Shown piece after piece: positions 1-64,000 of a DNA stretch of 64,000 bases. The notes below the pieces were generated by a model. That model was given only the letters and a program-made list of their open reading frames with translations. It was not told the origin of the DNA and made no database searches. Position numbers and translations under genes: made by a program. The DNA comes from Halomonas alkalisoli (lineage in GTDB: Bacteria; Pseudomonadota; Gammaproteobacteria; Pseudomonadales; Halomonadaceae), in assembly GCF_021412585.1 (NCBI RefSeq), contig NZ_JAKCMI010000037.1, forward strand, positions 62,001 through 126,000. The letters are read 5' to 3'. The number at the start of each line of letters is the position of its first letter. Position 1 is the first letter of the stretch.

Positions 1-146
1 TTGTCGAACGATTTATCGGGACAATTCCGAATTTTACCTTGCGCAGGACTAAAGTCTGGGCTGATCCTGACGATAATTAACAATGCCAGCGCCGAACCCT
101 ATCTCGGCGCTTCACTCCAAACGGCAGGGGCTAAACAAGCGAATCG

Positions 147-1895
147 ATGAGTCATCACGGCAAACGCCCACCAGGCGACAGGGTAAAATCCTTGGCCCAG
201 CACCCCGCACGGCTCACCCTGAACGCGTTCGAGCAGGGACAGACCGGCATGGTGATAACCGATACCGCGGGACTCGTCGTCCTGGCCAATGAGGCGTTCT
301 GCCAAATTGCCGGCTGCGAGCGCAGCGAGGTTGCCGGCTGGCCAGTCGAACACTTTTTCGTGTCGTTGAGGACACCCTCGATGCTTGCGACCGACCCGGA
401 CACGAGCGTCGACGAACCCACTTCCTGGCAGCAGGAGGTGCTGTGTCGTCGCAACGACGGTGAATCGATGCCGGTATTGATGACCGTGGACGCCCTGCTC
501 GACGACCGGGAGCGCCCACACCACTACCTGCGCACCTTCGTCAGCCTCGCCGCCCCCGATGGCAAGCAGTTCGGCGACAGGCATTGGGTCCACGTCGACC
601 CGATGACCGGCCTTCCCAACTGGCTGCTGCTGCGCGATCGCCTCAATCACGCCCTGGCCCAGGCGGATCGTGCCGATAACGGCCTCGCCGTACTGTTCAT
701 CGACATCGACCGGTTCAAGGCGGTCAACGATGCGGCCGGCCATCTGGAAGGCGACCGACTGCTGGGCGAGCTGGCCCAGCGACTGCAGAAGGCGCTACGC
801 AGCCGAGACACCCTGGCCAGGCTGGGTGGCGACCAGTTTGTCGTCCTGCTGGAAAAGGATGGTACCGCGGAAGCCGCGCAGGTGGTGACAGAGCGGCTTC
901 AAGAGGCGCTGGAGCCCCCGTTCCTCTCCGAGAACCGCTACCTGCTGCTGACCGCCTCCATCGGCATTGCGCTCTACCCGGCCGACGCACAGGATGAGGA
1001 GGCCCTGATCACCACGGCACGCAGCGCCATGTATACGGCTCGCAGGAAAGGCCCCGGACGCCAGGCCTTCGTCGATCACCGCCTGACGGCAAAGCTGAAG
1101 GAAAAACATCGGCTCGAGAGCCGGCTGAGCGAGGCCATTCATCTCCCCGAGCGCCATTTCCAGCTCCACTTTCAGCCTGAAATCGATATCGCCACCGGCC
1201 GCTGCACCGGCCTGGAAGCCGTATTGCGCTGGAAACAGCCCAAGCAGTGGCAGGAGCCACCCGCTGACTTGCTCGACACCATCGCCCGACTGGGCCTTGG
1301 CATTCGTCTCGATCGCTGGGCCATCCAGACCGTCATTGCCCGCCATCTGAGCTGGCTGGAGAGCGGTTCGCCGCTGGGTGAACTGCCGGTCTCGATTCGC
1401 CTCTGCGAGTCTCACCTGGTCAATGACACCCTCGACCGCCGACCTCTCGATCACTTCCTGCGCCTTCAGAGCCTCGACACCCTGGCGTGGCTGACCCTGC
1501 AGGTGCCTGGCCAGGGATTGTCCAGCAACCTGGACGCCGCCTCCCATATGCTCAAGCGGCTCGAGCGACTCGGCGTTCGGCTCGCCATCGATGATCTGGG
1601 TGCCGGCCCGGTCGACCTCGCCTGGCTGTCACGCCTGCCCTTCAACAAGGCCAGAATCAGTGTCAGCCTGGCCATGACTCCCCCACAGGAGGAGCGCAAC
1701 CTCGCGGAAGCGCTGTGCCGACTGCTGCAGGCACTCCATATCGAGCCGGTCATCACGGATATCGACGATCCGTGGCAGGTAACCGCCGTAAGTGGCCTCT
1801 CCCTCAAGCGAGTCCAGGGCGATCATTACTGCCCGGCCCTGCCGGCAGAGGAACTCGACCGGTGGCTTGCCGAACGCAAGGCGGCCCGCAACTAG
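147..1895 (+). CDS. PAS-GGDEF-EAL protein with degenerate catalytic motifs
   Basis: A 582-residue protein with the layout of a cyclic di-GMP enzyme: a PAS-like sensor at about residues 25-135, a GGDEF domain at about 150-305 and an EAL domain at about 320-575. No membrane segment is visible, so it is probably cytosolic. The GGDEF signature reads GGDQF (227-231), preceded by an RxxD inhibitory-site motif RSRD (218-221). The EAL signature reads EAV (357-359), the DDFGTG loop is DDLGAG (482-487), and the usual metal-binding Asn after the second strand is absent (VSIRLC). I infer that the phosphodiesterase activity is lost and the cyclase doubtful, so it may act as a c-di-GMP or GTP sensor. It stands alone with a weak ribosome binding site. 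Confidence 0.85.
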   Translation: MSHHGKRPPGDRVKSLAQHPARLTLNAFEQGQTGMVITDTAGLVVLANEAFCQIAGCERSEVAGWPVEHFFVSLRTPSMLATDPDTSVDEPTSWQQEVLCRRNDGESMPVLMTVDALLDDRERPHHYLRTFVSLAAPDGKQFGDRHWVHVDPMTGLPNWLLLRDRLNHALAQADRADNGLAVLFIDIDRFKAVNDAAGHLEGDRLLGELAQRLQKALRSRDTLARLGGDQFVVLLEKDGTAEAAQVVTERLQEALEPPFLSENRYLLLTASIGIALYPADAQDEEALITTARSAMYTARRKGPGRQAFVDHRLTAKLKEKHRLESRLSEAIHLPERHFQLHFQPEIDIATGRCTGLEAVLRWKQPKQWQEPPADLLDTIARLGLGIRLDRWAIQTVIARHLSWLESGSPLGELPVSIRLCESHLVNDTLDRRPLDHFLRLQSLDTLAWLTLQVPGQGLSSNLDAASHMLKRLERLGVRLAIDDLGAGPVDLAWLSRLPFNKARISVSLAMTPPQEERNLAEALCRLLQALHIEPVITDIDDPWQVTAVSGLSLKRVQGDHYCPALPAEELDRWLAERKAARN

Positions 1896-1942
1896 CCGCG
1901 CTTCGTCCCTATCCACTGATATACCTGCTCGCCCTGATATAA

Positions 1943-3358
1943 CTACCCACTCTGATATGGGTTAGGCACGGCAGGATAGCGAGCCGGATAGGCCTCCATG
2001 AAGGCATGGGCGACCCGAAGCACTCGGGTATCGTCATGCTTGCCCCCTGCCAGCTGGAAACCGACAGGCAAACCCTCGTCGGTGAAGCCACAGGGCACCG
2101 ATACCGCAGGCTGCTGGCTGAGGTTGAATGGGTAGGAAAACGGCGCCCACTCCTCCCAGTCCCGCATGTCGCTGTCGGGCGGTACGTTGTGCAGGAGCTC
2201 GAACGGCGAGATGGCCACCGTGGGGGTCATCACCAGGTGGTACTGCTGATTGAAATATTCCAGCTGCTGGGTCAGGCGGGCTCGACCACGCAGCGCGCGA
2301 AACAGGTCCAAGGCACTCCAATGCGCGGCTCGCTTGGCATCGGACACCATGCCCGGATCGAGAAGCTCACGCTTGCGCTCGTCCATTTCGGCGTAGACCG
2401 CCAGCGAAGCCGTGAACCAGAGCTTGTTGAAGATATCCAGCGGCGATTCAAACCCGGGGTCGACCTCCTCCACCACGGCACCCAGCGCCTCCAGCTTGTG
2501 GGCAGCCGCACGCACCCTCTCCGCCACCTGGCTATCCACCCTGGCATAGCCCAGGTCCGGCGAATAGGCGATTCGCAGCCCCTGAAGCCCCTGGCCCATC
2601 TCTTCGCCCCAGTCGTCGGGCTGACCCCGCGTGGCATAGGGATCGCGATAATCGTAGCGTCCGATGACATTGAGCATGCTCACCGCATCGGTGACCTTAC
2701 GGGTCAAGGGGCCGATATGGGACAGGGTCGGCTCCTCCGAAGGCGGCCACTGAGGCGTCCAGCCGAATGTCGGCTTGAAGCCGAACACACCGGTGAAGGC
2801 GGCGGGAATACGGATCGACCCACCCGAATCCCCGCCCTGATGCAGCACCCCCATATTGAGCGCGGCGGCGACGGCGGCGCCCCCCGAAGAGCCTCCGGGC
2901 GTCAGGCGGGTATCCCAGGGGTTGGCCGTTGCGCCATGCACCCGGTTGTCAGTGACCGCCTTCCATCCGAACTCCGGCGTATTGGTCTTGCCGAGTATCA
3001 CGGCCCCGGCCTCCCTCAGCAGGCGAGCCGGAGGCGAGTCGTGCTCACAGGGGGCATCGGACGCGGTCAAGGAGCCTTTCCTGGCCGGCATGCCCGTGAC
3101 CTCGGTCAGATCCTTCAGTGAAACCGGCACGCCATCGATCGGGCTGAGCGGCCGCCCCTGCCCCCAGCGCCGCGCCGATGCATGGGCGGCGGCCTCGGCA
3201 CCCTCCCGGTCGACGTGGACGTAGGCATTGACCTCGCCGTTGAAGCGGTCGATTCGGTCGAGAGCGGCTCTCGTGGCCTCCAGCGGGGAAGCCTTGTGCG
3301 ATTCGAAGAGACTTCGCAGTTGGCTGGCATCCATGGTTCCTAGATCGGTATCGCTCAC
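1943..3358 (-). CDS. Amidase signature family protein
   Basis: Amidase-signature hydrolase of 471 residues, which splits an amide bond with a Ser-cisSer-Lys triad. The motifs are visible in order: SLKDL (Lys near 82), GGSSGG (cis-Ser near 158) and GGDSGGSIRIPA (nucleophile Ser near 181). The family includes GatA, but gatB and gatC are absent here and the C-terminal half differs, so a stand-alone amidase is more likely; the substrate cannot be read from sequence. The reading frame can extend 12 bases upstream to a TTG, but that extension contains the GGAGG ribosome binding site, which lies 5 bases before the GTG at 3358; I therefore chose the GTG. Monocistronic, with its stop facing the gene at 147-1895. 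Confidence 0.85.
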   Translation of the reverse strand: MSDTDLGTMDASQLRSLFESHKASPLEATRAALDRIDRFNGEVNAYVHVDREGAEAAAHASARRWGQGRPLSPIDGVPVSLKDLTEVTGMPARKGSLTASDAPCEHDSPPARLLREAGAVILGKTNTPEFGWKAVTDNRVHGATANPWDTRLTPGGSSGGAAVAAALNMGVLHQGGDSGGSIRIPAAFTGVFGFKPTFGWTPQWPPSEEPTLSHIGPLTRKVTDAVSMLNVIGRYDYRDPYATRGQPDDWGEEMGQGLQGLRIAYSPDLGYARVDSQVAERVRAAAHKLEALGAVVEEVDPGFESPLDIFNKLWFTASLAVYAEMDERKRELLDPGMVSDAKRAAHWSALDLFRALRGRARLTQQLEYFNQQYHLVMTPTVAISPFELLHNVPPDSDMRDWEEWAPFSYPFNLSQQPAVSVPCGFTDEGLPVGFQLAGGKHDDTRVLRVAHAFMEAYPARYPAVPNPYQSG

Positions 3359-3483
3359 ACGGACCTCCAATTTTTCCAGTGAGTCCGTATAGAGTGTGGG
3401 AAATGTCTGCCACCTGACAAGTTAGCGGCGTCGACGCCTGACCAACCGCCAGGGGTAGCCGTCGACGAACGGCAGGTATACGA

Positions 3484-3518
3484 AAATGCCGCCTGACACA
3501 AAGCGTCAGGCGGCATTT
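3484..3518 (-). terminator. Terminator downstream of tRNA-Ala
   Basis: A perfect 14-base-pair hairpin (arms 3484-3497 and 3505-3518, seven-base loop) begins 12 bases past the CCA end of tRNA-Ala on the minus strand. The T-tract is short, so efficiency is uncertain. Confidence 0.75.
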
Positions 3519-3530
3519 CGTGAAATTCGA

Positions 3531-3606
3531 TGGTGGAGCCTAGCGGGATCGAACCGCTGACCTCAACACTGCCAGTGTTGCGCTCTCCCAGCTGAGCTAA
3601 GGCCCC
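3531..3606 (-). tRNA. tRNA-Ala (anticodon GGC)
   Basis: A 76-base cloverleaf on the minus strand. The 7-bp acceptor stem is GGGGCCT against AGGCTCC with one G-T pair, the anticodon loop is CTGGCAG giving anticodon GGC, the T-arm has GGTTCGATCC, and the CCA is encoded. It is flanked by its own promoter (3636-3664) and a hairpin terminator (3484-3518), so it is a single-gene transcription unit. Confidence 0.97.
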
Positions 3607-3635
3607 ACGTTGTTGCTCTCGCGAGAACGAGGCGA

Positions 3636-3664
3636 ATGATACCGACCACCACCCTGGCAGTCAA
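3636..3664 (-). promoter_or_regulatory. Sigma-70 promoter of tRNA-Ala
   Basis: On the minus strand, TTGACT (3664-3659) and TATCAT (3641-3636) are separated by exactly 17 bases. The predicted start lies about 20-25 bases before the tRNA 5' end. Confidence 0.75.
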
Positions 3665-3826
3665 TATCGACAATCAGGTTTCACGCCCCGTTGACGATAT
3701 CGTTTAGTACCGGCACTTAGCCAATTTCCCTTGGGCGACGAGTATGGCAAGCTTGGTGGCTTCTAGACTATCCGCTCTCTTCACGGACACTTCCGTGATC
3801 AACAGCAATGACGAGGAACGTCAGCC

Positions 3827-4474
3827 TTGATCAAGGTTCTCATTGTCGATGACCATCACCTGGTTCGCACCAGTCTCGCTCGCCTGCTGGATGAGGAGGA
3901 GGACATCGACGTGGTCGGGGAGGCGGCCAGCGGAGAGGAAGCCATCACCCTGAGCCGCAAGCTCGACCCGGATGTCGTGCTGATGGATCTGCGCATGCCG
4001 GGAATCGGCGGCCTGGAAGCGACGCGCAAGATCATGCGCAACAGCGCCGACATCCGCATCCTGGCCCTGACCGGCTTCATGGAAGACAATTTTGCCCAGC
4101 GCCTGCTGGAAGCGGGAGCGGGCGGCTTCATCAGCAAGGATACCCAGGTGCCCGACATGGTCGATGCGATCCGCAGCGTATTCGCCGGCCATCGCTATAT
4201 CAGCCCGGACATCGCTCAACGCCTGGTGCTGTCGCGCTTCGACTCGGAAGAGAACCCCTTCGACCAGCTCTCCCAGCGTGAGCTTCAGGTGGCGATGATG
4301 ATCGTCAACTGCCAGCGTGTCGCCGAGATCTCCGACCGCCTCTTCCTCAGCCCGAAGACCGTCAACACCTACCGCTACCGAATCTTCGAAAAGCTGGGTG
4401 TGCAGACCGATGTCGAGCTGACCCATCTGGGCCTGAAACATGGCCTGGTGGATGGATTCGACACCACCAACTGA
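3827..4474 (+). CDS. gacA: Response regulator GacA/UvrY (LuxR type)
   Basis: Response regulator of the GacS/GacA (BarA/UvrY) system, 215 residues. The N-terminal receiver domain has the acidic pair DD at 8-9, the phosphoacceptor Asp54 within VVLMDLRMPG, and a Lys near 104 (ISKD). A LuxR-type helix-turn-helix occupies about 150-200 (SPKTVNTYRYRIFEKLGV). In relatives GacA activates small RNAs that titrate RsmA/CsrA, controlling secretion, biofilm and secondary metabolism. The start is TTG at 3827 with an AGGAA ribosome binding site 8 bases upstream. Location immediately before uvrC is the classic context of gacA/uvrY and is the strongest argument against another LuxR regulator. Confidence 0.93.
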   Translation: MIKVLIVDDHHLVRTSLARLLDEEEDIDVVGEAASGEEAITLSRKLDPDVVLMDLRMPGIGGLEATRKIMRNSADIRILALTGFMEDNFAQRLLEAGAGGFISKDTQVPDMVDAIRSVFAGHRYISPDIAQRLVLSRFDSEENPFDQLSQRELQVAMMIVNCQRVAEISDRLFLSPKTVNTYRYRIFEKLGVQTDVELTHLGLKHGLVDGFDTTN

Positions 4475-4522
4475 TGCAAACGATCTGGTAAGCTGGAGGC
4501 TCACGCCTCAGCCAGTCCCAAG

Positions 4523-6337
4523 ATGACCTTCGACTCCCGTCAGTTCCTCGCCCACCTGACCCAGGCACCGGGCATCTACCGCATGCTCGACGAGCGAGGC
4601 GACACCCTCTACGTCGGCAAGGCCAAGCGCCTGAAGGCCCGCCTGGCCAGCTACTTCCGCGGCGCCCTCAACGCCAAGACGCAAGCCATGGTAGGGCGCA
4701 TAGCAGACGTTCAGGTCACCGTGACCCGCAGCGAGATCGAAGCGCTGCTGCTCGAGCAGACCCTGATCAAGGAGCTGCGCCCGCCCTACAACATCCTGCT
4801 TCGCGACGACAAGTCCTACCCCTTCGTCTTCGTCACCGATCGCCACCCCTATCCGGCGCTCGAGTACAAGCGGGCCAGGCGGCGTCACGAGGATGGCCGC
4901 TATCTCGGCCCCTACCCCAGCAGCGGTGCGGTGCGCGAAAGCCTGTCGCTGATGCAGAAGATCTTCCGTATCCGCAACTGCGAGGACAGCGTCTTCGCGC
5001 ACCGGACGCGGCCCTGCCTGCAGTACCAGATCCAGCGCTGCAGCGCCCCCTGCGTAGGCTATATCAGCGAGGCCGACTATCGGCGCGATCTCGAGCATGC
5101 CGTCATGTGCCTAGAAGGACGCAGCGAACAGGTCACCGGCGAGCTGACCGAGGCCATGGAGGCCGCCAGCCGGGCGCTGGCCTTCGAGGACGCCGCCCGC
5201 CTGCGCGACCAGGTACAGCATCTACGCCAGCTCCAGCAGCGCCAGTTCGTCGACACCGAGGGCGGCGACGCCGATGTCTTCGCCTTGGCGGAGCGCGAGG
5301 ACTCGCTGTGCATTTCCGTGCTGGCGGTGCGCCAGGGGCGTCTGCTCGGGGCACGTCATCACAAGCCCGGCAACAGCCTGGGCCTGGCGGCCTGCGACCT
5401 GCTGGCTGAATTCGTCAGCCAGTACTACCTCGGCCAGGGTCGGGAAATCCCCCGGGAAGTGATCACCAGCCTGGCGCTTGCCGATGCCGATATCCTGGAA
5501 AGTGCCCTTGCGGCTCGCGCCGAGCGCCGCGTTCGCCTGACACACAGCGTCCGTGGCCATCGCCAGCAGTGGCTCGAGCTCGCTCGCACCAACGCCGAGC
5601 AGCAATTGGCAGGGCAATTGGCCAGCCAGGCGCAGCTCACCCATCGATTCGATGCGCTGCGTGATGCCCTGGCGCTGCCCCAGGCGCCGCAGCGGCTGGA
5701 ATGCTTCGACATCAGCCACAGCCATGGCGAGGCCACCGTGGCCTCCTGCGTGGTATTCGACCAGAATGGGCCACGCAAATCGGACTACCGGCGTTTCAAT
5801 ATCGAGGGGGTGGCGGCGGGTGACGATTACGCCGCCATGCGCCAGGCCTTGAGCCGCCGCTTCCGCCGCCTCACCGAAGGAGAAGGCGTGGCGCCGGACA
5901 TCCTGCTGGTGGATGGCGGCAAGGGACAGCTGAATCAGGCCCGTGACGTGCTGGCCGAACTGGGGCTCGAGCATATCCTGCTGCTGGGCGTGGCCAAGGG
6001 CACCACCCGCCGGGCCGGCCTGGAAACCCTGTTCGTGGAAACCGTCGATCGCACGCTCGACCTGGACAGCGCCTCCCCGGCCCTGCATCTCATCCAGCAT
6101 GTGCGTGACGAAGCCCACCGCTTCGCCATAACCGGGCACCGTACCCGGCGCGACAAGGCCCGGCGCAGCTCCTCGCTGGAAGACATCGAAGGCATCGGGC
6201 CCAAGCGCCGACGGGAACTGTTGCGCTTCTTCGGCGGACTGCAGGGCGTCAAGCAGGCAAGCCGGGAGGAACTGGCGAGGGTCCCCGGCATCAGCGCCAC
6301 CCTGGCCGATACGATTCATCGCTCGCTGCATGGATGA
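4523..6337 (+). CDS. uvrC: Excinuclease ABC subunit C
   Basis: UvrC, the nuclease of nucleotide excision repair that makes both incisions around a lesion bound by UvrA/UvrB; 604 residues, normal length. The N-terminal GIY-YIG domain shows GIY (17-19) and YVG (30-32). Four cysteines at 153, 165, 173 and 177 match the conserved cluster of the family. A UVR domain that contacts UvrB lies at about 208-243, followed by the RNase-H-like nuclease (CFDISHSHG) and a C-terminal double helix-hairpin-helix (IEGIGPKRRRELL). It starts 48 bases after gacA and precedes pgsA, a conserved gammaproteobacterial trio, so cotranscription is likely. Confidence 0.98.
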   Translation: MTFDSRQFLAHLTQAPGIYRMLDERGDTLYVGKAKRLKARLASYFRGALNAKTQAMVGRIADVQVTVTRSEIEALLLEQTLIKELRPPYNILLRDDKSYPFVFVTDRHPYPALEYKRARRRHEDGRYLGPYPSSGAVRESLSLMQKIFRIRNCEDSVFAHRTRPCLQYQIQRCSAPCVGYISEADYRRDLEHAVMCLEGRSEQVTGELTEAMEAASRALAFEDAARLRDQVQHLRQLQQRQFVDTEGGDADVFALAEREDSLCISVLAVRQGRLLGARHHKPGNSLGLAACDLLAEFVSQYYLGQGREIPREVITSLALADADILESALAARAERRVRLTHSVRGHRQQWLELARTNAEQQLAGQLASQAQLTHRFDALRDALALPQAPQRLECFDISHSHGEATVASCVVFDQNGPRKSDYRRFNIEGVAAGDDYAAMRQALSRRFRRLTEGEGVAPDILLVDGGKGQLNQARDVLAELGLEHILLLGVAKGTTRRAGLETLFVETVDRTLDLDSASPALHLIQHVRDEAHRFAITGHRTRRDKARRSSSLEDIEGIGPKRRRELLRFFGGLQGVKQASREELARVPGISATLADTIHRSLHG

Positions 6338-6406
6338 AAGGGCCCACTGCGGATAGAATGGTGGCCTTCTCGGCAACCCTGACCTCAGGCAAGGATCCCC
6401 CTGTCA

Positions 6407-6955
6407 ATGAACATCCCCAACATCCTGACGCTGGCTAGAATCGCCTTCATCCCGCTGCTGGTGGTGTTCTTCTATCTGCCTTTCGCCTGGAGCATGCCGG
6501 TTGCCGCCGGCCTTTTCGCCCTGGCAGCGGTGACGGACTGGCTGGACGGCTACCTGGCACGCCGCTGGGACCAGGCCACGCCCTTCGGCGCCTTCCTCGA
6601 CCCGGTGGCGGACAAGCTGATGGTCGCCGTCGCCCTGGCCCTGCTGATCGAACGCTTCGACAGTGTCTGGCTGACGCTACCGGCGCTGGTGATCATCGGC
6701 CGCGAGATCGTCATCTCGGCCCTGCGGGAGTGGATGGCCGAGATGGGCAAGCGCGGCAGCGTCGCCGTCTCCTGGCTGGGCAAGGTCAAGACAAGCCTGC
6801 AGATGATTGCGCTGCTGCTGCTGCTCGCCTTCTCGCCGGGCACCCAGCTCGCCCTGGTCGGCGTCGCCACGCTCTACGTTGCCGCCATCCTGACCCTCTG
6901 GTCCATGGCGCTCTACCTGCGTTCGGCCTGGCCCCACCTGAGCCGTTCCATGTAG
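6407..6955 (+). CDS. pgsA: CDP-diacylglycerol-glycerol-3-phosphate 3-phosphatidyltransferase
   Basis: Inner-membrane enzyme that makes phosphatidylglycerophosphate from CDP-diacylglycerol and glycerol-3-phosphate, the committed step to phosphatidylglycerol and cardiolipin. It has 182 residues with four to six hydrophobic segments. The CDP-alcohol phosphatidyltransferase motif is complete: D47-G48-x2-A51-R52-x8-G61-x3-D65-x3-D69. It follows uvrC by 69 bases and is followed by a tRNA operon that has its own promoter. The gacA-uvrC-pgsA-tRNA order supports pgsA over other members of the family. Confidence 0.96.
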
Positions 6956-6975
6956 CACTCGATGCCAACAAGTGA

Positions 6976-7003
6976 TTGACAGTAACGACCTTATCCGTAT
7001 AAT
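6976..7003 (+). promoter_or_regulatory. Consensus sigma-70 promoter of the tRNA operon
   Basis: Exact consensus hexamers TTGACA (6976-6981) and TATAAT (6998-7003) with a 16-base spacer, about 15 bases before the first tRNA. Such a perfect match fits a strong stable-RNA promoter driving the three tRNAs that follow. Confidence 0.9.
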
Positions 7004-7018
7004 TCGCTCTCGAGTCGA

Positions 7019-7093
7019 GCGGGAATAGCTCAGTGGTAGAGCATCGCCTTGCCAAGGCGAGGGTCGGGAGTTCGAATCTCCTTTCCCGCTCCA
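7019..7093 (+). tRNA. tRNA-Gly (anticodon GCC)
   Basis: A 75-base cloverleaf with acceptor GCGGGAA/TTCCCGC, anticodon loop TTGCCAA giving GCC, T-loop GTTCGAATC and an encoded CCA. First gene of the Gly-Cys-Leu operon. Confidence 0.97.
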
Positions 7094-7106
7094 TACGACT
7101 CATTGA

Positions 7107-7180
7107 GGCTGGATGGCAGAGTGGTTATGCAGCGGACTGCAACTCCGTGTACGCCGGTTCGATTCCGACTCCAGCCTCCA
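7107..7180 (+). tRNA. tRNA-Cys (anticodon GCA)
   Basis: A 74-base cloverleaf with acceptor GGCTGGA/TCCAGCC, anticodon loop CTGCAAC giving GCA, and an encoded CCA. It lies 13 bases after tRNA-Gly. Confidence 0.96.
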
Positions 7181-7216
7181 CTTATTCCCTTCAGCTGTCT
7201 GCTCGAATCCCGTGCC

Positions 7217-7303
7217 GCCCGGATGGCGAAATTGGTAGACGCAAGAGACTTAAAATCTCTCGGTGGCAACACCGTGCCGGTTCGAGCCCGGCTCCGGGCA
7301 CCA
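7217..7303 (+). tRNA. tRNA-Leu (anticodon TAA)
   Basis: An 87-base class II tRNA with acceptor GCCCGGA/TCCGGGC, anticodon loop CTTAAAA giving TAA, a long variable arm (CGGTGGCAACACCG) typical of tRNA-Leu, and an encoded CCA. Last gene of the operon; no clear terminator hairpin is seen after it. Confidence 0.97.
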
Positions 7304-7390
7304 GACTCTTCGCTATCCCGTTCTTCTACCGGTATCATCGGACGCTAACGAGCCGAGTCAGTCGGCGACAGGATCCAGCGAGACCCCCGC

Positions 7391-8962
7391 ATGCCCCGTA
7401 GCGAACATGACGTACTGATTGTCGGCGGTGGCGTTGCCGGCCTGACCCTGGCACTGCACGCCGCGGACCATCGCCGCGTGACCCTGGTTCGCCCCGCAAG
7501 CGACGATCAAAGCGCCAGCCGATGGGCACAAGGTGGCATTGCCGCCGTTCTCTCTCCGCAAGACGATTTCGACGCCCATGTGGCCGACACCCTGGTGGCA
7601 GGTGCCGGCCTGTGCGACGAACGCGCCGTCCGCTTCACCGTCGAACAGGGGCCCGCCGCCATCGAATGGCTGCTTTCACTGGGCGTCCCCTTTACTCGCG
7701 ACCCGGACCCCGCCTCGCCCTACCCCTTCCACCTGACTCGGGAAGGGGGACATGGGGCACGACGCATCATTCATGCCGAAGACGCCACCGGGCGCGCCGT
7801 ACTCGACACCCTGATGGCCAACGCCCTGGCCCACCCCGCCATCACGATACGCAACGATCTCACCGCCATCGGCCTGCTGGCCGATGCCCTCGGCCAGTGC
7901 CGCGGCGCGCGCTGCCTGAGCGAGCAAGGCGAGCCGACCGAACTGCTGGCGGCCGACACCATCCTGGCCACGGGCGGCGCCAGTGGCCTCTATCGACACA
8001 CCACCAGCCCCAACCCAGCCAGCGGCGAAGGCATGCTGATGGCCGCCGAGCTCGGCGCCGAGCTGATGAACCTGGAGTTCCAGCAGTTCCACCCCACCTG
8101 CCTCTACGATCCGGAAGGCGCCCCCTTCCTGATCAGCGAGGCGGTCAGGGGGGAAGGCGGCCACCTGTTGAACGCGCAAGGGGAACGCTTCATGACGGCG
8201 CTGGACCCGCGGGCGGAATTGGCGCCCCGTGATATCGTCGCCCGCGCCATCGATGCCGAAATGCAGCGCACCGGGGCGCCCCACGTCTGGCTCGATGTAC
8301 GCCATCTGGGTGAAACTGCGATTCGCCACCACTTCCCCACCATTCACGCGCACTGCCTTGGTCGCGGGATGGATATCGCCCAACAGCCGATACCGGTGGT
8401 GCCTGCCGCTCACTACAGCTGCGGCGGGGTCGCCACCGACCTCGTCGGCGCCTCCACCGTCCCGCGCCTCTACGCCATCGGAGAAGCGGCATGTACCGGC
8501 CTGCACGGCGCCAACCGCATGGCCAGCAACTCACTGCTGGAGTGCCTGGTATTCGCCCGCAGCTGTGCGTCACGCCTGGCCGAAGCGCCACCGCCGTTCA
8601 CCGCACCGCTGGTGATGAAGCAGGCGGAAGGAGGGAGTGTGGATCTCGATCAGGTTCGTGGCTGGCGCCGGACCCTGCGCGAGATCATGAGTCATCGTGT
8701 CGCCATCGTGCGGCGGGACGACGGCCTGGAAGCCGCGGCGAGCGAGCTTCACGCATTGAGCGCCGAGGTCGAAAAAGCGGTGAACGAGGCCGCCCCAAGT
8801 GCGCCTCTTGCCAGCCTGTGGCATGCCTTGAGGCTGGCAAGGCTGACCGTGACCGCTGCGAGAACCCGCCGTGAATCCCGCGGCCTGCACTTCAATCCCG
8901 ACTGCCCTCACCCGGCGGCGCATCCACAACCTTCCCGGCTGCATGTCACCGATCTCGAATAA
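7391..8962 (+). CDS. nadB: L-aspartate oxidase
   Basis: FAD enzyme that oxidises L-aspartate to iminoaspartate, the first step of de novo NAD synthesis; NadA then makes quinolinate. Length 523, usual for the family. The N-terminal dinucleotide fold is DVLIVGGGVAGLTLAL (from about residue 7), followed by SRWAQGGIAAVL and the substrate/FAD segment HGANRMASNSLLECLVF, with the C-terminal helical domain of the succinate dehydrogenase/fumarate reductase flavoprotein family. A succinate dehydrogenase subunit is excluded because the covalent-FAD His motif and the SDH neighbours are missing. It converges with ygfX. Confidence 0.96.
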   Translation: MPRSEHDVLIVGGGVAGLTLALHAADHRRVTLVRPASDDQSASRWAQGGIAAVLSPQDDFDAHVADTLVAGAGLCDERAVRFTVEQGPAAIEWLLSLGVPFTRDPDPASPYPFHLTREGGHGARRIIHAEDATGRAVLDTLMANALAHPAITIRNDLTAIGLLADALGQCRGARCLSEQGEPTELLAADTILATGGASGLYRHTTSPNPASGEGMLMAAELGAELMNLEFQQFHPTCLYDPEGAPFLISEAVRGEGGHLLNAQGERFMTALDPRAELAPRDIVARAIDAEMQRTGAPHVWLDVRHLGETAIRHHFPTIHAHCLGRGMDIAQQPIPVVPAAHYSCGGVATDLVGASTVPRLYAIGEAACTGLHGANRMASNSLLECLVFARSCASRLAEAPPPFTAPLVMKQAEGGSVDLDQVRGWRRTLREIMSHRVAIVRRDDGLEAAASELHALSAEVEKAVNEAAPSAPLASLWHALRLARLTVTAARTRRESRGLHFNPDCPHPAAHPQPSRLHVTDLE

Positions 8963-9026
8963 AACTCTCGAATAAGAACCTCGACCGAGTAAAGCCGAGA
9001 CATGCGGCAAACGCTGCCGAGAACCG

Positions 9027-9440
9027 TCAGCCAGTCTTAACCAGCCAACGACGCAGCTGGCGCAGCGACTCCCGGGAACTGCTGTCCGGCCATAGCCATA
9101 AACGGCTGCCATCGATCTCGAGCGCTATCAGCCAGGGCCCCAGATAGCGGCAGCGCAGTGCGACATCCTGTCGCTCATGGCCGGTACGGGGCCGCCAGTC
9201 CCAGCGACAACCGGTCTTCTCCTGGGGCACGATTCGCAGCTCACCGCAGACACGGCCATGCTCACGCCGCCATGCCGTCAGCAACAACGCCATCAGCACC
9301 AACCAGGCCATGGTCAGACCTGCCAGCCAGGTAGCACCGTAGCGGACCAGCAGAGCCAACAGCACCAGAGACAACAGGCCGTGGGCCCAGCGTGCCAGCC
9401 TAGACGGGACGACGCGGATCGTTATCGGCGTTCTCGGCAT
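9027..9440 (-). CDS. ygfX: YgfX-like membrane protein (partner of SdhE)
   Basis: A 137-residue protein with two adjacent hydrophobic segments near residues 17-36 and 39-56, a short basic linker and a C-terminal domain rich in Trp and Arg ending in LRRWLV. This layout and its position directly after sdhE match YgfX (also called CptA). In enterobacteria the pair was described as a toxin-antitoxin module, while SdhE is now better known as a flavinylation factor, so a toxin role here is not asserted. The frame overlaps the end of sdhE by 41 bases, which is large; the AGGA before the ATG is unusually close, so the start may be imperfect. Confidence 0.7.
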   Translation of the reverse strand: MPRTPITIRVVPSRLARWAHGLLSLVLLALLVRYGATWLAGLTMAWLVLMALLLTAWRREHGRVCGELRIVPQEKTGCRWDWRPRTGHERQDVALRCRYLGPWLIALEIDGSRLWLWPDSSSRESLRQLRRWLVKTG

Positions 9441-9750
9441 GTTCCTGAATCAGCCGTACGATTCGATGAAAGGCGGGATCTTCCGGCTGCTCGCGCCGCA
9501 TCAGCCAGGCGAACAGATCTTGATCCTCCCCTTCGATCAGCAGCTGGTAGGCGTTCTGGTCCCCGGCGTCCAGGTGGTCAAAACAGTGCTCGAGGAAGGG
9601 AATCAGCAGCAGGTCCAGCTCCCACATGCCGCGGCGGGAGTGCCAGTAGAGCTGCTTGCGCAGGGCCGCCGCTTCGGGGGTTGTCACTTGGTCATCCGGA
9701 TTCGTCGTGTCGCTCAACGTCTGCCTCGGCTGTGCTGGTGAGTGAGCCAT
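9400..9750 (-). CDS. sdhE: FAD assembly factor SdhE (succinate dehydrogenase)
   Basis: Small acidic protein that helps attach FAD covalently to succinate dehydrogenase and fumarate reductase flavoproteins. The core motif YWHSRRGMWELDLLL, with the RRGMWELD signature, is diagnostic, followed by the helical acidic region (FLEHCFDHLD). Family members are about 85-95 residues; the ATG at 9750 gives 116. Alternative starts are a TTG at 9717 with a GAGG ribosome binding site (105 residues) and a GTG at 9687 (95 residues); the frame also stays open further upstream without family resemblance. Identity is firm, the start is not. Confidence 0.85.
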   Translation of the reverse strand: MAHSPAQPRQTLSDTTNPDDQVTTPEAAALRKQLYWHSRRGMWELDLLLIPFLEHCFDHLDAGDQNAYQLLIEGEDQDLFAWLMRREQPEDPAFHRIVRLIQEHAENADNDPRRPV

Positions 9751-9918
9751 CAGTATACCGGAGCCACCCGAAGGGGGCAGCACAGCCGGCCGCTTTCGAA
9801 GGATTGCTTGACCTTGGTCGTAGTGCGTTGTTTTATCTCGGTTTGCGCAGTATGCTGATGACAGAACAATAATCTCGCCCAGGTCCAACCGGATCAGGGG
9901 GCTGCCTGGAGATCACCG

Positions 9919-10215
9919 ATGACCAAATCCGAATTGATCGAGCAGATTGCGATGCATCAGCCGGAGCTTTCGATCAAGGAAGTCGAATCTGCGGTTCGCC
10001 TGATCCTTGACGACATCACCGATACCCTGGCCGAGGGTGGCCGGGTGGAAATTCGTGGCTTCGGCAGCTTCTCGTTGCACTATCGCGAGCCGCGCGTCGG
10101 CCGCAATCCCAAGACAGGCGACCCGGTCGCGCTCGAGGGCAAGTTCGTGCCACACTTCAAACCGGGCAAGGAGCTTCGCGAGCAGGTCAATGCCAGCCGC
10201 GCCCTCGGCTACTAA
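9919..10215 (+). CDS. ihfB: Integration host factor subunit beta
   Basis: DNA-bending architectural protein that pairs with IhfA. At 98 residues it has the complete HU/IHF fold: N-terminal helices ([11 protein letters not shown]), the signature [28 protein letters not shown] that includes the DNA-intercalating arm (shown here only as landmark residues around 42-69), and a C-terminal [12 protein letters not shown]. The RGFGSF and RNPKTG segments distinguish the beta subunit from HU. It lies 26 bases upstream of lapA; ihfB-lapA-lapB is a common gammaproteobacterial order, in others preceded by rpsA. Confidence 0.96.
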
Positions 10216-10241
10216 CCGAATCTTATACAAGGGATACCTAC

Positions 10242-10547
10242 ATGCGTTGGCTCAAAGGCCTTATCCTGGCCATTATTCTGCTGGCGGTACTGCTGGTCGG
10301 CATCCTGTTTGCCGTGAACAATCAGCAGACGGTGCCGCTCAATTTGATCTGGACGGAGCTGCCGGCCGTTTCGCTCTCGGTCTGGCTGCTCGCTGCCCTG
10401 GTCGCTGGGGTGCTGCTGGGCATGCTGGCCATGACCGGGGTATGGCTGAGACTCCGCGCTGCGCTATCCCGGGCCCAGCGACAGAATCGGCAACAGCGCA
10501 AGGAGCTCGACCGGCTGCGTGTGCAGGAGCTCAAGGAACTACCCTAA
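10242..10547 (+). CDS. lapA: LapA family inner-membrane protein (DUF1049)
   Basis: A 101-residue protein with two membrane helices (about 5-25 and 43-65) and a basic, coiled-coil-prone C-terminal tail (about 66-100). It matches LapA (YciS), which works with LapB in control of lipopolysaccharide assembly. The NNQQTVPLNL motif between the helices is typical of the family. The stop codon is immediately followed by the lapB start, so the two are translationally coupled. Confidence 0.88.
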   Translation: MRWLKGLILAIILLAVLLVGILFAVNNQQTVPLNLIWTELPAVSLSVWLLAALVAGVLLGMLAMTGVWLRLRAALSRAQRQNRQQRKELDRLRVQELKELP

Positions 10548-11735
10548 ATGCCCGACGCTCTGCTGCTGACCCTGTTGGTGGCAGCCGTTGCCATCGGCTG
10601 GTGGCTTGGCCGCCGTGAACGTCGAGGCTCCCGTGGTGACGAGTCTTCGACATCGCTGTCGCGGGATTACTTCGTTGGCCTGAACTACCTGCTCAACGAG
10701 GAGCCGGACCGCGCCATCGAGACCTTTGTCGGGGCCCTCGAGGTCAACAGCGAGACGATCGACACCCACATCACCCTGGGCAATCTGTTCCGCACCCGGG
10801 GCGAGGCTGATCGCGCCGTCAAGATTCACCAGAACCTGCTGGCCCGGCCGACCCTCACGGCCGCACAGAGCGACCAGGTCCAGCTCGAACTCTCGCGCGA
10901 TTTTCTCAACCTGGGACTGCTCGACCGGGCCGAGCGTCTGTTGCAGCAACTCATCCGTGAATCCAGTCGCGACGAGATCCGTCATGCCGCCAAGCGCCTG
11001 CTGGCCGACCTCTTCGACCGGGAAGGCGAGTGGCAGGCCGCCTTCGACGTGGCTCACCCCACCCTGACCCGTCAGCACGACGATGTCCGACGGGCCGCCG
11101 CCCACTGGCTCTGCGAACTGGCCGACCAGGAGCGCCACTCCGCCAGCCCCGGGCTGGCTCGCAAGCACTTGCGACAGGCGCTCTCCGTCGATCCAAGGTG
11201 CGTTCGTGCCAATCTGCTGCTGGCGGCCATGGCGCAGGATACCGGCCATTATCGGGACGCCATTCGCCTGTTGATGCGCATCCCCGATCAGGACCTGGAA
11301 TTCATCCCCACGGTGCTGGAACCCCTGCACCACGCCTATCAGCTGCTGGGCGACGAAGAAGGATTGGTGGCCCACCTGGAAGGTCTGCTGGATCGCGCCC
11401 ACTTCACCAGCCTGATCATCATGCTGGCCGAGACGCAGCGAAGACGCCATGGCATCCAGACGGCCATCGACCTGGTCAGCGAGCAGCTCAATCGCTCGCC
11501 GAGCCTGGGCGCGCTCGACTACCTGCTCGACCTTTATCAACACCAGCAGCATGAGCACGGCACGCCCGATAGCCGTATCCAATTGCTCAAGCAGCACACC
11601 CATACCCTGCTCCAGGCACGACCCCGCCATCGCTGCGGACGCTGCGGATTCGCCGGCGAACCGCTTCACTGGCAGTGCCCACGCTGCCGCAGCTGGGGCA
11701 CGACCCGCCCCATTACCGGTATCGAGGGGGAGTGA
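10548..11735 (+). CDS. lapB: Lipopolysaccharide assembly protein LapB (YciM)
   Basis: Membrane-anchored tetratricopeptide protein that in E. coli brings LpxC to FtsH for proteolysis and so balances lipopolysaccharide synthesis. The 395 residues comprise an N-terminal anchor (about 2-21), a run of TPR helices (about 40-350) and a C-terminal rubredoxin-like zinc or iron site with Cys 363, 366, 377 and 380 (CGRC...CPRC). Length and layout match E. coli LapB. The start directly abuts the lapA stop. It converges with pyrF, only 18 bases away. Confidence 0.95.
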   Translation: MPDALLLTLLVAAVAIGWWLGRRERRGSRGDESSTSLSRDYFVGLNYLLNEEPDRAIETFVGALEVNSETIDTHITLGNLFRTRGEADRAVKIHQNLLARPTLTAAQSDQVQLELSRDFLNLGLLDRAERLLQQLIRESSRDEIRHAAKRLLADLFDREGEWQAAFDVAHPTLTRQHDDVRRAAAHWLCELADQERHSASPGLARKHLRQALSVDPRCVRANLLLAAMAQDTGHYRDAIRLLMRIPDQDLEFIPTVLEPLHHAYQLLGDEEGLVAHLEGLLDRAHFTSLIIMLAETQRRRHGIQTAIDLVSEQLNRSPSLGALDYLLDLYQHQQHEHGTPDSRIQLLKQHTHTLLQARPRHRCGRCGFAGEPLHWQCPRCRSWGTTRPITGIEGE

Positions 11736-11753
11736 GCGACAAGGCCGCGCGCC

Positions 11754-12452
11754 TCAGCCGGCCAGCTCCTGCTCGATGGCCTCCAGGGCCGCCATGGGGT
11801 CCTCGGCCTGTGTCACGGGCCGGCCGATGACCAGGTGGGTACTGCCTGCCGTCATGGCTTGAAGAGGGGTCATGATTCGCCGCTGGTCGTCCGCTGCGGC
11901 AAAGCTCGGGCGTATTCCCGGCGTGACCTTGAGGAAGGTGTCGCCGCACAGCTCTCGTAACCGTGTCGACTCCTGAGCCGAGCAGACCACGCCATCCATA
12001 CCACTGTCCATGGCCAGACGCGCCAGGCGCTCGACCTGCTCCGCGGGCGACACCGTGATGCCCACCTCCTGCAGATCCGTCGTGTCCATGCTGGTCAATA
12101 TCGTCACGGCGATCAGATGCGTGGCCAGCCCCTGTCGTTCAATGCGCTCTCGGGCAGCCTCCATCATGCGGCGCCCGCCCCCGGCATGGACATTGACCAT
12201 CCAGACGCCCTGCTCGGCGGCGGCCTGAACGGCGCCGGCCACGGTATTGGGGATGTCATGGAACTTGAGATCCAGGAAGACCTGGAAGCCACGCCCATGC
12301 AGCGCCTCGATCACGTCCGGGCCGCTGCGGGTAAACAGCTCCTTGCCCACCTTGACCCGGCAGCGGGACGGGTCGAGCCGGTCAGCCAGGCAAAGGGCGG
12401 CATCAAGCGAAGGGTGATCCAGGGCGATGATCAGCGGTGAGTCACTAGACAC
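11754..12452 (-). CDS. pyrF: Orotidine 5'-phosphate decarboxylase
   Basis: Catalyses the last step of UMP synthesis, decarboxylation of OMP. The active-site motif [11 protein letters not shown] carries the Asp-x-Lys-x2-Asp network, and the C-terminal phosphate loop has TPGIRP and HLVIGRP. The frame can start at an ATG at 12473, but that codon lacks a ribosome binding site, whereas the GTG at 12452 follows GGAG by 8 bases and gives 232 residues, the usual length; I chose the GTG. In other gammaproteobacteria pyrF follows lapB on the same strand; here it is inverted and convergent. Confidence 0.95.
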
Positions 12453-12611
12453 GATGAGGGCTCCAGTCGGCATCTTGGTTGGATGCAGGGAGTATATCAG
12501 CCCCTTGGACTAACCGTTCCCCTGCCGCCTGGGCTATGCTGAAATCCAAAGGAGGAAAAGACGATAGCCAGTTCCAGCGCCTTGCTCTTGCCTGATGGCC
12601 GGGAGGATTCC

Positions 12612-13763
12612 ATGACCAGCGACCATCGAATCAGTCCAATCGCCCTGCCCGATAGCCGCGCTCGGCGAGTCCTCGAATCACTGCTGGAAGGCTCCGGCAT
12701 CACCCTGAACGGTAATGCCCCTTGGGACCCGCAGATATACAACCCGGACTTCTGCGCCAGAATTCTCCGCCAGGGCTCGCTGGGCCTGGGCGAATCCTAC
12801 ATGGAAGGTTGGTGGGAGTGTGACCGCCTCGATGAGCTGGCCCGCCGCCTGCTGCAGCATGGCCTCGGGGAGCGTGCCCGCCCGCCCTCCGACCGGCTGA
12901 TATATCGACTCCAGGCCGGGCTGATGAACCTTCAGAGCAAGGCGCGCGCCTATATGGTTGGAGAAGCCCACTACGACCTGGGCAATGACCTTTTCGAGCG
13001 CATGCTCGATCCCACCCTGTGCTACTCCTGCGGCTACTGGAAGGAAGCCGGCTCCCTGCACGAGGCACAGCTGGCCAAACTGGAGCTTGCCTGCCGCAAG
13101 CTCGAGCTACAGCCCGGCATGCGGGTGCTCGATATTGGCTGTGGCTGGGGGAGCTTTGCCGAGCACGCAGCCCGACGCCATGGCGTCTCCGTCACCGGGG
13201 TTACCATTTCCCGGGAACAGGCTGCCCTGGCCCAGCAGCGCTGCTCAGGCCTGCCTGTGGAGATTCATCTCGAGGATTATCGCGATATCGAAGGATGCTT
13301 CGATCGTATCGTCTCCATTGGCATGTTCGAACACGTGGGACATCGCAACTATCGTGCCTATTTCGAAACCGTCCAGCGTGTGCTGGCCGATGGTGGACTC
13401 TTCCTGCTCCATACCATTGGCTCCAACAATTCGCATATCACCGTCGACCCCTGGATCGATCGCTATATCTTTCCCAATGGCGTCCTGCCCTCTGCCCGGC
13501 AGGTGGCAGACGCCAGCGAAGACCTGCTGCTGATGGAGGATTGGCAGAACTTTGGGCCCGACTACGACACGACCCTGATGGCCTGGTTGAAGAACCTGGA
13601 GCACCACTGGCCGGAGCTGGCCGAACGCTACAGCGAACGCACGCACCGCATGTTTCGCTATTATCTTTCGGTATGCGCTGGCGCCTTCCGTGGCAGGGAC
13701 ATGCAGCTCTGGCAGATCGTCTTCTCACGCGAACGTGCCAGTCGCTATGACGCCCCGCGCTGA
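12612..13763 (+). CDS. cfa: Cyclopropane-fatty-acyl-phospholipid synthase
   Basis: Transfers a methylene from S-adenosylmethionine to unsaturated acyl chains of membrane lipids, usually on entry to stationary phase or under osmotic and acid stress. The ATG at 12612 follows a strong GGGAGG site and gives 383 residues, almost exactly the E. coli length; an upstream TTG at 12582 has no such site. The SAM-binding motif VLDIGCGWGSF is near 173-182, and the catalytic region YYLSVCAGAFRGRDMQLWQ, with the conserved Cys, is near the C-terminus. Single-gene unit divergent from pyrF. Confidence 0.93.
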   Translation: MTSDHRISPIALPDSRARRVLESLLEGSGITLNGNAPWDPQIYNPDFCARILRQGSLGLGESYMEGWWECDRLDELARRLLQHGLGERARPPSDRLIYRLQAGLMNLQSKARAYMVGEAHYDLGNDLFERMLDPTLCYSCGYWKEAGSLHEAQLAKLELACRKLELQPGMRVLDIGCGWGSFAEHAARRHGVSVTGVTISREQAALAQQRCSGLPVEIHLEDYRDIEGCFDRIVSIGMFEHVGHRNYRAYFETVQRVLADGGLFLLHTIGSNNSHITVDPWIDRYIFPNGVLPSARQVADASEDLLLMEDWQNFGPDYDTTLMAWLKNLEHHWPELAERYSERTHRMFRYYLSVCAGAFRGRDMQLWQIVFSRERASRYDAPR

Positions 13764-14022
13764 GCCAGACTGCGAGAGGATCCGTCCTAACATCTTTACG
13801 GTGCTCTCTACCAGCCCTCCGGACCCCCCTTACAATCACTGTCGGCAATTTCCTACAGCAAGAGCCAGATGATTTACGCTCAGTTACAACGTATATTAGC
13901 CGTTCACCAACGGCTCGGCCCTTGATGTCGGTGCTTCCCAGCACCTCGGCTTTTGTCACCCATTGAGCCGACACTATAAGAATGACAGGCCTGCACGCAG
14001 CAGGGACTACTAGGACGCCCGC

Positions 14023-14931
14023 ATGACCGAAGAGAACGCCATGACGGGTGGGGGGCTGGATATGCCTGGCAACGTTCGAGACTTTACCGAACGGCTGCCC
14101 GGCGTCATCTTCCAGTTTCATCGCGGCCTGGATGGCCACATGCATTTCCCCTACCTGGCCGGTAGCGGTACCGGCCTGCCAGGCATCGACCGTGATGCTC
14201 TGGGCCAGGATGCACGGCACATGCTCGACCGACTCGATGGCGACGACTATCCGAAGCTGATGGCCGCCATCGAACGCTCGGCTCGCTGGCGCGTGCCTAT
14301 CGCGACCAAGTTCCGCATCCGCCTGCCCCATGGCCGATGCCGCTGGGTTGCGCTACGCGCACAGCCGGAGGATGCCCAGACGGGAGTACTCTGGCATGGC
14401 CTGATGATCGATATCACCGAACAGATGGTGGAGGAAGCACGCCTACGGCGTCTGTCGGATACCGACGATCTCACCGGCCTGGCCAACCGCCGCAAGCTGA
14501 TGGTTCGACTCGCCGAAGAGACCTCCAGATGCAACCGGCATGGCTCACCCCTGTCGCTGATGCTCATCGATCTCGACCATTTCAAGCGCGTCAATGACAC
14601 CTGGGGGCACCTCCAGGGGGATCAGGTACTGATCGAGCTTGCCAAGCTGTGCCGCAAGCTGCTGCGTGAAGAAGACACCATCGCCCGGCTCGGCGGCGAG
14701 GAGTTCGCAGTCATCCTGCCGCTCACCCCCCTTGTCCGCAGCCTCCCCCTTGCCGAGCGGCTGCGACAGCGAATTGCCGAGCACGCCTTCGGCATCGAAC
14801 CCGGACAGATCACCGTCAGCATTGGCCTGGCCGAATACCGGCCAGGCGAACCCCGCGATGTCCTCATCGAACGCGCCGACCGCAGCCTGTATGCGGCCAA
14901 GCATCAAGGGCGCAATCGGGTCGAGAGCTGA
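14023..14931 (+). CDS. Diguanylate cyclase with PAS-like sensor
   Basis: A 302-residue soluble protein. The N-terminal PAS-like region (about 18-135) ends with the PAC-like sequence LMIDITEQ, and the C-terminal GGDEF domain (about 140-300) has an intact GGEEF at 224-228 and an RxxD inhibitory site REED at 215-218. It should therefore make c-di-GMP and be product-inhibited. The upstream 259 bases (13764-14022) hold a small GGTGC/GCACC hairpin at 13930-13945 followed by TTTT, a possible weak terminator of cfa. The gene converges with the membrane protein at 14940-15554. Confidence 0.88.
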   Translation: MTEENAMTGGGLDMPGNVRDFTERLPGVIFQFHRGLDGHMHFPYLAGSGTGLPGIDRDALGQDARHMLDRLDGDDYPKLMAAIERSARWRVPIATKFRIRLPHGRCRWVALRAQPEDAQTGVLWHGLMIDITEQMVEEARLRRLSDTDDLTGLANRRKLMVRLAEETSRCNRHGSPLSLMLIDLDHFKRVNDTWGHLQGDQVLIELAKLCRKLLREEDTIARLGGEEFAVILPLTPLVRSLPLAERLRQRIAEHAFGIEPGQITVSIGLAEYRPGEPRDVLIERADRSLYAAKHQGRNRVES

Positions 14932-14939
14932 GGCCGAGC

Positions 14940-15554
14940 TCACCGTGCCTTGCCACGCCACTGGAGATAACGCATCAGGCCATGTACCGGCAGATACAGC
15001 ACCAGTGGCCAGCCCAGCATCAGTCCCGCCAGATAGACGAGGGGGGAGAGGGTCTCCTGCTGCATCCCGAAGGGGCCATGCACCCAATTGATGTTTCGCT
15101 CGGCCTCGGTGAACAGGTAGGTCAGTGGAATCACCAGCCAGGTGAGCAGCGTCTGCCAGATCAAGGCGCGGCTTTCATAGCCGAGCCGCAGAATGGCAAA
15201 GCCCGCCACGAAAGGCAGCACCAGATGATAGAGCGACAGCACGCGCGCCAGTGGCGGGTGATCCGGGTCGAACATATACTCGGTACCGCCGATTGGATGG
15301 AAACCGGCCAGCCACGCCACTCCGACGTCCAGAGCCCAGAATAGCCCGACCAGCAGCACGGCGAGCCACTGCATGGAGAGCAGCAGCCGGTTCTCCGTCC
15401 ATAGCCCTATCAGGATGAGAAAGCTGGCAAGATTGCATAGCCAGAAGTAGTTCTGCGCCCCCAGCATGATGGCATAGGCCGGCGCCCAGAACAGAATCCA
15501 GGCAGTAAAGAGCCATTTGAGCCAGAGTGGCAACTGGCGAACGCGACGAGACAT
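14940..15554 (-). CDS. Predicted multi-pass membrane protein of unknown function
   Basis: A 204-residue hydrophobic protein with about five or six predicted helices (near 10-30, 38-55, 58-82, 108-126, 130-147 and 170-190), rich in Trp and Leu. The central hydrophilic loop reads HPIGGTEYMFDPDHPP, and a later one WVHGPFG. I do not recognise a named family and give no function. It ends 8 bases from the convergent diguanylate cyclase and its start faces the phhB remnant. Confidence 0.65.
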   Translation of the reverse strand: MSRRVRQLPLWLKWLFTAWILFWAPAYAIMLGAQNYFWLCNLASFLILIGLWTENRLLLSMQWLAVLLVGLFWALDVGVAWLAGFHPIGGTEYMFDPDHPPLARVLSLYHLVLPFVAGFAILRLGYESRALIWQTLLTWLVIPLTYLFTEAERNINWVHGPFGMQQETLSPLVYLAGLMLGWPLVLYLPVHGLMRYLQWRGKAR

Positions 15555-15574
15555 AGCGCCCTCCCTTCAGGCAT

Positions 15575-15774
15575 ACCCTTCAATCGTGCCTTTCAAGCAT
15601 AGCCTGCCGCCGCAACGCCCCGACCGTCAGTAAGGCAGAGATCCTGTTGTTCAAACCGGAGGTTCCCGAGTGGCAGATCCTCGAGCGCAATGGCATCATG
15701 CAGCTTGAGCGGGTCTGTACCTTCACCGCTACGACTTCATACTTGCCGCCAGAACCGACGAGGTAGCGAATTAA
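15575..15774 (+). pseudogene. phhB: Decayed phhB (pterin-4a-carbinolamine dehydratase) remnant
   Basis: Two pieces of a PhhB reading frame remain in front of the aminotransferase. From about 15587 one frame reads [13 protein letters not shown] and then [20 protein letters not shown], matching the N-terminal half of PhhB (Pseudomonas form, from memory: CRADAPHVSDEE...[20 protein letters not shown]). From about 15721 another frame reads [17 protein letters not shown] then TAA (15772-15774), matching the PhhB C-terminus. Roughly 45 central codons, including the catalytic His-containing segment, are missing, the halves are out of frame, and no start codon is evident. PhhB would recycle the pterin cofactor of phenylalanine hydroxylase. 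Its stop abuts the next ATG, the operon spacing of phhB-phhC. Confidence 0.8.
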
Positions 15775-16962
15775 ATGTTCGAACATATTGAGCGGGTGCC
15801 CGGGGATGCCATCCTCGGCTTGATCGAGGCCTTCAAGAAGGACACCAACCCCCAGAAGGTCGATCTCGGCGTTGGCGTCTACAAGGACGCTCAGGGCAAC
15901 ACACCGGTGATGCGCGCCGTGAAGGAAGCCGAGGCCCTGCTGCTCAAGAACGAGACAACCAAGACCTACATTGGCTCCCACGGTGCTCCGAGCTATGGTG
16001 AAGTGGTGCTGCCCATGGTGCTGGGAGAAGGTTCCCCGGTACTGGAGGCAAAGCGTGCCAGCGCGACTCAGTCGCCGGGTGGCACCGGTGCCCTGCGCCT
16101 GGCGGCGGACTTCATTGCCCACCAGCTGCCCGGCAAGGATATCTGGGTCAGCGACCCGACCTGGCCGAATCACCTGGGCATCTTCCCCGCCGCGGGCCTG
16201 ACGCTGCACAAGTATCCCTACGTGGATGCCGACAACCGCCTGGACTTCGACGGCATGCTCGGAGCCCTGAAGACGATTCCCGAAGGCGATGTGGTGCTGC
16301 TGCATGCCTGCTGCCACAACCCCACCGGCTTTGATCTCTCCCGCGAACAGTGGCAGCAGGTCCTGGAGGTCGTCCGCGAGCGCAGCCTGCTGCCGTTGAT
16401 CGACTTCGCCTACCAGGGCTTCGGTGAGGGTCTCGACGAGGATGCCTATGGCGTTCGCCTGATGGCCGAGAATCTCGATGAGGTGATCATCACCAGCTCC
16501 TGCTCAAAGAACTTCGGTATCTACTGCGAGCGCACCGGCTGCCTGATCATGGTGGCGAAGAACGCCGAGCAGATGGAGAACGTGCGTTCCCAGGTAGCCA
16601 TCGTGGCCCGGGAGAACTACTCCAATCCCCCGGCCCATGGCGGTGCCATCGTCAGCGAAATCCTCCACTCCGCTGAGCTGACCGCCCTGTGGCGCGAAGA
16701 GCTGACCGAAATGCGCGATCGTATCAATACGCTGCGTCGTGACTTCGTCGAAGCCCTCAAGCCCTACGGCCTCGATCAGAAGTATGCCTGTGTGGCGGAA
16801 CAGCGAGGCATGTTCTCCTATACCGGCCTGACCCCGGAGCAGGTGGACCGCCTGCGGGACGAGTTCGGCATCTACATGGTGCGCTCGGGCCGCGCCAATG
16901 TGGCAGGCTTCTCCCACGAGAACCTTCCCTACCTGGCCAAGGCAATCGCCGCGGTCAACTGA
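15775..16962 (+). CDS. Aromatic amino acid / aspartate aminotransferase
   Basis: Class I (subgroup I-alpha) PLP aminotransferase, 395 residues, with HNPTGFDL, the PLP-Lys motif SSCSKNFGIYCERTG and the substrate Arg near the C-terminus (MVRSGRANVAGF). This subgroup holds AspC, TyrB and PhhC. The phhB remnant immediately upstream suggests descent from a phhABC operon, favouring an aromatic aminotransferase (PhhC/TyrB) that interconverts Phe, Tyr and Trp with their 2-oxo acids, but sequence alone does not exclude aspartate as substrate. No phhA lies in the window. Confidence 0.88.
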   Translation: MFEHIERVPGDAILGLIEAFKKDTNPQKVDLGVGVYKDAQGNTPVMRAVKEAEALLLKNETTKTYIGSHGAPSYGEVVLPMVLGEGSPVLEAKRASATQSPGGTGALRLAADFIAHQLPGKDIWVSDPTWPNHLGIFPAAGLTLHKYPYVDADNRLDFDGMLGALKTIPEGDVVLLHACCHNPTGFDLSREQWQQVLEVVRERSLLPLIDFAYQGFGEGLDEDAYGVRLMAENLDEVIITSSCSKNFGIYCERTGCLIMVAKNAEQMENVRSQVAIVARENYSNPPAHGGAIVSEILHSAELTALWREELTEMRDRINTLRRDFVEALKPYGLDQKYACVAEQRGMFSYTGLTPEQVDRLRDEFGIYMVRSGRANVAGFSHENLPYLAKAIAAVN

Positions 16963-16976
16963 GACCCCACCCTGTC

Positions 16977-17012
16977 AGTCGCGCATTCGGGATGAGAGCC
17001 CGGTGCGCGACT
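16977..17012 (+). terminator. Hairpin downstream of the aminotransferase
   Basis: Inverted repeat with a perfect 9-bp outer stem (AGTCGCGCA/TGCGCGACT) and an inner CGGG/CCCG, starting 15 bases after the stop. There is no good T-tract. Its right arm overlaps the CTAG of the solitary element end at 17011. Confidence 0.5.
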
Positions 17013-17030
17013 AGGCTTTGTCCGAAAACT
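17011..17030. repeat. Solitary end of the CTAG-flanked inverted-repeat element
   Basis: The 20 bases ctaggctttgtccgaaaact match 19 of 20 with the reverse complement of the right end of the element at 56080-56226. No partner end is seen nearby, so this is either a remnant or a chance end. Confidence 0.6.
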
Positions 17031-17081
17031 GCCCAGCCTCACCCACGACTCGCCTCGAGCGCGGAGCCACGCGCCTCGACC

Positions 17082-17852
17082 TCAGTGACCGCCGCGGCCC
17101 TGGCTATTGTGACTGTGGAAAAGCGGCCGCATATTGTCGATGAGGTAGCGGTCATCGAAATCGGCCATCTCCTTCAACGCCTTCAGATCCGGAATCGTCA
17201 CGACGTGTCGCTCACGAAAAACCAGCCCTTCATCGCTGAGGGCGGTCAGGGTACGGCTGACATGCACCGGGCTCAGGCCAAGCAGGTCCGCCAGCAGCTC
17301 CTGGGACAGAGGTAGACGAAAGCTGTCGTGGCCGTCGGCATGCGTATGCTTCAGGCGCTGGTAGGTCTCGAGCAGGAAATGCGCCAGTTTCTGCTTGGCA
17401 TTGCGCCGAGCCAGGTTGACCAGGCGCTCCGTGATCAAGACCTGTTGGCGGCTGGAAATGGCGAACATGATGGTGGTCAGTATCACCGATTGGCGGAACA
17501 GGTCAAGGACATGCTGGTGAGGGAAATAGCAGACCACACCATCCTCGGCCATCTTCACGCCGGCCAGCCGCTGAGAGAAAGCGAATTCCCGAAGACCGAT
17601 GATATCACCTGGCATGTACAGCTCGAGGATCTGACGGGAGCCGTTTTCCATGATGCGATAGGAGTAGGCCCAGCCACGACTCAGGGTACAGAATTCATTG
17701 GCGCTATCCCGCTCCTCCCAGAGCTGGGTGCCCGCTTTGACCTTGGTCGGGCGCCTTTCGAGCTCGAGCAACAGCTCCTCGTCGTTCCGGGATAGATCGT
17801 AGTAGTAGCGGAAATGACGAACGATACAGCTATCCAAGTGCTCCACCTTCAC
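17082..17852 (-). CDS. Crp/Fnr family transcriptional regulator
   Basis: A 256-residue regulator: an N-terminal cyclic-nucleotide-binding beta roll (about 20-140, with SRGWAYSYRIMENGSRQILELYMPGDIIGL), a long dimer helix, and a C-terminal winged helix (about 160-225, LSQELLADLLGLSPVHVSRTL). The N-terminal Cys cluster of FNR is absent and the cAMP-contact residues of CRP are not evident, so the signal is unknown. The tail is extended and His-rich. It is divergent from the NCS2 permease across 315 bases and could control it, but that is inference from position only. Confidence 0.85.
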   Translation of the reverse strand: MKVEHLDSCIVRHFRYYYDLSRNDEELLLELERRPTKVKAGTQLWEERDSANEFCTLSRGWAYSYRIMENGSRQILELYMPGDIIGLREFAFSQRLAGVKMAEDGVVCYFPHQHVLDLFRQSVILTTIMFAISSRQQVLITERLVNLARRNAKQKLAHFLLETYQRLKHTHADGHDSFRLPLSQELLADLLGLSPVHVSRTLTALSDEGLVFRERHVVTIPDLKALKEMADFDDRYLIDNMRPLFHSHNSQGRGGH

Positions 17853-18167
17853 TCTCCCCTCGTTTCAAAACAATGGGCAGACGGCAACTGCAAGCCCAAG
17901 GAGCCTTGATTCATGGGACCGAACCGTCTGAGCCATTCGGCAGCCAGAGCACACAGAGGGTTCAGCACACCATGAATGCACTTTCTCTTTAGTAAACCGC
18001 AGCTTCTGTAACATCTATCATACCCCGAGTCACGACAGGTCGCCCTTCTTTCAACCAGCGTTGGCTCTGCGTTGCGCCTACGCCTAAAGCGGGGTTGACC
18101 AATCAGTCAGATTGGCGTCAGACTGCTCCCTGCCTTGTATACAACCCCATAACAGAAGAGGCGCACC
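17853..18167. other. Intergenic region between the Crp-type regulator and the permease
   Basis: 315 bases without a gene, between divergent starts. The part from 18060 holds a likely promoter/operator for the permease, listed separately. In the rest I see no tRNA, riboswitch-like fold or strong repeat. Confidence 0.6.
18099..18144 (+). promoter_or_regulatory. Palindromic operators and probable promoter of the NCS2 permease
   Basis: Two palindromes lie 24-69 bases before the ATG: CCAATC-N5-GATTGG (18099-18115) and a perfect TTGTATACAA (18135-18144). TTGGCG (18112-18117) and TTGTAT (18135-18140), 17 bases apart, could serve as -35 and -10, placing both palindromes on the promoter. TTGTATACAA resembles operators of GntR (FadR-type) regulators, but no such regulator lies nearby. 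Confidence 0.45.
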
Positions 18168-19688
18168 ATGGCAGCAACCCCTGTGCATTATCCGTGGTAC
18201 AAGAAGGAAGACACCGATGCCTTCTTCGCCCTGTTCCAGAACAATATTGCCAACTTCGTCATCATCGCCATCACCATGCTGGGCATGGGCTTTCCCTCAT
18301 CGATCGTCTTCGGCCAAGTGCTCCCGGGTGCTGCAGTGGCGGTCATGGTGGGCAACTTCTACTACGCATGGACGGCGGCCCGTTTGGCGCGCAAGGAGAA
18401 TCGCGCCGATGTGACAGCACTCTCCTACGGTATCTCGACCCCGGTGATGTTCGTCTTCCTCTTCGGCGTGCTGCTGCCAGCCAAGCAGTTGACCGGGGAC
18501 GCCGAGCTGGCCTGGAAGGTGGCGGTAGCTGCCTGTTTCATCAGCGGCGCCATCGAAGCGATGGTCAGCCTGGTGGGTCGCTGGGTGCAGTACCACCTGC
18601 CTCGCGCCGCCATGCTCGGGGCGGTGGCCGGTGTCGCACTCACCTTCATCGCCGGTGAGATGCTGTTCAAGACGCTGGAGATGCCGATCATCGGCCTGCT
18701 GGTGCTGGCCATCATCATCGTAGGCCTGGTCGCCAGGGTATCGATGCCATTCCGCATTCCGACGTCACTGTTTGCCATCGTGATAGGTACCGCCATGGCC
18801 TACCTGATCGGCGATGCCGGTGGTGAGCGGTTCAGCGATGCCTTCACCCATCTGGGCTTCTATCCGCTGCTGCCCAACCTGGCCTGGCTCGAAGGCTTGG
18901 GACTGCTGTTCACCGGCATGCTGGCGGTGCTGACGGTGGTATTGCCGATCACGCTCTACAACGCGATCGAAACCATGAACAACGTCGAGGCCATGGAAGC
19001 CGCCGGCGACAAGTACGACGTCCGTGAATGCCAGGCAGTGGACGGCGCCGGCACCATGATCGGCGCACTGTTCGGTGGTGTCTTCCCCACCACGGTCTAC
19101 ATCGCCACAGTGGGCGCCAAGTGGATGGGGGCGGGCCGTGGCTACAGCATTCTCAACGGTGCCGTCTATGCCATTGCCACCATGTTCGGCCTGATCGCGG
19201 CCTTGGCCGCCATCATCCCCGTGTCGGTGGTGGCGCCGATCCTGGTATTCGTCGGCATGTCGATGATCGCCACCGCCTTTCAGAGCAACGATACGCGCTA
19301 CTACCCTGCCGTCGCGCTGGCCATGCTGCCCTACTTCGCCAACTACGTCATGACGCGTTTCAATCGCGGTGCCGGCGATGTGGTTGCCGATATTTCGGGA
19401 GGCATCGTCGCCATGGGCCAGGGCGCCATGTTCATGGCCATCTTCATCGGTGCAATGACCGTATCGGTGATCGACCACCAGTTCCGCCGTGCGGCCGTGT
19501 TTGCCGCCATCGCGGCGGGGTTCTCCTTCGTGGGCCTGATGCACGCACCGGAGCTGGCCTTCAACGCCGCCTCCGACTTCACCCTGGGCTATCTGGGGAT
19601 GGGCGTCCTCTTCCTCTACTTCGCCTGGCAGCAGGAGCGTCTGGCTGCCCCGCAGCCGGTACCGACCTCGCCTCCATCAACCGACTGA
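18168..19688 (+). CDS. NCS2-type nucleobase (purine/pyrimidine) permease
   Basis: A 506-residue integral membrane protein with about 12-14 hydrophobic segments. Its composition and several motifs (NNIANFVIIAITMLGMG near the N-terminus, GALFGGVFPTTVYIATVGAKWMG, and FVGMSMIATAF) resemble the NCS2 xanthine/uracil/AzgA-like transporters, whose central half-helices bind the base through an acidic residue (here AIETMNNVEAMEAAGDKYD is a candidate region). The exact substrate is not predictable. RBS: AGAAGAGGC before the ATG. Followed by a good terminator. Adjacent to the divergent Crp-type gene. Confidence 0.65.
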   Translation: MAATPVHYPWYKKEDTDAFFALFQNNIANFVIIAITMLGMGFPSSIVFGQVLPGAAVAVMVGNFYYAWTAARLARKENRADVTALSYGISTPVMFVFLFGVLLPAKQLTGDAELAWKVAVAACFISGAIEAMVSLVGRWVQYHLPRAAMLGAVAGVALTFIAGEMLFKTLEMPIIGLLVLAIIIVGLVARVSMPFRIPTSLFAIVIGTAMAYLIGDAGGERFSDAFTHLGFYPLLPNLAWLEGLGLLFTGMLAVLTVVLPITLYNAIETMNNVEAMEAAGDKYDVRECQAVDGAGTMIGALFGGVFPTTVYIATVGAKWMGAGRGYSILNGAVYAIATMFGLIAALAAIIPVSVVAPILVFVGMSMIATAFQSNDTRYYPAVALAMLPYFANYVMTRFNRGAGDVVADISGGIVAMGQGAMFMAIFIGAMTVSVIDHQFRRAAVFAAIAAGFSFVGLMHAPELAFNAASDFTLGYLGMGVLFLYFAWQQERLAAPQPVPTSPPSTD

Positions 19689-19701
19689 TCATCTGATTAC
19701 C

Positions 19702-19736
19702 GAGGCCCTCCCGGTCACCCGAGAGGGCCTCCTTTC
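19702..19736 (+). terminator. Terminator of the NCS2 permease
   Basis: Perfect 9-bp stem GAGGCCCTC/GAGGGCCTC (19702-19710 and 19723-19731) followed by CTTTC, 13 bases after the permease stop. The converging acidic-protein gene ends nearby, so it may serve both strands. Confidence 0.75.
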
Positions 19737-19767
19737 ATGGGTACGAATACTTCGCGGAAGGTCTCTC

Positions 19768-20430
19768 CTACTGGACCTCGGTATCGGCATCCGCATCGAC
19801 TTCGGCATCTACCTCAGCCTCGGCCTCGGCGCCACCCTCAAGGTACTCCTCGGCTTGCGGCTCGCTCTCCTCGATCTCACCTCTTATGCGATCGCGGTTC
19901 GATTCGAGGCGATCCTGCGCGGGTTCGGCGGCACGATCAATGGCACGATCCAGCCCGGGTGCACGGGTCTTTTCATCCTCGGTATACACATCGGCCTCTG
20001 CCTCGACATCCTGCTCTGACTCCATGTCGGTGTAGGCTTCGGCTTCGGCTTCGGCTTCGGCTTCTACACCCGCCTCGGTATCGGTGCTGGCTTCAGCATC
20101 GACACCCGTCTCGGTATCAGTGCCATCTGCGTCTCCGTCGATGCCGCCACCGGTATCAGTGCCGTCGGCGTCTCCGTCGATGCCGCCATCGGTATCAGTG
20201 CCCTCGGCGTCTCCGTCGGTGCCGCCATCGACACCAGCGCCGGCAGCCGCATCACCACTGGCACTGGCGCTGGCTTCAGCCAACAACAGCTCGCTGGCCG
20301 CTCCCGTGATGGGCATGGCGGAAAAGTTGCCGCCTTGAACGTCGTCTTCAAGGCTGGTCGCCTGGGCAGCCGTGCCGGCCAGACCGGAGAAAATGAGTGC
20401 CATGCTGGCAGCTAGTGTCTTGAGTTTCAT
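19768..20430 (-). CDS. Secreted acidic repeat protein of unknown function
   Basis: A 220-residue protein with a clear signal peptide (cleavage after AAQA, about residue 23) and an extremely acidic, low-complexity mature part: tandem 13-residue units of the type DGGIDGDADGTDT (about 68-107), then an EAEAEAEA stretch, a short region with Arg (APGLDRAIDRAAEPAQDRLES), and a final run of Glu/Asp alternating with Ala or Val. The composition suits a calcium- or water-binding extracellular polypeptide in a salt-adapted organism, but no domain is recognisable. Strong AAGGAGG ribosome binding site. The coding status rests on the signal peptide, the in-frame repeats and the RBS. Confidence 0.75.
   Translation of the reverse strand: MKLKTLAASMALIFSGLAGTAAQATSLEDDVQGGNFSAMPITGAASELLLAEASASASGDAAAGAGVDGGTDGDAEGTDTDGGIDGDADGTDTGGGIDGDADGTDTETGVDAEASTDTEAGVEAEAEAEAEAYTDMESEQDVEAEADVYTEDEKTRAPGLDRAIDRAAEPAQDRLESNRDRIRGEIEESEPQAEEYLEGGAEAEAEVDAEVDADADTEVQ
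20110..20226. repeat. Three tandem 39-bp units inside the acidic protein gene
   Basis: Units at 20110-20148, 20149-20187 and 20188-20226 differ at only a few positions (most near the start of each unit and at the ATC/GTC/CTC triplet). As 39 is a multiple of three, copy-number changes keep the frame: each unit adds 13 residues. Confidence 0.85.
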
Positions 20431-20847
20431 AACGCCTCCTTGTGCCCCGCGTTCCCTGGGGCTGTATCCATCATCCTGTGGGATGGCTCCTCCTTGAGCC
20501 GCTCGTCGTGACGAGTCTCGCTCCTGCTCTTACCAAGCGAGCACCGTGCCAGAAGAGAAACAATTCTCGTCGAATCAGGTAGATATTAAAGAACAGCGTT
20601 TTCTTATGCTGCCATCACGGAGGATATGCAGCGATATCCGTCGCGATATGAGGACACTAAATGGGAAACGAGCCGGACATGGCCGCCACGACAGAAGGCC
20701 TTGGCGTCTGCGTTACGCGACAATATCGTTCGCTACTGATGAAAGTCACCGCCAATGAGGGGCCCCGGAACTAAAAGGGCCCTGCCGGTCATCCGGCGGG
20801 GCCCATTGAAGACCAATCGGCGAGCTGCGCCCATCGGCCAGGCGTTG
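20431..20847. other. Intergenic region with no supported gene
   Basis: 417 bases upstream of the acidic protein (minus strand) and downstream of the Spy-like gene. It contains a CTCGTC-GT-GACGAG palindrome at 20502-20515 in the probable leader of the acidic protein, an AT-rich stretch near 20560-20610 that could hold its promoter, and the terminator at 20772-20804. A 70-codon frame at 20546-20758 has no RBS or family resemblance. Confidence 0.55.
20772..20804 (-). terminator. Terminator of the Spy-like gene
   Basis: On the minus strand a 12-bp stem (arms 20804-20793 and 20788-20777, one G-T pair, four-base loop) is followed directly by TTTTAG. It lies 43 bases past the stop of the gene at 20848-21315. 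Confidence 0.85.
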
Positions 20848-21315
20848 TTACTGAGCGGGCGGAGCCTGCTGCTGCTGCATCTGCTCCTGCAACTGATTCA
20901 TCTGTTGCTGCTGCTGCGCCATCACCTCTTCGAGCTGAGTACGCTGCTCTTCGGTGAAGACGGCTTCCACCCTGGCCTGCAGCAGGGTGGTCTCGGCGGC
21001 GAGTTCGCCGGTCAGTTCACCCAGCCTTGTTGCATCCTGACGAATCGCTGATTCATCGAAATTGGGATCGATATGGTCGCCCAGTGCAGTCTGCAGGGCC
21101 TGAGCCTCCTGCTCCATGGGCTGCAGGCGCTGCTGGGCGTCGTCGAGAAGTCCCCGAATCTCCTGCTGCTGACCGTCGTCCAGGTCCAGCAGTTCGTTGA
21201 GCTGATCAACCTGGTCACCTTGCTGCGGCGGAGCCTGCATGGACTGCTGAGCCATGGCCGGTGATGCCATTCCCAGTGTCACAAGGGCCGTTGCTACAAG
21301 CTTGACTACTTTCAT
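20848..21315 (-). CDS. Periplasmic Spy/CpxP-like helical protein
   Basis: A 155-residue exported protein with signal peptide MKVVKLVATALVTLGMASPAMA (cleaved about residue 22), followed by an all-helical, Gln-rich region that includes FTEEQRTQLEEV, similar to the LTxxQ motif of Spy and CpxP chaperones. The C-terminus is strikingly Gln/Met-rich (about 133-155). Likely an envelope-stress or metal-responsive periplasmic helper, by analogy only. Monocistronic with its own terminator. Confidence 0.65.
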   Translation of the reverse strand: MKVVKLVATALVTLGMASPAMAQQSMQAPPQQGDQVDQLNELLDLDDGQQQEIRGLLDDAQQRLQPMEQEAQALQTALGDHIDPNFDESAIRQDATRLGELTGELAAETTLLQARVEAVFTEEQRTQLEEVMAQQQQQMNQLQEQMQQQQAPPAQ

Positions 21316-21417
21316 TTATTACTCCGATTCGTCATGGACAGGTCTGTGGCTGAATGGCCACGCACCCTACCCTGACACGGAAAAACTCAACTAGTTCGGC
21401 CCGTTGCACTTCACCCC

Positions 21418-21585
21418 CTAGGAGCCTGTCGGATTTGACCGATCGTCGCGAGAGATTTGGATTTCGAGACAAGTTTATCGATCTGATGAGGCGAATAGCC
21501 CGCTATTTAACGAATCAGATCGAATGAAATTGGCCGAAAGACCGGATCTCGCAGTAGATCAGCGTTAAGTCCGACAGGCTCCTAG
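21418..21585. mobile_element. MITE-like inverted-repeat element flanked by CTAG
   Basis: 168 bases bounded by CTAG and near-identical inverted ends: ctaggagcctgtcggattt at 21418-21436 and its reverse complement, with one mismatch, at 21567-21585. A nested palindrome sits inside (CGATCTGAT/ATCAGATCG around AATAGC-CC-GCTATT, about 21479-21522). There is no coding capacity. This fits a non-autonomous element with 4-bp CTAG target duplication, as made by IS5-type transposases (inference). Its right CTAG overlaps the stop codon of the MATE gene. Confidence 0.8.
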
Positions 21586-22952
21586 ATCGGCCGATGTGGC
21601 CCGAGACCTTCCCGGCAACGTGAGCGCCGCTGGGGACGGTCAAGAATCCGCCGGAGCATGTGCCACGCAGCCAATCCTGCCAGCAGGTTGCCGGCCGCTG
21701 CGCCCAGCGCCAATCCGGTCAGGCTCCCCAGCTGCGCCCCCAGCCATAGGCAGGGCAGGTAGAAGAGAAAGAGTCTCGCACAGGAGAGCAGCATGGCACG
21801 CAGAGGCCAGCCCAGGGCATTGCCCGCGGAAACCACCAGCATGCAGACGCCGAGCAGTGCATAGCTTGGCAACAGAAAGCGAATCAAGGTAGCCAGATCA
21901 TCGCGTACCTCCGGGTTGCCGGAGAGCGCCAGCGCTACCCAGGGTGCCGCCAGCACCATTACCGCCCCGAGTCCCAGCTGCCAGAGAACAACGACCTTGA
22001 GTGCGAGCTTCATGAGCCGATGCACCTGGTCCCAGTCACCCGCACCGTAGCAGCGCCCCAGCCAGGGAGGCAGGGACATGGTCATGGCCAGCACGACCAT
22101 CAGGGAGACCGTCTCCAATCGGCTGGCCAAACCCCAGGCCGCCACTGCGGCTTCGCCGAGGCCCGCCACCACCGAGATCGCCAGCATGGCCGCCAGGGGC
22201 GGCATCAACTGGCTGACCATGGCGGGGCCAGCAATGCCGGCAAAGGGTCGCGCAGAACGAACCAGCTCTCCCCCCAACCCAAGATACGACAGCCAGTCGG
22301 TCTGCCACAGGCGACGCCCTAATACCAGCAGGCCACAGGCGAATGCCAGCGTCGTTGCCCAGGCGGCGCCTGGCAGGCCCAGCCCTTCCCAGGGCCCGAT
22401 ACCGAAAATCAACAGGGGATCGAGCACCAGGTTGACCAGGCTGGTGATGACCATCAGCTTGCCGGGTAACCGTGTATCGCCATGGGCGCGAAACAGGCTG
22501 TAGCCAAAGTAGAGCACGGCACCCAACCAGGCAGCCAGCAGCTGTGGTGCCCAGTAGGCACGTATCAACCCACGTGTCGCGGTATCGGCTCCCAGAAGGG
22601 CGAACACCGGCTCCTGCACCCACCAGAGCAGCAGCGCCAGCAACGCAATAAGGGCGGTACCTGCCAACAGCACCAGCGAGCCCAGTCGCCGGGCGCGCTC
22701 CTGCTCCCCCGCCCCAAGCGTACGGGAGATCATTGCGGCAATCGCGATGCCCAACCCGACCTGGACACCGATGACCAGGAACGATAGCGGAAAGGTGAAG
22801 GACTGGGCCGCCAGAGGCGCGGTACCCAGCCGAGCGATAAAGGCACTGTCCACCAGTTGGAAGCCAAGCAGCGCCAGCACGCCGATGGCCATGGGCCAGG
22901 TCTGGCGCCACAGGGTCAAGCCCAGGGAGGGGGAAACTGCAGTTTTCGTCAC
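21582..22952 (-). CDS. MATE family efflux transporter
   Basis: A 456-residue inner-membrane protein with about 12 hydrophobic segments in two similar halves, as in the multidrug and toxic compound extrusion family, which exports cationic drugs or other organic molecules against Na+ or H+. Typical segments are GFQLVDSAFIARLGTAPLAA near the N-terminus and LGLPGAAWATTLAF in the middle. Closest in style to the DinF branch, but the substrate is unknown. Its TAG stop lies in the CTAG edge of the inverted-repeat element at 21418-21585. No partner genes. Confidence 0.88.
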   Translation of the reverse strand: MTKTAVSPSLGLTLWRQTWPMAIGVLALLGFQLVDSAFIARLGTAPLAAQSFTFPLSFLVIGVQVGLGIAIAAMISRTLGAGEQERARRLGSLVLLAGTALIALLALLLWWVQEPVFALLGADTATRGLIRAYWAPQLLAAWLGAVLYFGYSLFRAHGDTRLPGKLMVITSLVNLVLDPLLIFGIGPWEGLGLPGAAWATTLAFACGLLVLGRRLWQTDWLSYLGLGGELVRSARPFAGIAGPAMVSQLMPPLAAMLAISVVAGLGEAAVAAWGLASRLETVSLMVVLAMTMSLPPWLGRCYGAGDWDQVHRLMKLALKVVVLWQLGLGAVMVLAAPWVALALSGNPEVRDDLATLIRFLLPSYALLGVCMLVVSAGNALGWPLRAMLLSCARLFLFYLPCLWLGAQLGSLTGLALGAAAGNLLAGLAAWHMLRRILDRPQRRSRCREGLGPHRPI

Positions 22953-22998
22953 AATGCTCCTGTGCTAGAGCAAATGCCGTATTCTACGCTGGCCGTGC

Positions 22999-24831
22999 TC
23001 AGTGCGACAGACTGCCGGGACTCGGCACCTCCCCAACGAGCAGTCTCTCGATGGCGTCGGCGGACATGGGACGGTAAAAGTAGAAACCCTGCACCAGATC
23101 GCAGTGGATATCGCGGACCAAGGCAAGCTGCTCATCGGTCTCGACCCCTTCGGCGACGACCTCAAGCCCGAGCCGGTGGCCAATGAAGACAGCCGCCTCC
23201 ATGATGGCACGATCCTTGGGCTGCCCGGGCGCATCCCGAATGAAAGAGCGGTCGATCTTCAGTGATGTCACCGGGAACTGCTTGAGATAGCTCAGCGAAG
23301 AGTAACCGGTACCGAAGTCATCGATGGCAATGCGAAAGCCGCGATGGTGGAGTGAGGACAACCCCTCGAGGATGCGCGTATCGGCTTCGATCAACACGTT
23401 CTCGGTGAGTTCGATGCCAATCTCCCTCGGCCCGAGTCGATAGCGACGAAGGTGGGCCTCAAGTCGCTCGAAGACGTCGTGCCGCCCCATCTGCCGCCCG
23501 GAGAAGTTGATATCGATGCGCTCCAGCTTCAAGCCGGCATCCCGCCATTGCGCCCGCTGTCGGCAAGCCTCCTCCATGACCCAATCGCCCAACCGGTGGA
23601 TGAGCCCGGAACGCTCGGCAACGGGGATGAATTCCTGAGGCGATACCGGCTGCCCGGGGAGTGGCTCCCACCGCAGCAGGGCCTCCAGGTTCTCGATCCG
23701 GCCACTGGCTGCCGACACCTGGGGCTGGTAGTGAAGGAAGAGTTCATCGTTGTCCAGGGCACGCTCGAGGCTCTCGGCCAGGCGGTGCTGCCGCATCAGA
23801 TCGTCGTGCAGGTGCTGATGGAAGTATTGCAGCCCACCCCGCCCTTCCAGCTTGGCCTGGTTCTTGGCCACATCGGCATTACGGATCAGTTCGCGCGCGC
23901 CAGAGCCGTTGTCAGGAAATAGGCAGACTCCCAGGCTTGCGGTGACGCGGCGCTGGAGCCCTGCCAGGCTGAAGGGTTGCCGGAAGACCTCCTGCACCTT
24001 GTGCAGGACACGCATCACATCGTCTTCCCGGTGCACAGCAGGAAACGCCAGCACGAACTCGTCGCTTGAGACCCGCGACATCAGGTCCGTGGCACGAAGC
24101 TGCCCACTCAGTCGGCGCGCCAGCTCAATCAGCAGGCTATCTCCCTGCTCATAACCCAGGGTATCGTTGATATCGACGAAGCGATCGATATCAAGGTAAA
24201 ACAGTGCCAAACCAAGGCCGCGACGGCGACAGCCATCGAGTGCCTCATCGAGATCCGCCTCAAAAGTCTCGCGATTGGGCAAGTGAGTGAGGCGATCGAA
24301 GCGCGTGGCAAACTCCAGATCACGATGGGCTCGCTTCTGGTCGGAAAGGTCCACATCAACGCAGAACATGAGTGGCTCATCGGTGTGCTCGTTGAGCATC
24401 ACATGGTGGGAGAAGACGGGCACCACCTCACCACTCTGGTGCCTGAGCTCCAGTTCAGCGGCGGGAATTTCGATACCTTCGTGTATCCACAATTGATGAG
24501 CTCCGATGACTCCCTCACGCATGGCGTCGGGAATGATCAGGTCCTCGAGCAGTTGCCCCTGTGCCTCAGCCGGCGAATAGCCGTAAAGGCGAGTGCTGGC
24601 CTCGTTCCAGTAGATGACGCGGCGGTCGCGATCGTAACCTTGCACTGCCACCTTCGGTAAGCTCTCCAGCAACGCCCTGAAGCGTTGCTCGCTCTCCAGA
24701 TATTGGCTCCGAACCCGCTCCACGTCACCCTGGCCTTCCTGAGCGACGGCAGGCGAATCGAGCTGAGTCACCGGCCTTTTCGGCAGCCAGTGCCCCAGCC
24801 ACTGTCTGAGACGGGAGTCGTGGCCGAACAT
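22999..24831 (-). CDS. PAS-GGDEF-EAL protein, probable c-di-GMP phosphodiesterase
   Basis: A 610-residue soluble protein: a PAS domain at about 48-165 (WNEASTRLYGYS), a GGDEF domain at about 172-335 and an EAL domain at about 350-600. The cyclase signature is degenerate, SSDEF at 255-259, whereas the EAL half is complete: EALLRW (383-388), the Asn/Glu positions INFSGRQM and ELTENVLIE, IAIDDFGTGYSSL, KIDRSFI and VVAEGVET. I infer a c-di-GMP hydrolase with the GGDEF part acting as a regulatory module. It is divergent from the 2-oxoglutarate oxygenase across about 290 bases. Confidence 0.88.
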   Translation of the reverse strand: MFGHDSRLRQWLGHWLPKRPVTQLDSPAVAQEGQGDVERVRSQYLESEQRFRALLESLPKVAVQGYDRDRRVIYWNEASTRLYGYSPAEAQGQLLEDLIIPDAMREGVIGAHQLWIHEGIEIPAAELELRHQSGEVVPVFSHHVMLNEHTDEPLMFCVDVDLSDQKRAHRDLEFATRFDRLTHLPNRETFEADLDEALDGCRRRGLGLALFYLDIDRFVDINDTLGYEQGDSLLIELARRLSGQLRATDLMSRVSSDEFVLAFPAVHREDDVMRVLHKVQEVFRQPFSLAGLQRRVTASLGVCLFPDNGSGARELIRNADVAKNQAKLEGRGGLQYFHQHLHDDLMRQHRLAESLERALDNDELFLHYQPQVSAASGRIENLEALLRWEPLPGQPVSPQEFIPVAERSGLIHRLGDWVMEEACRQRAQWRDAGLKLERIDINFSGRQMGRHDVFERLEAHLRRYRLGPREIGIELTENVLIEADTRILEGLSSLHHRGFRIAIDDFGTGYSSLSYLKQFPVTSLKIDRSFIRDAPGQPKDRAIMEAAVFIGHRLGLEVVAEGVETDEQLALVRDIHCDLVQGFYFYRPMSADAIERLLVGEVPSPGSLSH

Positions 24832-25123
24832 TTATAACCTCATCGTCAGAGAACGGGCCAGTTCCCTTGAATGGCCAAGTGGCCTGATCATGCTGGCGCC
24901 TGTTTTTATATCCTACACTTCCCTGTCGCTCATCTCCTACATCCTCGGTAGAAGTGGTCTCACCTATTCCATACTGCGGAACGAGATCCATCACCATATT
25001 TGTAAATAATAAGTACATTTCTTTGACATTTCATTGCATTTATTTTCATTTTTCTCCTGTGGGTCGGACTTTTTGTTCGACAACGCATGGGCAATTCCGC
25101 CCTCTTGACAGGAGATAGCTCTC

Positions 25124-25918
25124 ATGAAACTCGAGACCCTCAAGCATGGCTTCGATCTCACCAGCATGCCCCTCGACCCCCTGGCCGACTACTGGCCGGC
25201 ATCGACAACCACCTCTCTGGCACAGCGCGACTGGGCATTGACCGATGTGCGCTCACGCCTGGACCTGGAGGCCTGGCAAACCTTCGCCGACGACCTTCCG
25301 CGGGACCCTTACGTCAATTGCCGCTGGAAACGCATGTCCTGGTTGGCCCTTGATGAGAGGGGCGATGTCAGGGACATGGGGCACTGCCCAATGGCACAAG
25401 GCGGTGCCTTCAACGACGCCGAGAGCATGGCTGATCGCCTACGCTACTACGACCCCTTGACGTCCGACTTCCTGGCTCGTCCCGACGTCAAGGCCTTTGT
25501 AAGGGCCTGGGCCAGGCTATGGAACCTGGCCGCCCATGAGCCGATCCTGATGCAGATCACAGGGGTGCGCGGGGAGGGGCTGGTCGACCCCCTGCAGGGG
25601 CAGGGCATCCACGCCGACGGCTGCAAGGCCCTCAGCATCCTGGTGCTCAAGCGGGAGAACGTAAGTGGTGCAGACAACCACCTCTATGCCGACAAGGCCG
25701 GCACCCAGCCGCTAGCGGATGCTACCCTCGCGCCCGGGGACATCCTTCACCTCCGCGATGACCGGCTCTACCATAGCGTGGATGGCATCACCCAGGAAAA
25801 CCCCGCCATCCCCTTCGAGCGCTTCATCATCATCATCAACAGTCGCTTCGTGGACGACTTTCAGAACCGCATTCTGCGTCGTCACTTCCCCGACGCGGTG
25901 CTCAACGAGACCCGCTGA
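25124..25918 (+). CDS. 2-oxoglutarate/Fe(II) dioxygenase family protein (amino-acid hydroxylase-like)
   Basis: A 264-residue enzyme with the jelly-roll iron motif H-x-D...H: His163 and Asp165 in GIHADG and His217 in LYHSVDG, plus a distal Arg (FERF) for 2-oxoglutarate. The arrangement QITGVRGEG...GQGIHADG and the length fit the 2OG-Fe dioxygenase family that includes isoleucine 4-hydroxylase-type amino-acid hydroxylases (family recalled, substrate unknown). The 292-base upstream region 24832-25123 is markedly AT-rich around 24990-25070 and holds a TTGACA (25023-25028) without a convincing -10. RBS CAGGAG. Monocistronic. Confidence 0.75.
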   Translation: MKLETLKHGFDLTSMPLDPLADYWPASTTTSLAQRDWALTDVRSRLDLEAWQTFADDLPRDPYVNCRWKRMSWLALDERGDVRDMGHCPMAQGGAFNDAESMADRLRYYDPLTSDFLARPDVKAFVRAWARLWNLAAHEPILMQITGVRGEGLVDPLQGQGIHADGCKALSILVLKRENVSGADNHLYADKAGTQPLADATLAPGDILHLRDDRLYHSVDGITQENPAIPFERFIIIINSRFVDDFQNRILRRHFPDAVLNETR

Positions 25919-25972
25919 AGTCCCAAGTCGGGCGGTAGGCAGATACCGCCCGCGTGAATAACCCACCACAAC

Positions 25973-26007
25973 GCAACATCCCCGGGTAAGGAGCCCCGGG
26001 GATGTTG
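25973..26007. terminator. Bidirectional hairpin between convergent genes
   Basis: GCAACATCCCCGGG (25973-25986) pairs with CCCGGGGATGTTGC (25994-26007), a stem of about 13 bp, midway between the oxygenase stop and the yceI stop. A second hairpin, GGGCGGTA/TACCGCCC, lies at 25930-25951. T-tracts are weak on both strands. Confidence 0.65.
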
Positions 26008-26032
26008 CATTCGTGCCTGGGCCAGATCGGAA

Positions 26033-26629
26033 TTACTGACGCACGCCCTCGAAGGTGACGTAGAGCTCGAGCTCTTCCATCATTTCCGGGAAATCACTCA
26101 TGTCGATGCCGAAATCGGCCAGCGTCAACATGGTGCTGCCCTCGAAGCCGGCGCGGTAGCTGCCCCAGGGGTCCTCACCTTCACCGACCAGGGTGACCGG
26201 CATCTCGATCTCGCGGGTCTCCCCCTTGAGGGTAAAGTCGCCGGTGATCACTCCCTCGTTATCGCCTGTCGGCTCGAAGCCGGTGGAGACGAACGTGGCC
26301 GTCGGGTAGTCGCCGGCACTCAGGAAGTCATCGCTCAGGAAGTGACGGTCGCGCTCGGCATGGTTGCTGTTCAGGCTGTTGACCTGGACTTCCATTTCGA
26401 CACTCGAGGCCTCGAGGTTCTCCGGGTCATAGTGGAACTGCCCTTCGAACTCCTCGAAGTTGCCCAGAATGTAGGAGTAACCGAGGTGGTTGATCTTGAA
26501 CTGGACGAAGGCGTGCTGGCCTTCGGTGTCGATCACGTAGTCGTCGGCCTGAGCCTGGCTGAAGCCGACGAAGGAAGCGGCGCCCAGGGCGGTGACAAGC
26601 GCAGTTTTCTTGAACGTGTTGGTCAGCAT
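26033..26629 (-). CDS. yceI: YceI family periplasmic protein
   Basis: A 198-residue exported protein with a signal peptide (cleavage after SQAQA, about residue 28) and the YceI lipocalin-like beta barrel, which in homologues binds polyprenyl lipids. Diagnostic segments: YVIDTEGQHAFVQFKINHLGYS at the N-terminus and FTLKGETREIEMPVTL in the middle. Located 43 bases downstream of a cytochrome b561 gene; the yceJ-yceI pair is a familiar operon in proteobacteria. Confidence 0.93.
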   Translation of the reverse strand: MLTNTFKKTALVTALGAASFVGFSQAQADDYVIDTEGQHAFVQFKINHLGYSYILGNFEEFEGQFHYDPENLEASSVEMEVQVNSLNSNHAERDRHFLSDDFLSAGDYPTATFVSTGFEPTGDNEGVITGDFTLKGETREIEMPVTLVGEGEDPWGSYRAGFEGSTMLTLADFGIDMSDFPEMMEELELYVTFEGVRQ

Positions 26630-26672
26630 ATCAGGTGGTTCTCCTTGTGATGGTACGCCAGTGGCGCATCGG

Positions 26673-27227
26673 TCACCGGCGCCGCGAACGCGCCGGATTC
26701 AACATACGGGTCAGGGTATCGTGGCGATCGAGGTAGTGGTGCTTGAGTGCCGCCAGGGCATGGCCAGCGGCCAGCAGCATCAAGGCCAGTGCACTGTACC
26801 AATGGACCTCACCCGCGATACTGGCCTGGTTAGGCAGGTGGCTGATCAATGCCGGCACTTCGAACCAGTCAAAGACACTGATCCCACGCCCTCTCGCGGT
26901 GGAGATCAGGTAGCCACTGACCATGACCAGCAGCATCAGTACATAGAGAGCAGTATGGCCCAGGTGCGCGGCGATACGCTCAAGCCGGCTGCCTTGAGCG
27001 GCAGGCGTCGGCTGAATGAAGCGCCAGCACAGTCTCAGCAGCGTGGCGAACAGCAGGAGCATGCCAATGGAGCGGTGCCACCAGGGGGCGAGGTTATACC
27101 AGGCGTCGAAGTAGCCCAGGTCCGTCATCCACCAGCCAAGAACGAAGAGCCCGACGATGACCAGGGCACTGAGCCAGTGCAGAAATATGCTGACCAGGCC
27201 CCAGCCTGAGCGGGTATTACGCCACAT
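26673..27227 (-). CDS. Cytochrome b561 family protein (YceJ-like)
   Basis: A 184-residue inner-membrane di-haem cytochrome with four hydrophobic helices (about 12-30, 46-64, 88-108, 142-160). Haem-ligand histidines are visible: H17 (FLHWLSA), H51 (PWWHRSIGM), H142 (VHWYSALAL) and H156 (AAGHALAAL). The family shuttles electrons from quinols, in some members to superoxide. Being upstream of yceI, it corresponds to yceJ in E. coli. The 185 bases before it hold no gene. Confidence 0.9.
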   Translation of the reverse strand: MWRNTRSGWGLVSIFLHWLSALVIVGLFVLGWWMTDLGYFDAWYNLAPWWHRSIGMLLLFATLLRLCWRFIQPTPAAQGSRLERIAAHLGHTALYVLMLLVMVSGYLISTARGRGISVFDWFEVPALISHLPNQASIAGEVHWYSALALMLLAAGHALAALKHHYLDRHDTLTRMLNPARSRRR

Positions 27228-27412
27228 ATCGGCCCTCGCGGAATGAATGGACTACAACGAGGCGAAGCTTACCGCAGCGCAGTATGAGCATCTGCTGAAA
27301 AAAGCCGAATACAACGTTCAAAAAAATGACGCGATTGGTAAAACGGCCGGCAACAGCAGATGCCCAAGCCCTTGGCAACGTCCTCGCATTACCACCTCGA
27401 GCATCCAACCCC

Positions 27413-28609
27413 TCAAGCCAGGGCGTCGAGCCCCCGCGCCAGGTCGATACGGATGTCGTCGAGGGATTCCAGCCCCACCGCCACCCGAATCAAGCCCTCT
27501 GTGATGCCGGCAGCGGCCTTCTGGTCATCGGAGAGGCGACCATGGGTCGTGGTGGCCGGATGGGTGATGGTGGTCTTGACGTCACCCAGGTTGCCGGTAA
27601 TGGAGAGCATTCGCGTGGCATCGATGACCGACCAGGCGACGTCACGCCCGCCCTTCACCTCGAAGCCGAGCACCGCGCCGAAGCCCTGCTGTTGACGTGA
27701 TGCCAGCGCATGCTGGGGGTGGTGTTCCAGGCCACTATAGTGGACCCGCTCGACTGCCGGATGGCTCTCCAGCCACTGGGCCAGCGCCAGGGCATTGCCG
27801 CAATGGGCACGCATGCGCAGGCTCAACGTTTCGAGCCCCTTGGTAAAGATCCAGGCGTTGAAGGGGCTCAGGCAGGGGCCACAGGTGCGTACCACACCGA
27901 AGACCTCCTCCAGCTCCTGGTTGCGCCCGACCACCGCCCCCCCTACCGCCCTGCCCTGGCCATCCAGGTACTTGGTGGCCGAGTGGATGACCAGATCGGC
28001 CCCCAGCGCCAGCGGCCGCTGTAGAGCGGGCGTCAGGAAGCAGTTGTCGATGGCCAGCAGCGCATCATGACGATGGGCAATCTCAGCCAGCGCCGCGATG
28101 TCGACGACCTCCGAAAGCGGATTGGAGGGCGTCTCGGCGAACAGCAGCCGGGTATTCGGCGTGATGGCCGCTTCCCAGGCCGCGAGGTCCGACAACTCCA
28201 CATAGCGTGTGGTGATGCCAAGCTTGCCGAAATACTTGTCGAACAGGCTGACCGTCGAACCGAACAGCGAGCGTGAGGCGACGATCTCGTCCCCCGCCGA
28301 CAGCAGCGCCATGACCGTGGCCAGAATGGCCGACATGCCGGAACTGGTGGCCACGCAGCGCTCGCCCCCCTCCATCACCGCCAGGCGCCGCTCGAAGGTA
28401 TGCACCGTGGGATTGGTGAAACGCGAGTAGACGTTGCCGGCCTCCTCACCGCCAAACTTCCGCGCGGCTTCCGCCGCGCTGCCATAGACGAAGCTCGACG
28501 TGGGGAAGATCGGCTCGCTGTGCTCCTGCTCGAAGGTGCGCTGGTGACCGGCGCGAATCGCCTGGGTCTCCAGCGCCCAGGCCGCTTCCGGTGTCGGGTC
28601 GTCTTGCAT
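27413..28609 (-). CDS. metZ: O-succinylhomoserine sulfhydrylase
   Basis: PLP enzyme that makes homocysteine directly from O-succinylhomoserine and sulfide. Length 398. The Cys/Met-metabolism PLP family motifs are present: YSRFTNPT, SSGMSAI, and the PLP-Lys in HSATKYLDGQG. The conserved purF-metZ adjacency of Pseudomonas and relatives supports metZ over metB or metC. The stop of purF lies 48 bases upstream, so cotranscription is plausible. Confidence 0.94.
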   Translation of the reverse strand: MQDDPTPEAAWALETQAIRAGHQRTFEQEHSEPIFPTSSFVYGSAAEAARKFGGEEAGNVYSRFTNPTVHTFERRLAVMEGGERCVATSSGMSAILATVMALLSAGDEIVASRSLFGSTVSLFDKYFGKLGITTRYVELSDLAAWEAAITPNTRLLFAETPSNPLSEVVDIAALAEIAHRHDALLAIDNCFLTPALQRPLALGADLVIHSATKYLDGQGRAVGGAVVGRNQELEEVFGVVRTCGPCLSPFNAWIFTKGLETLSLRMRAHCGNALALAQWLESHPAVERVHYSGLEHHPQHALASRQQQGFGAVLGFEVKGGRDVAWSVIDATRMLSITGNLGDVKTTITHPATTTHGRLSDDQKAAAGITEGLIRVAVGLESLDDIRIDLARGLDALA

Positions 28610-28657
28610 GCTCGGTCCTTAATTGTTGGCCAGAGTGGTCGATGGCAGTGACAGCGA

Positions 28658-30181
28658 TCAATCGTCGATGTCGTCGTCCTGGTTGTGCATTCCCACCAGC
28701 GCATGACCGCCCGTGCTCTGCTGCTGCTTGGCCGCGTCGTTGCGCGATGCCTCCAGCGCCGACAGGTAGCCGGCATCGATATCGCCGGTGATGTAGCGGC
28801 CGTCGAAGACCGAACAATCGAAGCTGGTCAGTTCCGGATTCACTTCACGACAGGCCGCCTTGAGATCGTCCAGGTCCTGATAGAAGATCCTGTCGGCACC
28901 GATCAGCTCACCCACCTCCGCTTCGCTGCGCCCATGGGCAATCAGCTCCGTGGCGGCCGGCATGTCGATCCCGTAGACGTTAGGATAGCGCACCGGCGGT
29001 GCCGCCGAGGCGAAGTACACCTTGTTGGCGCCGGCCTCCCGAGCCATCTGGATGATCTGCTTGCAGGTGGTGCCGCGCACGATGGAGTCATCCACCAGCA
29101 GGACGTTCTTGCCCTTGAACTCGATATCGATGGCATTGAGCTTCTGGCGCACCGACTTCTTGCGCTGGGTCTGCCCCGGCATGATGAAGGTCCGGCCGAT
29201 ATAGCGGTTCTTCATGAAGCCTTCACGGTAGGTCACACCCAGGTGCTGGGCCAGCTCGAGGGCCGAGGTGCGCGACGTGTCGGGAATCGGGATGACCACG
29301 TCGATGTCGTGTTCCGGCCATTCGCTGCGAATGCGGTCGCCAAGCTTGCGGCCCATCTGCATGCGGGTGCCGTAGACATAGGCCCCGTCGAGAATGGAGT
29401 CCGGGCGGGCCAGGTAGACGTGTTCGAAGATGCAGGGCGAGAGGCTGGGCCGGTCGGCGCAGGACTGCGTGTGGATATTGCCCTCCATGTCGACGAAGAT
29501 CGCCTCGCCGGGCGCCAGGTCGCGATGCAGTTCGAAGCCACCCACGTCGAGTGCCACCGACTCCGAGGCGATCATCACCTCCTGGCCGCTGCCCTCGTCG
29601 CGGGTACCGAACACCACCGGTCGAATGCCGTTGGGGTCACGGAACGCCACCAGGCCGAAGCCGTTGATGATCGCCACGGCCGCATAGCCACCCCGGCAGC
29701 GCCGATAGACACGACGCACGGCATCGAAGATATCGCCCGGCTCCAGGTGCGGCCCCTGCTTGCCCAGCTCATGGGCGAAGACATTGAGCAGTACCTCGGA
29801 GTCGGAGCTGGTATTGATGTGGCGCAGATCGGAGGAAAACAGCTCCTGCTTGAGCTGATCCGAGTTGGTCAGGTTGCCGTTGTGCGCCAGGGAAATACCG
29901 TAGGGGGAGTTGACGTAGAAGGGCTGGGACTCCGCCTCGCTGGACGACCCGGCCGTGGGGTAGCGCACGTGACCGATACCCACGTTGCCCTTCAGTCGCG
30001 CCATGTGGCGAGTGTGGAAGACATCGCGTACCAGACCATTGCTCTTGCGGAGCAGGAAGCGGCCTTCGCTCCATGTCATCATGCCGGCGGCATCCTGCCC
30101 GCGATGCTGTAGCACTGTCAGGGCGTCATAGATCGCCTGGTTGACGGTCTGCTTGGCCAGAAGGCCCACGATACCGCACAT
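28658..30181 (-). CDS. purF: Amidophosphoribosyltransferase
   Basis: First committed step of purine synthesis: makes phosphoribosylamine from PRPP and glutamine. 507 residues. Cys2 at the N-terminus (MCGIVGLLA) is the glutaminase nucleophile, followed by an Ntn-hydrolase domain (about 2-235), then a phosphoribosyltransferase domain with the PRPP loop [13 protein letters not shown]. It lies in the conserved dedD-cvpA-purF-metZ series; the 133-base gap after cvpA may hold a promoter. Confidence 0.97.
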
Positions 30182-30314
30182 TCCACCTTACCTCGCTGCC
30201 ATGGGGGCCGGCCTGGGCCGGCTTATCGTTCGCTTGTCGTACGCTGCGTCAGGGTCAAACATCGAGAATCGGCGGGTCAAAGCCGATGTTAAACAGGTGC
30301 TTCAGAGCGCGCCT

Positions 30315-30893
30315 TCAGAGCGTGCGCTCTTCGGGCACCTCGGGTTCCGTGGCTTCGCGGCCTTCCGGAAACGACAGGTTTCGCCAGGATTCGGGCGTCT
30401 CGGGCACCCGATCCTCCCAGGCCTCGAGCTGGCTGACCGCCCAGTCACGCAGCTGCTCGAAGGCGGGTCTCAGCTCGGCTTCCTGCCAGGCCTGAAGCTG
30501 GGCCAATGGCGTCAGCGTGATCAGGATGGTGGCGATGATCAGTATCGCCGCGCCACGCGCCACGCCGAAACAGGCGCCGGCCACGCGGTTGAAGAACCCC
30601 ATGCCCACCCACTCCACTGCCGCATGTACCATGCGGATGACGATGCCACAGAGCAGGATCACCCCGAGGATCACCAACACGAAGGCCAGCACCAGACGAC
30701 CATCGGGATTGTCGATGAAACCCGACAGCAGATCGGCCACCGGCTCGGCCAGCAGTCGTGCCGCCAGCAAGGCGATGATCCAGGCGGCGAGCCCGAGGCC
30801 TTCACGGATCAGACCGCGCATGAACCCGGCCAGGGTCGACACCGCCAGTACGCCGAGAAATATCCAGTCGATCCAGGTCAGTAACATGGGCAC
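30315..30893 (-). CDS. cvpA: CvpA family membrane protein
   Basis: A 192-residue inner-membrane protein with four helices (near 5-25, 30-50, 65-88, 103-125) and a charged C-terminal tail. The family is named for colicin V production in E. coli and lies before purF in many gammaproteobacteria, as here; its molecular role is not settled. The stop-start gap to dedD is 10 bases, implying one transcript. Confidence 0.93.
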   Translation of the reverse strand: MPMLLTWIDWIFLGVLAVSTLAGFMRGLIREGLGLAAWIIALLAARLLAEPVADLLSGFIDNPDGRLVLAFVLVILGVILLCGIVIRMVHAAVEWVGMGFFNRVAGACFGVARGAAILIIATILITLTPLAQLQAWQEAELRPAFEQLRDWAVSQLEAWEDRVPETPESWRNLSFPEGREATEPEVPEERTL

Positions 30894-30903
30894 ACTCTCT
30901 GCG

Positions 30904-31593
30904 TCACTCCCTCACCCGCACCAGCAGCCCCTGAAGGTTGGCCTGCTCTTTCAGCTCAGCCATGGCGCGCTCGCCGGACTCGGATGAATCGTAGGGCCCC
31001 ACATACACCGTGGTCATGTTGTTGTCCCGGCGACGGCTATAGACAGAGAAGCCCTGCTCCTCCAGCTGGGCCTGGAGCCGCTCGGCGTTGCCCGGCTCAC
31101 CGAAGCTGCCCACCTGTACCGCCCACTCACCTGCAGGGGTGGTGGGCGTGGCGCTCGGCGCAGCATCGTCCTGTTGGCTTTCCATCCGCTCGGATGCCGC
31201 ACGGGCCAGGTCGGCGATGGGGTCTTCGGCCGGCGGCTCGTCGGCCTGTTGCGCGGGGTCCGGCGGGGCCACTTCTGCTGGCGGCACCTCGACAATAGCC
31301 GTCTCTTCCGCCGCCTCGACGTCGGATTCGGCGACAGGCTCGATATCGACGGGCTCAGGCAGCGAGCCGACCTCGCCCGCCGACTCGGGGCCGCGTATCT
31401 CACCCAGGCTGCTCGGCGGCTGCGGGTCGGGCACATCGCGCCGTTCGACCGGTACCGGCTGCTCGATGCTCATGACCGGCTGCGGTCGCTCGTCGCGAGG
31501 CGCCGGGTCGTCGAACAGCATCGGCACGAAGATCACCGCCAGGGCAATCAGAATTATGGCCCCGCTGACTCGCTCACGCATTCCGTACTTCAT
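30904..31593 (-). CDS. dedD: SPOR domain cell-division protein (DedD-like)
   Basis: A 229-residue bitopic protein: one N-terminal helix (about 8-26), a long acidic Pro/Glu-rich periplasmic linker (about 30-150), and a C-terminal SPOR domain (about 152-229) with WAVQVGSFGEPGNAERLQA that binds denuded peptidoglycan at the septum. DedD contributes to septal peptidoglycan synthesis. Conserved place between folC and cvpA supports the name. Confidence 0.9.
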   Translation of the reverse strand: MKYGMRERVSGAIILIALAVIFVPMLFDDPAPRDERPQPVMSIEQPVPVERRDVPDPQPPSSLGEIRGPESAGEVGSLPEPVDIEPVAESDVEAAEETAIVEVPPAEVAPPDPAQQADEPPAEDPIADLARAASERMESQQDDAAPSATPTTPAGEWAVQVGSFGEPGNAERLQAQLEEQGFSVYSRRRDNNMTTVYVGPYDSSESGERAMAELKEQANLQGLLVRVRE

Positions 31594-31622
31594 CTTGATC
31601 TCCTGCCCAGGCTAAGCCGCAC

Positions 31623-32903
31623 CTACACCTGCATCCATGCCAGAATGGCGCCCACGGTATAGAAGGAGCCGCAGACCAGTACTCGGTCTTCAGGCGCGAG
31701 CCGCCCGCTCAGCCACTCGGCGCCCGCCTCCGGCGATGCCGCCTGAAAGGCCACCGGCGCGCCGCTTGCGTGCACGTGCCCGGCCAGTTCCGCTGCGGTG
31801 CGGGCTCGCTCCCCCTCCAGCGTCACTGTCACCCAGGCATCCGCCACTGTCGCCAGGGCGCCGATCACGCCATCGGCATCCTTGTCACCCAACATGCCCA
31901 GCAGTATCCAGGTTCGGCCAGTACAGGGCATGGCCTTCAGTCGCTCCGCCAGGTAGGCCGCAGCATGTGGGTTGTGTCCGACGTCCAGGCACCACTGCCC
32001 CAGCCACTGCATCCGCCCCGGCAGCTTGACGTCGGCCAGCGCCAGCCGGCAGGCGACAGCATCCAGTGCCACATCGGCCAGGGTCAGGGCCTGAAGGGCC
32101 GTTGCTGCATTGTCCAGCGGCAGGCCGGGGTCAGGCAAGTCATCGAGAGAGACGTTATCAGCGGGGAGTCCGCAACCCTGCCAGCACCAGTGGGATGGCC
32201 CGGTCTCATGCCACTGAAAGTCTTCGCCAATAGCCACGACCGGGGTACCACGCGCGGCAGCCGTCCCGCGAACGCTGCCGGGCAGCTCCCGACTGCCCAG
32301 GACCGCTGGCCTGCCGGCGCGAAAGATCCCCGCCTTCTCACGGCCGATGCCCTCGAGGTCGTCGCCCAGATAAGCGGAGTGGTCCCGGGCGATGGTGGTA
32401 ATCACCGCCACGTCGGCATCGATGATATTCACCGCATCCAGGCGCCCGCCCAGGCCGACCTCCAGGATCGCCAGGTCCGGCTGGCAGCCGACGATGGCCC
32501 ATAGGGCTCCCAGGGTGCCGACTTCGAAGTAGCTCAGGCTGACAGGGTCACCGTCAAGGCGTGCCGCCTCGACCGCCTCGAACCCGGCAATCAGCATGTC
32601 GTCGCTGGCCTCCACCCCATCCAGGCGCAGACGCTCGTTGTAGCGGAGCAGGTGTGGCGACGTGTAGCTGGCAGTGGAGAGGCCATGCGCACGGGCCAGT
32701 GCCTCGAGCATGGCCACCGTGGAGCCCTTGCCGTTGGTCCCCGCCACGGTGATGACACGACGAGCCAGGGTGGTATCGAGCAATCCCATACGACGGCCGA
32801 CCTCGGCCACCCTGTCGAGCCCGAGGTCGATACCCATGGGATGTGCTGCCTCAAGCCGTGCCAGCCAGGCATCGAGGCGCAGGGATGTCGCGGGTCGCGT
32901 CAC
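31623..32903 (-). CDS. folC: Dihydrofolate synthase / folylpolyglutamate synthase
   Basis: ATP-dependent ligase that makes dihydrofolate from dihydropteroate and adds glutamates to folates. Length 426. The Mur-ligase type P-loop is VAGTNGKGSTVAML (near 52-65), and the downstream motif LDVGHNPHAAAYL near 305-317 is typical. Starts 7 bases after accD. It is in the standard accD-folC-dedD-cvpA-purF order. Confidence 0.96.
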   Translation of the reverse strand: MTRPATSLRLDAWLARLEAAHPMGIDLGLDRVAEVGRRMGLLDTTLARRVITVAGTNGKGSTVAMLEALARAHGLSTASYTSPHLLRYNERLRLDGVEASDDMLIAGFEAVEAARLDGDPVSLSYFEVGTLGALWAIVGCQPDLAILEVGLGGRLDAVNIIDADVAVITTIARDHSAYLGDDLEGIGREKAGIFRAGRPAVLGSRELPGSVRGTAAARGTPVVAIGEDFQWHETGPSHWCWQGCGLPADNVSLDDLPDPGLPLDNAATALQALTLADVALDAVACRLALADVKLPGRMQWLGQWCLDVGHNPHAAAYLAERLKAMPCTGRTWILLGMLGDKDADGVIGALATVADAWVTVTLEGERARTAAELAGHVHASGAPVAFQAASPEAGAEWLSGRLAPEDRVLVCGSFYTVGAILAWMQV

Positions 32904-32910
32904 GGCCGGA

Positions 32911-33942
32911 TCAACGCGGCGACTCGGAGCGGTCGGCTTCGCTGTCGGGCTCGCCGGGCTCCGCAGACGCCTCCTCGAAGTCGGCCGGCTCGGAAGCGAG
33001 GGGCTGTTCGACCTCCACTTCCTCCACCTGTTCGGCCATATCGACCAGATCCGGTTCGGCCAGCATCTCTGCGTCGAGGCCGCTGGCTGGCTGGTGGGTC
33101 AGCTTGCGCAGCACCCCGCCCAGCCGAGTTCGCATATCGCCTCGCGATACGATCATGTCCACGGTGCCGTGCTCGAGCAGAAATTCGCTGCGCTGGAAGC
33201 CCTCGGGCAGTTTCTCGCGCACGGTCTGCTCGATGACCCGCGGACCGGCGAAACCGATCAGGGCATTGGGCTCGGCCACATTGAGGTCGCCAAGCATGGC
33301 CAGCGAGGCAGAGACACCGCCGAAGACCGGATCCGTGAGCACCGAGACATAGGGCACGCCCGCCTCACGCAGCCGTTCCAGCGCCGCCGAGGTCTTGGCC
33401 ATCTGCATGAGAGAGAACAGCGCTTCCTGCATGCGCGCACCGCCCGAGGCAGAGAAGCAGATCAGCGGGATGCGCTCCTCCCGTGCCAGGGTCGCCGCAC
33501 GTACGAACTTCTCCCCCACCACGGCGCCCATGGAGCCACCCATGAAGGTGAACTCGAAGGCCACCACGACCACCGGCAGACCGTCGAGACTGCCACGCAT
33601 GGCGACCAGCGCGTCCTTTTCGCCGGTCTCCTTCTGGGCGGCGCTGAGGCGATCCTTGTACTTCTTGGAGTCACGGAACTTGAGGCGATCCGTGGGCTCG
33701 AGATCCGCCGATATCTCCTCGCGCCCCTCCTTGTCGAGAAACCAGTCGATGCGCTTGCGCGCGGTCAGCCTCAGGTGATGATTACACTTGGGGCAGACGT
33801 TGTGATGCTTCTCCAGTTCAGGCAGGTAGAGCACCGCTTCGCATTTGGGGCACTTGCGCCACAGGCCATCGGGCACACTGGCCCGCCGGTCCTTGCGCTG
33901 TATACGCCCCATGGAAGGTACGATCTTGTCAAGCCAGCTCAT
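32911..33942 (-). CDS. accD: Acetyl-CoA carboxylase carboxyltransferase subunit beta
   Basis: With AccA it transfers the carboxyl from biotin to acetyl-CoA to make malonyl-CoA. 343 residues. N-terminal zinc finger with Cys 31, 34, 50 and 53 (CPKC...CPKC), then a crotonase-like carboxyltransferase core ([12 protein letters not shown]-type segment [15 protein letters not shown]). The last about 50 residues are a strongly acidic low-complexity tail ([23 protein letters not shown]) beyond the core seen in E. coli. Situated between trpA and folC. Confidence 0.97.
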
Positions 33943-34008
33943 GAAAGGCTTCCGTATGCTGTCGCGCCCGGCAGGGCCGGGCGTGGTGTATCGAATTGGT
34001 TGGCGACA

Positions 34009-34824
34009 TCAGCGTCCGCTCAGGGCATCCAGCGCCGTGCGCATGTCACTCAGTACCGCCTTGAGCTCACCGGCAATGACGCCCGGGTTCTCGGCATTGG
34101 CGGCGATGCGGCTGACCAGCGCGCTGCCGACGATCACGCCGTCGGCCACCTTGCCGACCTCGGCGGCCGAGGCACCGTCGCGAATACCGAAGCCCACACA
34201 GAGCGGAAGGTCGGTCAGTTCACGCAGCGGGGCCAGATGGGCGGCCACATCCTCTGCATTGAGCGTAGCGGCACCGGTCACACCCTTGAGGGCCACATAG
34301 TAGAGGTAGCCTTCGCCATGGCCGCATATTGTAGCGGCCCGTTCATGGGAAGTGGTAGGGGCAACGAGAAAGATCGAGGCGAGCCCGCGCGCCTTGAGGA
34401 TAGGGCCCAACACATCGGCTTCCTCGGGGGGCATGTCGACGGTGAGTACACCGTCGACACCCGCAGCGGCTGCCTGGTCGGCGAAGGCGTCCAGTCCGAT
34501 CCGTTCGACCGGATTCAGGTAGCCCATCAGGACCACCGGCGTGTCGGCGTCGGTCTGGCGGAACTCACGCACCATCTCGAACAGGTGGGTCAGGCGCACG
34601 CCGTGCTTGAGGGCGCGCTCGCAGGCCTTCTGGATCACCGGACCATCGGCCATGGGGTCGGAAAACGGCACCCCCAGCTCGATGATGTCGGCGCCCGCCT
34701 CCACCAGCGCATGCATGAACCCGACGGTATACTCCGGGGCCGGGTCACCGGCGGTGATGAAGGGAATCAGCGCCCGACGGCCATCGGCCTTGAGCGCGGC
34801 GAAGCGTTGGTCGATACGGTTCAT
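34009..34824 (-). CDS. trpA: Tryptophan synthase alpha chain
   Basis: Splits indole-3-glycerol phosphate to indole and glyceraldehyde-3-phosphate; indole is channelled to TrpB. 271 residues. The catalytic acids fall exactly at the E. coli positions, Glu49 (IIELGVPF) and Asp60 (SDPMADGP). The C-terminal phosphate-binding loop is GFGI and GVIVGSALV. Nine bases downstream of trpB, so translationally linked. Confidence 0.98.
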
Positions 34825-34833
34825 TTGAGCCCC

Positions 34834-36048
34834 TTAGAATTCGATGCCGTCGAGTTTGGCAACCGTCATGATGTCCTTGTCGCCGCGGCCGGAAAGGTTG
34901 ACGACGATGTTCTGGTCGGGACGCATGGTCGGCGCCAGCACCTTGGCATAGGCCAGGGCGTGGGCGGACTCCAGCGCGGGCATGATGCCCTCGACCCGGG
35001 TCAACTCGCGAAACGCCTCGAGCACTTCTTTATCGTTGGCAGCCACGTAGTTGACCCGCCCGACGTCCTTCCACAGCGCATGCTCGGGGCCGACGCCGGG
35101 ATAGTCCAGGCCCGCCGAGATCGAGTGGGTGTCGGAAACCTGGCCACCCTCGTCGGACATCAGGTAGGTTCGGTTGCCGTGCAGCACGCCACGGGGCGCA
35201 TTGGAGGCGAGCGGTGCCGCATGGCGGCCGGTCTCGACGCCATCACCACCGGCCTCGACGCCATACATCACCACGTCATCGTCTTCCACGAAGGGATAGA
35301 ACAGGCCCATGGCGTTGGAGCCGCCGCCGACGCAGGCAACCAGCGCATCGGGCAGCCTGCCGAACTCCTCCAGCGACTGACGACGCGCCTCACGACCGAC
35401 CACGGCATTGAAGTCGCGCACCAGCATGGGATAGGGGTGCGGGCCGGCCACGGTGCCGATGATGTAGAAGGTGTCGTCGACGTTGGTGACCCAGTCGCGC
35501 AGCGCCTCGTTCATGGCATCCTTGAGCGTGCGGGTCCCGGACTCCACCGGAATCACGTTGGCACCCAGCAGGTGCATGCGATAGACATTGAGCTTCTGGC
35601 GCTGCACGTCCTCGGCGCCCATGTAGACATCGCACTTCAGCCCGAGGCGCGCCGCCACCGTGGCCGTGGCCACGCCATGCTGCCCGGCGCCGGTCTCGGC
35701 GATCACCCGCGGCTTGCCGCTCTTCTTGGCCAAGAGAGCCTGGCCAATGGTGTTGTTCACCTTGTGGGCGCCGGTGTGGTTGAGGTCTTCTCGCTTGAGC
35801 CAGATCCGTGCCCCGCCAAGCTGCTTCGACCATCGCTCGGCATGATAGAGCGGTGACGGACGGCCCACGTAATGGGCCAGGTCATAGTCGAATTCGGCCT
35901 GGAATTGGGGATCGTCGCGAAGGCTCAGGTAGGCCTTCTCAAGATCGTCCAGGGCGAAGCTCAGGGTCTCCGAAACGAACCGGCCACCATAGGCGCCGAA
36001 ATGGCCACGGGCATCCGGCAGTCGGGTCAGGTCACTGAACTTGCTCAC
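34834..36048 (-). CDS. trpB: Tryptophan synthase beta chain
   Basis: PLP enzyme that condenses indole with L-serine. PLP Lys96 in HTGAHKVNN and the glycine loop [10 protein letters not shown] are present. The frame is open further upstream to 36093, but the GTG at 36048 has a GAGG site 8 bases before it and gives [11 protein letters not shown]..., 404 residues, the length of Pseudomonas TrpB; I therefore start there. Order trpF-trpB-trpA without trpC/trpD, as when the tryptophan genes are split over several loci. No trpI-type regulator is adjacent. Confidence 0.97.
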
Positions 36049-36111
36049 GAAAGACACCTCACAGGGTCGCCAGTAGGAACAGGGGAAGTACAACGAAGAT
36101 ACGGTCGACGC

Positions 36112-36762
36112 TCAACGGCACCCGCCATCGGCACCATGCACCGCCGCCGCAAAGGCCTTCAGCAGTTCGGGGTCCTTGCAGCCGCGAGCCGCCTCGACGC
36201 CACCGGAAACATCCACCGCAAAAGGATGCACGCTGGCAATGGCTTGGGCCACATTGGCAGGCGTCAGACCTCCCGCGAGAATAACAGGTTTTGCCAGGCT
36301 TGCGGGGATTCGCGACCAGTCGAAGGTCTCCCCGGTGCCGCCCGGCACGCCCGGTCGATAGGCGTCCAGCAACAGCGCCTGGGCACCGGAATAGGCCGCT
36401 GCCGCCGCATGCAGGTCGAGACCGTCGCGCATGCGCAGCGCCTTGATCCAGGGGCGTTCGAAGCCGGCGCAATAGGCAGGGGTTTCATTGCCGTGGAACT
36501 GCAGCAGGTCCAGATACCGGCTGACCCGCATGATCAGCTCCGGTGACTGATCGACGAAGAGCCCGACGCGAGTGACGAAGGCGGGCACCCGATCGACGAG
36601 CGCCGCCAGGCGGGCATCGTCGACGTAGCGGCTGCTGCCGGGCCAGAATACGAAGCCCAGGGCATCGGCACCGGCGGCCACAGCGGCGTCCACGTCCTGC
36701 TCACGGGTCAGCCCGCAGAACTTGATGCGTGTACGAATGGAGTGCCGGTACGACTCGCTCAT
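36112..36762 (-). CDS. trpF: Phosphoribosylanthranilate isomerase
   Basis: TIM-barrel enzyme of tryptophan synthesis that isomerises phosphoribosylanthranilate to CdRP. 216 residues. The catalytic Cys and Asp are in IKFCGLT (N-terminus) and LLLDAYRPG, and the C-terminal phosphate loops are ILAGGL and VDVSGGVE. Its start overlaps the truA stop by four bases (ATGA), so the two are coupled; trpB follows after 63 bases. Confidence 0.97.
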   Translation of the reverse strand: MSESYRHSIRTRIKFCGLTREQDVDAAVAAGADALGFVFWPGSSRYVDDARLAALVDRVPAFVTRVGLFVDQSPELIMRVSRYLDLLQFHGNETPAYCAGFERPWIKALRMRDGLDLHAAAAAYSGAQALLLDAYRPGVPGGTGETFDWSRIPASLAKPVILAGGLTPANVAQAIASVHPFAVDVSGGVEAARGCKDPELLKAFAAAVHGADGGCR

Positions 36763-37715
36763 GGCGCCTTCTCCTCGACCAGCGTCTCCTCCAGCCCGGC
36801 CGGAGGGAGCGGCTCAGCCAGCGGCCGCCCTCGACGGAACTCGACCATGGGACAGTCGGGAAGCGCCCGCTCACCGGTCCACTCGCCCAGGAACGCCAGC
36901 AGGTTGGGCCCCACTGGCTCCCGGGGCAGCCCCCAGACCTCGTCATAGAGCGAATCGACGAAGTGCAGGCCACAGGCCGGGGCCGTGACGTCGGAGAGGG
37001 TACGGTCCTTGAGTGCCATCAGTTCCGCCAGGTAATCGTCACCGCGGCCGCCACGCCCCACCGTCACCAGGGCGCCGACGATGTTACGGATCATATGATG
37101 GAGAAAGGCGTTGCCCTGGACGTCGACGACCACCAGGGACCCATGCCGGTGCACCTCGATGAAATGCACCTTGCGCCACGGTGTCTTGGACTGGCAGCCA
37201 GCAGCCCGGAAACTGGAGAAGTCATGCTCACCCACCAGCGCCTGGGCGGCCCGATGCATCGCCTCGGCGTCCAGCGGGTCGCGGCACCAGGTGACGTTGG
37301 CTCTCTCGAGTACCGGCCGACTCGGCTGGTTGAGGATGATGTAGCGGTAGCGCCGCGCCAGCGCCTTGAAGCGCGCATGAAAATCGTCCGGCACTTCATG
37401 CACCCAGCGCACCGCGATGTCCCGCGGCAGGTTGGCGTTCACGCCGAATACCCACGCTTTCTGCGAACGCGGCACCGGAGGATCGAAATGAACGATCTGG
37501 CGGGTGGCATGCACCCCGGAATCGGTGCGCCCGCTGCAGTGCACCGTCACCGGCTGGCTGGCGACCTTCGCCAGCGCCCGCTCCAGTTCGGCCTGTACCG
37601 AGGGTGCGTTCTTGAGGCGCTGCCAACCGCAGTAGGCGCTGCCATCGTATTCCACCCCCAGGGCCAGGCGGCCGCTGAGGGGGCTACGTTCATCGAGACG
37701 TCGAAAGAGGGTCAT
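36759..37715 (-). CDS. truA: tRNA pseudouridine synthase A
   Basis: Makes pseudouridine at positions 38-40 in tRNA anticodon arms. The catalytic Asp65 lies in HCSGRTDSGVHA, and LEYDG-type (VEYDGSAYCGWQ) and FHARFKALARRYRYII motifs are present. At 318 residues it is longer than E. coli TruA because of a C-terminal extension of about 40 residues (RGRPLAEPLPPAGLEETL). Seven bases after fimV and overlapping trpF: fimV-truA-trpF is the usual Pseudomonas order. Confidence 0.96.
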   Translation of the reverse strand: MTLFRRLDERSPLSGRLALGVEYDGSAYCGWQRLKNAPSVQAELERALAKVASQPVTVHCSGRTDSGVHATRQIVHFDPPVPRSQKAWVFGVNANLPRDIAVRWVHEVPDDFHARFKALARRYRYIILNQPSRPVLERANVTWCRDPLDAEAMHRAAQALVGEHDFSSFRAAGCQSKTPWRKVHFIEVHRHGSLVVVDVQGNAFLHHMIRNIVGALVTVGRGGRGDDYLAELMALKDRTLSDVTAPACGLHFVDSLYDEVWGLPREPVGPNLLAFLGEWTGERALPDCPMVEFRRGRPLAEPLPPAGLEETLVEEKAP

Positions 37716-37722
37716 TCGGCCA

Positions 37723-40389
<2,667 letters not shown>

Positions 40390-40560
40390 AGGTTCCCTTG
40401 CGCCGCTGTCGTCACCGACGTGCAGCAGTTCGTTTGATTTATTCTCAGGCAATGACCAAGCCAATACGAAATTTGTATCACATTCTCCCTAGTCTGTGTT
40501 TGCCCAGGCCCATGGTGACTCGTCTTTACCTGGTTTTCCCCAATTGCCATCTCCCCACAT

Positions 40561-40592
40561 GAAAACGGGGCGCTTCCCGAAAGAAGCGCCCC
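40561..40592 (-). terminator. Terminator of asd
   Basis: On the minus strand the stem GGGGCGCTT/AAGCGCCCC (40592-40584 and 40575-40567) is followed by GTTTTC, about 25 bases past the asd stop. It separates asd from fimV transcription. Confidence 0.85.
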
Positions 40593-40616
40593 GCCATCGC
40601 TAGTCCAAGCGTTGAA

Positions 40617-41729
40617 TCACTGTTCGCGCAGAATCTTCAGCATACGCTTGAGTGGTTCGGCAGCACCCCACAGAAGCTGATCGCCGGCAGTGAAGGCGGA
40701 GAGGTACTCACCCCCCATCTGCATCTTGCGCAGACGGCCCACCGGAACGGTCAAGGTGCCGGTGACAGCCGAAGGGGTCAGCCCGGCAATAGTGGCTTCC
40801 TTGTCGTTGGGGATCACCTTGACCCAGTCGTTGTGCCTGGCCAGGCGGTCCTCAATCTCATCTATCGGCACATCTTTCTTCAACTTGATGGTGAAGGCCT
40901 GGCTGTGGGAGCGCATGGCGCCGATTCGCACGCAAAGCCCGTCGATGGGGATCGGGTTGTCCTGCAGGCCGAGGATCTTGTTGGTCTCGACGGTTCCCTT
41001 CCACTCCTCCTTGCTCTGGCCGTTGTCGCGCTTGACGTCGATCCACGGCAGCAGGCTGCCGGCCAGGGGAGCGGTGAAATTATCGGTCGGGAACGCATCG
41101 CTCCGCATGGCCGCCGTGACCTTGCGGTCGATATCGAGAATCGCACTGGCCGGGTCGTCCAGCTCAGTGGCCACGCTGTCGCGCAGTGCACCCATCTGGT
41201 TGAGCAGCTCGCGCATGTGCTTGGCACCGGAGCCGGAAGCGGCCTGATAGGTCATGGAGGTCATCCACTCGATCAGGTCGGCCTCGAACAGGCCACCCAG
41301 GCTCATCAGCATCAGGCTGACGGTACAGTTGCCGCCGACGAAGGTCCTGGCGCCGCGGGAGAGCTGATCGTCGATCACCTTGCGGTTGACCGGATCGAGG
41401 ATGATGGTGGCCTCGTCCTCCATGCGCAGGGTGCTGGCGGCATCGATCCAGTAACCCTTCCAGCCGCCACCGCGCAGATCGCCATAGACCTGCTTGGTGT
41501 AGTCGCCACCCTGGCAGGTGATCACGACATCCAGCGCCTTGAGCTCGTCGATGTCGGTGGCATCCTTGAGCGGAGGAACGTCCACACCGATGTCCGGGCC
41601 GGGCTTGCCGACCTGGGAGGTGGTGAAGAAGATCGGCTCGATGCCGTCGAAGTCTCCATCCTCCTGCATGCGCTGCATGAGCACCGAACCCACCATGCCA
41701 CGCCAACCGACGAAACCGACTTTCAACAT
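40617..41729 (-). CDS. asd: Aspartate-semialdehyde dehydrogenase
   Basis: NADPH-dependent enzyme at the branch to lysine, methionine and threonine; also required for diaminopimelate of the cell wall. Catalytic Cys135 in [10 protein letters not shown] (same number as in E. coli), N-terminal dinucleotide motif [15 protein letters not shown] start at the ATG at 41729 because AGGAGG lies 7 bases upstream, giving 370 residues; the longer frame to 41762 lacks support. It has its own terminator and lies between leuB and fimV as in Pseudomonas. Confidence 0.97.
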
Positions 41730-41795
41730 GTGAAGTCCTCCTGAAAAGTATGAACCAGCCATTATACAGAATTGCGCCGGGTCTTTTTAGCCGCA

Positions 41796-41838
41796 CCTGT
41801 CGCGAGACAGGCTTGCCTGGGGCGTCCGCCCCTACGAG
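41796..41838. repeat. REP-like palindromic element between leuB and asd
   Basis: Three short palindromes in a row: CCTGTCGCGAGACAGG (41797-41812 approximately), CAGGCTTGCCTG and GGGGCG-TC-CGCCCC (41819-41832). Located just past the leuB stop, it may stop leuB transcription or stabilise mRNA ends, as REP sequences do. Confidence 0.5.
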
Positions 41839-41867
41839 GATAGCGGGCATAGCCCCCGGCCTGCGTA

Positions 41868-42947
41868 TCAAATTGCGTCGAAGGCCCTCAGCACGGCGTC
41901 ACCCATTTCACTGGTGGAGACGGTACGCGTCCCCTCGGAGGCAATATCGGCGGTTCTCAGGCCGTCGTCCAGCACCTTGCCCACGGCCGCTTCGATACGC
42001 TCGGCCAGCGCAGGCTCGCCTAGGGAATAGCGCAGCAGCATCGCCACCGAGAGAATGGTGGCCAGCGGATTGGCCACGTTCTGGCCGGCGATGTCCGGCG
42101 CGCTGCCGTGGCAAGGTTCATACATGCCCTGGCCGCTCTCGTTGAGCGAAGCTGAGGGCAGCATGCCGATGGAGCCGGTCAGCATCGCCGCGGCATCCGA
42201 CAGGATATCACCGAACATGTTGCCGGTGACCATCACGTCAAACTGCTTGGGCGCGCGCACCAGCTGCATGGCCGCATTGTCCACGTACATGTGCGAGAGC
42301 TCGACATCGGGATACTCCGGCGCCAGGCGCTCCATGACCTCGCGCCACAGGATGGTAACCTCGAGCACATTGGCTTTGTCGACGCTACACAGGCGCTTGC
42401 CGCGCTTCTGTGCCATTTCGAAGGCGACCCGACCGATGCGCTCGATCTCGCTCTCGGAATAGATATAGGTATTGAAGCCGACCCGCTCGCCGTTGCGCAC
42501 CTCGATGCCACGCGGCTGGCCGAAGTAGATGCCGCCGGTGAGCTCGCGGACGATCATGATGTCAAGACCGGCCACCAGCTCGGGCTTGAGACTGGAGGCG
42601 GAGGCGAGCTGCGGATAGGTGATGGCCGGGCGCAGGTTACCGAACAGGCCGAGGTTCTTGCGCAGGCCGAGCAGGCCCTTCTCGGGGCGCTTGGTGAGAT
42701 CCTCGAGCTTGTCCCACTTGGGACCACCCACGGCACCGAGCAGGATGGCATCGGCGGCCTTGGCCTTGTCCAGGGTCACCGCGGGCAGCGGCTCGCCGTG
42801 TTCGTCGTAGGCGCTGCCACCGACCAGGCCTTCTTCCACCTCGACGTCGAGGCCGCGGGCCTGGCAGGCGGCCAGGATGCGGCTCGCCTGGGCAGTGATC
42901 TCGGGGCCGATGCCGTCGCCCGGCAGTACCAGAATCTTGCGTGTCAT
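41868..42947 (-). CDS. leuB: 3-isopropylmalate dehydrogenase
   Basis: NAD-dependent oxidative decarboxylation of 3-isopropylmalate in leucine synthesis; 359 residues. Motifs: GDGIGPEI at the N-terminus, the substrate Arg cluster [14 protein letters not shown], the Tyr/Lys pair in the ELTGGIYFG and KANVLE regions, and the metal Asp in [13 protein letters not shown]. It follows leuD after 237 bases that hold a hairpin repeat. Confidence 0.98.
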
Positions 42948-43020
42948 GTGTTATTCAATCCTTGTCCTTGCCTTTCTTTAGCGAATGGCGGCAGGCTGCA
43001 CGGCGACAGGCCTGCGAGGA

Positions 43021-43157
43021 GGCCTGCCGCCGGATCAGCCCCGCGGGGCGCCGGGGGCAAGCCGGAGAGGAGGTCTTTTGCCATGGATGGCAAAAGTAGC
43101 GCCCAGGGATGGGTTCACAGCGCATCCTCGCAGGCCTGCCACCGGATCAGCCCCGCG
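43021..43157. repeat. Hairpin repeat copy 1 (leuD-leuB gap)
   Basis: A repeat of about 100 bases (43045-43144) matching the element at 45376-45476. At its centre is CTTTTGCCA-TGGA-TGGCAAAAG (43075-43096), a 9-bp perfect stem, and outer arms (GCCGGGGGCAAGCC... and the complement of ...GCAGGCCTGCCACCGG) pair imperfectly. It is additionally bracketed by a 25-base direct repeat, 43021-43045 and 43133-43157, that agrees at 24 positions. No coding potential. Confidence 0.8.
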
Positions 43158-43184
43158 CCTCCAGCGGATTCAGCATGTAAAGAG

Positions 43185-43838
43185 TCAGGCCTGAGCGCTA
43201 TCGCGGAACAGCCAGGGCCGCGCGGCACGATGGCGCTGTTCGAAAGCGCGGATGGCATCCTCGTCCTTGAGAGTCAGGCCGATATCATCGAGCCCCTCGA
43301 GCAGGCAGTGCTTGCGGAACCCATCGACCTCGAACTCGAAGATCTCGCCGGAGGGCGTGATCACCCGCTGGTTCTCCAGATCGACGTCGAGGCGATAGCC
43401 TTCGCTGGCTTCCACCTCGGCGAAGAGGCGATCGATCGTCTCCTCTCCCAGCGTGACCAGCAACAGGCCGTTCTTGAAGGCGTTGTTGTAGAAGATGTCG
43501 GCGAAGCTCGGCGCGATCACCACACGAAAGCCGAAGTCCTCCAGCGCCCAGGGAGCGTGCTCGCGGGAGCTGCCGCAGCCGAAGTTGCGCCGCGTCAGCA
43601 GGATGCTGGCGCCCTGGTAGCGCGCCTGGTTGAGCACGAAATCGGGATTCACCGGACGCTGCGAGCAGTCCTGGCCGGGCTGCCCCTCGTCGAGGTAGCG
43701 CAGCTCGTCGAAGAGATTGACGCCGAAGCCGGTACGCTTGATCGACTTGAGGAACTGCTTCGGGATGATCAGGTCGGTGTCGACATTGGCCCGGTCCAGC
43801 GGCGCGACGAGGCCTTCGGTGCGTTCAAACTTGTTCAT
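43185..43838 (-). CDS. leuD: 3-isopropylmalate dehydratase small subunit
   Basis: Swivel-domain subunit of the isopropylmalate isomerase (with LeuC). 217 residues, normal. Motifs: [17 protein letters not shown] near the N-terminus and the substrate loop [15 protein letters not shown]. Starts 3 bases after the leuC stop, so the subunits are coupled. Confidence 0.97.
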
Positions 43839-43841
43839 GGC

Positions 43842-45287
43842 TCAGGCCTCCTCTGCTACGGGCTGGTCGTCCAAACGACGCACATCGACAAAATGACCGG
43901 CAATGGCGGCGGCGGCGGCCATGGCCGGGCTGACCAGGTGGGTACGCCCGCCGTAGCCCTGGCGACCTTCGAAGTTGCGGTTCGAGGTAGAGGCGCAGTG
44001 CTCGCCGGCGCCGAGCTTGTCGGCATTCATGGCCAGGCACATGGAGCAGCCCGGCTCGCGCCATTCGAAACCGGCCTCGATGAAGATCTTGTCCAGGCCC
44101 TCGGCCTCGGCCTGACGCTTCACCAGGCCCGAGCCCGGCACGACCATGGCCAGTTGAATGGAGTCGGCCACCTTCTTGCCGCGGGCCACCTTGGCGGCCT
44201 CGCGGAGGTCCTCGATGCGCGAATTGGTGCAGGAACCGATGAAGACCTTATCGAGGCGAATATCAGTAATCTTCTGCCTGGGCTTGAGGCCCATGTACTC
44301 CAGCGCCCGGGTGTAGCCGCGGCGCACGGTGTCGTCACCGGCCTCGGCCGGGTCGGGGACCTCGCCGGAGATGCCGGTGACCATCTCGGGACTGGTGCCC
44401 CAGCTGACCTGGGGTTCGATCTCGGCGGCATCGAGCTCCACCACCTTGTCGAAGACGGCGTCGCTGTCCGAAACCAGGTTGCGCCAGTCGGCCACGGCAG
44501 CGCCCCACAGCTCACCGGACGGGGCAAAGGGTCGGTTGCCGAGGTAGTCGATAGTGGTCTCGTCCACTGCGATCAACCCAACCCGGGCGCCGGCCTCGAT
44601 GGCCATGTTGCACACGGTCATGCGGCCTTCCATGGAAAGGTCGCGAATCGCGCTGCCGGCGAACTCGATGGCGTAACCGGTGCCTCCGGCGGTGCCGATC
44701 TTGCCGATGATGGCCAGCACCACATCCTTGGCGGTGACACCCGCGCCGAGCTTGCCCTCGACCCGAACCTGCATGTTCTTCATTTTCTGCGCCAGCAGGC
44801 ACTGGGTGGCAAGCACGTGCTCCACCTCGGAGGTGCCGATGCCATGCGCAAGGGCCGCAAAGGCGCCGTGGGTGGCGGTATGAGAGTCGCCACAGACCAC
44901 GGTCATCCCCGGCAGGGTAGCGCCCTGCTCCGGCCCCACCACGTGGACGATGCCCTGGCGCGGGTCGTTGATCTTGAACTCCTCGATGCCGAACTCGACG
45001 CAGTTGTCATCAAGCGTCTGCACCTGGATCAGCGACACCGGATCCTTGATGCCGGCGTTGCCTTCGGCACGCTCCTTGAGCGTCGTCGGCACGTTGTGGT
45101 CAGGCGTTGCCAGGTTGGCGTCGAGCCGCCACGGCTTGCGCCCGGCCAGGCGCAGCCCCTCGAAGGCCTGCGGCGAAGTCACTTCGTGGAGCAACTGGCG
45201 GTCGATGTAGATCAGTGCGGTGCCGTCGTCGCGCTCCTTCACCAGGTGCTGCGACCACAGCTTGTCGTAGAGTGTCTGGCCTGCCAT
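43842..45287 (-). CDS. leuC: 3-isopropylmalate dehydratase large subunit
   Basis: Aconitase-family subunit with a [4Fe-4S] cluster that interconverts 2- and 3-isopropylmalate. 481 residues. Cluster cysteines are visible in [12 protein letters not shown] and [13 protein letters not shown], and [18 protein letters not shown] is the typical active-site segment. First gene of leuC-leuD-leuB; its 5' leader contains hairpin repeat copy 2, and a LysR gene is divergent. Confidence 0.98.
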
Positions 45288-45375
45288 ATCGTTCTCCCGG
45301 GCTCTGGGGCCCTTTGCCTGTCCGGTCTTGTATTGACGTTCTGCTTCAGGTGGCCATTGCAGCAGCGCTAGCCAA

Positions 45376-45476
45376 GGGGCGCCGGGGACAGGTCGGAGAG
45401 GGGGTCATTTGCCATGGATGGCAAATGTAGCGTCCAGGGATGGATTCACAGCGCCCCCTCGAAGACCTTGTCGCCG
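45376..45476. repeat. Hairpin repeat copy 2 (leuC leader)
   Basis: About 100 bases similar to the copy at 43045-43144. The central stem is CATTTGCCA-TGGA-TGGCAAATG (45406-45427). Compared with copy 1, the left arm has A for T and the right arm T for A at the paired position, so the stem is kept. Outer arms GCCGGGGACAGGTC and the complement of GACCTTGTCGCCGGC also pair. Confidence 0.8.
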
Positions 45477-45564
45477 GCAAAGCCCCTGCCACATAGGTTG
45501 GCCGATTGACAGTCAGTCTTGCGCGACTCGACCATAAAAGCAATTCATGTTATTTATTCATTGG

Positions 45565-45579
45565 ATTCCATATTGGAAT
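45565..45579. promoter_or_regulatory. LysR-type operator (T-N11-A box)
   Basis: ATTCCA-TAT-TGGAAT is a perfect inverted repeat containing T-N11-A, the pattern of LysR-family binding sites, 37 bases before the lysR GTG and on the leuC side of the divergent region. A target of the adjacent regulator by inference. Confidence 0.6.
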
Positions 45580-45615
45580 ACCAGTTGAAAGACATCACTT
45601 CGACAAGGGAAGCCC

Positions 45616-46503
45616 GTGGATACCCAGAGCCTTCAGGCCTTTCTCGCCGTGGCCGACAGCGGCAGTTTCTCCCGGGCGGGCGAGCAGTTGCACCTGACCC
45701 AGCCTGCGGTCTCCAAGCGGATCGCCACGCTGGAAGACCAGATCGACGCCCGCCTGTTCGATCGCATCGGCCGCCGCGTCACGCTGACCGAAGCCGGTCG
45801 AATCCTGCTGCCGCGCGCCCGGCAGATCCTGGTCATGGTGGACGACAGCCGACGGGCGCTGGTCAATCTTGGTGGCAGCGTCGCCGGTAGCCTGACCCTC
45901 GCCACCAGTCACCATATCGGCCTTCATCGCCTGCCGCCGCTGCTCAAGGCCTATACCCGCAACCATCCGGAAGTGCGCCTGGACCTGCAGTTCCTCGACT
46001 CCGAGCAGGCCTACCAGGGGGTACTCGACGGTGAACTGGAACTCGCCGTGGTGACGCTCGCGCCACACCCGGACCCGCAGCTCGAAGTGGTGCCAGTGTG
46101 GGACGACCGGCTCTGCTTCGTCTGCGCCCATGACCACCCGTTAGCCGGACAGCCCCGACTGTCGTTGCACGAACTCTGTGCCTTCGATGCCGTGCTGCCG
46201 GGCCCGATGACCTTCACCCGCACCCTGATCGAGACCCGTTTCGCCTCGGCCGGCCTCTCCCTGCCAGTTGCGCTCTCTACCAACTATCTGGAAACGCTGA
46301 AGATGATGACCGCCATCGGCCTGGGCTGGAGCCTGCTGCCTGAGCGACTGGTGGCCGGCGAACTCCATGAGCTGGTGGTGGACCATCCTCCTATCCACCG
46401 CTCCCTGGGCTATCTGATGCACAAGAGCCGCACCCTCTCCAATGCGGCCAGGGCCATGCTTGGCCTGCTGGAAGCGGCTCGCGACGAAGCAAGCCGGGAC
46501 TGA
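45616..46503 (+). CDS. LysR family transcriptional regulator next to leuC
   Basis: A 295-residue regulator: N-terminal winged helix (about 1-60, FLAVADSGSFSRAGEQLHLTQPAVSKRI) and a periplasmic-binding-protein-like effector domain (about 90-290). Start GTG at 45616 with an AAGGGA site. A LysR gene divergent from leuC is common in pseudomonads, so control of leuCDB is likely, but the effector is unknown. A T-N11-A box lies 37 bases upstream. Confidence 0.88.
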   Translation: MDTQSLQAFLAVADSGSFSRAGEQLHLTQPAVSKRIATLEDQIDARLFDRIGRRVTLTEAGRILLPRARQILVMVDDSRRALVNLGGSVAGSLTLATSHHIGLHRLPPLLKAYTRNHPEVRLDLQFLDSEQAYQGVLDGELELAVVTLAPHPDPQLEVVPVWDDRLCFVCAHDHPLAGQPRLSLHELCAFDAVLPGPMTFTRTLIETRFASAGLSLPVALSTNYLETLKMMTAIGLGWSLLPERLVAGELHELVVDHPPIHRSLGYLMHKSRTLSNAARAMLGLLEAARDEASRD

Positions 46504-46573
46504 CCCGGGCGTATCTTGTTAGACTGCTTATCAAACTGTAGACCAGCCTTTCGAGACGGAGCCTCTCGTCGAC

Positions 46574-47902
46574 GTGACCTCGCCTTCATCGACAGCACCT
46601 TCATCACGCCACACCCTGGCCGGAACCCTGATCCTGCTCGGCCTGCTGCTGCAGATCCTGGGCTTCGTCGATCTGCTGCCGCTCCCCCATCTGGTTGGCT
46701 ACAGCTTCTGGCTGGCAACGGCACTGCTGTGGCCCGACACGCCCCTCCGTACCCGCTGGCAGGCCGGGGTCCTCGCCGCCATCGGGCTGGGGCTGCTGGT
46801 GCTGGCCCGGCTGCGCTACGATGCCGCCATTGCCTGGCCGGCCGTGCTGGATGGCAACACCTACGTGGTCGCCATGCTGGTGGGGGTCAGTTTCATCGGG
46901 CTGATCGGCAACCGCAGCGGTTCGAAGCGACCGCTGGGCCGACCTGTCACCGGGAGTCGCGGCACCGCCGGTACCTGGCTGGGCGTTCATATGCTCGGCA
47001 CCATCCTCAATCTATCGACCGTGTTCATGATCGGTGATCGGCTAGCTCGACGCGGTCCCTTGACCACGCCGCAATTGCTGGCACTCAACCGGGGGCTCTC
47101 CAGCGCCGCCCTCTGGTCGCCCTTCTTCGCCTCCATGGGGGTAGTGATGACGCTGGCCCCGGCGCTCGAGTACTCCCGGGTACTGGCCATCGGCCTGCCG
47201 CTGGCGCTGCTCAGCGGGGCACTGACCACCTTCGAGCTATCGCGTCGCTTCGATCTCGCGGAGGTGGCAGGGTTCTCGCTTTCACCCCGCAGCCTGCTGA
47301 TGCCGCTGAGCATGGCCGCCCTGGTGATGCTGTTTCACTATCGCCTGACACCTCAGTTGGGCATCGTCAGCATCATCACCTTCCTGCTGCCCGCCGTGGC
47401 ACTGGCCAGCAACCTGCCCGCCGGCCCCCGCTGGACGCTGTATCGCGTTCGTCAGCATACCCTGATGCGACTACCCGCCATGCGCGGGGAGATTACGCTG
47501 TTCCTGTCAGCCGGGCTGCTGACCCTCGGCCTCTCCACCGCCATTGCCGCGGCAACCGGCAGTGAATGGACACTGTTCGACCACTTTGGCGCCAGGGAAG
47601 CAATCTTCAGCTTTCTGGCCATTGTCGCCAGCGCCATCGTCGGGCTGCACCCCATCATCGGCGTCTCGGTGTTGGCTTCGATGCTCGACCTGGGCGCGGA
47701 CCGCCAGACCCTGTTCGCCTTCACGGCCCTGGCCTCCTGGGCGGTCGGCACCTCGGTGGGGCCGCTGTCTGGCATCAACCTCTCGCTGCAGGGGCGCTAC
47801 GGCGTCAGCGGCTACCGCATGATGAAACACAACCTACTCTACGCGCTGATCATGAGCAGTCTGGTGGTGGCCGCCCTTCTGCTACTGGATCGAATTTGGT
47901 AG
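46574..47902 (+). CDS. Multi-pass membrane protein of unknown function
   Basis: A 442-residue hydrophobic protein with about 10-12 predicted helices and short loops; start GTG at 46574. Segments such as GTWLGVHMLGTILNLSTVFMIGDRL, LSSAALWSPFFASMGVVMT and GLHPIIGVSVLASML have the look of ion-transporter or permease half-helices, including a Ser/Gly-rich near-C-terminal part (GTSVGPLSGINLSLQGRYG). I recognise no named family with certainty. It follows lysR by 70 bases on the same strand and could be cotranscribed with it. Confidence 0.7.
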   Translation: MTSPSSTAPSSRHTLAGTLILLGLLLQILGFVDLLPLPHLVGYSFWLATALLWPDTPLRTRWQAGVLAAIGLGLLVLARLRYDAAIAWPAVLDGNTYVVAMLVGVSFIGLIGNRSGSKRPLGRPVTGSRGTAGTWLGVHMLGTILNLSTVFMIGDRLARRGPLTTPQLLALNRGLSSAALWSPFFASMGVVMTLAPALEYSRVLAIGLPLALLSGALTTFELSRRFDLAEVAGFSLSPRSLLMPLSMAALVMLFHYRLTPQLGIVSIITFLLPAVALASNLPAGPRWTLYRVRQHTLMRLPAMRGEITLFLSAGLLTLGLSTAIAAATGSEWTLFDHFGAREAIFSFLAIVASAIVGLHPIIGVSVLASMLDLGADRQTLFAFTALASWAVGTSVGPLSGINLSLQGRYGVSGYRMMKHNLLYALIMSSLVVAALLLLDRIW

Positions 47903-47938
47903 ACCACCCCGGCGCCCCCCTCGCACTCCAGGACACGA

Positions 47939-48454
47939 TCACTCCGAAACGCGATAGAAATAGCGATGCCCGCACTGGTGGCAAGGTTCTATGCGCGTCA
48001 CACCTTCCAGTTCGACCACGGCATCGCAGTGGACGCAGGCCATGCGCCCCGGGGCAGCCATCTCGCCCTCGCAGTAGTCGGCGCGGGACGCCTCCAGGTC
48101 CTCTTCGAAACGCAACCGCTCGACCTTGCTACGATCGGCGATGGAGAACAGCGCTTCCACCACGCGCCGCGACAGCTGGTCGAGATCGATGCCCAGCCAG
48201 GTGGCGACGCTATGACCACCGGCATGGAGATAGCGGCGCATGTCGACCAGGTCACGCTCGACCCAGGCGCGCAGCAAGGCCAACTCGTCCTTGGTGAACT
48301 CCTCGAGCTCGGCCTCGAACTCAACGGCATCGTCGAGTTCCTGCTGCAGGTTCTCCCAGGTCAGCTCCTTGGCGCCATCACGCAGCCTATCCAGCATGCG
48401 CTCGTAGGCTTCGCGCAGCCGGTGTTCGCGATTGAGGTCGGGACGTTCGCTCAT
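47939..48454 (-). CDS. Zinc-ribbon protein of the DUF1451/YbeL family
   Basis: A 171-residue protein with a long charged helical part (about 1-120) and a C-terminal zinc ribbon with CVHC and CHQC, as in E. coli YbeL. Function unknown. The start at 48454 follows GAGGAGAAGAGC; the frame runs 26 codons further upstream without an RBS. It is divergent from leuS, as ybeL lies near leuS in other gammaproteobacteria, which supports the family call. Confidence 0.88.
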   Translation of the reverse strand: MSERPDLNREHRLREAYERMLDRLRDGAKELTWENLQQELDDAVEFEAELEEFTKDELALLRAWVERDLVDMRRYLHAGGHSVATWLGIDLDQLSRRVVEALFSIADRSKVERLRFEEDLEASRADYCEGEMAAPGRMACVHCDAVVELEGVTRIEPCHQCGHRYFYRVSE

Positions 48455-48653
48455 GCTCTTCTCCTCGAAGCGGCTCGCAGGCGGGGTCGGGCATGGCCGG
48501 CCCTGCCCTAGTGGGGTATCCTTGGTTACCATTTAGACGACATCTAGCCGTCAGTTCAACGTTTTATCGCCAAGATGCGATCAACGCCTGACGCCGGACA
48601 AGACTCCGCCGACCCGCACCGTGCCCTGTCACGGTGCCCGACATTCAAGGTAA

Positions 48654-51272
<2,619 letters not shown>

Positions 51273-51291
51273 CACGTAAAGGAGTCGATCA

Positions 51292-51777
51292 ATGCAGCGA
51301 CGCACCTTCCTCGGGCTATTGTTGACCGGGAGCGCCAGTCTCGGCCTCACAGGCTGCGGCTATCGCCTGCGCGGTCTCGATACGCCTGGCCCGGCCCTCA
51401 GCGAGCTTGCCATCGCCGGTAGCGACAGCGATCTTGCCGGCATGGTGCGGGAAAGGCTGGAGTCCGGCGACACCCGTGTGCACGCCCAGGCGCCATTGGT
51501 GTTGAACCTGGGTGCCGAGGAGTTCCGTGAGCGCCCCCTTGGCATCCAGGGAACGGGGCCCCGCGAGCTGGAAATGGCGCTCCGGCTGCCCTACTCGGTT
51601 CAGCGACGCTCCGACGGTGCCTATCGACTGCCTCAGCAGCAGCTCGAGGTCGTCACCCGCTTCACGGTCAGCGATGACAATCTCTTGGCTCAAGAGGATC
51701 TCCGCGAGGAGGCCCGGCAGGAGCTGCGGCGCGATGCCACCCGCCGGCTTCTGGACCGGCTGCGCTCACTGGAGTGA
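51292..51777 (+). CDS. lptE: LPS-assembly lipoprotein LptE
   Basis: Outer-membrane lipoprotein that plugs LptD in the lipopolysaccharide export channel. 161 residues. Twin-Arg-like N-terminus, then a lipobox ending LTGC with the lipidated Cys22, directly followed by GYRLRG, the signature start of mature LptE. Ends 10 bases before holA. Confidence 0.93.
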   Translation: MQRRTFLGLLLTGSASLGLTGCGYRLRGLDTPGPALSELAIAGSDSDLAGMVRERLESGDTRVHAQAPLVLNLGAEEFRERPLGIQGTGPRELEMALRLPYSVQRRSDGAYRLPQQQLEVVTRFTVSDDNLLAQEDLREEARQELRRDATRRLLDRLRSLE

Positions 51778-51787
51778 CGAGTAGACG

Positions 51788-52846
51788 ATGAAGGTCTTTG
51801 CCGACAAGCTTGCCGATGCGCTGGCCAAGAAGCTGCCCCCGGTGGTCATCATCGCCGGTGACGAGCCGCTGCAGCACATGGAAGCCTGCGATGCCGTCCG
51901 CGCGGCCGCACGCGCGCGCGGCGTCGAAGAGCGCGACATTCTCCATGTGGAAGCCAATTTCGCCTGGGGCCGGCTGCGTGAAACCGCCGCCAGCATGTCG
52001 CTGTTCGCCTCCAGCAAGTTGATCGAGCTGAGGCTGGGCGCCAGCAGCCTGGGCCAGGAGGGTGCCAAGGCACTCAAGGAGCATGCCGGGGAGCTCCAGG
52101 GCAGCGATGACGTGCTGCTGATCTCCATGGGCAAGCTCGACTACCGCCAGCAGAAGAGCGCCTGGTTCCAGGCGCTCGACAAGGTCGGCCTGTTCGTACC
52201 GGTATGGCCGGTGGACCCCTCTCGCCTTGGCTACTGGCTGCGGGACCGCGCCGAGCGATATCAGCTGACCCTCGACCTCGATGCCGCTCGTATGCTGGGT
52301 GAGCGTACCGAAGGCAACCTGCTGGCCGCCGACCAGGAGCTGCAGAAGCTCTCCCTGCTGCTGCCCAGAGGGGCTCGGGTCGGCCCGGCCGAGATCGCCG
52401 GAGGTGTCGAAAACAGCGCCCGCTATGACGTCTTCACACTGATGGATGCCTGCTTGAAGGGAGAGCGCGAGCGGGTCTCGCGCATCATGCGCGGGCTGCG
52501 CGGTGAAGGCGTCGAGTCACCCATCGTGCTCTGGGCGCTGACGCGGGAGCTGCGCACACTGCTCTCGCTTCATCAGCACCTGGACCAGGGCCAGAGCTTC
52601 GAACATGCCTGCAAGGCCCAGAAGCCCGCCATCTTCGACAAGCGTCGACCGGCCTATCAGCAGGCCATCGCCCGACTACCGATGAAACGGCTGCACAAGC
52701 TGCTGCTCCTGGCCCAGCGCCTGGACCTGGCGATCAAGGGTGCCAGCCCACTGCCACTGTGGGACGGCCTGCATGATCTGGCCCTGACCCTGGCCGGCGG
52801 CCGTGGCCTGCTCGCGGAACTGCCCTCCTCATACCGCGTGGGTTAA
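51788..52846 (+). CDS. holA: DNA polymerase III subunit delta
   Basis: Wrench subunit of the clamp loader that opens the beta sliding clamp. 352 residues. AAA+-like N-terminal region with VVIIAGDEPLQHMEACDAVR, and the central DVFTLMDACLKGERERV segment typical of HolA. Position after lptE is diagnostic. Confidence 0.95.
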   Translation: MKVFADKLADALAKKLPPVVIIAGDEPLQHMEACDAVRAAARARGVEERDILHVEANFAWGRLRETAASMSLFASSKLIELRLGASSLGQEGAKALKEHAGELQGSDDVLLISMGKLDYRQQKSAWFQALDKVGLFVPVWPVDPSRLGYWLRDRAERYQLTLDLDAARMLGERTEGNLLAADQELQKLSLLLPRGARVGPAEIAGGVENSARYDVFTLMDACLKGERERVSRIMRGLRGEGVESPIVLWALTRELRTLLSLHQHLDQGQSFEHACKAQKPAIFDKRRPAYQQAIARLPMKRLHKLLLLAQRLDLAIKGASPLPLWDGLHDLALTLAGGRGLLAELPSSYRVG

Positions 52847-52869
52847 CGCTTCTGATTTAAAGCGTTAAC
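52842..52869 (+). terminator. Inverted repeat overlapping the holA stop
   Basis: GTTAACGCTT (52842-52851) and AAGCGTTAAC (52860-52869) form a perfect 10-bp stem with an 8-base loop, overlapping the stop codon. No T-tract follows, so it may instead be an operator for the next gene. Confidence 0.5.
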
Positions 52870-52939
52870 TCTGCGTCGTATATTCGGCCTGGAATCCTGC
52901 CATCATTCCACTGAAAACCCCTGCCTGGGAGCCACCCGC

Positions 52940-53455
52940 ATGAGCCGTCCCTTACACCTGACGCTTTCACTGGCTGCCCTGACGACCTGCTTGTTCGTGG
53001 CGCCCGTTCAAGCCACCGCGGCCGCCCCCAGCGAACTGACCCCGTCACAGGATGAGACACCCATTCTCACGCTGCACAGCGACGACGAGCGCCGTCCGGT
53101 CAGTCGCGCCGAGATCGAGTCATCGCCTCTCCATGAGGTAACGCTTCAGCATTTCGAAGGCCCGCAGGGGAGCTTCGCGGGCGTGTGGCTGGACGACTTT
53201 CTCGACTCCCAGAATCTTGACGCCTCCGCCACGCTGCGGCTTATCGCCCACGATGACTATACGGTCTTCATCACCCCCCAGGATCGTGAAGAAACGCGCT
53301 ACCTGCTCGCCACACGCCTGGATGGTGATCCCCTGACGCTCACGGAGTTCGGCCCCACCATGCTGATCGTACCCGCCGATGCCCAGGCCGTTGAAGCCGG
53401 CACGGCAAGCTCGACGCACTGGATCTGGTCGATTCGAGACATTCAGGCCCAATGA
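52940..53455 (+). CDS. Exported SUOX-fold (molybdopterin-binding-like) protein
   Basis: A 171-residue protein with a signal peptide (cleavage after VQATA, about residue 27) and a small domain resembling the sulfite-oxidase-type molybdopterin-binding fold (segments GPQGSFAGVWLDDFLDSQ and THWIWSIRDIQ at the end). The catalytic Cys of true molybdenum enzymes is not visible, so it is probably a binding or sensory domain. It overlaps the next gene by four bases (ATGA), implying that it works with the membrane diguanylate cyclase, perhaps as a periplasmic input. Confidence 0.65.
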   Translation: MSRPLHLTLSLAALTTCLFVAPVQATAAAPSELTPSQDETPILTLHSDDERRPVSRAEIESSPLHEVTLQHFEGPQGSFAGVWLDDFLDSQNLDASATLRLIAHDDYTVFITPQDREETRYLLATRLDGDPLTLTEFGPTMLIVPADAQAVEAGTASSTHWIWSIRDIQAQ

Positions 53456-54573
53456 GCCAACGCCAGCACCGCACCCTGAGCTGGCAACTGGCCTTGGGGT
53501 TCGCCCTGTTGGCGGGGGTCTGCGCCTTGGTGATAGGGTTCTACGTGGTCAATGCTCGTCAGCACGTGGGGGCCAACTACACGACGCTGGTTGCCGATGT
53601 GGTGCGTGCCCAGCAGCACCCCGTGCTGCTTCGCCATACCCTGGATCGACTGCACGAGTCGCCCGAAGTCGCACACGAAGAACGCCTCGGCAATCTGCTG
53701 TGGCGCATACCGCAGCATATCAACGGCGTCAGTCATGGCCTGACGAGAAGTCAACTCGACCCGGCCGACTATGTCCCGCCGCTCGACAGGCTGCATCAGG
53801 CGGCAGCGCAGTTGCCCGAGCTGCAGAACCGGGTCGATGAGATGCAAGCCGGTGTCGTACCGGGCGAGCTGACGCGACTCGGTTACGAGATCGAGAACGA
53901 GCTGGCACGAGCCTATAGCGAGCTCAATGAACTCATCCACGTCGCAGCCGCCGAGCAGCGCATACTCATGGAACGGCTCACCTGGGCAATCGGCGTCCTG
54001 GTCCTGCTGGTACTGATTGTGGTCGGCGGGCTCATGCTCGCCCTGCTACGTCTGCACAGGGAACGTGAAGCCGTGAAGCGCATCAGCCTGGTCGACGAGC
54101 TGACCGGGCTCGGGAATCGACGCTATCTCATGGAAGCCGCCAATCGTCTTCACGAACAGAGCCTGCGCAACGGCCAGCCGCTGAGCATCGCGCTGCTCGA
54201 CCTCGATTTATTCAAGCAGCTCAATGACAGCTTGGGCCATCCCACCGGCGACGGCGTGCTGAAGGCCTTCGCCAACGCCGTGCTGGAGGAGACGCGTCAG
54301 GCCGATATCGTGACTCGCATCGGGGGCGAGGAATTTTGCATACTGATGCCCGACACATCGTCAGAAGGGGCTTTCGAAGTCGCCGAGCGGATTCGCCACC
54401 GCATCGCTGGCCTCACCGAACCGACACTCGGCGCGCCCACGACGCTCACCGTCAGCCTGGGCCTGGCCACCGGCCAGAAGCAGGGTTCTGACTTCGACTC
54501 GCTCTACTCACGCGCCGACAAGGCACTCTACACAGCCAAGGCCAATGGGCGAAACTGCACCCGGATCGCCTGA
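53452..54573 (+). CDS. Membrane-bound diguanylate cyclase
   Basis: A 373-residue protein with helices at about 12-33 and 178-199 enclosing a periplasmic helical sensor (about 35-175), then a GGDEF domain with intact GGEEF (291-295) and an RxxD inhibitory site RQAD (282-285). It should make c-di-GMP in response to a periplasmic cue. Translationally coupled to the SUOX-like protein. Confidence 0.88.
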   Translation: MSQRQHRTLSWQLALGFALLAGVCALVIGFYVVNARQHVGANYTTLVADVVRAQQHPVLLRHTLDRLHESPEVAHEERLGNLLWRIPQHINGVSHGLTRSQLDPADYVPPLDRLHQAAAQLPELQNRVDEMQAGVVPGELTRLGYEIENELARAYSELNELIHVAAAEQRILMERLTWAIGVLVLLVLIVVGGLMLALLRLHREREAVKRISLVDELTGLGNRRYLMEAANRLHEQSLRNGQPLSIALLDLDLFKQLNDSLGHPTGDGVLKAFANAVLEETRQADIVTRIGGEEFCILMPDTSSEGAFEVAERIRHRIAGLTEPTLGAPTTLTVSLGLATGQKQGSDFDSLYSRADKALYTAKANGRNCTRIA

Positions 54574-54731
54574 GCCAGCCATTTTACATGATGCAAGAGC
54601 ATGAAATATCACGGCCTTTCTGCTTATACTAGGAAGACATCGTTGGAGTGCAGGACGTGTCCAGCTCGCCGCGACGGCGACACGGATCATTCAAGAGCCG
54701 GAAGCCCAAACCAAGAAGAAGGAAGATCGCC

Positions 54732-55124
54732 ATGAAAAGACTCTACCGTTACCTCAGCCCGCTGCTGATCCTCGCCCTGCTGCTGGGGAGTGTCTCCGCA
54801 GCCGCCGCCCCCGTGCCTGCCAGTGATCTGGTGACCACCCAGGCGGCCCTGAGCGCCGAGCGCCCCGATGCCGATCGCGAGCGGATCCACGAGATCCTGT
54901 CCCGGGCCGACGTCCAGGAACAGCTCATCGCCCAGGGCGTGGACCTCGATGAAGTGGAAGCTCGGGTGGCCGCACTCTCCGATGATGAAGCGCGCCAGAT
55001 GGCCGAGCAGCTCGAGCAGCTCCCGGCGGGCGCCAGTCTCGTGGGTGCGCTGCTGTTCGTCTTCGTCGTGCTGCTGGTCACCGACATCCTCGGCCTGACC
55101 AACGTCTTCCCTTTCACGCGGTGA
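54732..55124 (+). CDS. PA2779 family small exported protein
   Basis: A 130-residue protein with a signal peptide (about 1-25), an acidic helical middle (about 35-95, RIHEILSRADVQEQLIAQGVD) and a C-terminal membrane helix (about 100-121). It matches the family named after Pseudomonas PA2779, of unknown role, which pairs with a C39-like peptidase as here. The start is the ATG at 54732 with a GGAAGA site; the frame runs 28 codons further upstream without support. Confidence 0.8.
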   Translation: MKRLYRYLSPLLILALLLGSVSAAAAPVPASDLVTTQAALSAERPDADRERIHEILSRADVQEQLIAQGVDLDEVEARVAALSDDEARQMAEQLEQLPAGASLVGALLFVFVVLLVTDILGLTNVFPFTR

Positions 55125-55135
55125 CAGGAAACCTC

Positions 55136-56083
55136 ATGACAACCCGCCGATTTCGGCAGCTTCTGAACGCCCGCTTTGCGGGCGTTCTGCTGTCGGCTGT
55201 TTCGATGATGCTCGCCGGCTGTGCCACCACCCCGCAGCTGGCGGATGCCACGGAAGCCTCTCTGCCCATGCGGGCCATGATCGATGGCGTGCCATTCCAT
55301 GCCCAGCGGGAGTACCAATGTGGTCCCGCATCCCTTGCCATGGCACTCAATAGCCAGGGTGTCGATGTGACGGTGGATACCCTGATTCCGCAGGTCTTCA
55401 TTCCGGACCGGGAGGGCAGCGTTCAACCGGAAATGCTGGCAACCACCCGTCGCCATGGCGTCATCCCCTACGTACTGAACAATACCTTTGATGCGCTGCT
55501 TACCGAGATCGCGACAGGCCACCCCGTGGTGGTGATGCAGAATCTGTCGCTTCCAGCCTGGCCCATGTGGCATTACGCCGTGGCCATCGGCTACGATCGA
55601 GAGGCCGGGGAGATGATCCTGCATAGCGGCGAGGAAGCGGAGCGCATCGAATCCTTCAAGCGCTTCGACGCCACCTGGGCACGCAGCGATCGCTGGGCTT
55701 TCGTCGCACTGCCACCGGGGCAGCTACCGGAGGCTATCGGCGCATTTCGTGCCCTCGATGCGATCGCCTCCTTCGAGCAGGTACAGGGGCCGCAGGCGGC
55801 GCTGCCCGCCTGGGAAGCCCTGGTCAGCCGCTTCCCGACGTCGGCCATGGGCCACTTCGCACTGGGCAATGCGCGCCATGTAACAGGCGATCGGGACGGC
55901 GCCATCGAAGCCTTCCGCGCAGCCGTGCGCCATGATGGTAAACTGGCCGTAGCCTGGCTCAACCTGGGATTGTCGCTGAGGAATCGAGGTGACGACGAGG
56001 AGGCCCATCAGGCATTATCGAGAGCGGCAGAAATACCCGGCCAGTGGCAAGCACAGGCCCAAGAGGCATTGAAGACGTACTAG
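55136..56083 (+). CDS. PA2778 family cysteine peptidase lipoprotein
   Basis: A 315-residue probable lipoprotein: lipobox LAGC with Cys29, a C39-like peptidase domain with catalytic Cys62 (YQCGPASLAMAL) and His146 (PMWHYAVAIGYD), and C-terminal TPR helices (about 240-310). Family named after PA2778; substrate unknown, with the neighbouring PA2779-type protein an obvious candidate partner. The ATG at 55136 has an AGGAAA site; an upstream GTG at 55121 overlaps the previous stop. The TAG stop lies in the CTAG edge of the element at 56080-56226. Confidence 0.85.
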   Translation: MTTRRFRQLLNARFAGVLLSAVSMMLAGCATTPQLADATEASLPMRAMIDGVPFHAQREYQCGPASLAMALNSQGVDVTVDTLIPQVFIPDREGSVQPEMLATTRRHGVIPYVLNNTFDALLTEIATGHPVVVMQNLSLPAWPMWHYAVAIGYDREAGEMILHSGEEAERIESFKRFDATWARSDRWAFVALPPGQLPEAIGAFRALDAIASFEQVQGPQAALPAWEALVSRFPTSAMGHFALGNARHVTGDRDGAIEAFRAAVRHDGKLAVAWLNLGLSLRNRGDDEEAHQALSRAAEIPGQWQAQAQEALKTY

Positions 56084-56226
56084 GCTTCGTCTGAAAAGTC
56101 GGCGAGCGCAGGCCAGACAAGGCAAAAATCAGCAAAAAGACGGAGTTTACGTGCTGTAAATGAGTACTTTGAGCTGGTTTTTAACGCCGTATGACCGAGC
56201 GCAGCCAGTTTTCGGACAGAGCCTAG
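56080..56226. mobile_element. MITE-like inverted-repeat element flanked by CTAG
   Basis: 147 bases bounded by CTAG, with ends ctaggcttcgtctgaaaagt and the complement of acttttcggacagagcctag-type sequence agreeing at 16 of 20. No coding capacity. A 19/20 match to the right end stands alone at 17011-17030, so this is a repeated family. Different from the element at 21418-21585 but with the same CTAG boundary. Confidence 0.7.
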
Positions 56227-56256
56227 ATCGTCATTGGTCACAGGAAGAATCAGATC

Positions 56257-56697
56257 ATGAGCTACGAGATAGTCCTCAAGCGCATCTACAGCCCGGCCGA
56301 GGCAGGGGATGGCGCCAGGGTGCTGGTGGATCGCCTCTGGCCTCGCGGCAAGCGCCGCGAGAGCCTGGCCCTCACGGAGTGGTATCGGGACGCCTCGCCC
56401 TCCACGCTGCTCAGGCGCCAGTATCACCAGGCCGAGATCAGCGAAACCGTCTTCGCTGCACGCTACCGGGGCGAGCTGCGCGATGACCCTGCCTGCCTGA
56501 CGCCCCTGATGCGCCATGCCCGACGCGGACGACTGACCCTGCTCTCGGCGGCTCGCCACCTCGACGACTCCCACCTGCCTCTGCTGCGGGATGCCCTGCT
56601 CCAGGCACTGCAGGACGAGGATGCCGCCGATTGCGAACCGGCCTCGCCACCCTGCTTTGCCCACTTGGGGCCTCACGACTCTTCGCAAGGAGTCTGA
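56257..56697 (+). CDS. DUF488 family protein (YeaO-like)
   Basis: A 146-residue soluble protein with the DUF488 hallmarks LKRIYSPAEAGDGARVLVDRLWPRG at the start and LTLLSAARHLDDSHLPLLRDAL in the middle. The role of the family is unknown. It is the last ordinary gene before the lasso cluster; nothing links it to that pathway. Confidence 0.88.
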   Translation: MSYEIVLKRIYSPAEAGDGARVLVDRLWPRGKRRESLALTEWYRDASPSTLLRRQYHQAEISETVFAARYRGELRDDPACLTPLMRHARRGRLTLLSAARHLDDSHLPLLRDALLQALQDEDAADCEPASPPCFAHLGPHDSSQGV

Positions 56698-56763
56698 TAT
56701 TCATCAGGATAGAAGCGCATGGTCAGCCGAAAACAGGCTGAGAGAAACCATTACGACTTGCTA

Positions 56764-56792
56764 TTGCCCATGACAATGTCTCTGGCTATGTT
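56764..56792 (+). promoter_or_regulatory. Probable promoter of the lasso precursor gene
   Basis: TTGCCC (56764-56769) and TATGTT (56787-56792) with a 17-base spacer, about 50 bases before the precursor ATG, in a region less GC-rich than its surroundings. Confidence 0.5.
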
Positions 56793-56845
56793 GAAGGTGT
56801 CCCTCCCCCAAGTAACAGGAGGCAACCTGAGAGGAGAGCTACTTC

Positions 56846-57001
56846 ATGGATATGAGTAATGAACAGAAACGTGGTTGGGTCACCCCCGAGCTGACCCGTA
56901 TGAGCATCGACGAAACGCTTGGCGGCATCATGCCCAACCCATCTGAAGAGCACTCCGGCAACGAGAGTGCTGCGGGCGATCCCAACTTTGGGATGAGCTA
57001 A
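56846..57001 (+). CDS. Lasso peptide precursor (A)
   Basis: A 51-codon gene (ATG to TAA) with an AGGAGAG site 8 bases upstream. Residues 1-25 form a leader with Trp11, Pro14 and Leu16 (WVTPEL, the WxxPxL form of the YxxPxL recognition motif) and Thr24 at position -2 of the cleavage site. The predicted core (26-51) starts GGIMPNPSEEH and ends DPNFGMS: Gly1 and Glu9 can form a nine-residue macrolactam, and the last residue is Ser. Position 8 is Ser and no acid occurs at 7 or 8, so Glu9 is the only legal ring acceptor. By hand addition the cyclised core has a neutral monoisotopic mass of about 2570.04, plus 79.97 if phosphorylated. The call rests on the motif plus the adjacent B1, B2 and C genes. 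Confidence 0.9.
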   Translation: MDMSNEQKRGWVTPELTRMSIDETLGGIMPNPSEEHSGNESAAGDPNFGMS

Positions 57002-57079
57002 GCCCCGCTGTACTGCGCTGTAACCAGCTGCAATTAAAGGAAATCGCTCGGCGGTTCAAAAGCATACGCCGTGAAGTTC

Positions 57080-58945
57080 TCATTTCAGGGGTTCCTTTAC
57101 CCTTTTTCCTTCCGGATCGTGACCTTCGTCATTTGATTCCCGATAGTGGTGAGCCTGCTGGCTGAATAGTCTCCAGTAATGGCCTCGTTGGTGCATCAAT
57201 GCATCATGATCGCCCACCTCCCTGATCTTTCCATTCTCCAGGACATAGATGACATCCGCCATGCGCACAGTGGACAGCCGATGGCTGATGATCAATGCCG
57301 CTCGATGTTCGATTCGCTCACGAAAGTTTTCGAACAACGTGAACTCGGCACCCGGATCTAGCGCACTGGTTGGCTCATCGAGGACAATGATGCTGGAACG
57401 ACGCATGAAGGCACGCGCCAGGGCAACCTTCTGCCACTGGCCGATGCTCAACTCCTGGCCTTGATCGAATATACGCGTCAATGGCGTGTCGTAGCCTGCC
57501 GGCAGCGCCTCGATGAACGGGGCGGCACCCGAGAGCGAGGCCACTTGCTCGACACGTGGCGATCCTTCGGGCTCGTGGATATCCCCATAGCGAATGTTGT
57601 CGCGTGCCGTAGCGGCATAATGAGAGTAATCCTGGAAAATCACGCTGAACAAGCCGCGATAATCGTCCAGGCCATACTTCCGAATATCCTCGCCATCCAG
57701 GGTGATGCGGCCTCGAGTCGGGTCGTACAGCCGGCACAGGAGCTTGATCAGTGACGTCTTGCCAGAACCATTGGCTCCCACCAGGGCAACTACCTGGCCG
57801 GGACGTATGGCCAGGTTCACATCGTTCAGTACCTCACGCTCGCAGCCAGGATAGTGAAAGCTCACCCCTTCGAAGCGGACTCCCTCGTGCAGGGACTCGG
57901 GAAGCGGCTTGGGCGAGTCAGGGTCCAACAGCCCAGGTTCCAGATCGAGGAAATCAAACAGTAGCCCCAGATAGAGATGATCCTCATACAGCTTGGCCAG
58001 TTGTTGCACAAGCTCCTGGCCCATAGTCTGCACTCGCTGGAAGATGAGCAGGAACAGCACCAGGTCGCCGACGCTGTTATATCCCTCCGCCGTGCGCCAG
58101 GCCAGCAGGCCCATGGCACTGAAGAATGCCACGGTTGCCATTCCACCTACCAGCATCTCGATACGCGTTCTGCGGGTCGTAATGGCGAGTCGCTCGCGAC
58201 GCAGCTCTGTGCGAAGACGGCCATATTGCTGCCGCAGGAAATCCCCCAGTTGGTTGAGACGCAGTTCTTTGGCATTTATCTCGGATGTCATCAACCAGTC
58301 GAGATAACCCGAACGGCGCTCCATCTGAGTGCGCTTCTGCTGCCAGACAAACAGCTCATGATTGAAGCGAAGTCGCGCAACCAGCGCTGGCATAATGGCG
58401 ACCAGAAGCAAGGGCAGCAGCAAGGGACTAAGGGTTATGATCAACCCGCTGACGGCAGCAAGCATCAAGATGTTCTTGGTCAGCATCATCAGGTTGCCAA
58501 CCACCTGAACTGGCCGCTGGGTGCCCGCCGCACGGGCTCGCTCCAAGGTATCGTGATAGCGCGAGCTCTCATAGAAGGAGAGATCCACCCTTACCGCGGC
58601 AGTATGTATTTCTCGATCAATGTGTTCGGCTACGTACAGCCCATGGGCTTCCCTCGCCAGGGCAGACAAGGACCGAGCTATCAAGAACGCCAGGCTGACG
58701 ATCCCCGTCAACGCCACGTAGCCCAACACGATGCCTACCGATCCCTCCATTGCGTCTGGCCCCAGCCTCTGGGTGACCACATCGACCAACTGCTTCAGCA
58801 AGTAGAGCACGCCCAGGCCGAAGCCGACTTCAAGCAGCATCAAGCCGCTGCCCCACAAGGTCCAGCGGCGGCTACTAAGCCAAAGGATCGGCAGGATGCG
58901 GCGCAAGGACAGCAGCGGAGAAAACAGGCGAGTCAGCCGGATCAT
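57080..58945 (-). CDS. Lasso peptide ABC exporter (D)
   Basis: A 621-residue half-transporter: membrane domain with about six helices (residues 1-320) and an ATPase domain with Walker A GANGSGKT (390-397), signature LSIGQ (499-503) and Walker B IIVLDEPTSALD (519-530). No C39 peptidase domain precedes it, so leader removal must be done elsewhere (B2). In lasso clusters this type exports the mature peptide and gives self-immunity. It is convergent with the precursor gene, 78 bases away, and follows the nucleotidyltransferase gene by 22 bases. Confidence 0.92.
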   Translation of the reverse strand: MIRLTRLFSPLLSLRRILPILWLSSRRWTLWGSGLMLLEVGFGLGVLYLLKQLVDVVTQRLGPDAMEGSVGIVLGYVALTGIVSLAFLIARSLSALAREAHGLYVAEHIDREIHTAAVRVDLSFYESSRYHDTLERARAAGTQRPVQVVGNLMMLTKNILMLAAVSGLIITLSPLLLPLLLVAIMPALVARLRFNHELFVWQQKRTQMERRSGYLDWLMTSEINAKELRLNQLGDFLRQQYGRLRTELRRERLAITTRRTRIEMLVGGMATVAFFSAMGLLAWRTAEGYNSVGDLVLFLLIFQRVQTMGQELVQQLAKLYEDHLYLGLLFDFLDLEPGLLDPDSPKPLPESLHEGVRFEGVSFHYPGCEREVLNDVNLAIRPGQVVALVGANGSGKTSLIKLLCRLYDPTRGRITLDGEDIRKYGLDDYRGLFSVIFQDYSHYAATARDNIRYGDIHEPEGSPRVEQVASLSGAAPFIEALPAGYDTPLTRIFDQGQELSIGQWQKVALARAFMRRSSIIVLDEPTSALDPGAEFTLFENFRERIEHRAALIISHRLSTVRMADVIYVLENGKIREVGDHDALMHQRGHYWRLFSQQAHHYRESNDEGHDPEGKRVKEPLK

Positions 58946-58967
58946 GGGGACACGGCCCCCCTACGCC

Positions 58968-60206
58968 TCATTGCCGCGTCCGCCTAATAGTGAAGCGCGA
59001 ATATGCCTTCTGGAAGGGAGTGGTCAGATGATAGATCCACTGCCAACGCGACGGCAACGGGTGCAGTCGATAGTCGGCATAAGTGGGACGGAAGAACATC
59101 ACCACGTTATGCAAGCGACGACCGTGTAGCCTGTGCCGCAGGCCGGCCTGCCAGTTGTAGGCCAGATCGGGCGAGACCCGGGTCCTGCTAAGGGCGATCT
59201 CAGTATCACGCCCTCCCCGCAGCGCCAACAGGCAACTGTTGACCAGTTCGTACCCATTGGCGGATAGCTCATCCTGCCATGGCTCGGGCGATTCCACGGC
59301 ATGGTACAGCTCAAGGCAGGCTGCCAAGGTAGTGCTCAGCCCGCGCCGCTCGGCGCACTGCTCCACGGCAGCCAGATTGAAATCGGGGTGTCGTTGCAAC
59401 GCATCGAGGTCCACCAGCCAGTGGAGGTGCGACCAATGGTGACGAGTATGGTGCAGGCAGAGATAGACAAACAGTTCAGCGATCGGCATTACGGCAAGAT
59501 CCACACCATTAAGGCGGTACACGTCCGCCTCTTCGATAAGCTTCCGTGTGTCATAGAAGTTTCCCGATCTATCGATCTGGTGATGCACTTCCACCGGAAT
59601 TCCCAGCGGGCTGATGAGCGAGATGACTTGGTGGACCCGACAGGCGAAAGCCAGCGCGGCTCGATCACGGCTGAGCGCCTGTGGCATCCAGGAGACATAG
59701 CCTTCGGCCAGCATGGCATCGAGCAGTTCGACGACATGTGCAGCGGGTACCAGCAGATCGATATCCCGGCAGAAGCGCACCGCAGGGTCATCGTAATAGC
59801 GACCCGCGAGACTCGGTCCTTTGAAGAACAGGTGCGGGACACGGCTCGGATTCAAGAAATGCTCCACCAGCCGGCGCTGTTCGCCAGCAATTAGCAGATT
59901 GTGCTGAATCACGTCGAGACTCCCCCGCCGCATCACATCCCATTGCGCTTCAGCCACCTCTCCTTGCGTCGCAAGGGAGCGAAGGTGGCGATAGGCCAAT
60001 GGCAGGATGAAACGCCGCCGCGCTTCATCGGCCAGGAGTGACCAGTCCGGGATCCGTTCGATCAAAGCACGAGCTTCCCGAGCCTGATTCTCGGATAGCT
60101 CCAGGCGGGAGAGCAACAGTAACAGCTTGAGCTCCAACGGCAGTGACATATGGAGTTGGGATAGGGACATATAGCGTTCTTCTATGAGTGAGAATGACCC
60201 TGTCAT
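58968..60206 (-). CDS. Nucleotidyltransferase-family tailoring protein (N)
   Basis: A 412-residue protein with the nucleotidyltransferase signature KGPSLAGRYYDDPAVR and RDIDLLVP (Asp148 and Asp150) near 129-154. Such proteins recur in lasso clusters that also encode an HPr-like kinase; in the pseudomycoidin case a homologue was reported to extend the phosphorylated C-terminal Ser (from memory). A tailoring role here is inference. It is the first gene of a two-gene minus-strand unit with the exporter and is divergent from B2. Start taken as the ATG at 60206; an ATG at 60170 is an alternative. Confidence 0.8.
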   Translation of the reverse strand: MTGSFSLIEERYMSLSQLHMSLPLELKLLLLLSRLELSENQAREARALIERIPDWSLLADEARRRFILPLAYRHLRSLATQGEVAEAQWDVMRRGSLDVIQHNLLIAGEQRRLVEHFLNPSRVPHLFFKGPSLAGRYYDDPAVRFCRDIDLLVPAAHVVELLDAMLAEGYVSWMPQALSRDRAALAFACRVHQVISLISPLGIPVEVHHQIDRSGNFYDTRKLIEEADVYRLNGVDLAVMPIAELFVYLCLHHTRHHWSHLHWLVDLDALQRHPDFNLAAVEQCAERRGLSTTLAACLELYHAVESPEPWQDELSANGYELVNSCLLALRGGRDTEIALSRTRVSPDLAYNWQAGLRHRLHGRRLHNVVMFFRPTYADYRLHPLPSRWQWIYHLTTPFQKAYSRFTIRRTRQ

Positions 60207-60343
60207 CGAACCTGAGAGGCTGCCAGAACTCTACTAATGTAATTTCAAGTTAGCAGCGCTACCGAAAAGCAACCATATTGAATCAACTGCCAAGGCAAGG
60301 CTGCATACTGATGTGCAAGTCGCCGGATCGGAGGAACTTCGCC

Positions 60344-60817
60344 ATGCGCCAGTTTCGACGTCTCACGCCTGACCGCCGACACCTTGTACTGGAAGCCGCC
60401 ACGGGGCTCGCACTGGCCTGGCTGCTGGTACGGGGCTTTCCGTTCCGGTACTGGTGCTCATTGCTTGGGGAGCGTGCCGCCGGCGAAGTCGACCTCCACC
60501 CCCTTTACTCCGACCAACAGGCGACACGCGAGATCTGCTGGGCTGTCACGGCCGTGAACCGAGCCACGGGAGACCACTTTACCTGCCTGATGCTTGCGAT
60601 GGCAGCTCAGCGGATGCTGAGCCGCAGGGGCATATCGAGCAGCCTGGTGCTCGGCACCCTCACCGAGCGGGACGAGATCGGCAAGCTAGTCATCAAGGCC
60701 CACGCCTGGTTGCGAGTCGACGGCGAACTGGTGCTAGGTCATCATGATGGCCGCTTTGCTGCCCTCTCGAGTTATCTGCGCCGGTCTACCCCGAGCGTGC
60801 GAGGCAAGACGCCGTGA
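60344..60817 (+). CDS. Lasso peptide leader peptidase (B2)
   Basis: Transglutaminase-like cysteine protease that removes the leader. From the ATG at 60344 (GGAGGAAC site 6 bases upstream) it has 157 residues starting MRQFRRLTPDRRHLVLEA, the usual start of this family; the frame extends to a TTG at 60278 without support. The catalytic residues are Cys81 (FTCLMLAMAAQRML), His120 (KAHAWLRVDG) and an Asp, 126 or 135. It lacks a fused recognition domain, which is provided by the separate B1. It overlaps the C gene by four bases (GTGA). Confidence 0.93.
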   Translation: MRQFRRLTPDRRHLVLEAATGLALAWLLVRGFPFRYWCSLLGERAAGEVDLHPLYSDQQATREICWAVTAVNRATGDHFTCLMLAMAAQRMLSRRGISSSLVLGTLTERDEIGKLVIKAHAWLRVDGELVLGHHDGRFAALSSYLRRSTPSVRGKTP

Positions 60818-62724
60818 GCGCCATCGCAGGACGCCTTCATCTCTGCGGAACCCCCGTGTCGCCCGAAACCCTGGCCCATGCCTGCACCGCACTGGCCGAT
60901 TACGGACCGCAAGGGAGCGACATCTGGGTCGAAGGCCACCTCGGCCTGGGCTATCGACACCTTGTCGTAGCACCAGAGTCCCGCTACGAAGCCCAACCCC
61001 TGCGTCAAGGCTCGCTCGCGCTAGTGGCAGACGCCATCCTCCACAATCGCGACGAACTGTGCGAGATGTTGGACATTCCTGCGCATCAGCGACCTTACCT
61101 ACCAGACAGCCAGCTTCTGCTCGGCGCCTACCGCCGCTGGGGGACGGAGTGCGTCACTCGCTTGCATGGCGATTTCGCTTTCGCCCTCTGGGATGGGCAG
61201 GCCCAACGCCTTTTCGCCGCTCGCGACCCGGTGGGTGCACGCCCATTCTTCTACGCCCATCGAGGCCAATGCCTGTCGTTTGCCAGCAATGTCCGGGGCC
61301 TGCAGGCCCTGGCAGACGCACCCTTTCCGCTGGATGAGTCACGTGTCGCCAACTATCTCATCTGGCCACTCAACCCTGTGGAAGCGAGCTTCTTCAAGGG
61401 AATCAGCCCCTTGGCGCCAGGCTATAGTCTCATGGCCACTCCCGACGGCCTGAGTGTCCAACGCTGGTGGGATCCACGCAATGTGCCTGACGTGCGCTTT
61501 AATCGGCGGGAAGAGTACGTCGAGCAGTGTCGCGAACTGTTGGAACGCGCAGTAAATGATTGCCTGAGAACCGACCATCCTGTGGGCACGCACTTCAGCG
61601 GCGGCCTTGACTCCACCGGGGTGACGATACTGGCTAACCGCCTGCTCAGGAAGCAAGGCCGTAGCCTGGACATGAGCTACACCTGGGCACCGCCAATCAA
61701 TGCCCGCTACCCCTTGAGCGATAGCCAGTGGGATGAGCGGCGCACCATTCTTGAGGTGTGTCGCCGGGAAGATATCTCTTGTCACCATGGCATCGCCGAT
61801 GGCTCGGACTACGCGGCGTACTGTGCACGGGACCTGGCGGTGGAAGGCCACTGCGACCTGTTCGAGGAGCTCCCGGTCATGGCTGCTGCAGCCAGCCGCG
61901 GCACGCGAGTGATGCTATCCGGCTGGGGGGGAGACGAAGCGCTCACCTTCACGACACGCGGCGTGGCCGCCTTCCTGTTGCGAAGCGGGCGCTGGGCAAC
62001 TCTACTCGACATGGCACGGCGACAGGCCGGCGGGCTGCGCCGCTGGCGGCGGTGGAGCCGGTTTCTATGGCAAGAGGGGTGCCTGCCGTTCATGCCGGAC
62101 TCCGTCTACGCCCGCTTCTCTCCCTATCTGAATACCGAGCGGCTCCCCCAGGCGGCGAGGTCGTCCTTCCTGTCGCAATATTCCTCCGTCGAAGTCGGCC
62201 GCGGCGCCATTTGGCGGGTCTACGCCGATCCGCGACGTATCCAGCAAGCACTGCTCGACAATGGCCATCTGGCTGCACGCATGAGCGCCTGGTCGAACTG
62301 GGCGGCGCCGCACCGGCTGGTCTATCGCTACCCCCTGACAGACCGCCGGATCCTGGAATTCTCCCTGGGGCTTCCTCGCGAGCTGCTTTGGCAGGAGGGC
62401 ACCAGCCGCTGGGTCTATCGCCGGGCCATGCAGGACCTGCTGCCGGCTCGCCTTGGCAAGTACGACGAGGCCAACGAGCGCAAGCGCGTCGATCAGTTGG
62501 TGGAATGCCGCCAGCTACTGGCCAGGCAGGCCAGGCGGGGGGCCTTCCTTGCGCCTTGCCCGTGGCTCGACGTGAACTTGCTCCACGAGCGCCTGATGGC
62601 CCCGCCCGATAGCGACCCTGGCCGAGCCATACAGGAGTTCGTCCCACTGGAGGCGGCGCTGCGCACCTGGCACCTGTGGCAGCGCTACGGCGCGATGGAC
62701 AGCCAAGCTGCTGCCACCTACTGA
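60814..62724 (+). CDS. Lasso peptide macrolactam synthetase (C)
   Basis: Asparagine-synthetase-like enzyme that adenylates the Glu9 side chain so that the core's N-terminus can attack it. Start GTG at 60814, 636 residues. The C-terminal half has the ATP-pyrophosphatase loop SGGLDS (262-267) and later GWGGDEALTF. The N-terminal glutaminase-like half is present, but residue 2 is Ser rather than Cys, so it cannot use glutamine; this separates it from a housekeeping AsnB. Translationally coupled to B2 and followed by B1 after 40 bases. Confidence 0.94.
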   Translation: MSAIAGRLHLCGTPVSPETLAHACTALADYGPQGSDIWVEGHLGLGYRHLVVAPESRYEAQPLRQGSLALVADAILHNRDELCEMLDIPAHQRPYLPDSQLLLGAYRRWGTECVTRLHGDFAFALWDGQAQRLFAARDPVGARPFFYAHRGQCLSFASNVRGLQALADAPFPLDESRVANYLIWPLNPVEASFFKGISPLAPGYSLMATPDGLSVQRWWDPRNVPDVRFNRREEYVEQCRELLERAVNDCLRTDHPVGTHFSGGLDSTGVTILANRLLRKQGRSLDMSYTWAPPINARYPLSDSQWDERRTILEVCRREDISCHHGIADGSDYAAYCARDLAVEGHCDLFEELPVMAAAASRGTRVMLSGWGGDEALTFTTRGVAAFLLRSGRWATLLDMARRQAGGLRRWRRWSRFLWQEGCLPFMPDSVYARFSPYLNTERLPQAARSSFLSQYSSVEVGRGAIWRVYADPRRIQQALLDNGHLAARMSAWSNWAAPHRLVYRYPLTDRRILEFSLGLPRELLWQEGTSRWVYRRAMQDLLPARLGKYDEANERKRVDQLVECRQLLARQARRGAFLAPCPWLDVNLLHERLMAPPDSDPGRAIQEFVPLEAALRTWHLWQRYGAMDSQAAATY

Positions 62725-62764
62725 CATCGTCAGTAACCACCTTCAAAACAAAGGAGTAACCATC

Positions 62765-63037
62765 ATGAATGCCCAGTCTTGGATAGTGCGCAGCCAGGAG
62801 CCCCTCGCCTCTCGGATCGATGACGACCTGGTTCTCTTCAGCGCCCGCAACGGCATGTACTACGGCACCCAGAGTATTGGTCAGACAATCTGGGGGCTGC
62901 TCGAGTCGGAGATCCAGTTCAGCGAGCTCTGCGACCGCCTGCAGGCGTCCTATGAGGTTGACAGGAACACCTGCGAACGGGAAGTCGAGGCGTTTCTTCT
63001 CCAACTCGAACAGGAGGGTCTGATCAACGTTCGTTGA
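62765..63037 (+). CDS. Lasso peptide leader-recognition protein (B1, PqqD-like)
   Basis: A 90-residue PqqD-like RiPP recognition element that binds the precursor leader and presents it to B2. The fold is a winged helix with an N-terminal beta sheet (DDLVLFSARNGMYYGTQSIG) and a three-helix bundle. AAAGGAG ribosome binding site. It ends with LEQEGLINVR and its last 14 bases overlap the end of the convergent kinase gene. A free pqqD is excluded because no other pqq gene is present. Confidence 0.92.
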   Translation: MNAQSWIVRSQEPLASRIDDDLVLFSARNGMYYGTQSIGQTIWGLLESEIQFSELCDRLQASYEVDRNTCEREVEAFLLQLEQEGLINVR

Positions 63038-64000
63038 GTCCCGCCTCGTCAGGAGATGCAAATCGCGACGCTTCGATCTCCTGCATCAAGGGTGCCAGGC
63101 TCGCATCCATCCGCTCGAGTGACCAGGGTCGGCGGAAACGATAGACCTGAATCTGCGACGCCAACGCCGATACTGTCGCCAATAGGCGTGCCGGAGGATT
63201 GAACAACCGACCGAGTTCCGCACGGTAGAGCGCCCGCAGCAGTACGCGGAAAGCATCCACCCCTTTCAGGAGCGTCAGACTGGAAACCTCGCCGGGCTCG
63301 GCACGCTCCAGCTCAACCAGCACCTTGAGCGGCCCGGCTTCATCTCGGAAGCCGGCATGCGCATTGAGGTGATACTTGTCGGCGCGGGTCAGATCACGCA
63401 CCAGTCCACTCGTGTCGATTGCCATTGCCGCCAGGGCATCCTGCCATAGCTTGAGGCGAGGTGGCCCAGGATGCAGTATAGGTTCCGGCGCATCCGGCTC
63501 GATCACTGCAACGTCGTCACTGACCAGAGGCCAGCCATGTTGCTGGTGGAGCCAGGCCGCCAGGGTGGACTTACCCGCCCCGGAATCCCCGGTGAAGGCC
63601 CAGACCCCGGCCGGTGTATGCACGGCACTGACATGCAGCGGCAGGCACTGGCGCTGGTGCAACAGGATCCCCAGAGCGGCCCCGAGAAGATAGAGGCGTA
63701 CGTCACCCGACACGACCTGGTGCTCTGGTTCTCTTGGCACCCGCCGGTCGACCAGGATGCGCCGCCCCTGCTCGATGCGATAGCGCCCAATTCCCTGCAC
63801 TAGTATCTGGCAGCGCTCGCCATCCAGCTCCAGGCAGGGCCAGTCTTCCACCGCATCATCAAGCGGACCTAACTGGCCCGGGGTGAGAATCTCGATATCA
63901 GGTTCCGCGCAAGGCGGAGCCGGCGTCAGCTCCGGCAGTTCCAGCTCCGACACCAGGCTCAGACCGTAACTTCGATACTGGTATCTTGCGGTTCTACGGA
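63024..64000 (-). CDS. HPr-kinase-like lasso peptide kinase (K), 5' end beyond the window
   Basis: The visible C-terminal part (at least 325 residues) has the HPr kinase P-loop GDSGAGKST (about 63590-63564) and the preceding SAVHTPAGVWAFTG. A GTG at 63953 could be a start, but the frame continues open to the window edge and reads YQYRSYGLSLVSELELPEL, the typical N-terminus of this kinase family, so the true start lies outside. In paeninodin-type clusters the homologue phosphorylates the C-terminal Ser of the precursor; the precursor here ends in Ser. Tail-to-tail with B1. Confidence 0.9.
   Translation of the reverse strand, partial: RRTARYQYRSYGLSLVSELELPELTPAPPCAEPDIEILTPGQLGPLDDAVEDWPCLELDGERCQILVQGIGRYRIEQGRRILVDRRVPREPEHQVVSGDVRLYLLGAALGILLHQRQCLPLHVSAVHTPAGVWAFTGDSGAGKSTLAAWLHQQHGWPLVSDDVAVIEPDAPEPILHPGPPRLKLWQDALAAMAIDTSGLVRDLTRADKYHLNAHAGFRDEAGPLKVLVELERAEPGEVSSLTLLKGVDAFRVLLRALYRAELGRLFNPPARLLATVSALASQIQVYRFRRPWSLERMDASLAPLMQEIEASRFASPDEAGLNER

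Follow-up and report, generated by a model that had tools for sequence, protein, structure and literature searches.

A probable lasso peptide gene cluster of the paeninodin/pseudomycoidin kind in Halomonas alkalisoli

Seven genes at the end of the window (the whole stretch of 64,000 nucleotides of H. alkalisoli contig NZ_JAKCMI010000037.1 that was analysed) raise the question of whether they are the full gene set for a lasso peptide of the paeninodin/pseudomycoidin type. Very probably they are, and the cluster is a further example of a known lasso type, not a new kind of system. The seven gene assignments and places given by the sequence-only reading were confirmed by open frames and profile searches. 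They comprise the lasso precursor gene A (56846–57001, + strand, 51 aa; recognised by its sequence and a conserved pattern), D for an ABC exporter with the permease fused to the ATPase (57080–58945, − strand, 621 aa; Pfam ABC_tran 2.5e-31, NCBIfam MsbA-type matches under their cut-offs), N for an NTP_transf_5 nucleotidyltransferase-fold enzyme (58968–60206, − strand, 412 aa; PF14907, E 3.5e-39), B2 for a transglutaminase-like leader peptidase (from a TTG start at 60278, or ATG at 60344, to 60817, + strand; NF033537, PF13471), C for an asparagine-synthetase-like macrolactam synthetase (60814–62724, + strand; Pfam and NCBIfam), B1 for a PqqD-like RRE, the predicted leader binder (62765–63037, + strand; PF05402, 3e-15), and K for an HprK-like kinase (from 63024, − strand, past the window end at 64000). 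The gene order is thus A (+), D N (−), B2 C B1 (+), K (−), and B1 and B2 are separate genes, as had been proposed. The cluster had also been called complete within the window; all seven genes are there, but the open frame of K reaches contig position 126115, about 115 bases beyond the window end (64115 in window numbering). K is whole in the genome, with its full frame at 7024–8115 of locus record L004.

A comparison of flanking genes defined the boundaries of the cluster. DUF488 and sthA are 34–117 bp apart in five relatives without the cyclase, compared with about 7.5 kb in the window genome, where the interval is occupied by the seven cluster genes with no gap larger than 148 bp. Since these genes fill the insertion, there is no room for a further gene such as one for a signal peptidase or for the isopeptidase of isopeptidase-type proteobacterial lasso clusters, and the empty site marks the extent of the whole cluster unit. 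In five further loci (L134, L139, L140, L142, L152) DUF488 had nqrF nearby, and the stretch separating the two gave no sthA match; in the remaining loci of this comparison sthA was absent from the 1.5 kb flanks. The GC content of A, D, N and B1 was 0.55–0.59 (1-kb mean 0.637, sd 0.027). Scans for sigma-70 promoters (one found, mean of 1.6 in shuffled sequence) and for terminators were both at chance level, and PADLOC gave no match for N, C or K. A genome-wide search returned a single match each for C, K and the lasso B2, the B2 search giving a match in 1 of 14 control genomes.

Lasso rings close on an Asp or Glu at ring position 7–9. The leader of A reads ..W11VTP14EL16TRMSIDET24L and the core, GGIMPNPSEEHSGNESAAGDPNFGMS, runs from Gly26 to Ser51, with T24 at −2 and E34 at the ring acceptor position. 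Thr at leader position −2 is a rule for lasso precursors in the accessible part of PMC10368454. The same arrangement was found in all 22 halomonad precursors fitting the pattern WxxPx[LM]-7-T-x followed by core residue X1 and Glu9, including the register W−15, P−12, L−10 (Met at −10 in L039), which is also the spacing of PbaA, a paeninodin-like precursor from Bacillota. This pattern picks only these 22 of 5,676 short ORFs from 21 loci, and they come from 19 of the 20 cluster-bearing genomes, which shows that A is no chance ORF and bears out the expectation of a conserved precursor at orthologous loci. The 22 precursors represent 21 distinct cores; all carry Glu9, 20 have Gly at the second core position, and all end in Ser, on which the pattern placed no demand. 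Compared with its counterpart in Halomonas sp. DQ26W, A shows two amino acid changes in the leader and eight in the core. The curated paeninodin precursor family NF033524 matched neither A nor the L030 precursor and gave 12 bits with that of L032 (cut-off 27), compared with 58 bits for the Priestia precursor, which passes.

By analogy with characterised relatives, B1 would grip the WxxPxL motif of the leader, B2 would cleave after T24-L25, and C would activate Glu34 (core Glu9) and close a nine-residue ring onto Gly26, trapping the tail. K may then phosphorylate the C-terminal Ser, N may add a further group to the phosphorylated Ser (a hexose in one studied case), and D would export the product. 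The product put forward as most likely is a 26-residue Gly1-Glu9 lasso whose C-terminal Ser would be phosphorylated by K and receive a further modification from N. The predicted ring size rests on the Thr −2 rule; a Thr at −3 would give an eight-residue ring from Gly27, a reading that the 20 cores with Gly at this second position would also allow. The 26-residue core with one macrolactam has a computed monoisotopic mass of 2570.04 Da, in agreement with the 2570.0 suggested earlier for the unmodified peptide. The usual guess at the role of such products is action against competitors. If made, the product of this cluster would be a lasso peptide with a phosphate and a further decoration, produced by a halophilic gammaproteobacterium; searches of open papers found no Halomonas lasso peptide. 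The natural precursors with their matching enzymes offer material to study the C-terminal phosphate and the group added by N.

The features sought in B2, C and the precursor (Thr −2, Asp/Glu in the ring) as marks of a lasso cluster were all found. B2 passed the lasso profile NF033537 (63 bits, cut-off 33) and so does not fall into a non-RiPP family, and its Cys (FTCLMLA) and His (KAHAWL) are kept in aligned relatives. C contained PF00733 (Asn_synthase) and GATase domains above cut-off and an intact SGGLDS motif; against NF033535, a curated lasso model of the 'exception' type, it gave E 1.2e-96 and 325 bits, not reaching the cut-off of 525. B1 scored 76 bits with NF033536, just under the cut-off of 80. 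Identities to Bacillota counterparts were low (C 26%, K 29%, N 24%, B2 34%).

K reached no curated cut-off (TIGR04352, 30 bits, cut-off 200; Hpr_kinase_C, E 0.025). It was identified as an HprK-like kinase from its intact HKDD residues (LPLH, GDSGAGKST, SDD) and by comparison with the K of a Priestia cluster that carries a paeninodin-family annotation, to which it is 29% identical across 299 aligned positions. For N, residues K129, G130, D148, D150, H208 and D266 were invariant in an alignment of the window sequence with 26 of 27 length-filtered relatives (L072 dropped). An AlphaFold2 model (mean pLDDT 91) predicts a nucleotidyltransferase fold with the invariant DxD, and its best PDB matches were nucleotidyltransferases (8an4_A, Z 13.8; ANT(2'')-Ia, Z about 12), with FKRP (6kal_B, Z 9.1) ranked lower; an alignment-free model (pLDDT 35) was set aside. 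Among the 50 listed PDB matches no glycosyltransferase-fold entry stood out, which excludes nothing. The HKDD residues, PF14907 and this fold uphold the earlier reading of a kinase and a nucleotidyltransferase. Both K and N were found in all 20 cluster-bearing halomonad genomes. K and C lie on different contigs in G091 and G245 and about 733 kb apart in G131, where the W-leader cluster had no K within the 19.5 kb examined and K sits in a second lasso locus. Pseudokinase copies were seen as a side finding.

The matches of B2, B1, C, D and N to their profiles favour the lasso cluster reading, as do the intact kinase residues, the conserved precursors, the presence of K and N in every cluster-bearing genome, the filled insertion, the PbaA-like leader register with most inspected B1 pocket residues kept, and the predicted fold of N. 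The reading is weakened by the NF033524 mismatch, by C, B1 and K falling under curated cut-offs, by the low identity to Bacillota, by three changed pocket positions in B1, by the reliance of the ring size on the Thr −2 rule and by the distant K of G131. That the locus instead makes a linear phosphorylated peptide (an LPP-like RiPP) is highly improbable: a kinase, an RRE, a nucleotidyltransferase and an exporter are common to LPP clusters in the available portion of PMC13381572, yet that class combines a signal-peptidase-like leader peptidase with the lack of a cyclase, and here a lasso-type cyclase is present, B2 exceeds a lasso cut-off and the filled insertion has no space for a signal peptidase. 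The window leader also carries W where LPP leaders carry Y, and Glu9 is invariant in the precursors. That the cluster is a decaying or silent island, acquired horizontally and functionless in this strain, is unlikely. Its patchy presence in the family, the two insertion sites, the chance-level promoter scan and the lower GC of four genes fit such an island, but the seven frames are open, the inspected catalytic residues are intact, and the core varies while the leader is conserved.

A lasso may also be made and then decorated otherwise than by a hexose on the phosphate, N being a plain nucleotidyltransferase (adding NMP) or an FKRP-like phospho-sugar transferase; we regard this as a real possibility, somewhat short of even. 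The N model resembles nucleotidyltransferases and, lower, FKRP, whose entry titles name CMP and CDP-ribitol, and nucleotidylation by PsmN is not excluded in the consulted part of a review (PMC9266682). That same part ties PsmN to hexoses through pseudomycoidin knock-outs, and a common fold is no proof of function. The paeninodin/pseudomycoidin lasso cluster remains the preferred reading of the locus.

Among known systems, the pseudomycoidin cluster of Bacillus pseudomycoides likewise has a kinase (psmK) and a nucleotidyltransferase (psmN) beside the lasso genes, and its modification site is a C-terminal Ser, with which the window precursor also ends (available parts of PMC9266682 and PMC8498205); it belongs to another phylum than Halomonas, the gene order of the window cluster given above counts as a second difference, and the two are likened here by description. 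The PF14907-like nucleotidyltransferase of the pseudomycoidin type lies in the window cluster, as does, judged by sequence, the paeninodin-like pairing of a precursor ending in Ser51 with a putative HprK-like kinase that keeps the HKDD residues. With the paeninodin family (Paenibacillus, PadeK) the cluster shares the WxxP leader in the PbaA register, the C-terminal Ser and the HprK-like kinase, and the Priestia (L124) and Paenibacillus (L125) references show the same three features. Against this, A falls outside NF033524, C is 26% identical to the Priestia cyclase and lies in a separate clade, and the ring residue by the Thr −2 rule is Glu9, compared with Asp9 in L124 and L125 and Glu8 in L126. 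In Sphingobium yanoikuyae, a proteobacterial lasso cluster (SyanA/SyanK) has a kinase acting on the C-terminal Ser, according to PMC9266682; it resembles the window cluster, by description, in being proteobacterial with a kinase. Halomonas records L046–L052 and L069 are orthologous clusters with cores differing from that of the window; in L048–L051 and L069, A is flanked by C and B1, with D N K in the facing orientation.

The cyclase was present in 20 of 275 family genomes. C showed 88% identity to that of Halomonas sp. DQ26W (the nearest), consistent with the Halomonas-type genome supposed earlier, and 60% in H. heilongjiangensis; a plasmid search with C gave 14 records, every one below 60%. 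Of 70 related loci outside Halomonadaceae, 57 contained K and 28 contained N. These were drawn from the best 80 of 207 cyclase relatives (78 loci, including 8 from Halomonas) and therefore represent the nearest loci to the Halomonas cyclase, not a sample of lasso clusters; no precursor was found in 20 of them. K was present in 27/28 loci with N versus 30/42 without (Fisher p 0.011, relatedness ignored). Both genes were called within the DNA retrieved for each locus, by profiles built on halomonad sequences with a limit of E <= 1e-3; the weakest K match scored 21 bits. L120 (Lihuaxuella), the one locus of the 70 whose record title names an organism we recognise as Bacillota, had neither. The earlier statement that this layout is best known from Firmicutes thus matches the literature, as far as the accessible parts of PMC9266682 and PMC8498205 go, but not the distribution, and the SyanK cluster is already in print. 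In a cyclase tree (quick search, LG+G4, midpoint root, three Bacillota references L124–L126, L126 on a long branch), 19 halomonad sequences formed their own clade, which carries N, apart from the Bacillota references and from the alphaproteobacterial W-leader cyclases. Import from Firmicutes as a simple reading was unsupported, the Bacillota references grouping with those alphaproteobacterial cyclases and not with Halomonas.

B1 aligned without gaps to PbaB1 (PDB 9x90_B, E 1.4e-12) and keeps the pocket residues I44, I48, L65, Y69, V71 and F83, while positions 41, 75 and 79 are changed. The paeninodin-like pair Gly42/Gln79 is Gln36/Glu73 in the window B1; the 19 main-set halomonad B1 sequences had Glu79 in 16 and Gly42 in none. 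Gly42 plus Gln79 as a universal W selector fails outside Bacillota: of the 23 other W-leader RREs, 12 have Asp79, and Gly42 combined with Gln79 is confined to the Priestia and Paenibacillus references. For the W/Y leader-selection model, which was published for Bacillota, the Halomonas RRE residues allow a direct test in a different phylum. It is conceivable, though we hold it tentatively, that kinase-bearing lasso clusters whose precursors have a WxxP leader and end in Ser form a single ancient, phylum-crossing class rather than a Bacillota invention, in which the RRE of the main Halomonas clade has its own selectivity (Glu for the Tyr-binding Asp of Y-leader systems; the second determinant occupied by Gln, Pro, Arg or Lys), N is a phospho-sugar transferase of nucleotidyltransferase fold, and the W- and Y-type systems of composite loci L039 and L042 share one B2, exporter and N.

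As side findings on leader/RRE pairing and composite clusters, another leader type, [YW]xxPxLxxxG (Gly ten positions into the motif), was found in 31 leaders, among them L127 and one second-system precursor each from the halomonad loci L039 and L042; both leader types were defined after inspection of the sequences. Six of these leaders start with W and none of the six precursors ends in Ser, so that a W leader alone fails as a mark of the Ser-ended class. The Ser counts omit L058 and L071 (W type, Ser-ended, found via a last-residue filter), L067 (a copy of L066), the second L083 precursor (with a terminal Lys) and, from L044, L182 and L184, the candidates of Gly type with a terminal Ser. The second halomonad locus of G131 (L182) has four Y/Gly-type precursors, all Ser-ended, beside a close K, and the candidates of L044 and L184 (G245) are likewise Y/Gly-type and Ser-ended. 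Together, the W/Gly-type precursors without Ser and the Y/Gly-type precursors of L182 with Ser show that Ser-ending is not set by leader type alone.

A seven-gene lasso peptide cluster occupies the final 7.2 kb of the window, in the order A (precursor, forward strand), D and N (ABC exporter and PF14907 enzyme, reverse), B2, C and B1 (leader peptidase, macrolactam cyclase and RRE, forward) and K (HprK-like kinase, reverse). In profile searches, B2 scored above the cut-off of the lasso B2 family, B1 fell into the PqqD family and C into the asparagine-synthetase/GATase group, a lasso cyclase being its top NCBIfam match; D was placed with ABC exporters and N in PF14907. K was below every curated cut-off in these searches; it retained the lasso-kinase motif described in PMC9266682, with its His (LPLH), P-loop Lys (GDSGAGKST) and Asp-Asp (SDD), and showed 29% identity in alignment to the kinase of a Priestia cluster. 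The profiles and, for K, the motif and the Priestia alignment bore out the sequence-only reading that seven lasso genes lie together at the window end. Its claim of a complete cluster held, with the qualification that K extends about 115 bases past the window end; K is whole on the contig. The HprK-like kinase of the annotated paeninodin-family cluster on the Priestia plasmid (L124, 11333–12268) bears the label 'aldolase'. The cluster belongs to an already known kind of lasso system. No described Halomonas lasso peptide was found among the open papers listed for lasso peptides and Halomonas; within that literature the product appears undescribed, as the sequence-only reading supposed, which is weak evidence of absence.

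Of 5,676 short ORFs searched with a leader and ring pattern that was silent on the last residue, 22 matched; they came from 19 loci, each in a different genome. Every one of these 22 precursors ended in Ser and had Glu at position 9, and core residue 1 was Ser in 16, Gly in three, Thr in two and Gln in one. The conserved precursor in orthologous loci on which the sequence-only reading depended was thus found, with the pattern in 19 of the 20 cluster genomes; the twentieth (G245) had Y/Gly-type candidates only, Ser-ended. Compared to A of Halomonas sp. DQ26W (L026/L046), window A showed two leader and eight core residues changed, as is usual for RiPP precursors. Position 11 of the core was often bulky (His in the window), and this residue is a possible plug.

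What a specialist might not anticipate are the observations on the RRE and across the class. Popov et al. (2026; PMC13381572) report that paeninodin-like precursors of Bacillota, in contrast to other phyla, typically have WxxP leaders, and that RRE positions 42 and 79 help choose between W and Y leaders, with Gly/Gln in the Bacillota PbaB1 and Asn/Asp in LppB of a Y-leader system. In the Halomonas leaders, W−15, P−12 and L−10 (Met−10 in one leader) match the register of the precursor PbaA. Window B1 retained the pocket residues I44, I48, L65, Y69, V71, and F83 and was changed at 41, 75, and 79; at 42/79 it has Gln/Glu, whereas PbaB1 has Gly/Gln. Glu79 was present in 16 of 19 main-set halomonad B1, always paired with Gln, Pro, Arg or Lys at 42, and the other three (L039, L041, L042) had Asp79 with Ser or Asn, whereas RREs of Gly-type (mostly Tyr) loci had Asp79 in 27 of 28, and position 42 of the 28 was occupied by Asn (14), Asp (11), Ser (two) or Gln (one). 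Therefore, the main Halomonas set has lost the Tyr-binding Asp through a different substitution from that in Bacillota. However, Asp79 was kept in 12 of 23 other W-leader RREs, which counts against a simple rule.

Among the 70 non-halomonad loci nearest to the Halomonas cyclase, out of 207 found, K was present in 57, N in 28 and both in 27; one had N with no K in view. Among precursors found without a last-residue filter, 21 of 22 non-halomonad ones of the W type (three Bacillota references included) were Ser-ended, versus five of 31 of the Gly type ([YW]xxPxLxxxG; Fisher p = 4e-9, relatedness ignored). Against a strict tie, four Y/Gly-type precursors in L182 and the candidates from L044 and L184, none of which entered these totals, also end in Ser. 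The two leader types largely occupied opposite sides of a starred branch in the cyclase tree, except for L062 and for L044, which has a Gly-type precursor candidate; a single clade comprised 19 Halomonas sequences, with L044 (G245) separate. K was common on both sides of the tree, including many Gly-type loci among L053–L123, though only 5/31 of the Gly-type cores are Ser-ended, so K may have a different target or a different role there. Archaeal metagenome bins (Euryarchaeota; L066, L067) contained lasso-like loci in which two cyclases occur together with K, N fragments, B1 and B2.

The model of N had a mean pLDDT of 91, and residues 104–303 matched MenT1 (Z 13.8, rmsd 2.8, 175 aligned); similar stretches matched ANT(2'')-Ia (Z 12.2) and LnuA (Z 12.0), and FKRP matched more weakly (Z 9.1, rmsd 3.8, 146 aligned). 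K129, G130, D148, D150, H208, and D266 were invariant in an alignment of 27 sequences. On this model, N is a nucleotidyltransferase by fold, and the group it would transfer is assigned by analogy with the published knock-out of the pseudomycoidin gene psmN, as relayed in reviews. In the proposed pathway, B1 would hold the leader, K would phosphorylate Ser51 on the linear precursor, B2 would cleave L25|G26, C would join Gly26 to Glu34, N would decorate the phosphate and D would export the product. The placing of K before B2 and C follows the paeninodin work, as recounted in PMC9266682. The computed [M+H]+ is 2571.05, or 2651.02 with phosphate and 2813.07 with phosphate and one hexose.

C was present in 20 of 275 family genomes (E ≤ 1e-60), including 14 from the genus of the window, and K and N were detected in all 20. 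K and C were on different contigs in G091 and G245 and about 733 kb apart in G131, where K lies inside a second lasso locus; contig breaks fall within C in G088. B2 was detected in 19 of the 20 (the G087 contig stops within C), diverged at 33–38 bits in G080, G268, G114, and G245. A came first and K last in the window and in its closest two relatives (L026, L027). In ten genomes (G001, G002, G067, G072, G075, G022, G055, G113, G087, G088), within the reach of their contigs, B2 C A B1 faced D N K.

The second locus of G131 (L182, C1:528500–548400) contained four tandem Y-leader precursors, all Ser-ended, alongside two cyclases, K, N, and D; no K was found within the stretch fetched for this genome's W-leader cluster. 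Composite clusters in G080 and G114 (L039, L042) had two copies each of cyclase, kinase and B1 plus both W- and Y-type precursors, but a single B2, D and N in the stretch fetched. A second K copy beside K in Halomonas gemina (L036, 2799–3863) and H. ventosae (L038, 2895–3932) looks like a pseudokinase retained in two species, since the P-loop Lys is gone (GAPGAGTST, GVPGAGIST) and TDE replaces SDD.

A DUF488 gene precedes A. Of 30 DUF488 loci fetched, five (G038, G042, G052, G057, G115; none with cyclase) have this gene next to sthA, with 34–117 bp between aligned ends, and the two lie 12 bp apart in G113, whose cluster is located elsewhere. The window genome has about 7.5 kb between them, filled by the seven genes with a largest gap of 148 bp; the cluster is thus a single cassette that brought in no further gene there. 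Among the 14 same-genus genomes, the cluster was at or near the DUF488/sthA site in six (G000, G085, G062, G066, G080, G091), beside sthA only in G062 (DUF488 22 kb distant) and 10.5 kb beyond DUF488 in G080. In five (G055, G067, G072, G075, G113) it was in the asd/leuB intergenic gap (window 41762–41868), 15 kb away in window terms; G087, G088, and G114 were not placed. Two entry points within one short conserved stretch suggest that the cluster was either acquired there repeatedly or moved a short distance. G074, a close relative by DUF488 (98%), is not one of the 20 W-type cyclase genomes; on its contig C12 (L158, L171), 8–15 kb beyond DUF488, it had the second cyclase type only, with D, N, B2, and B1.
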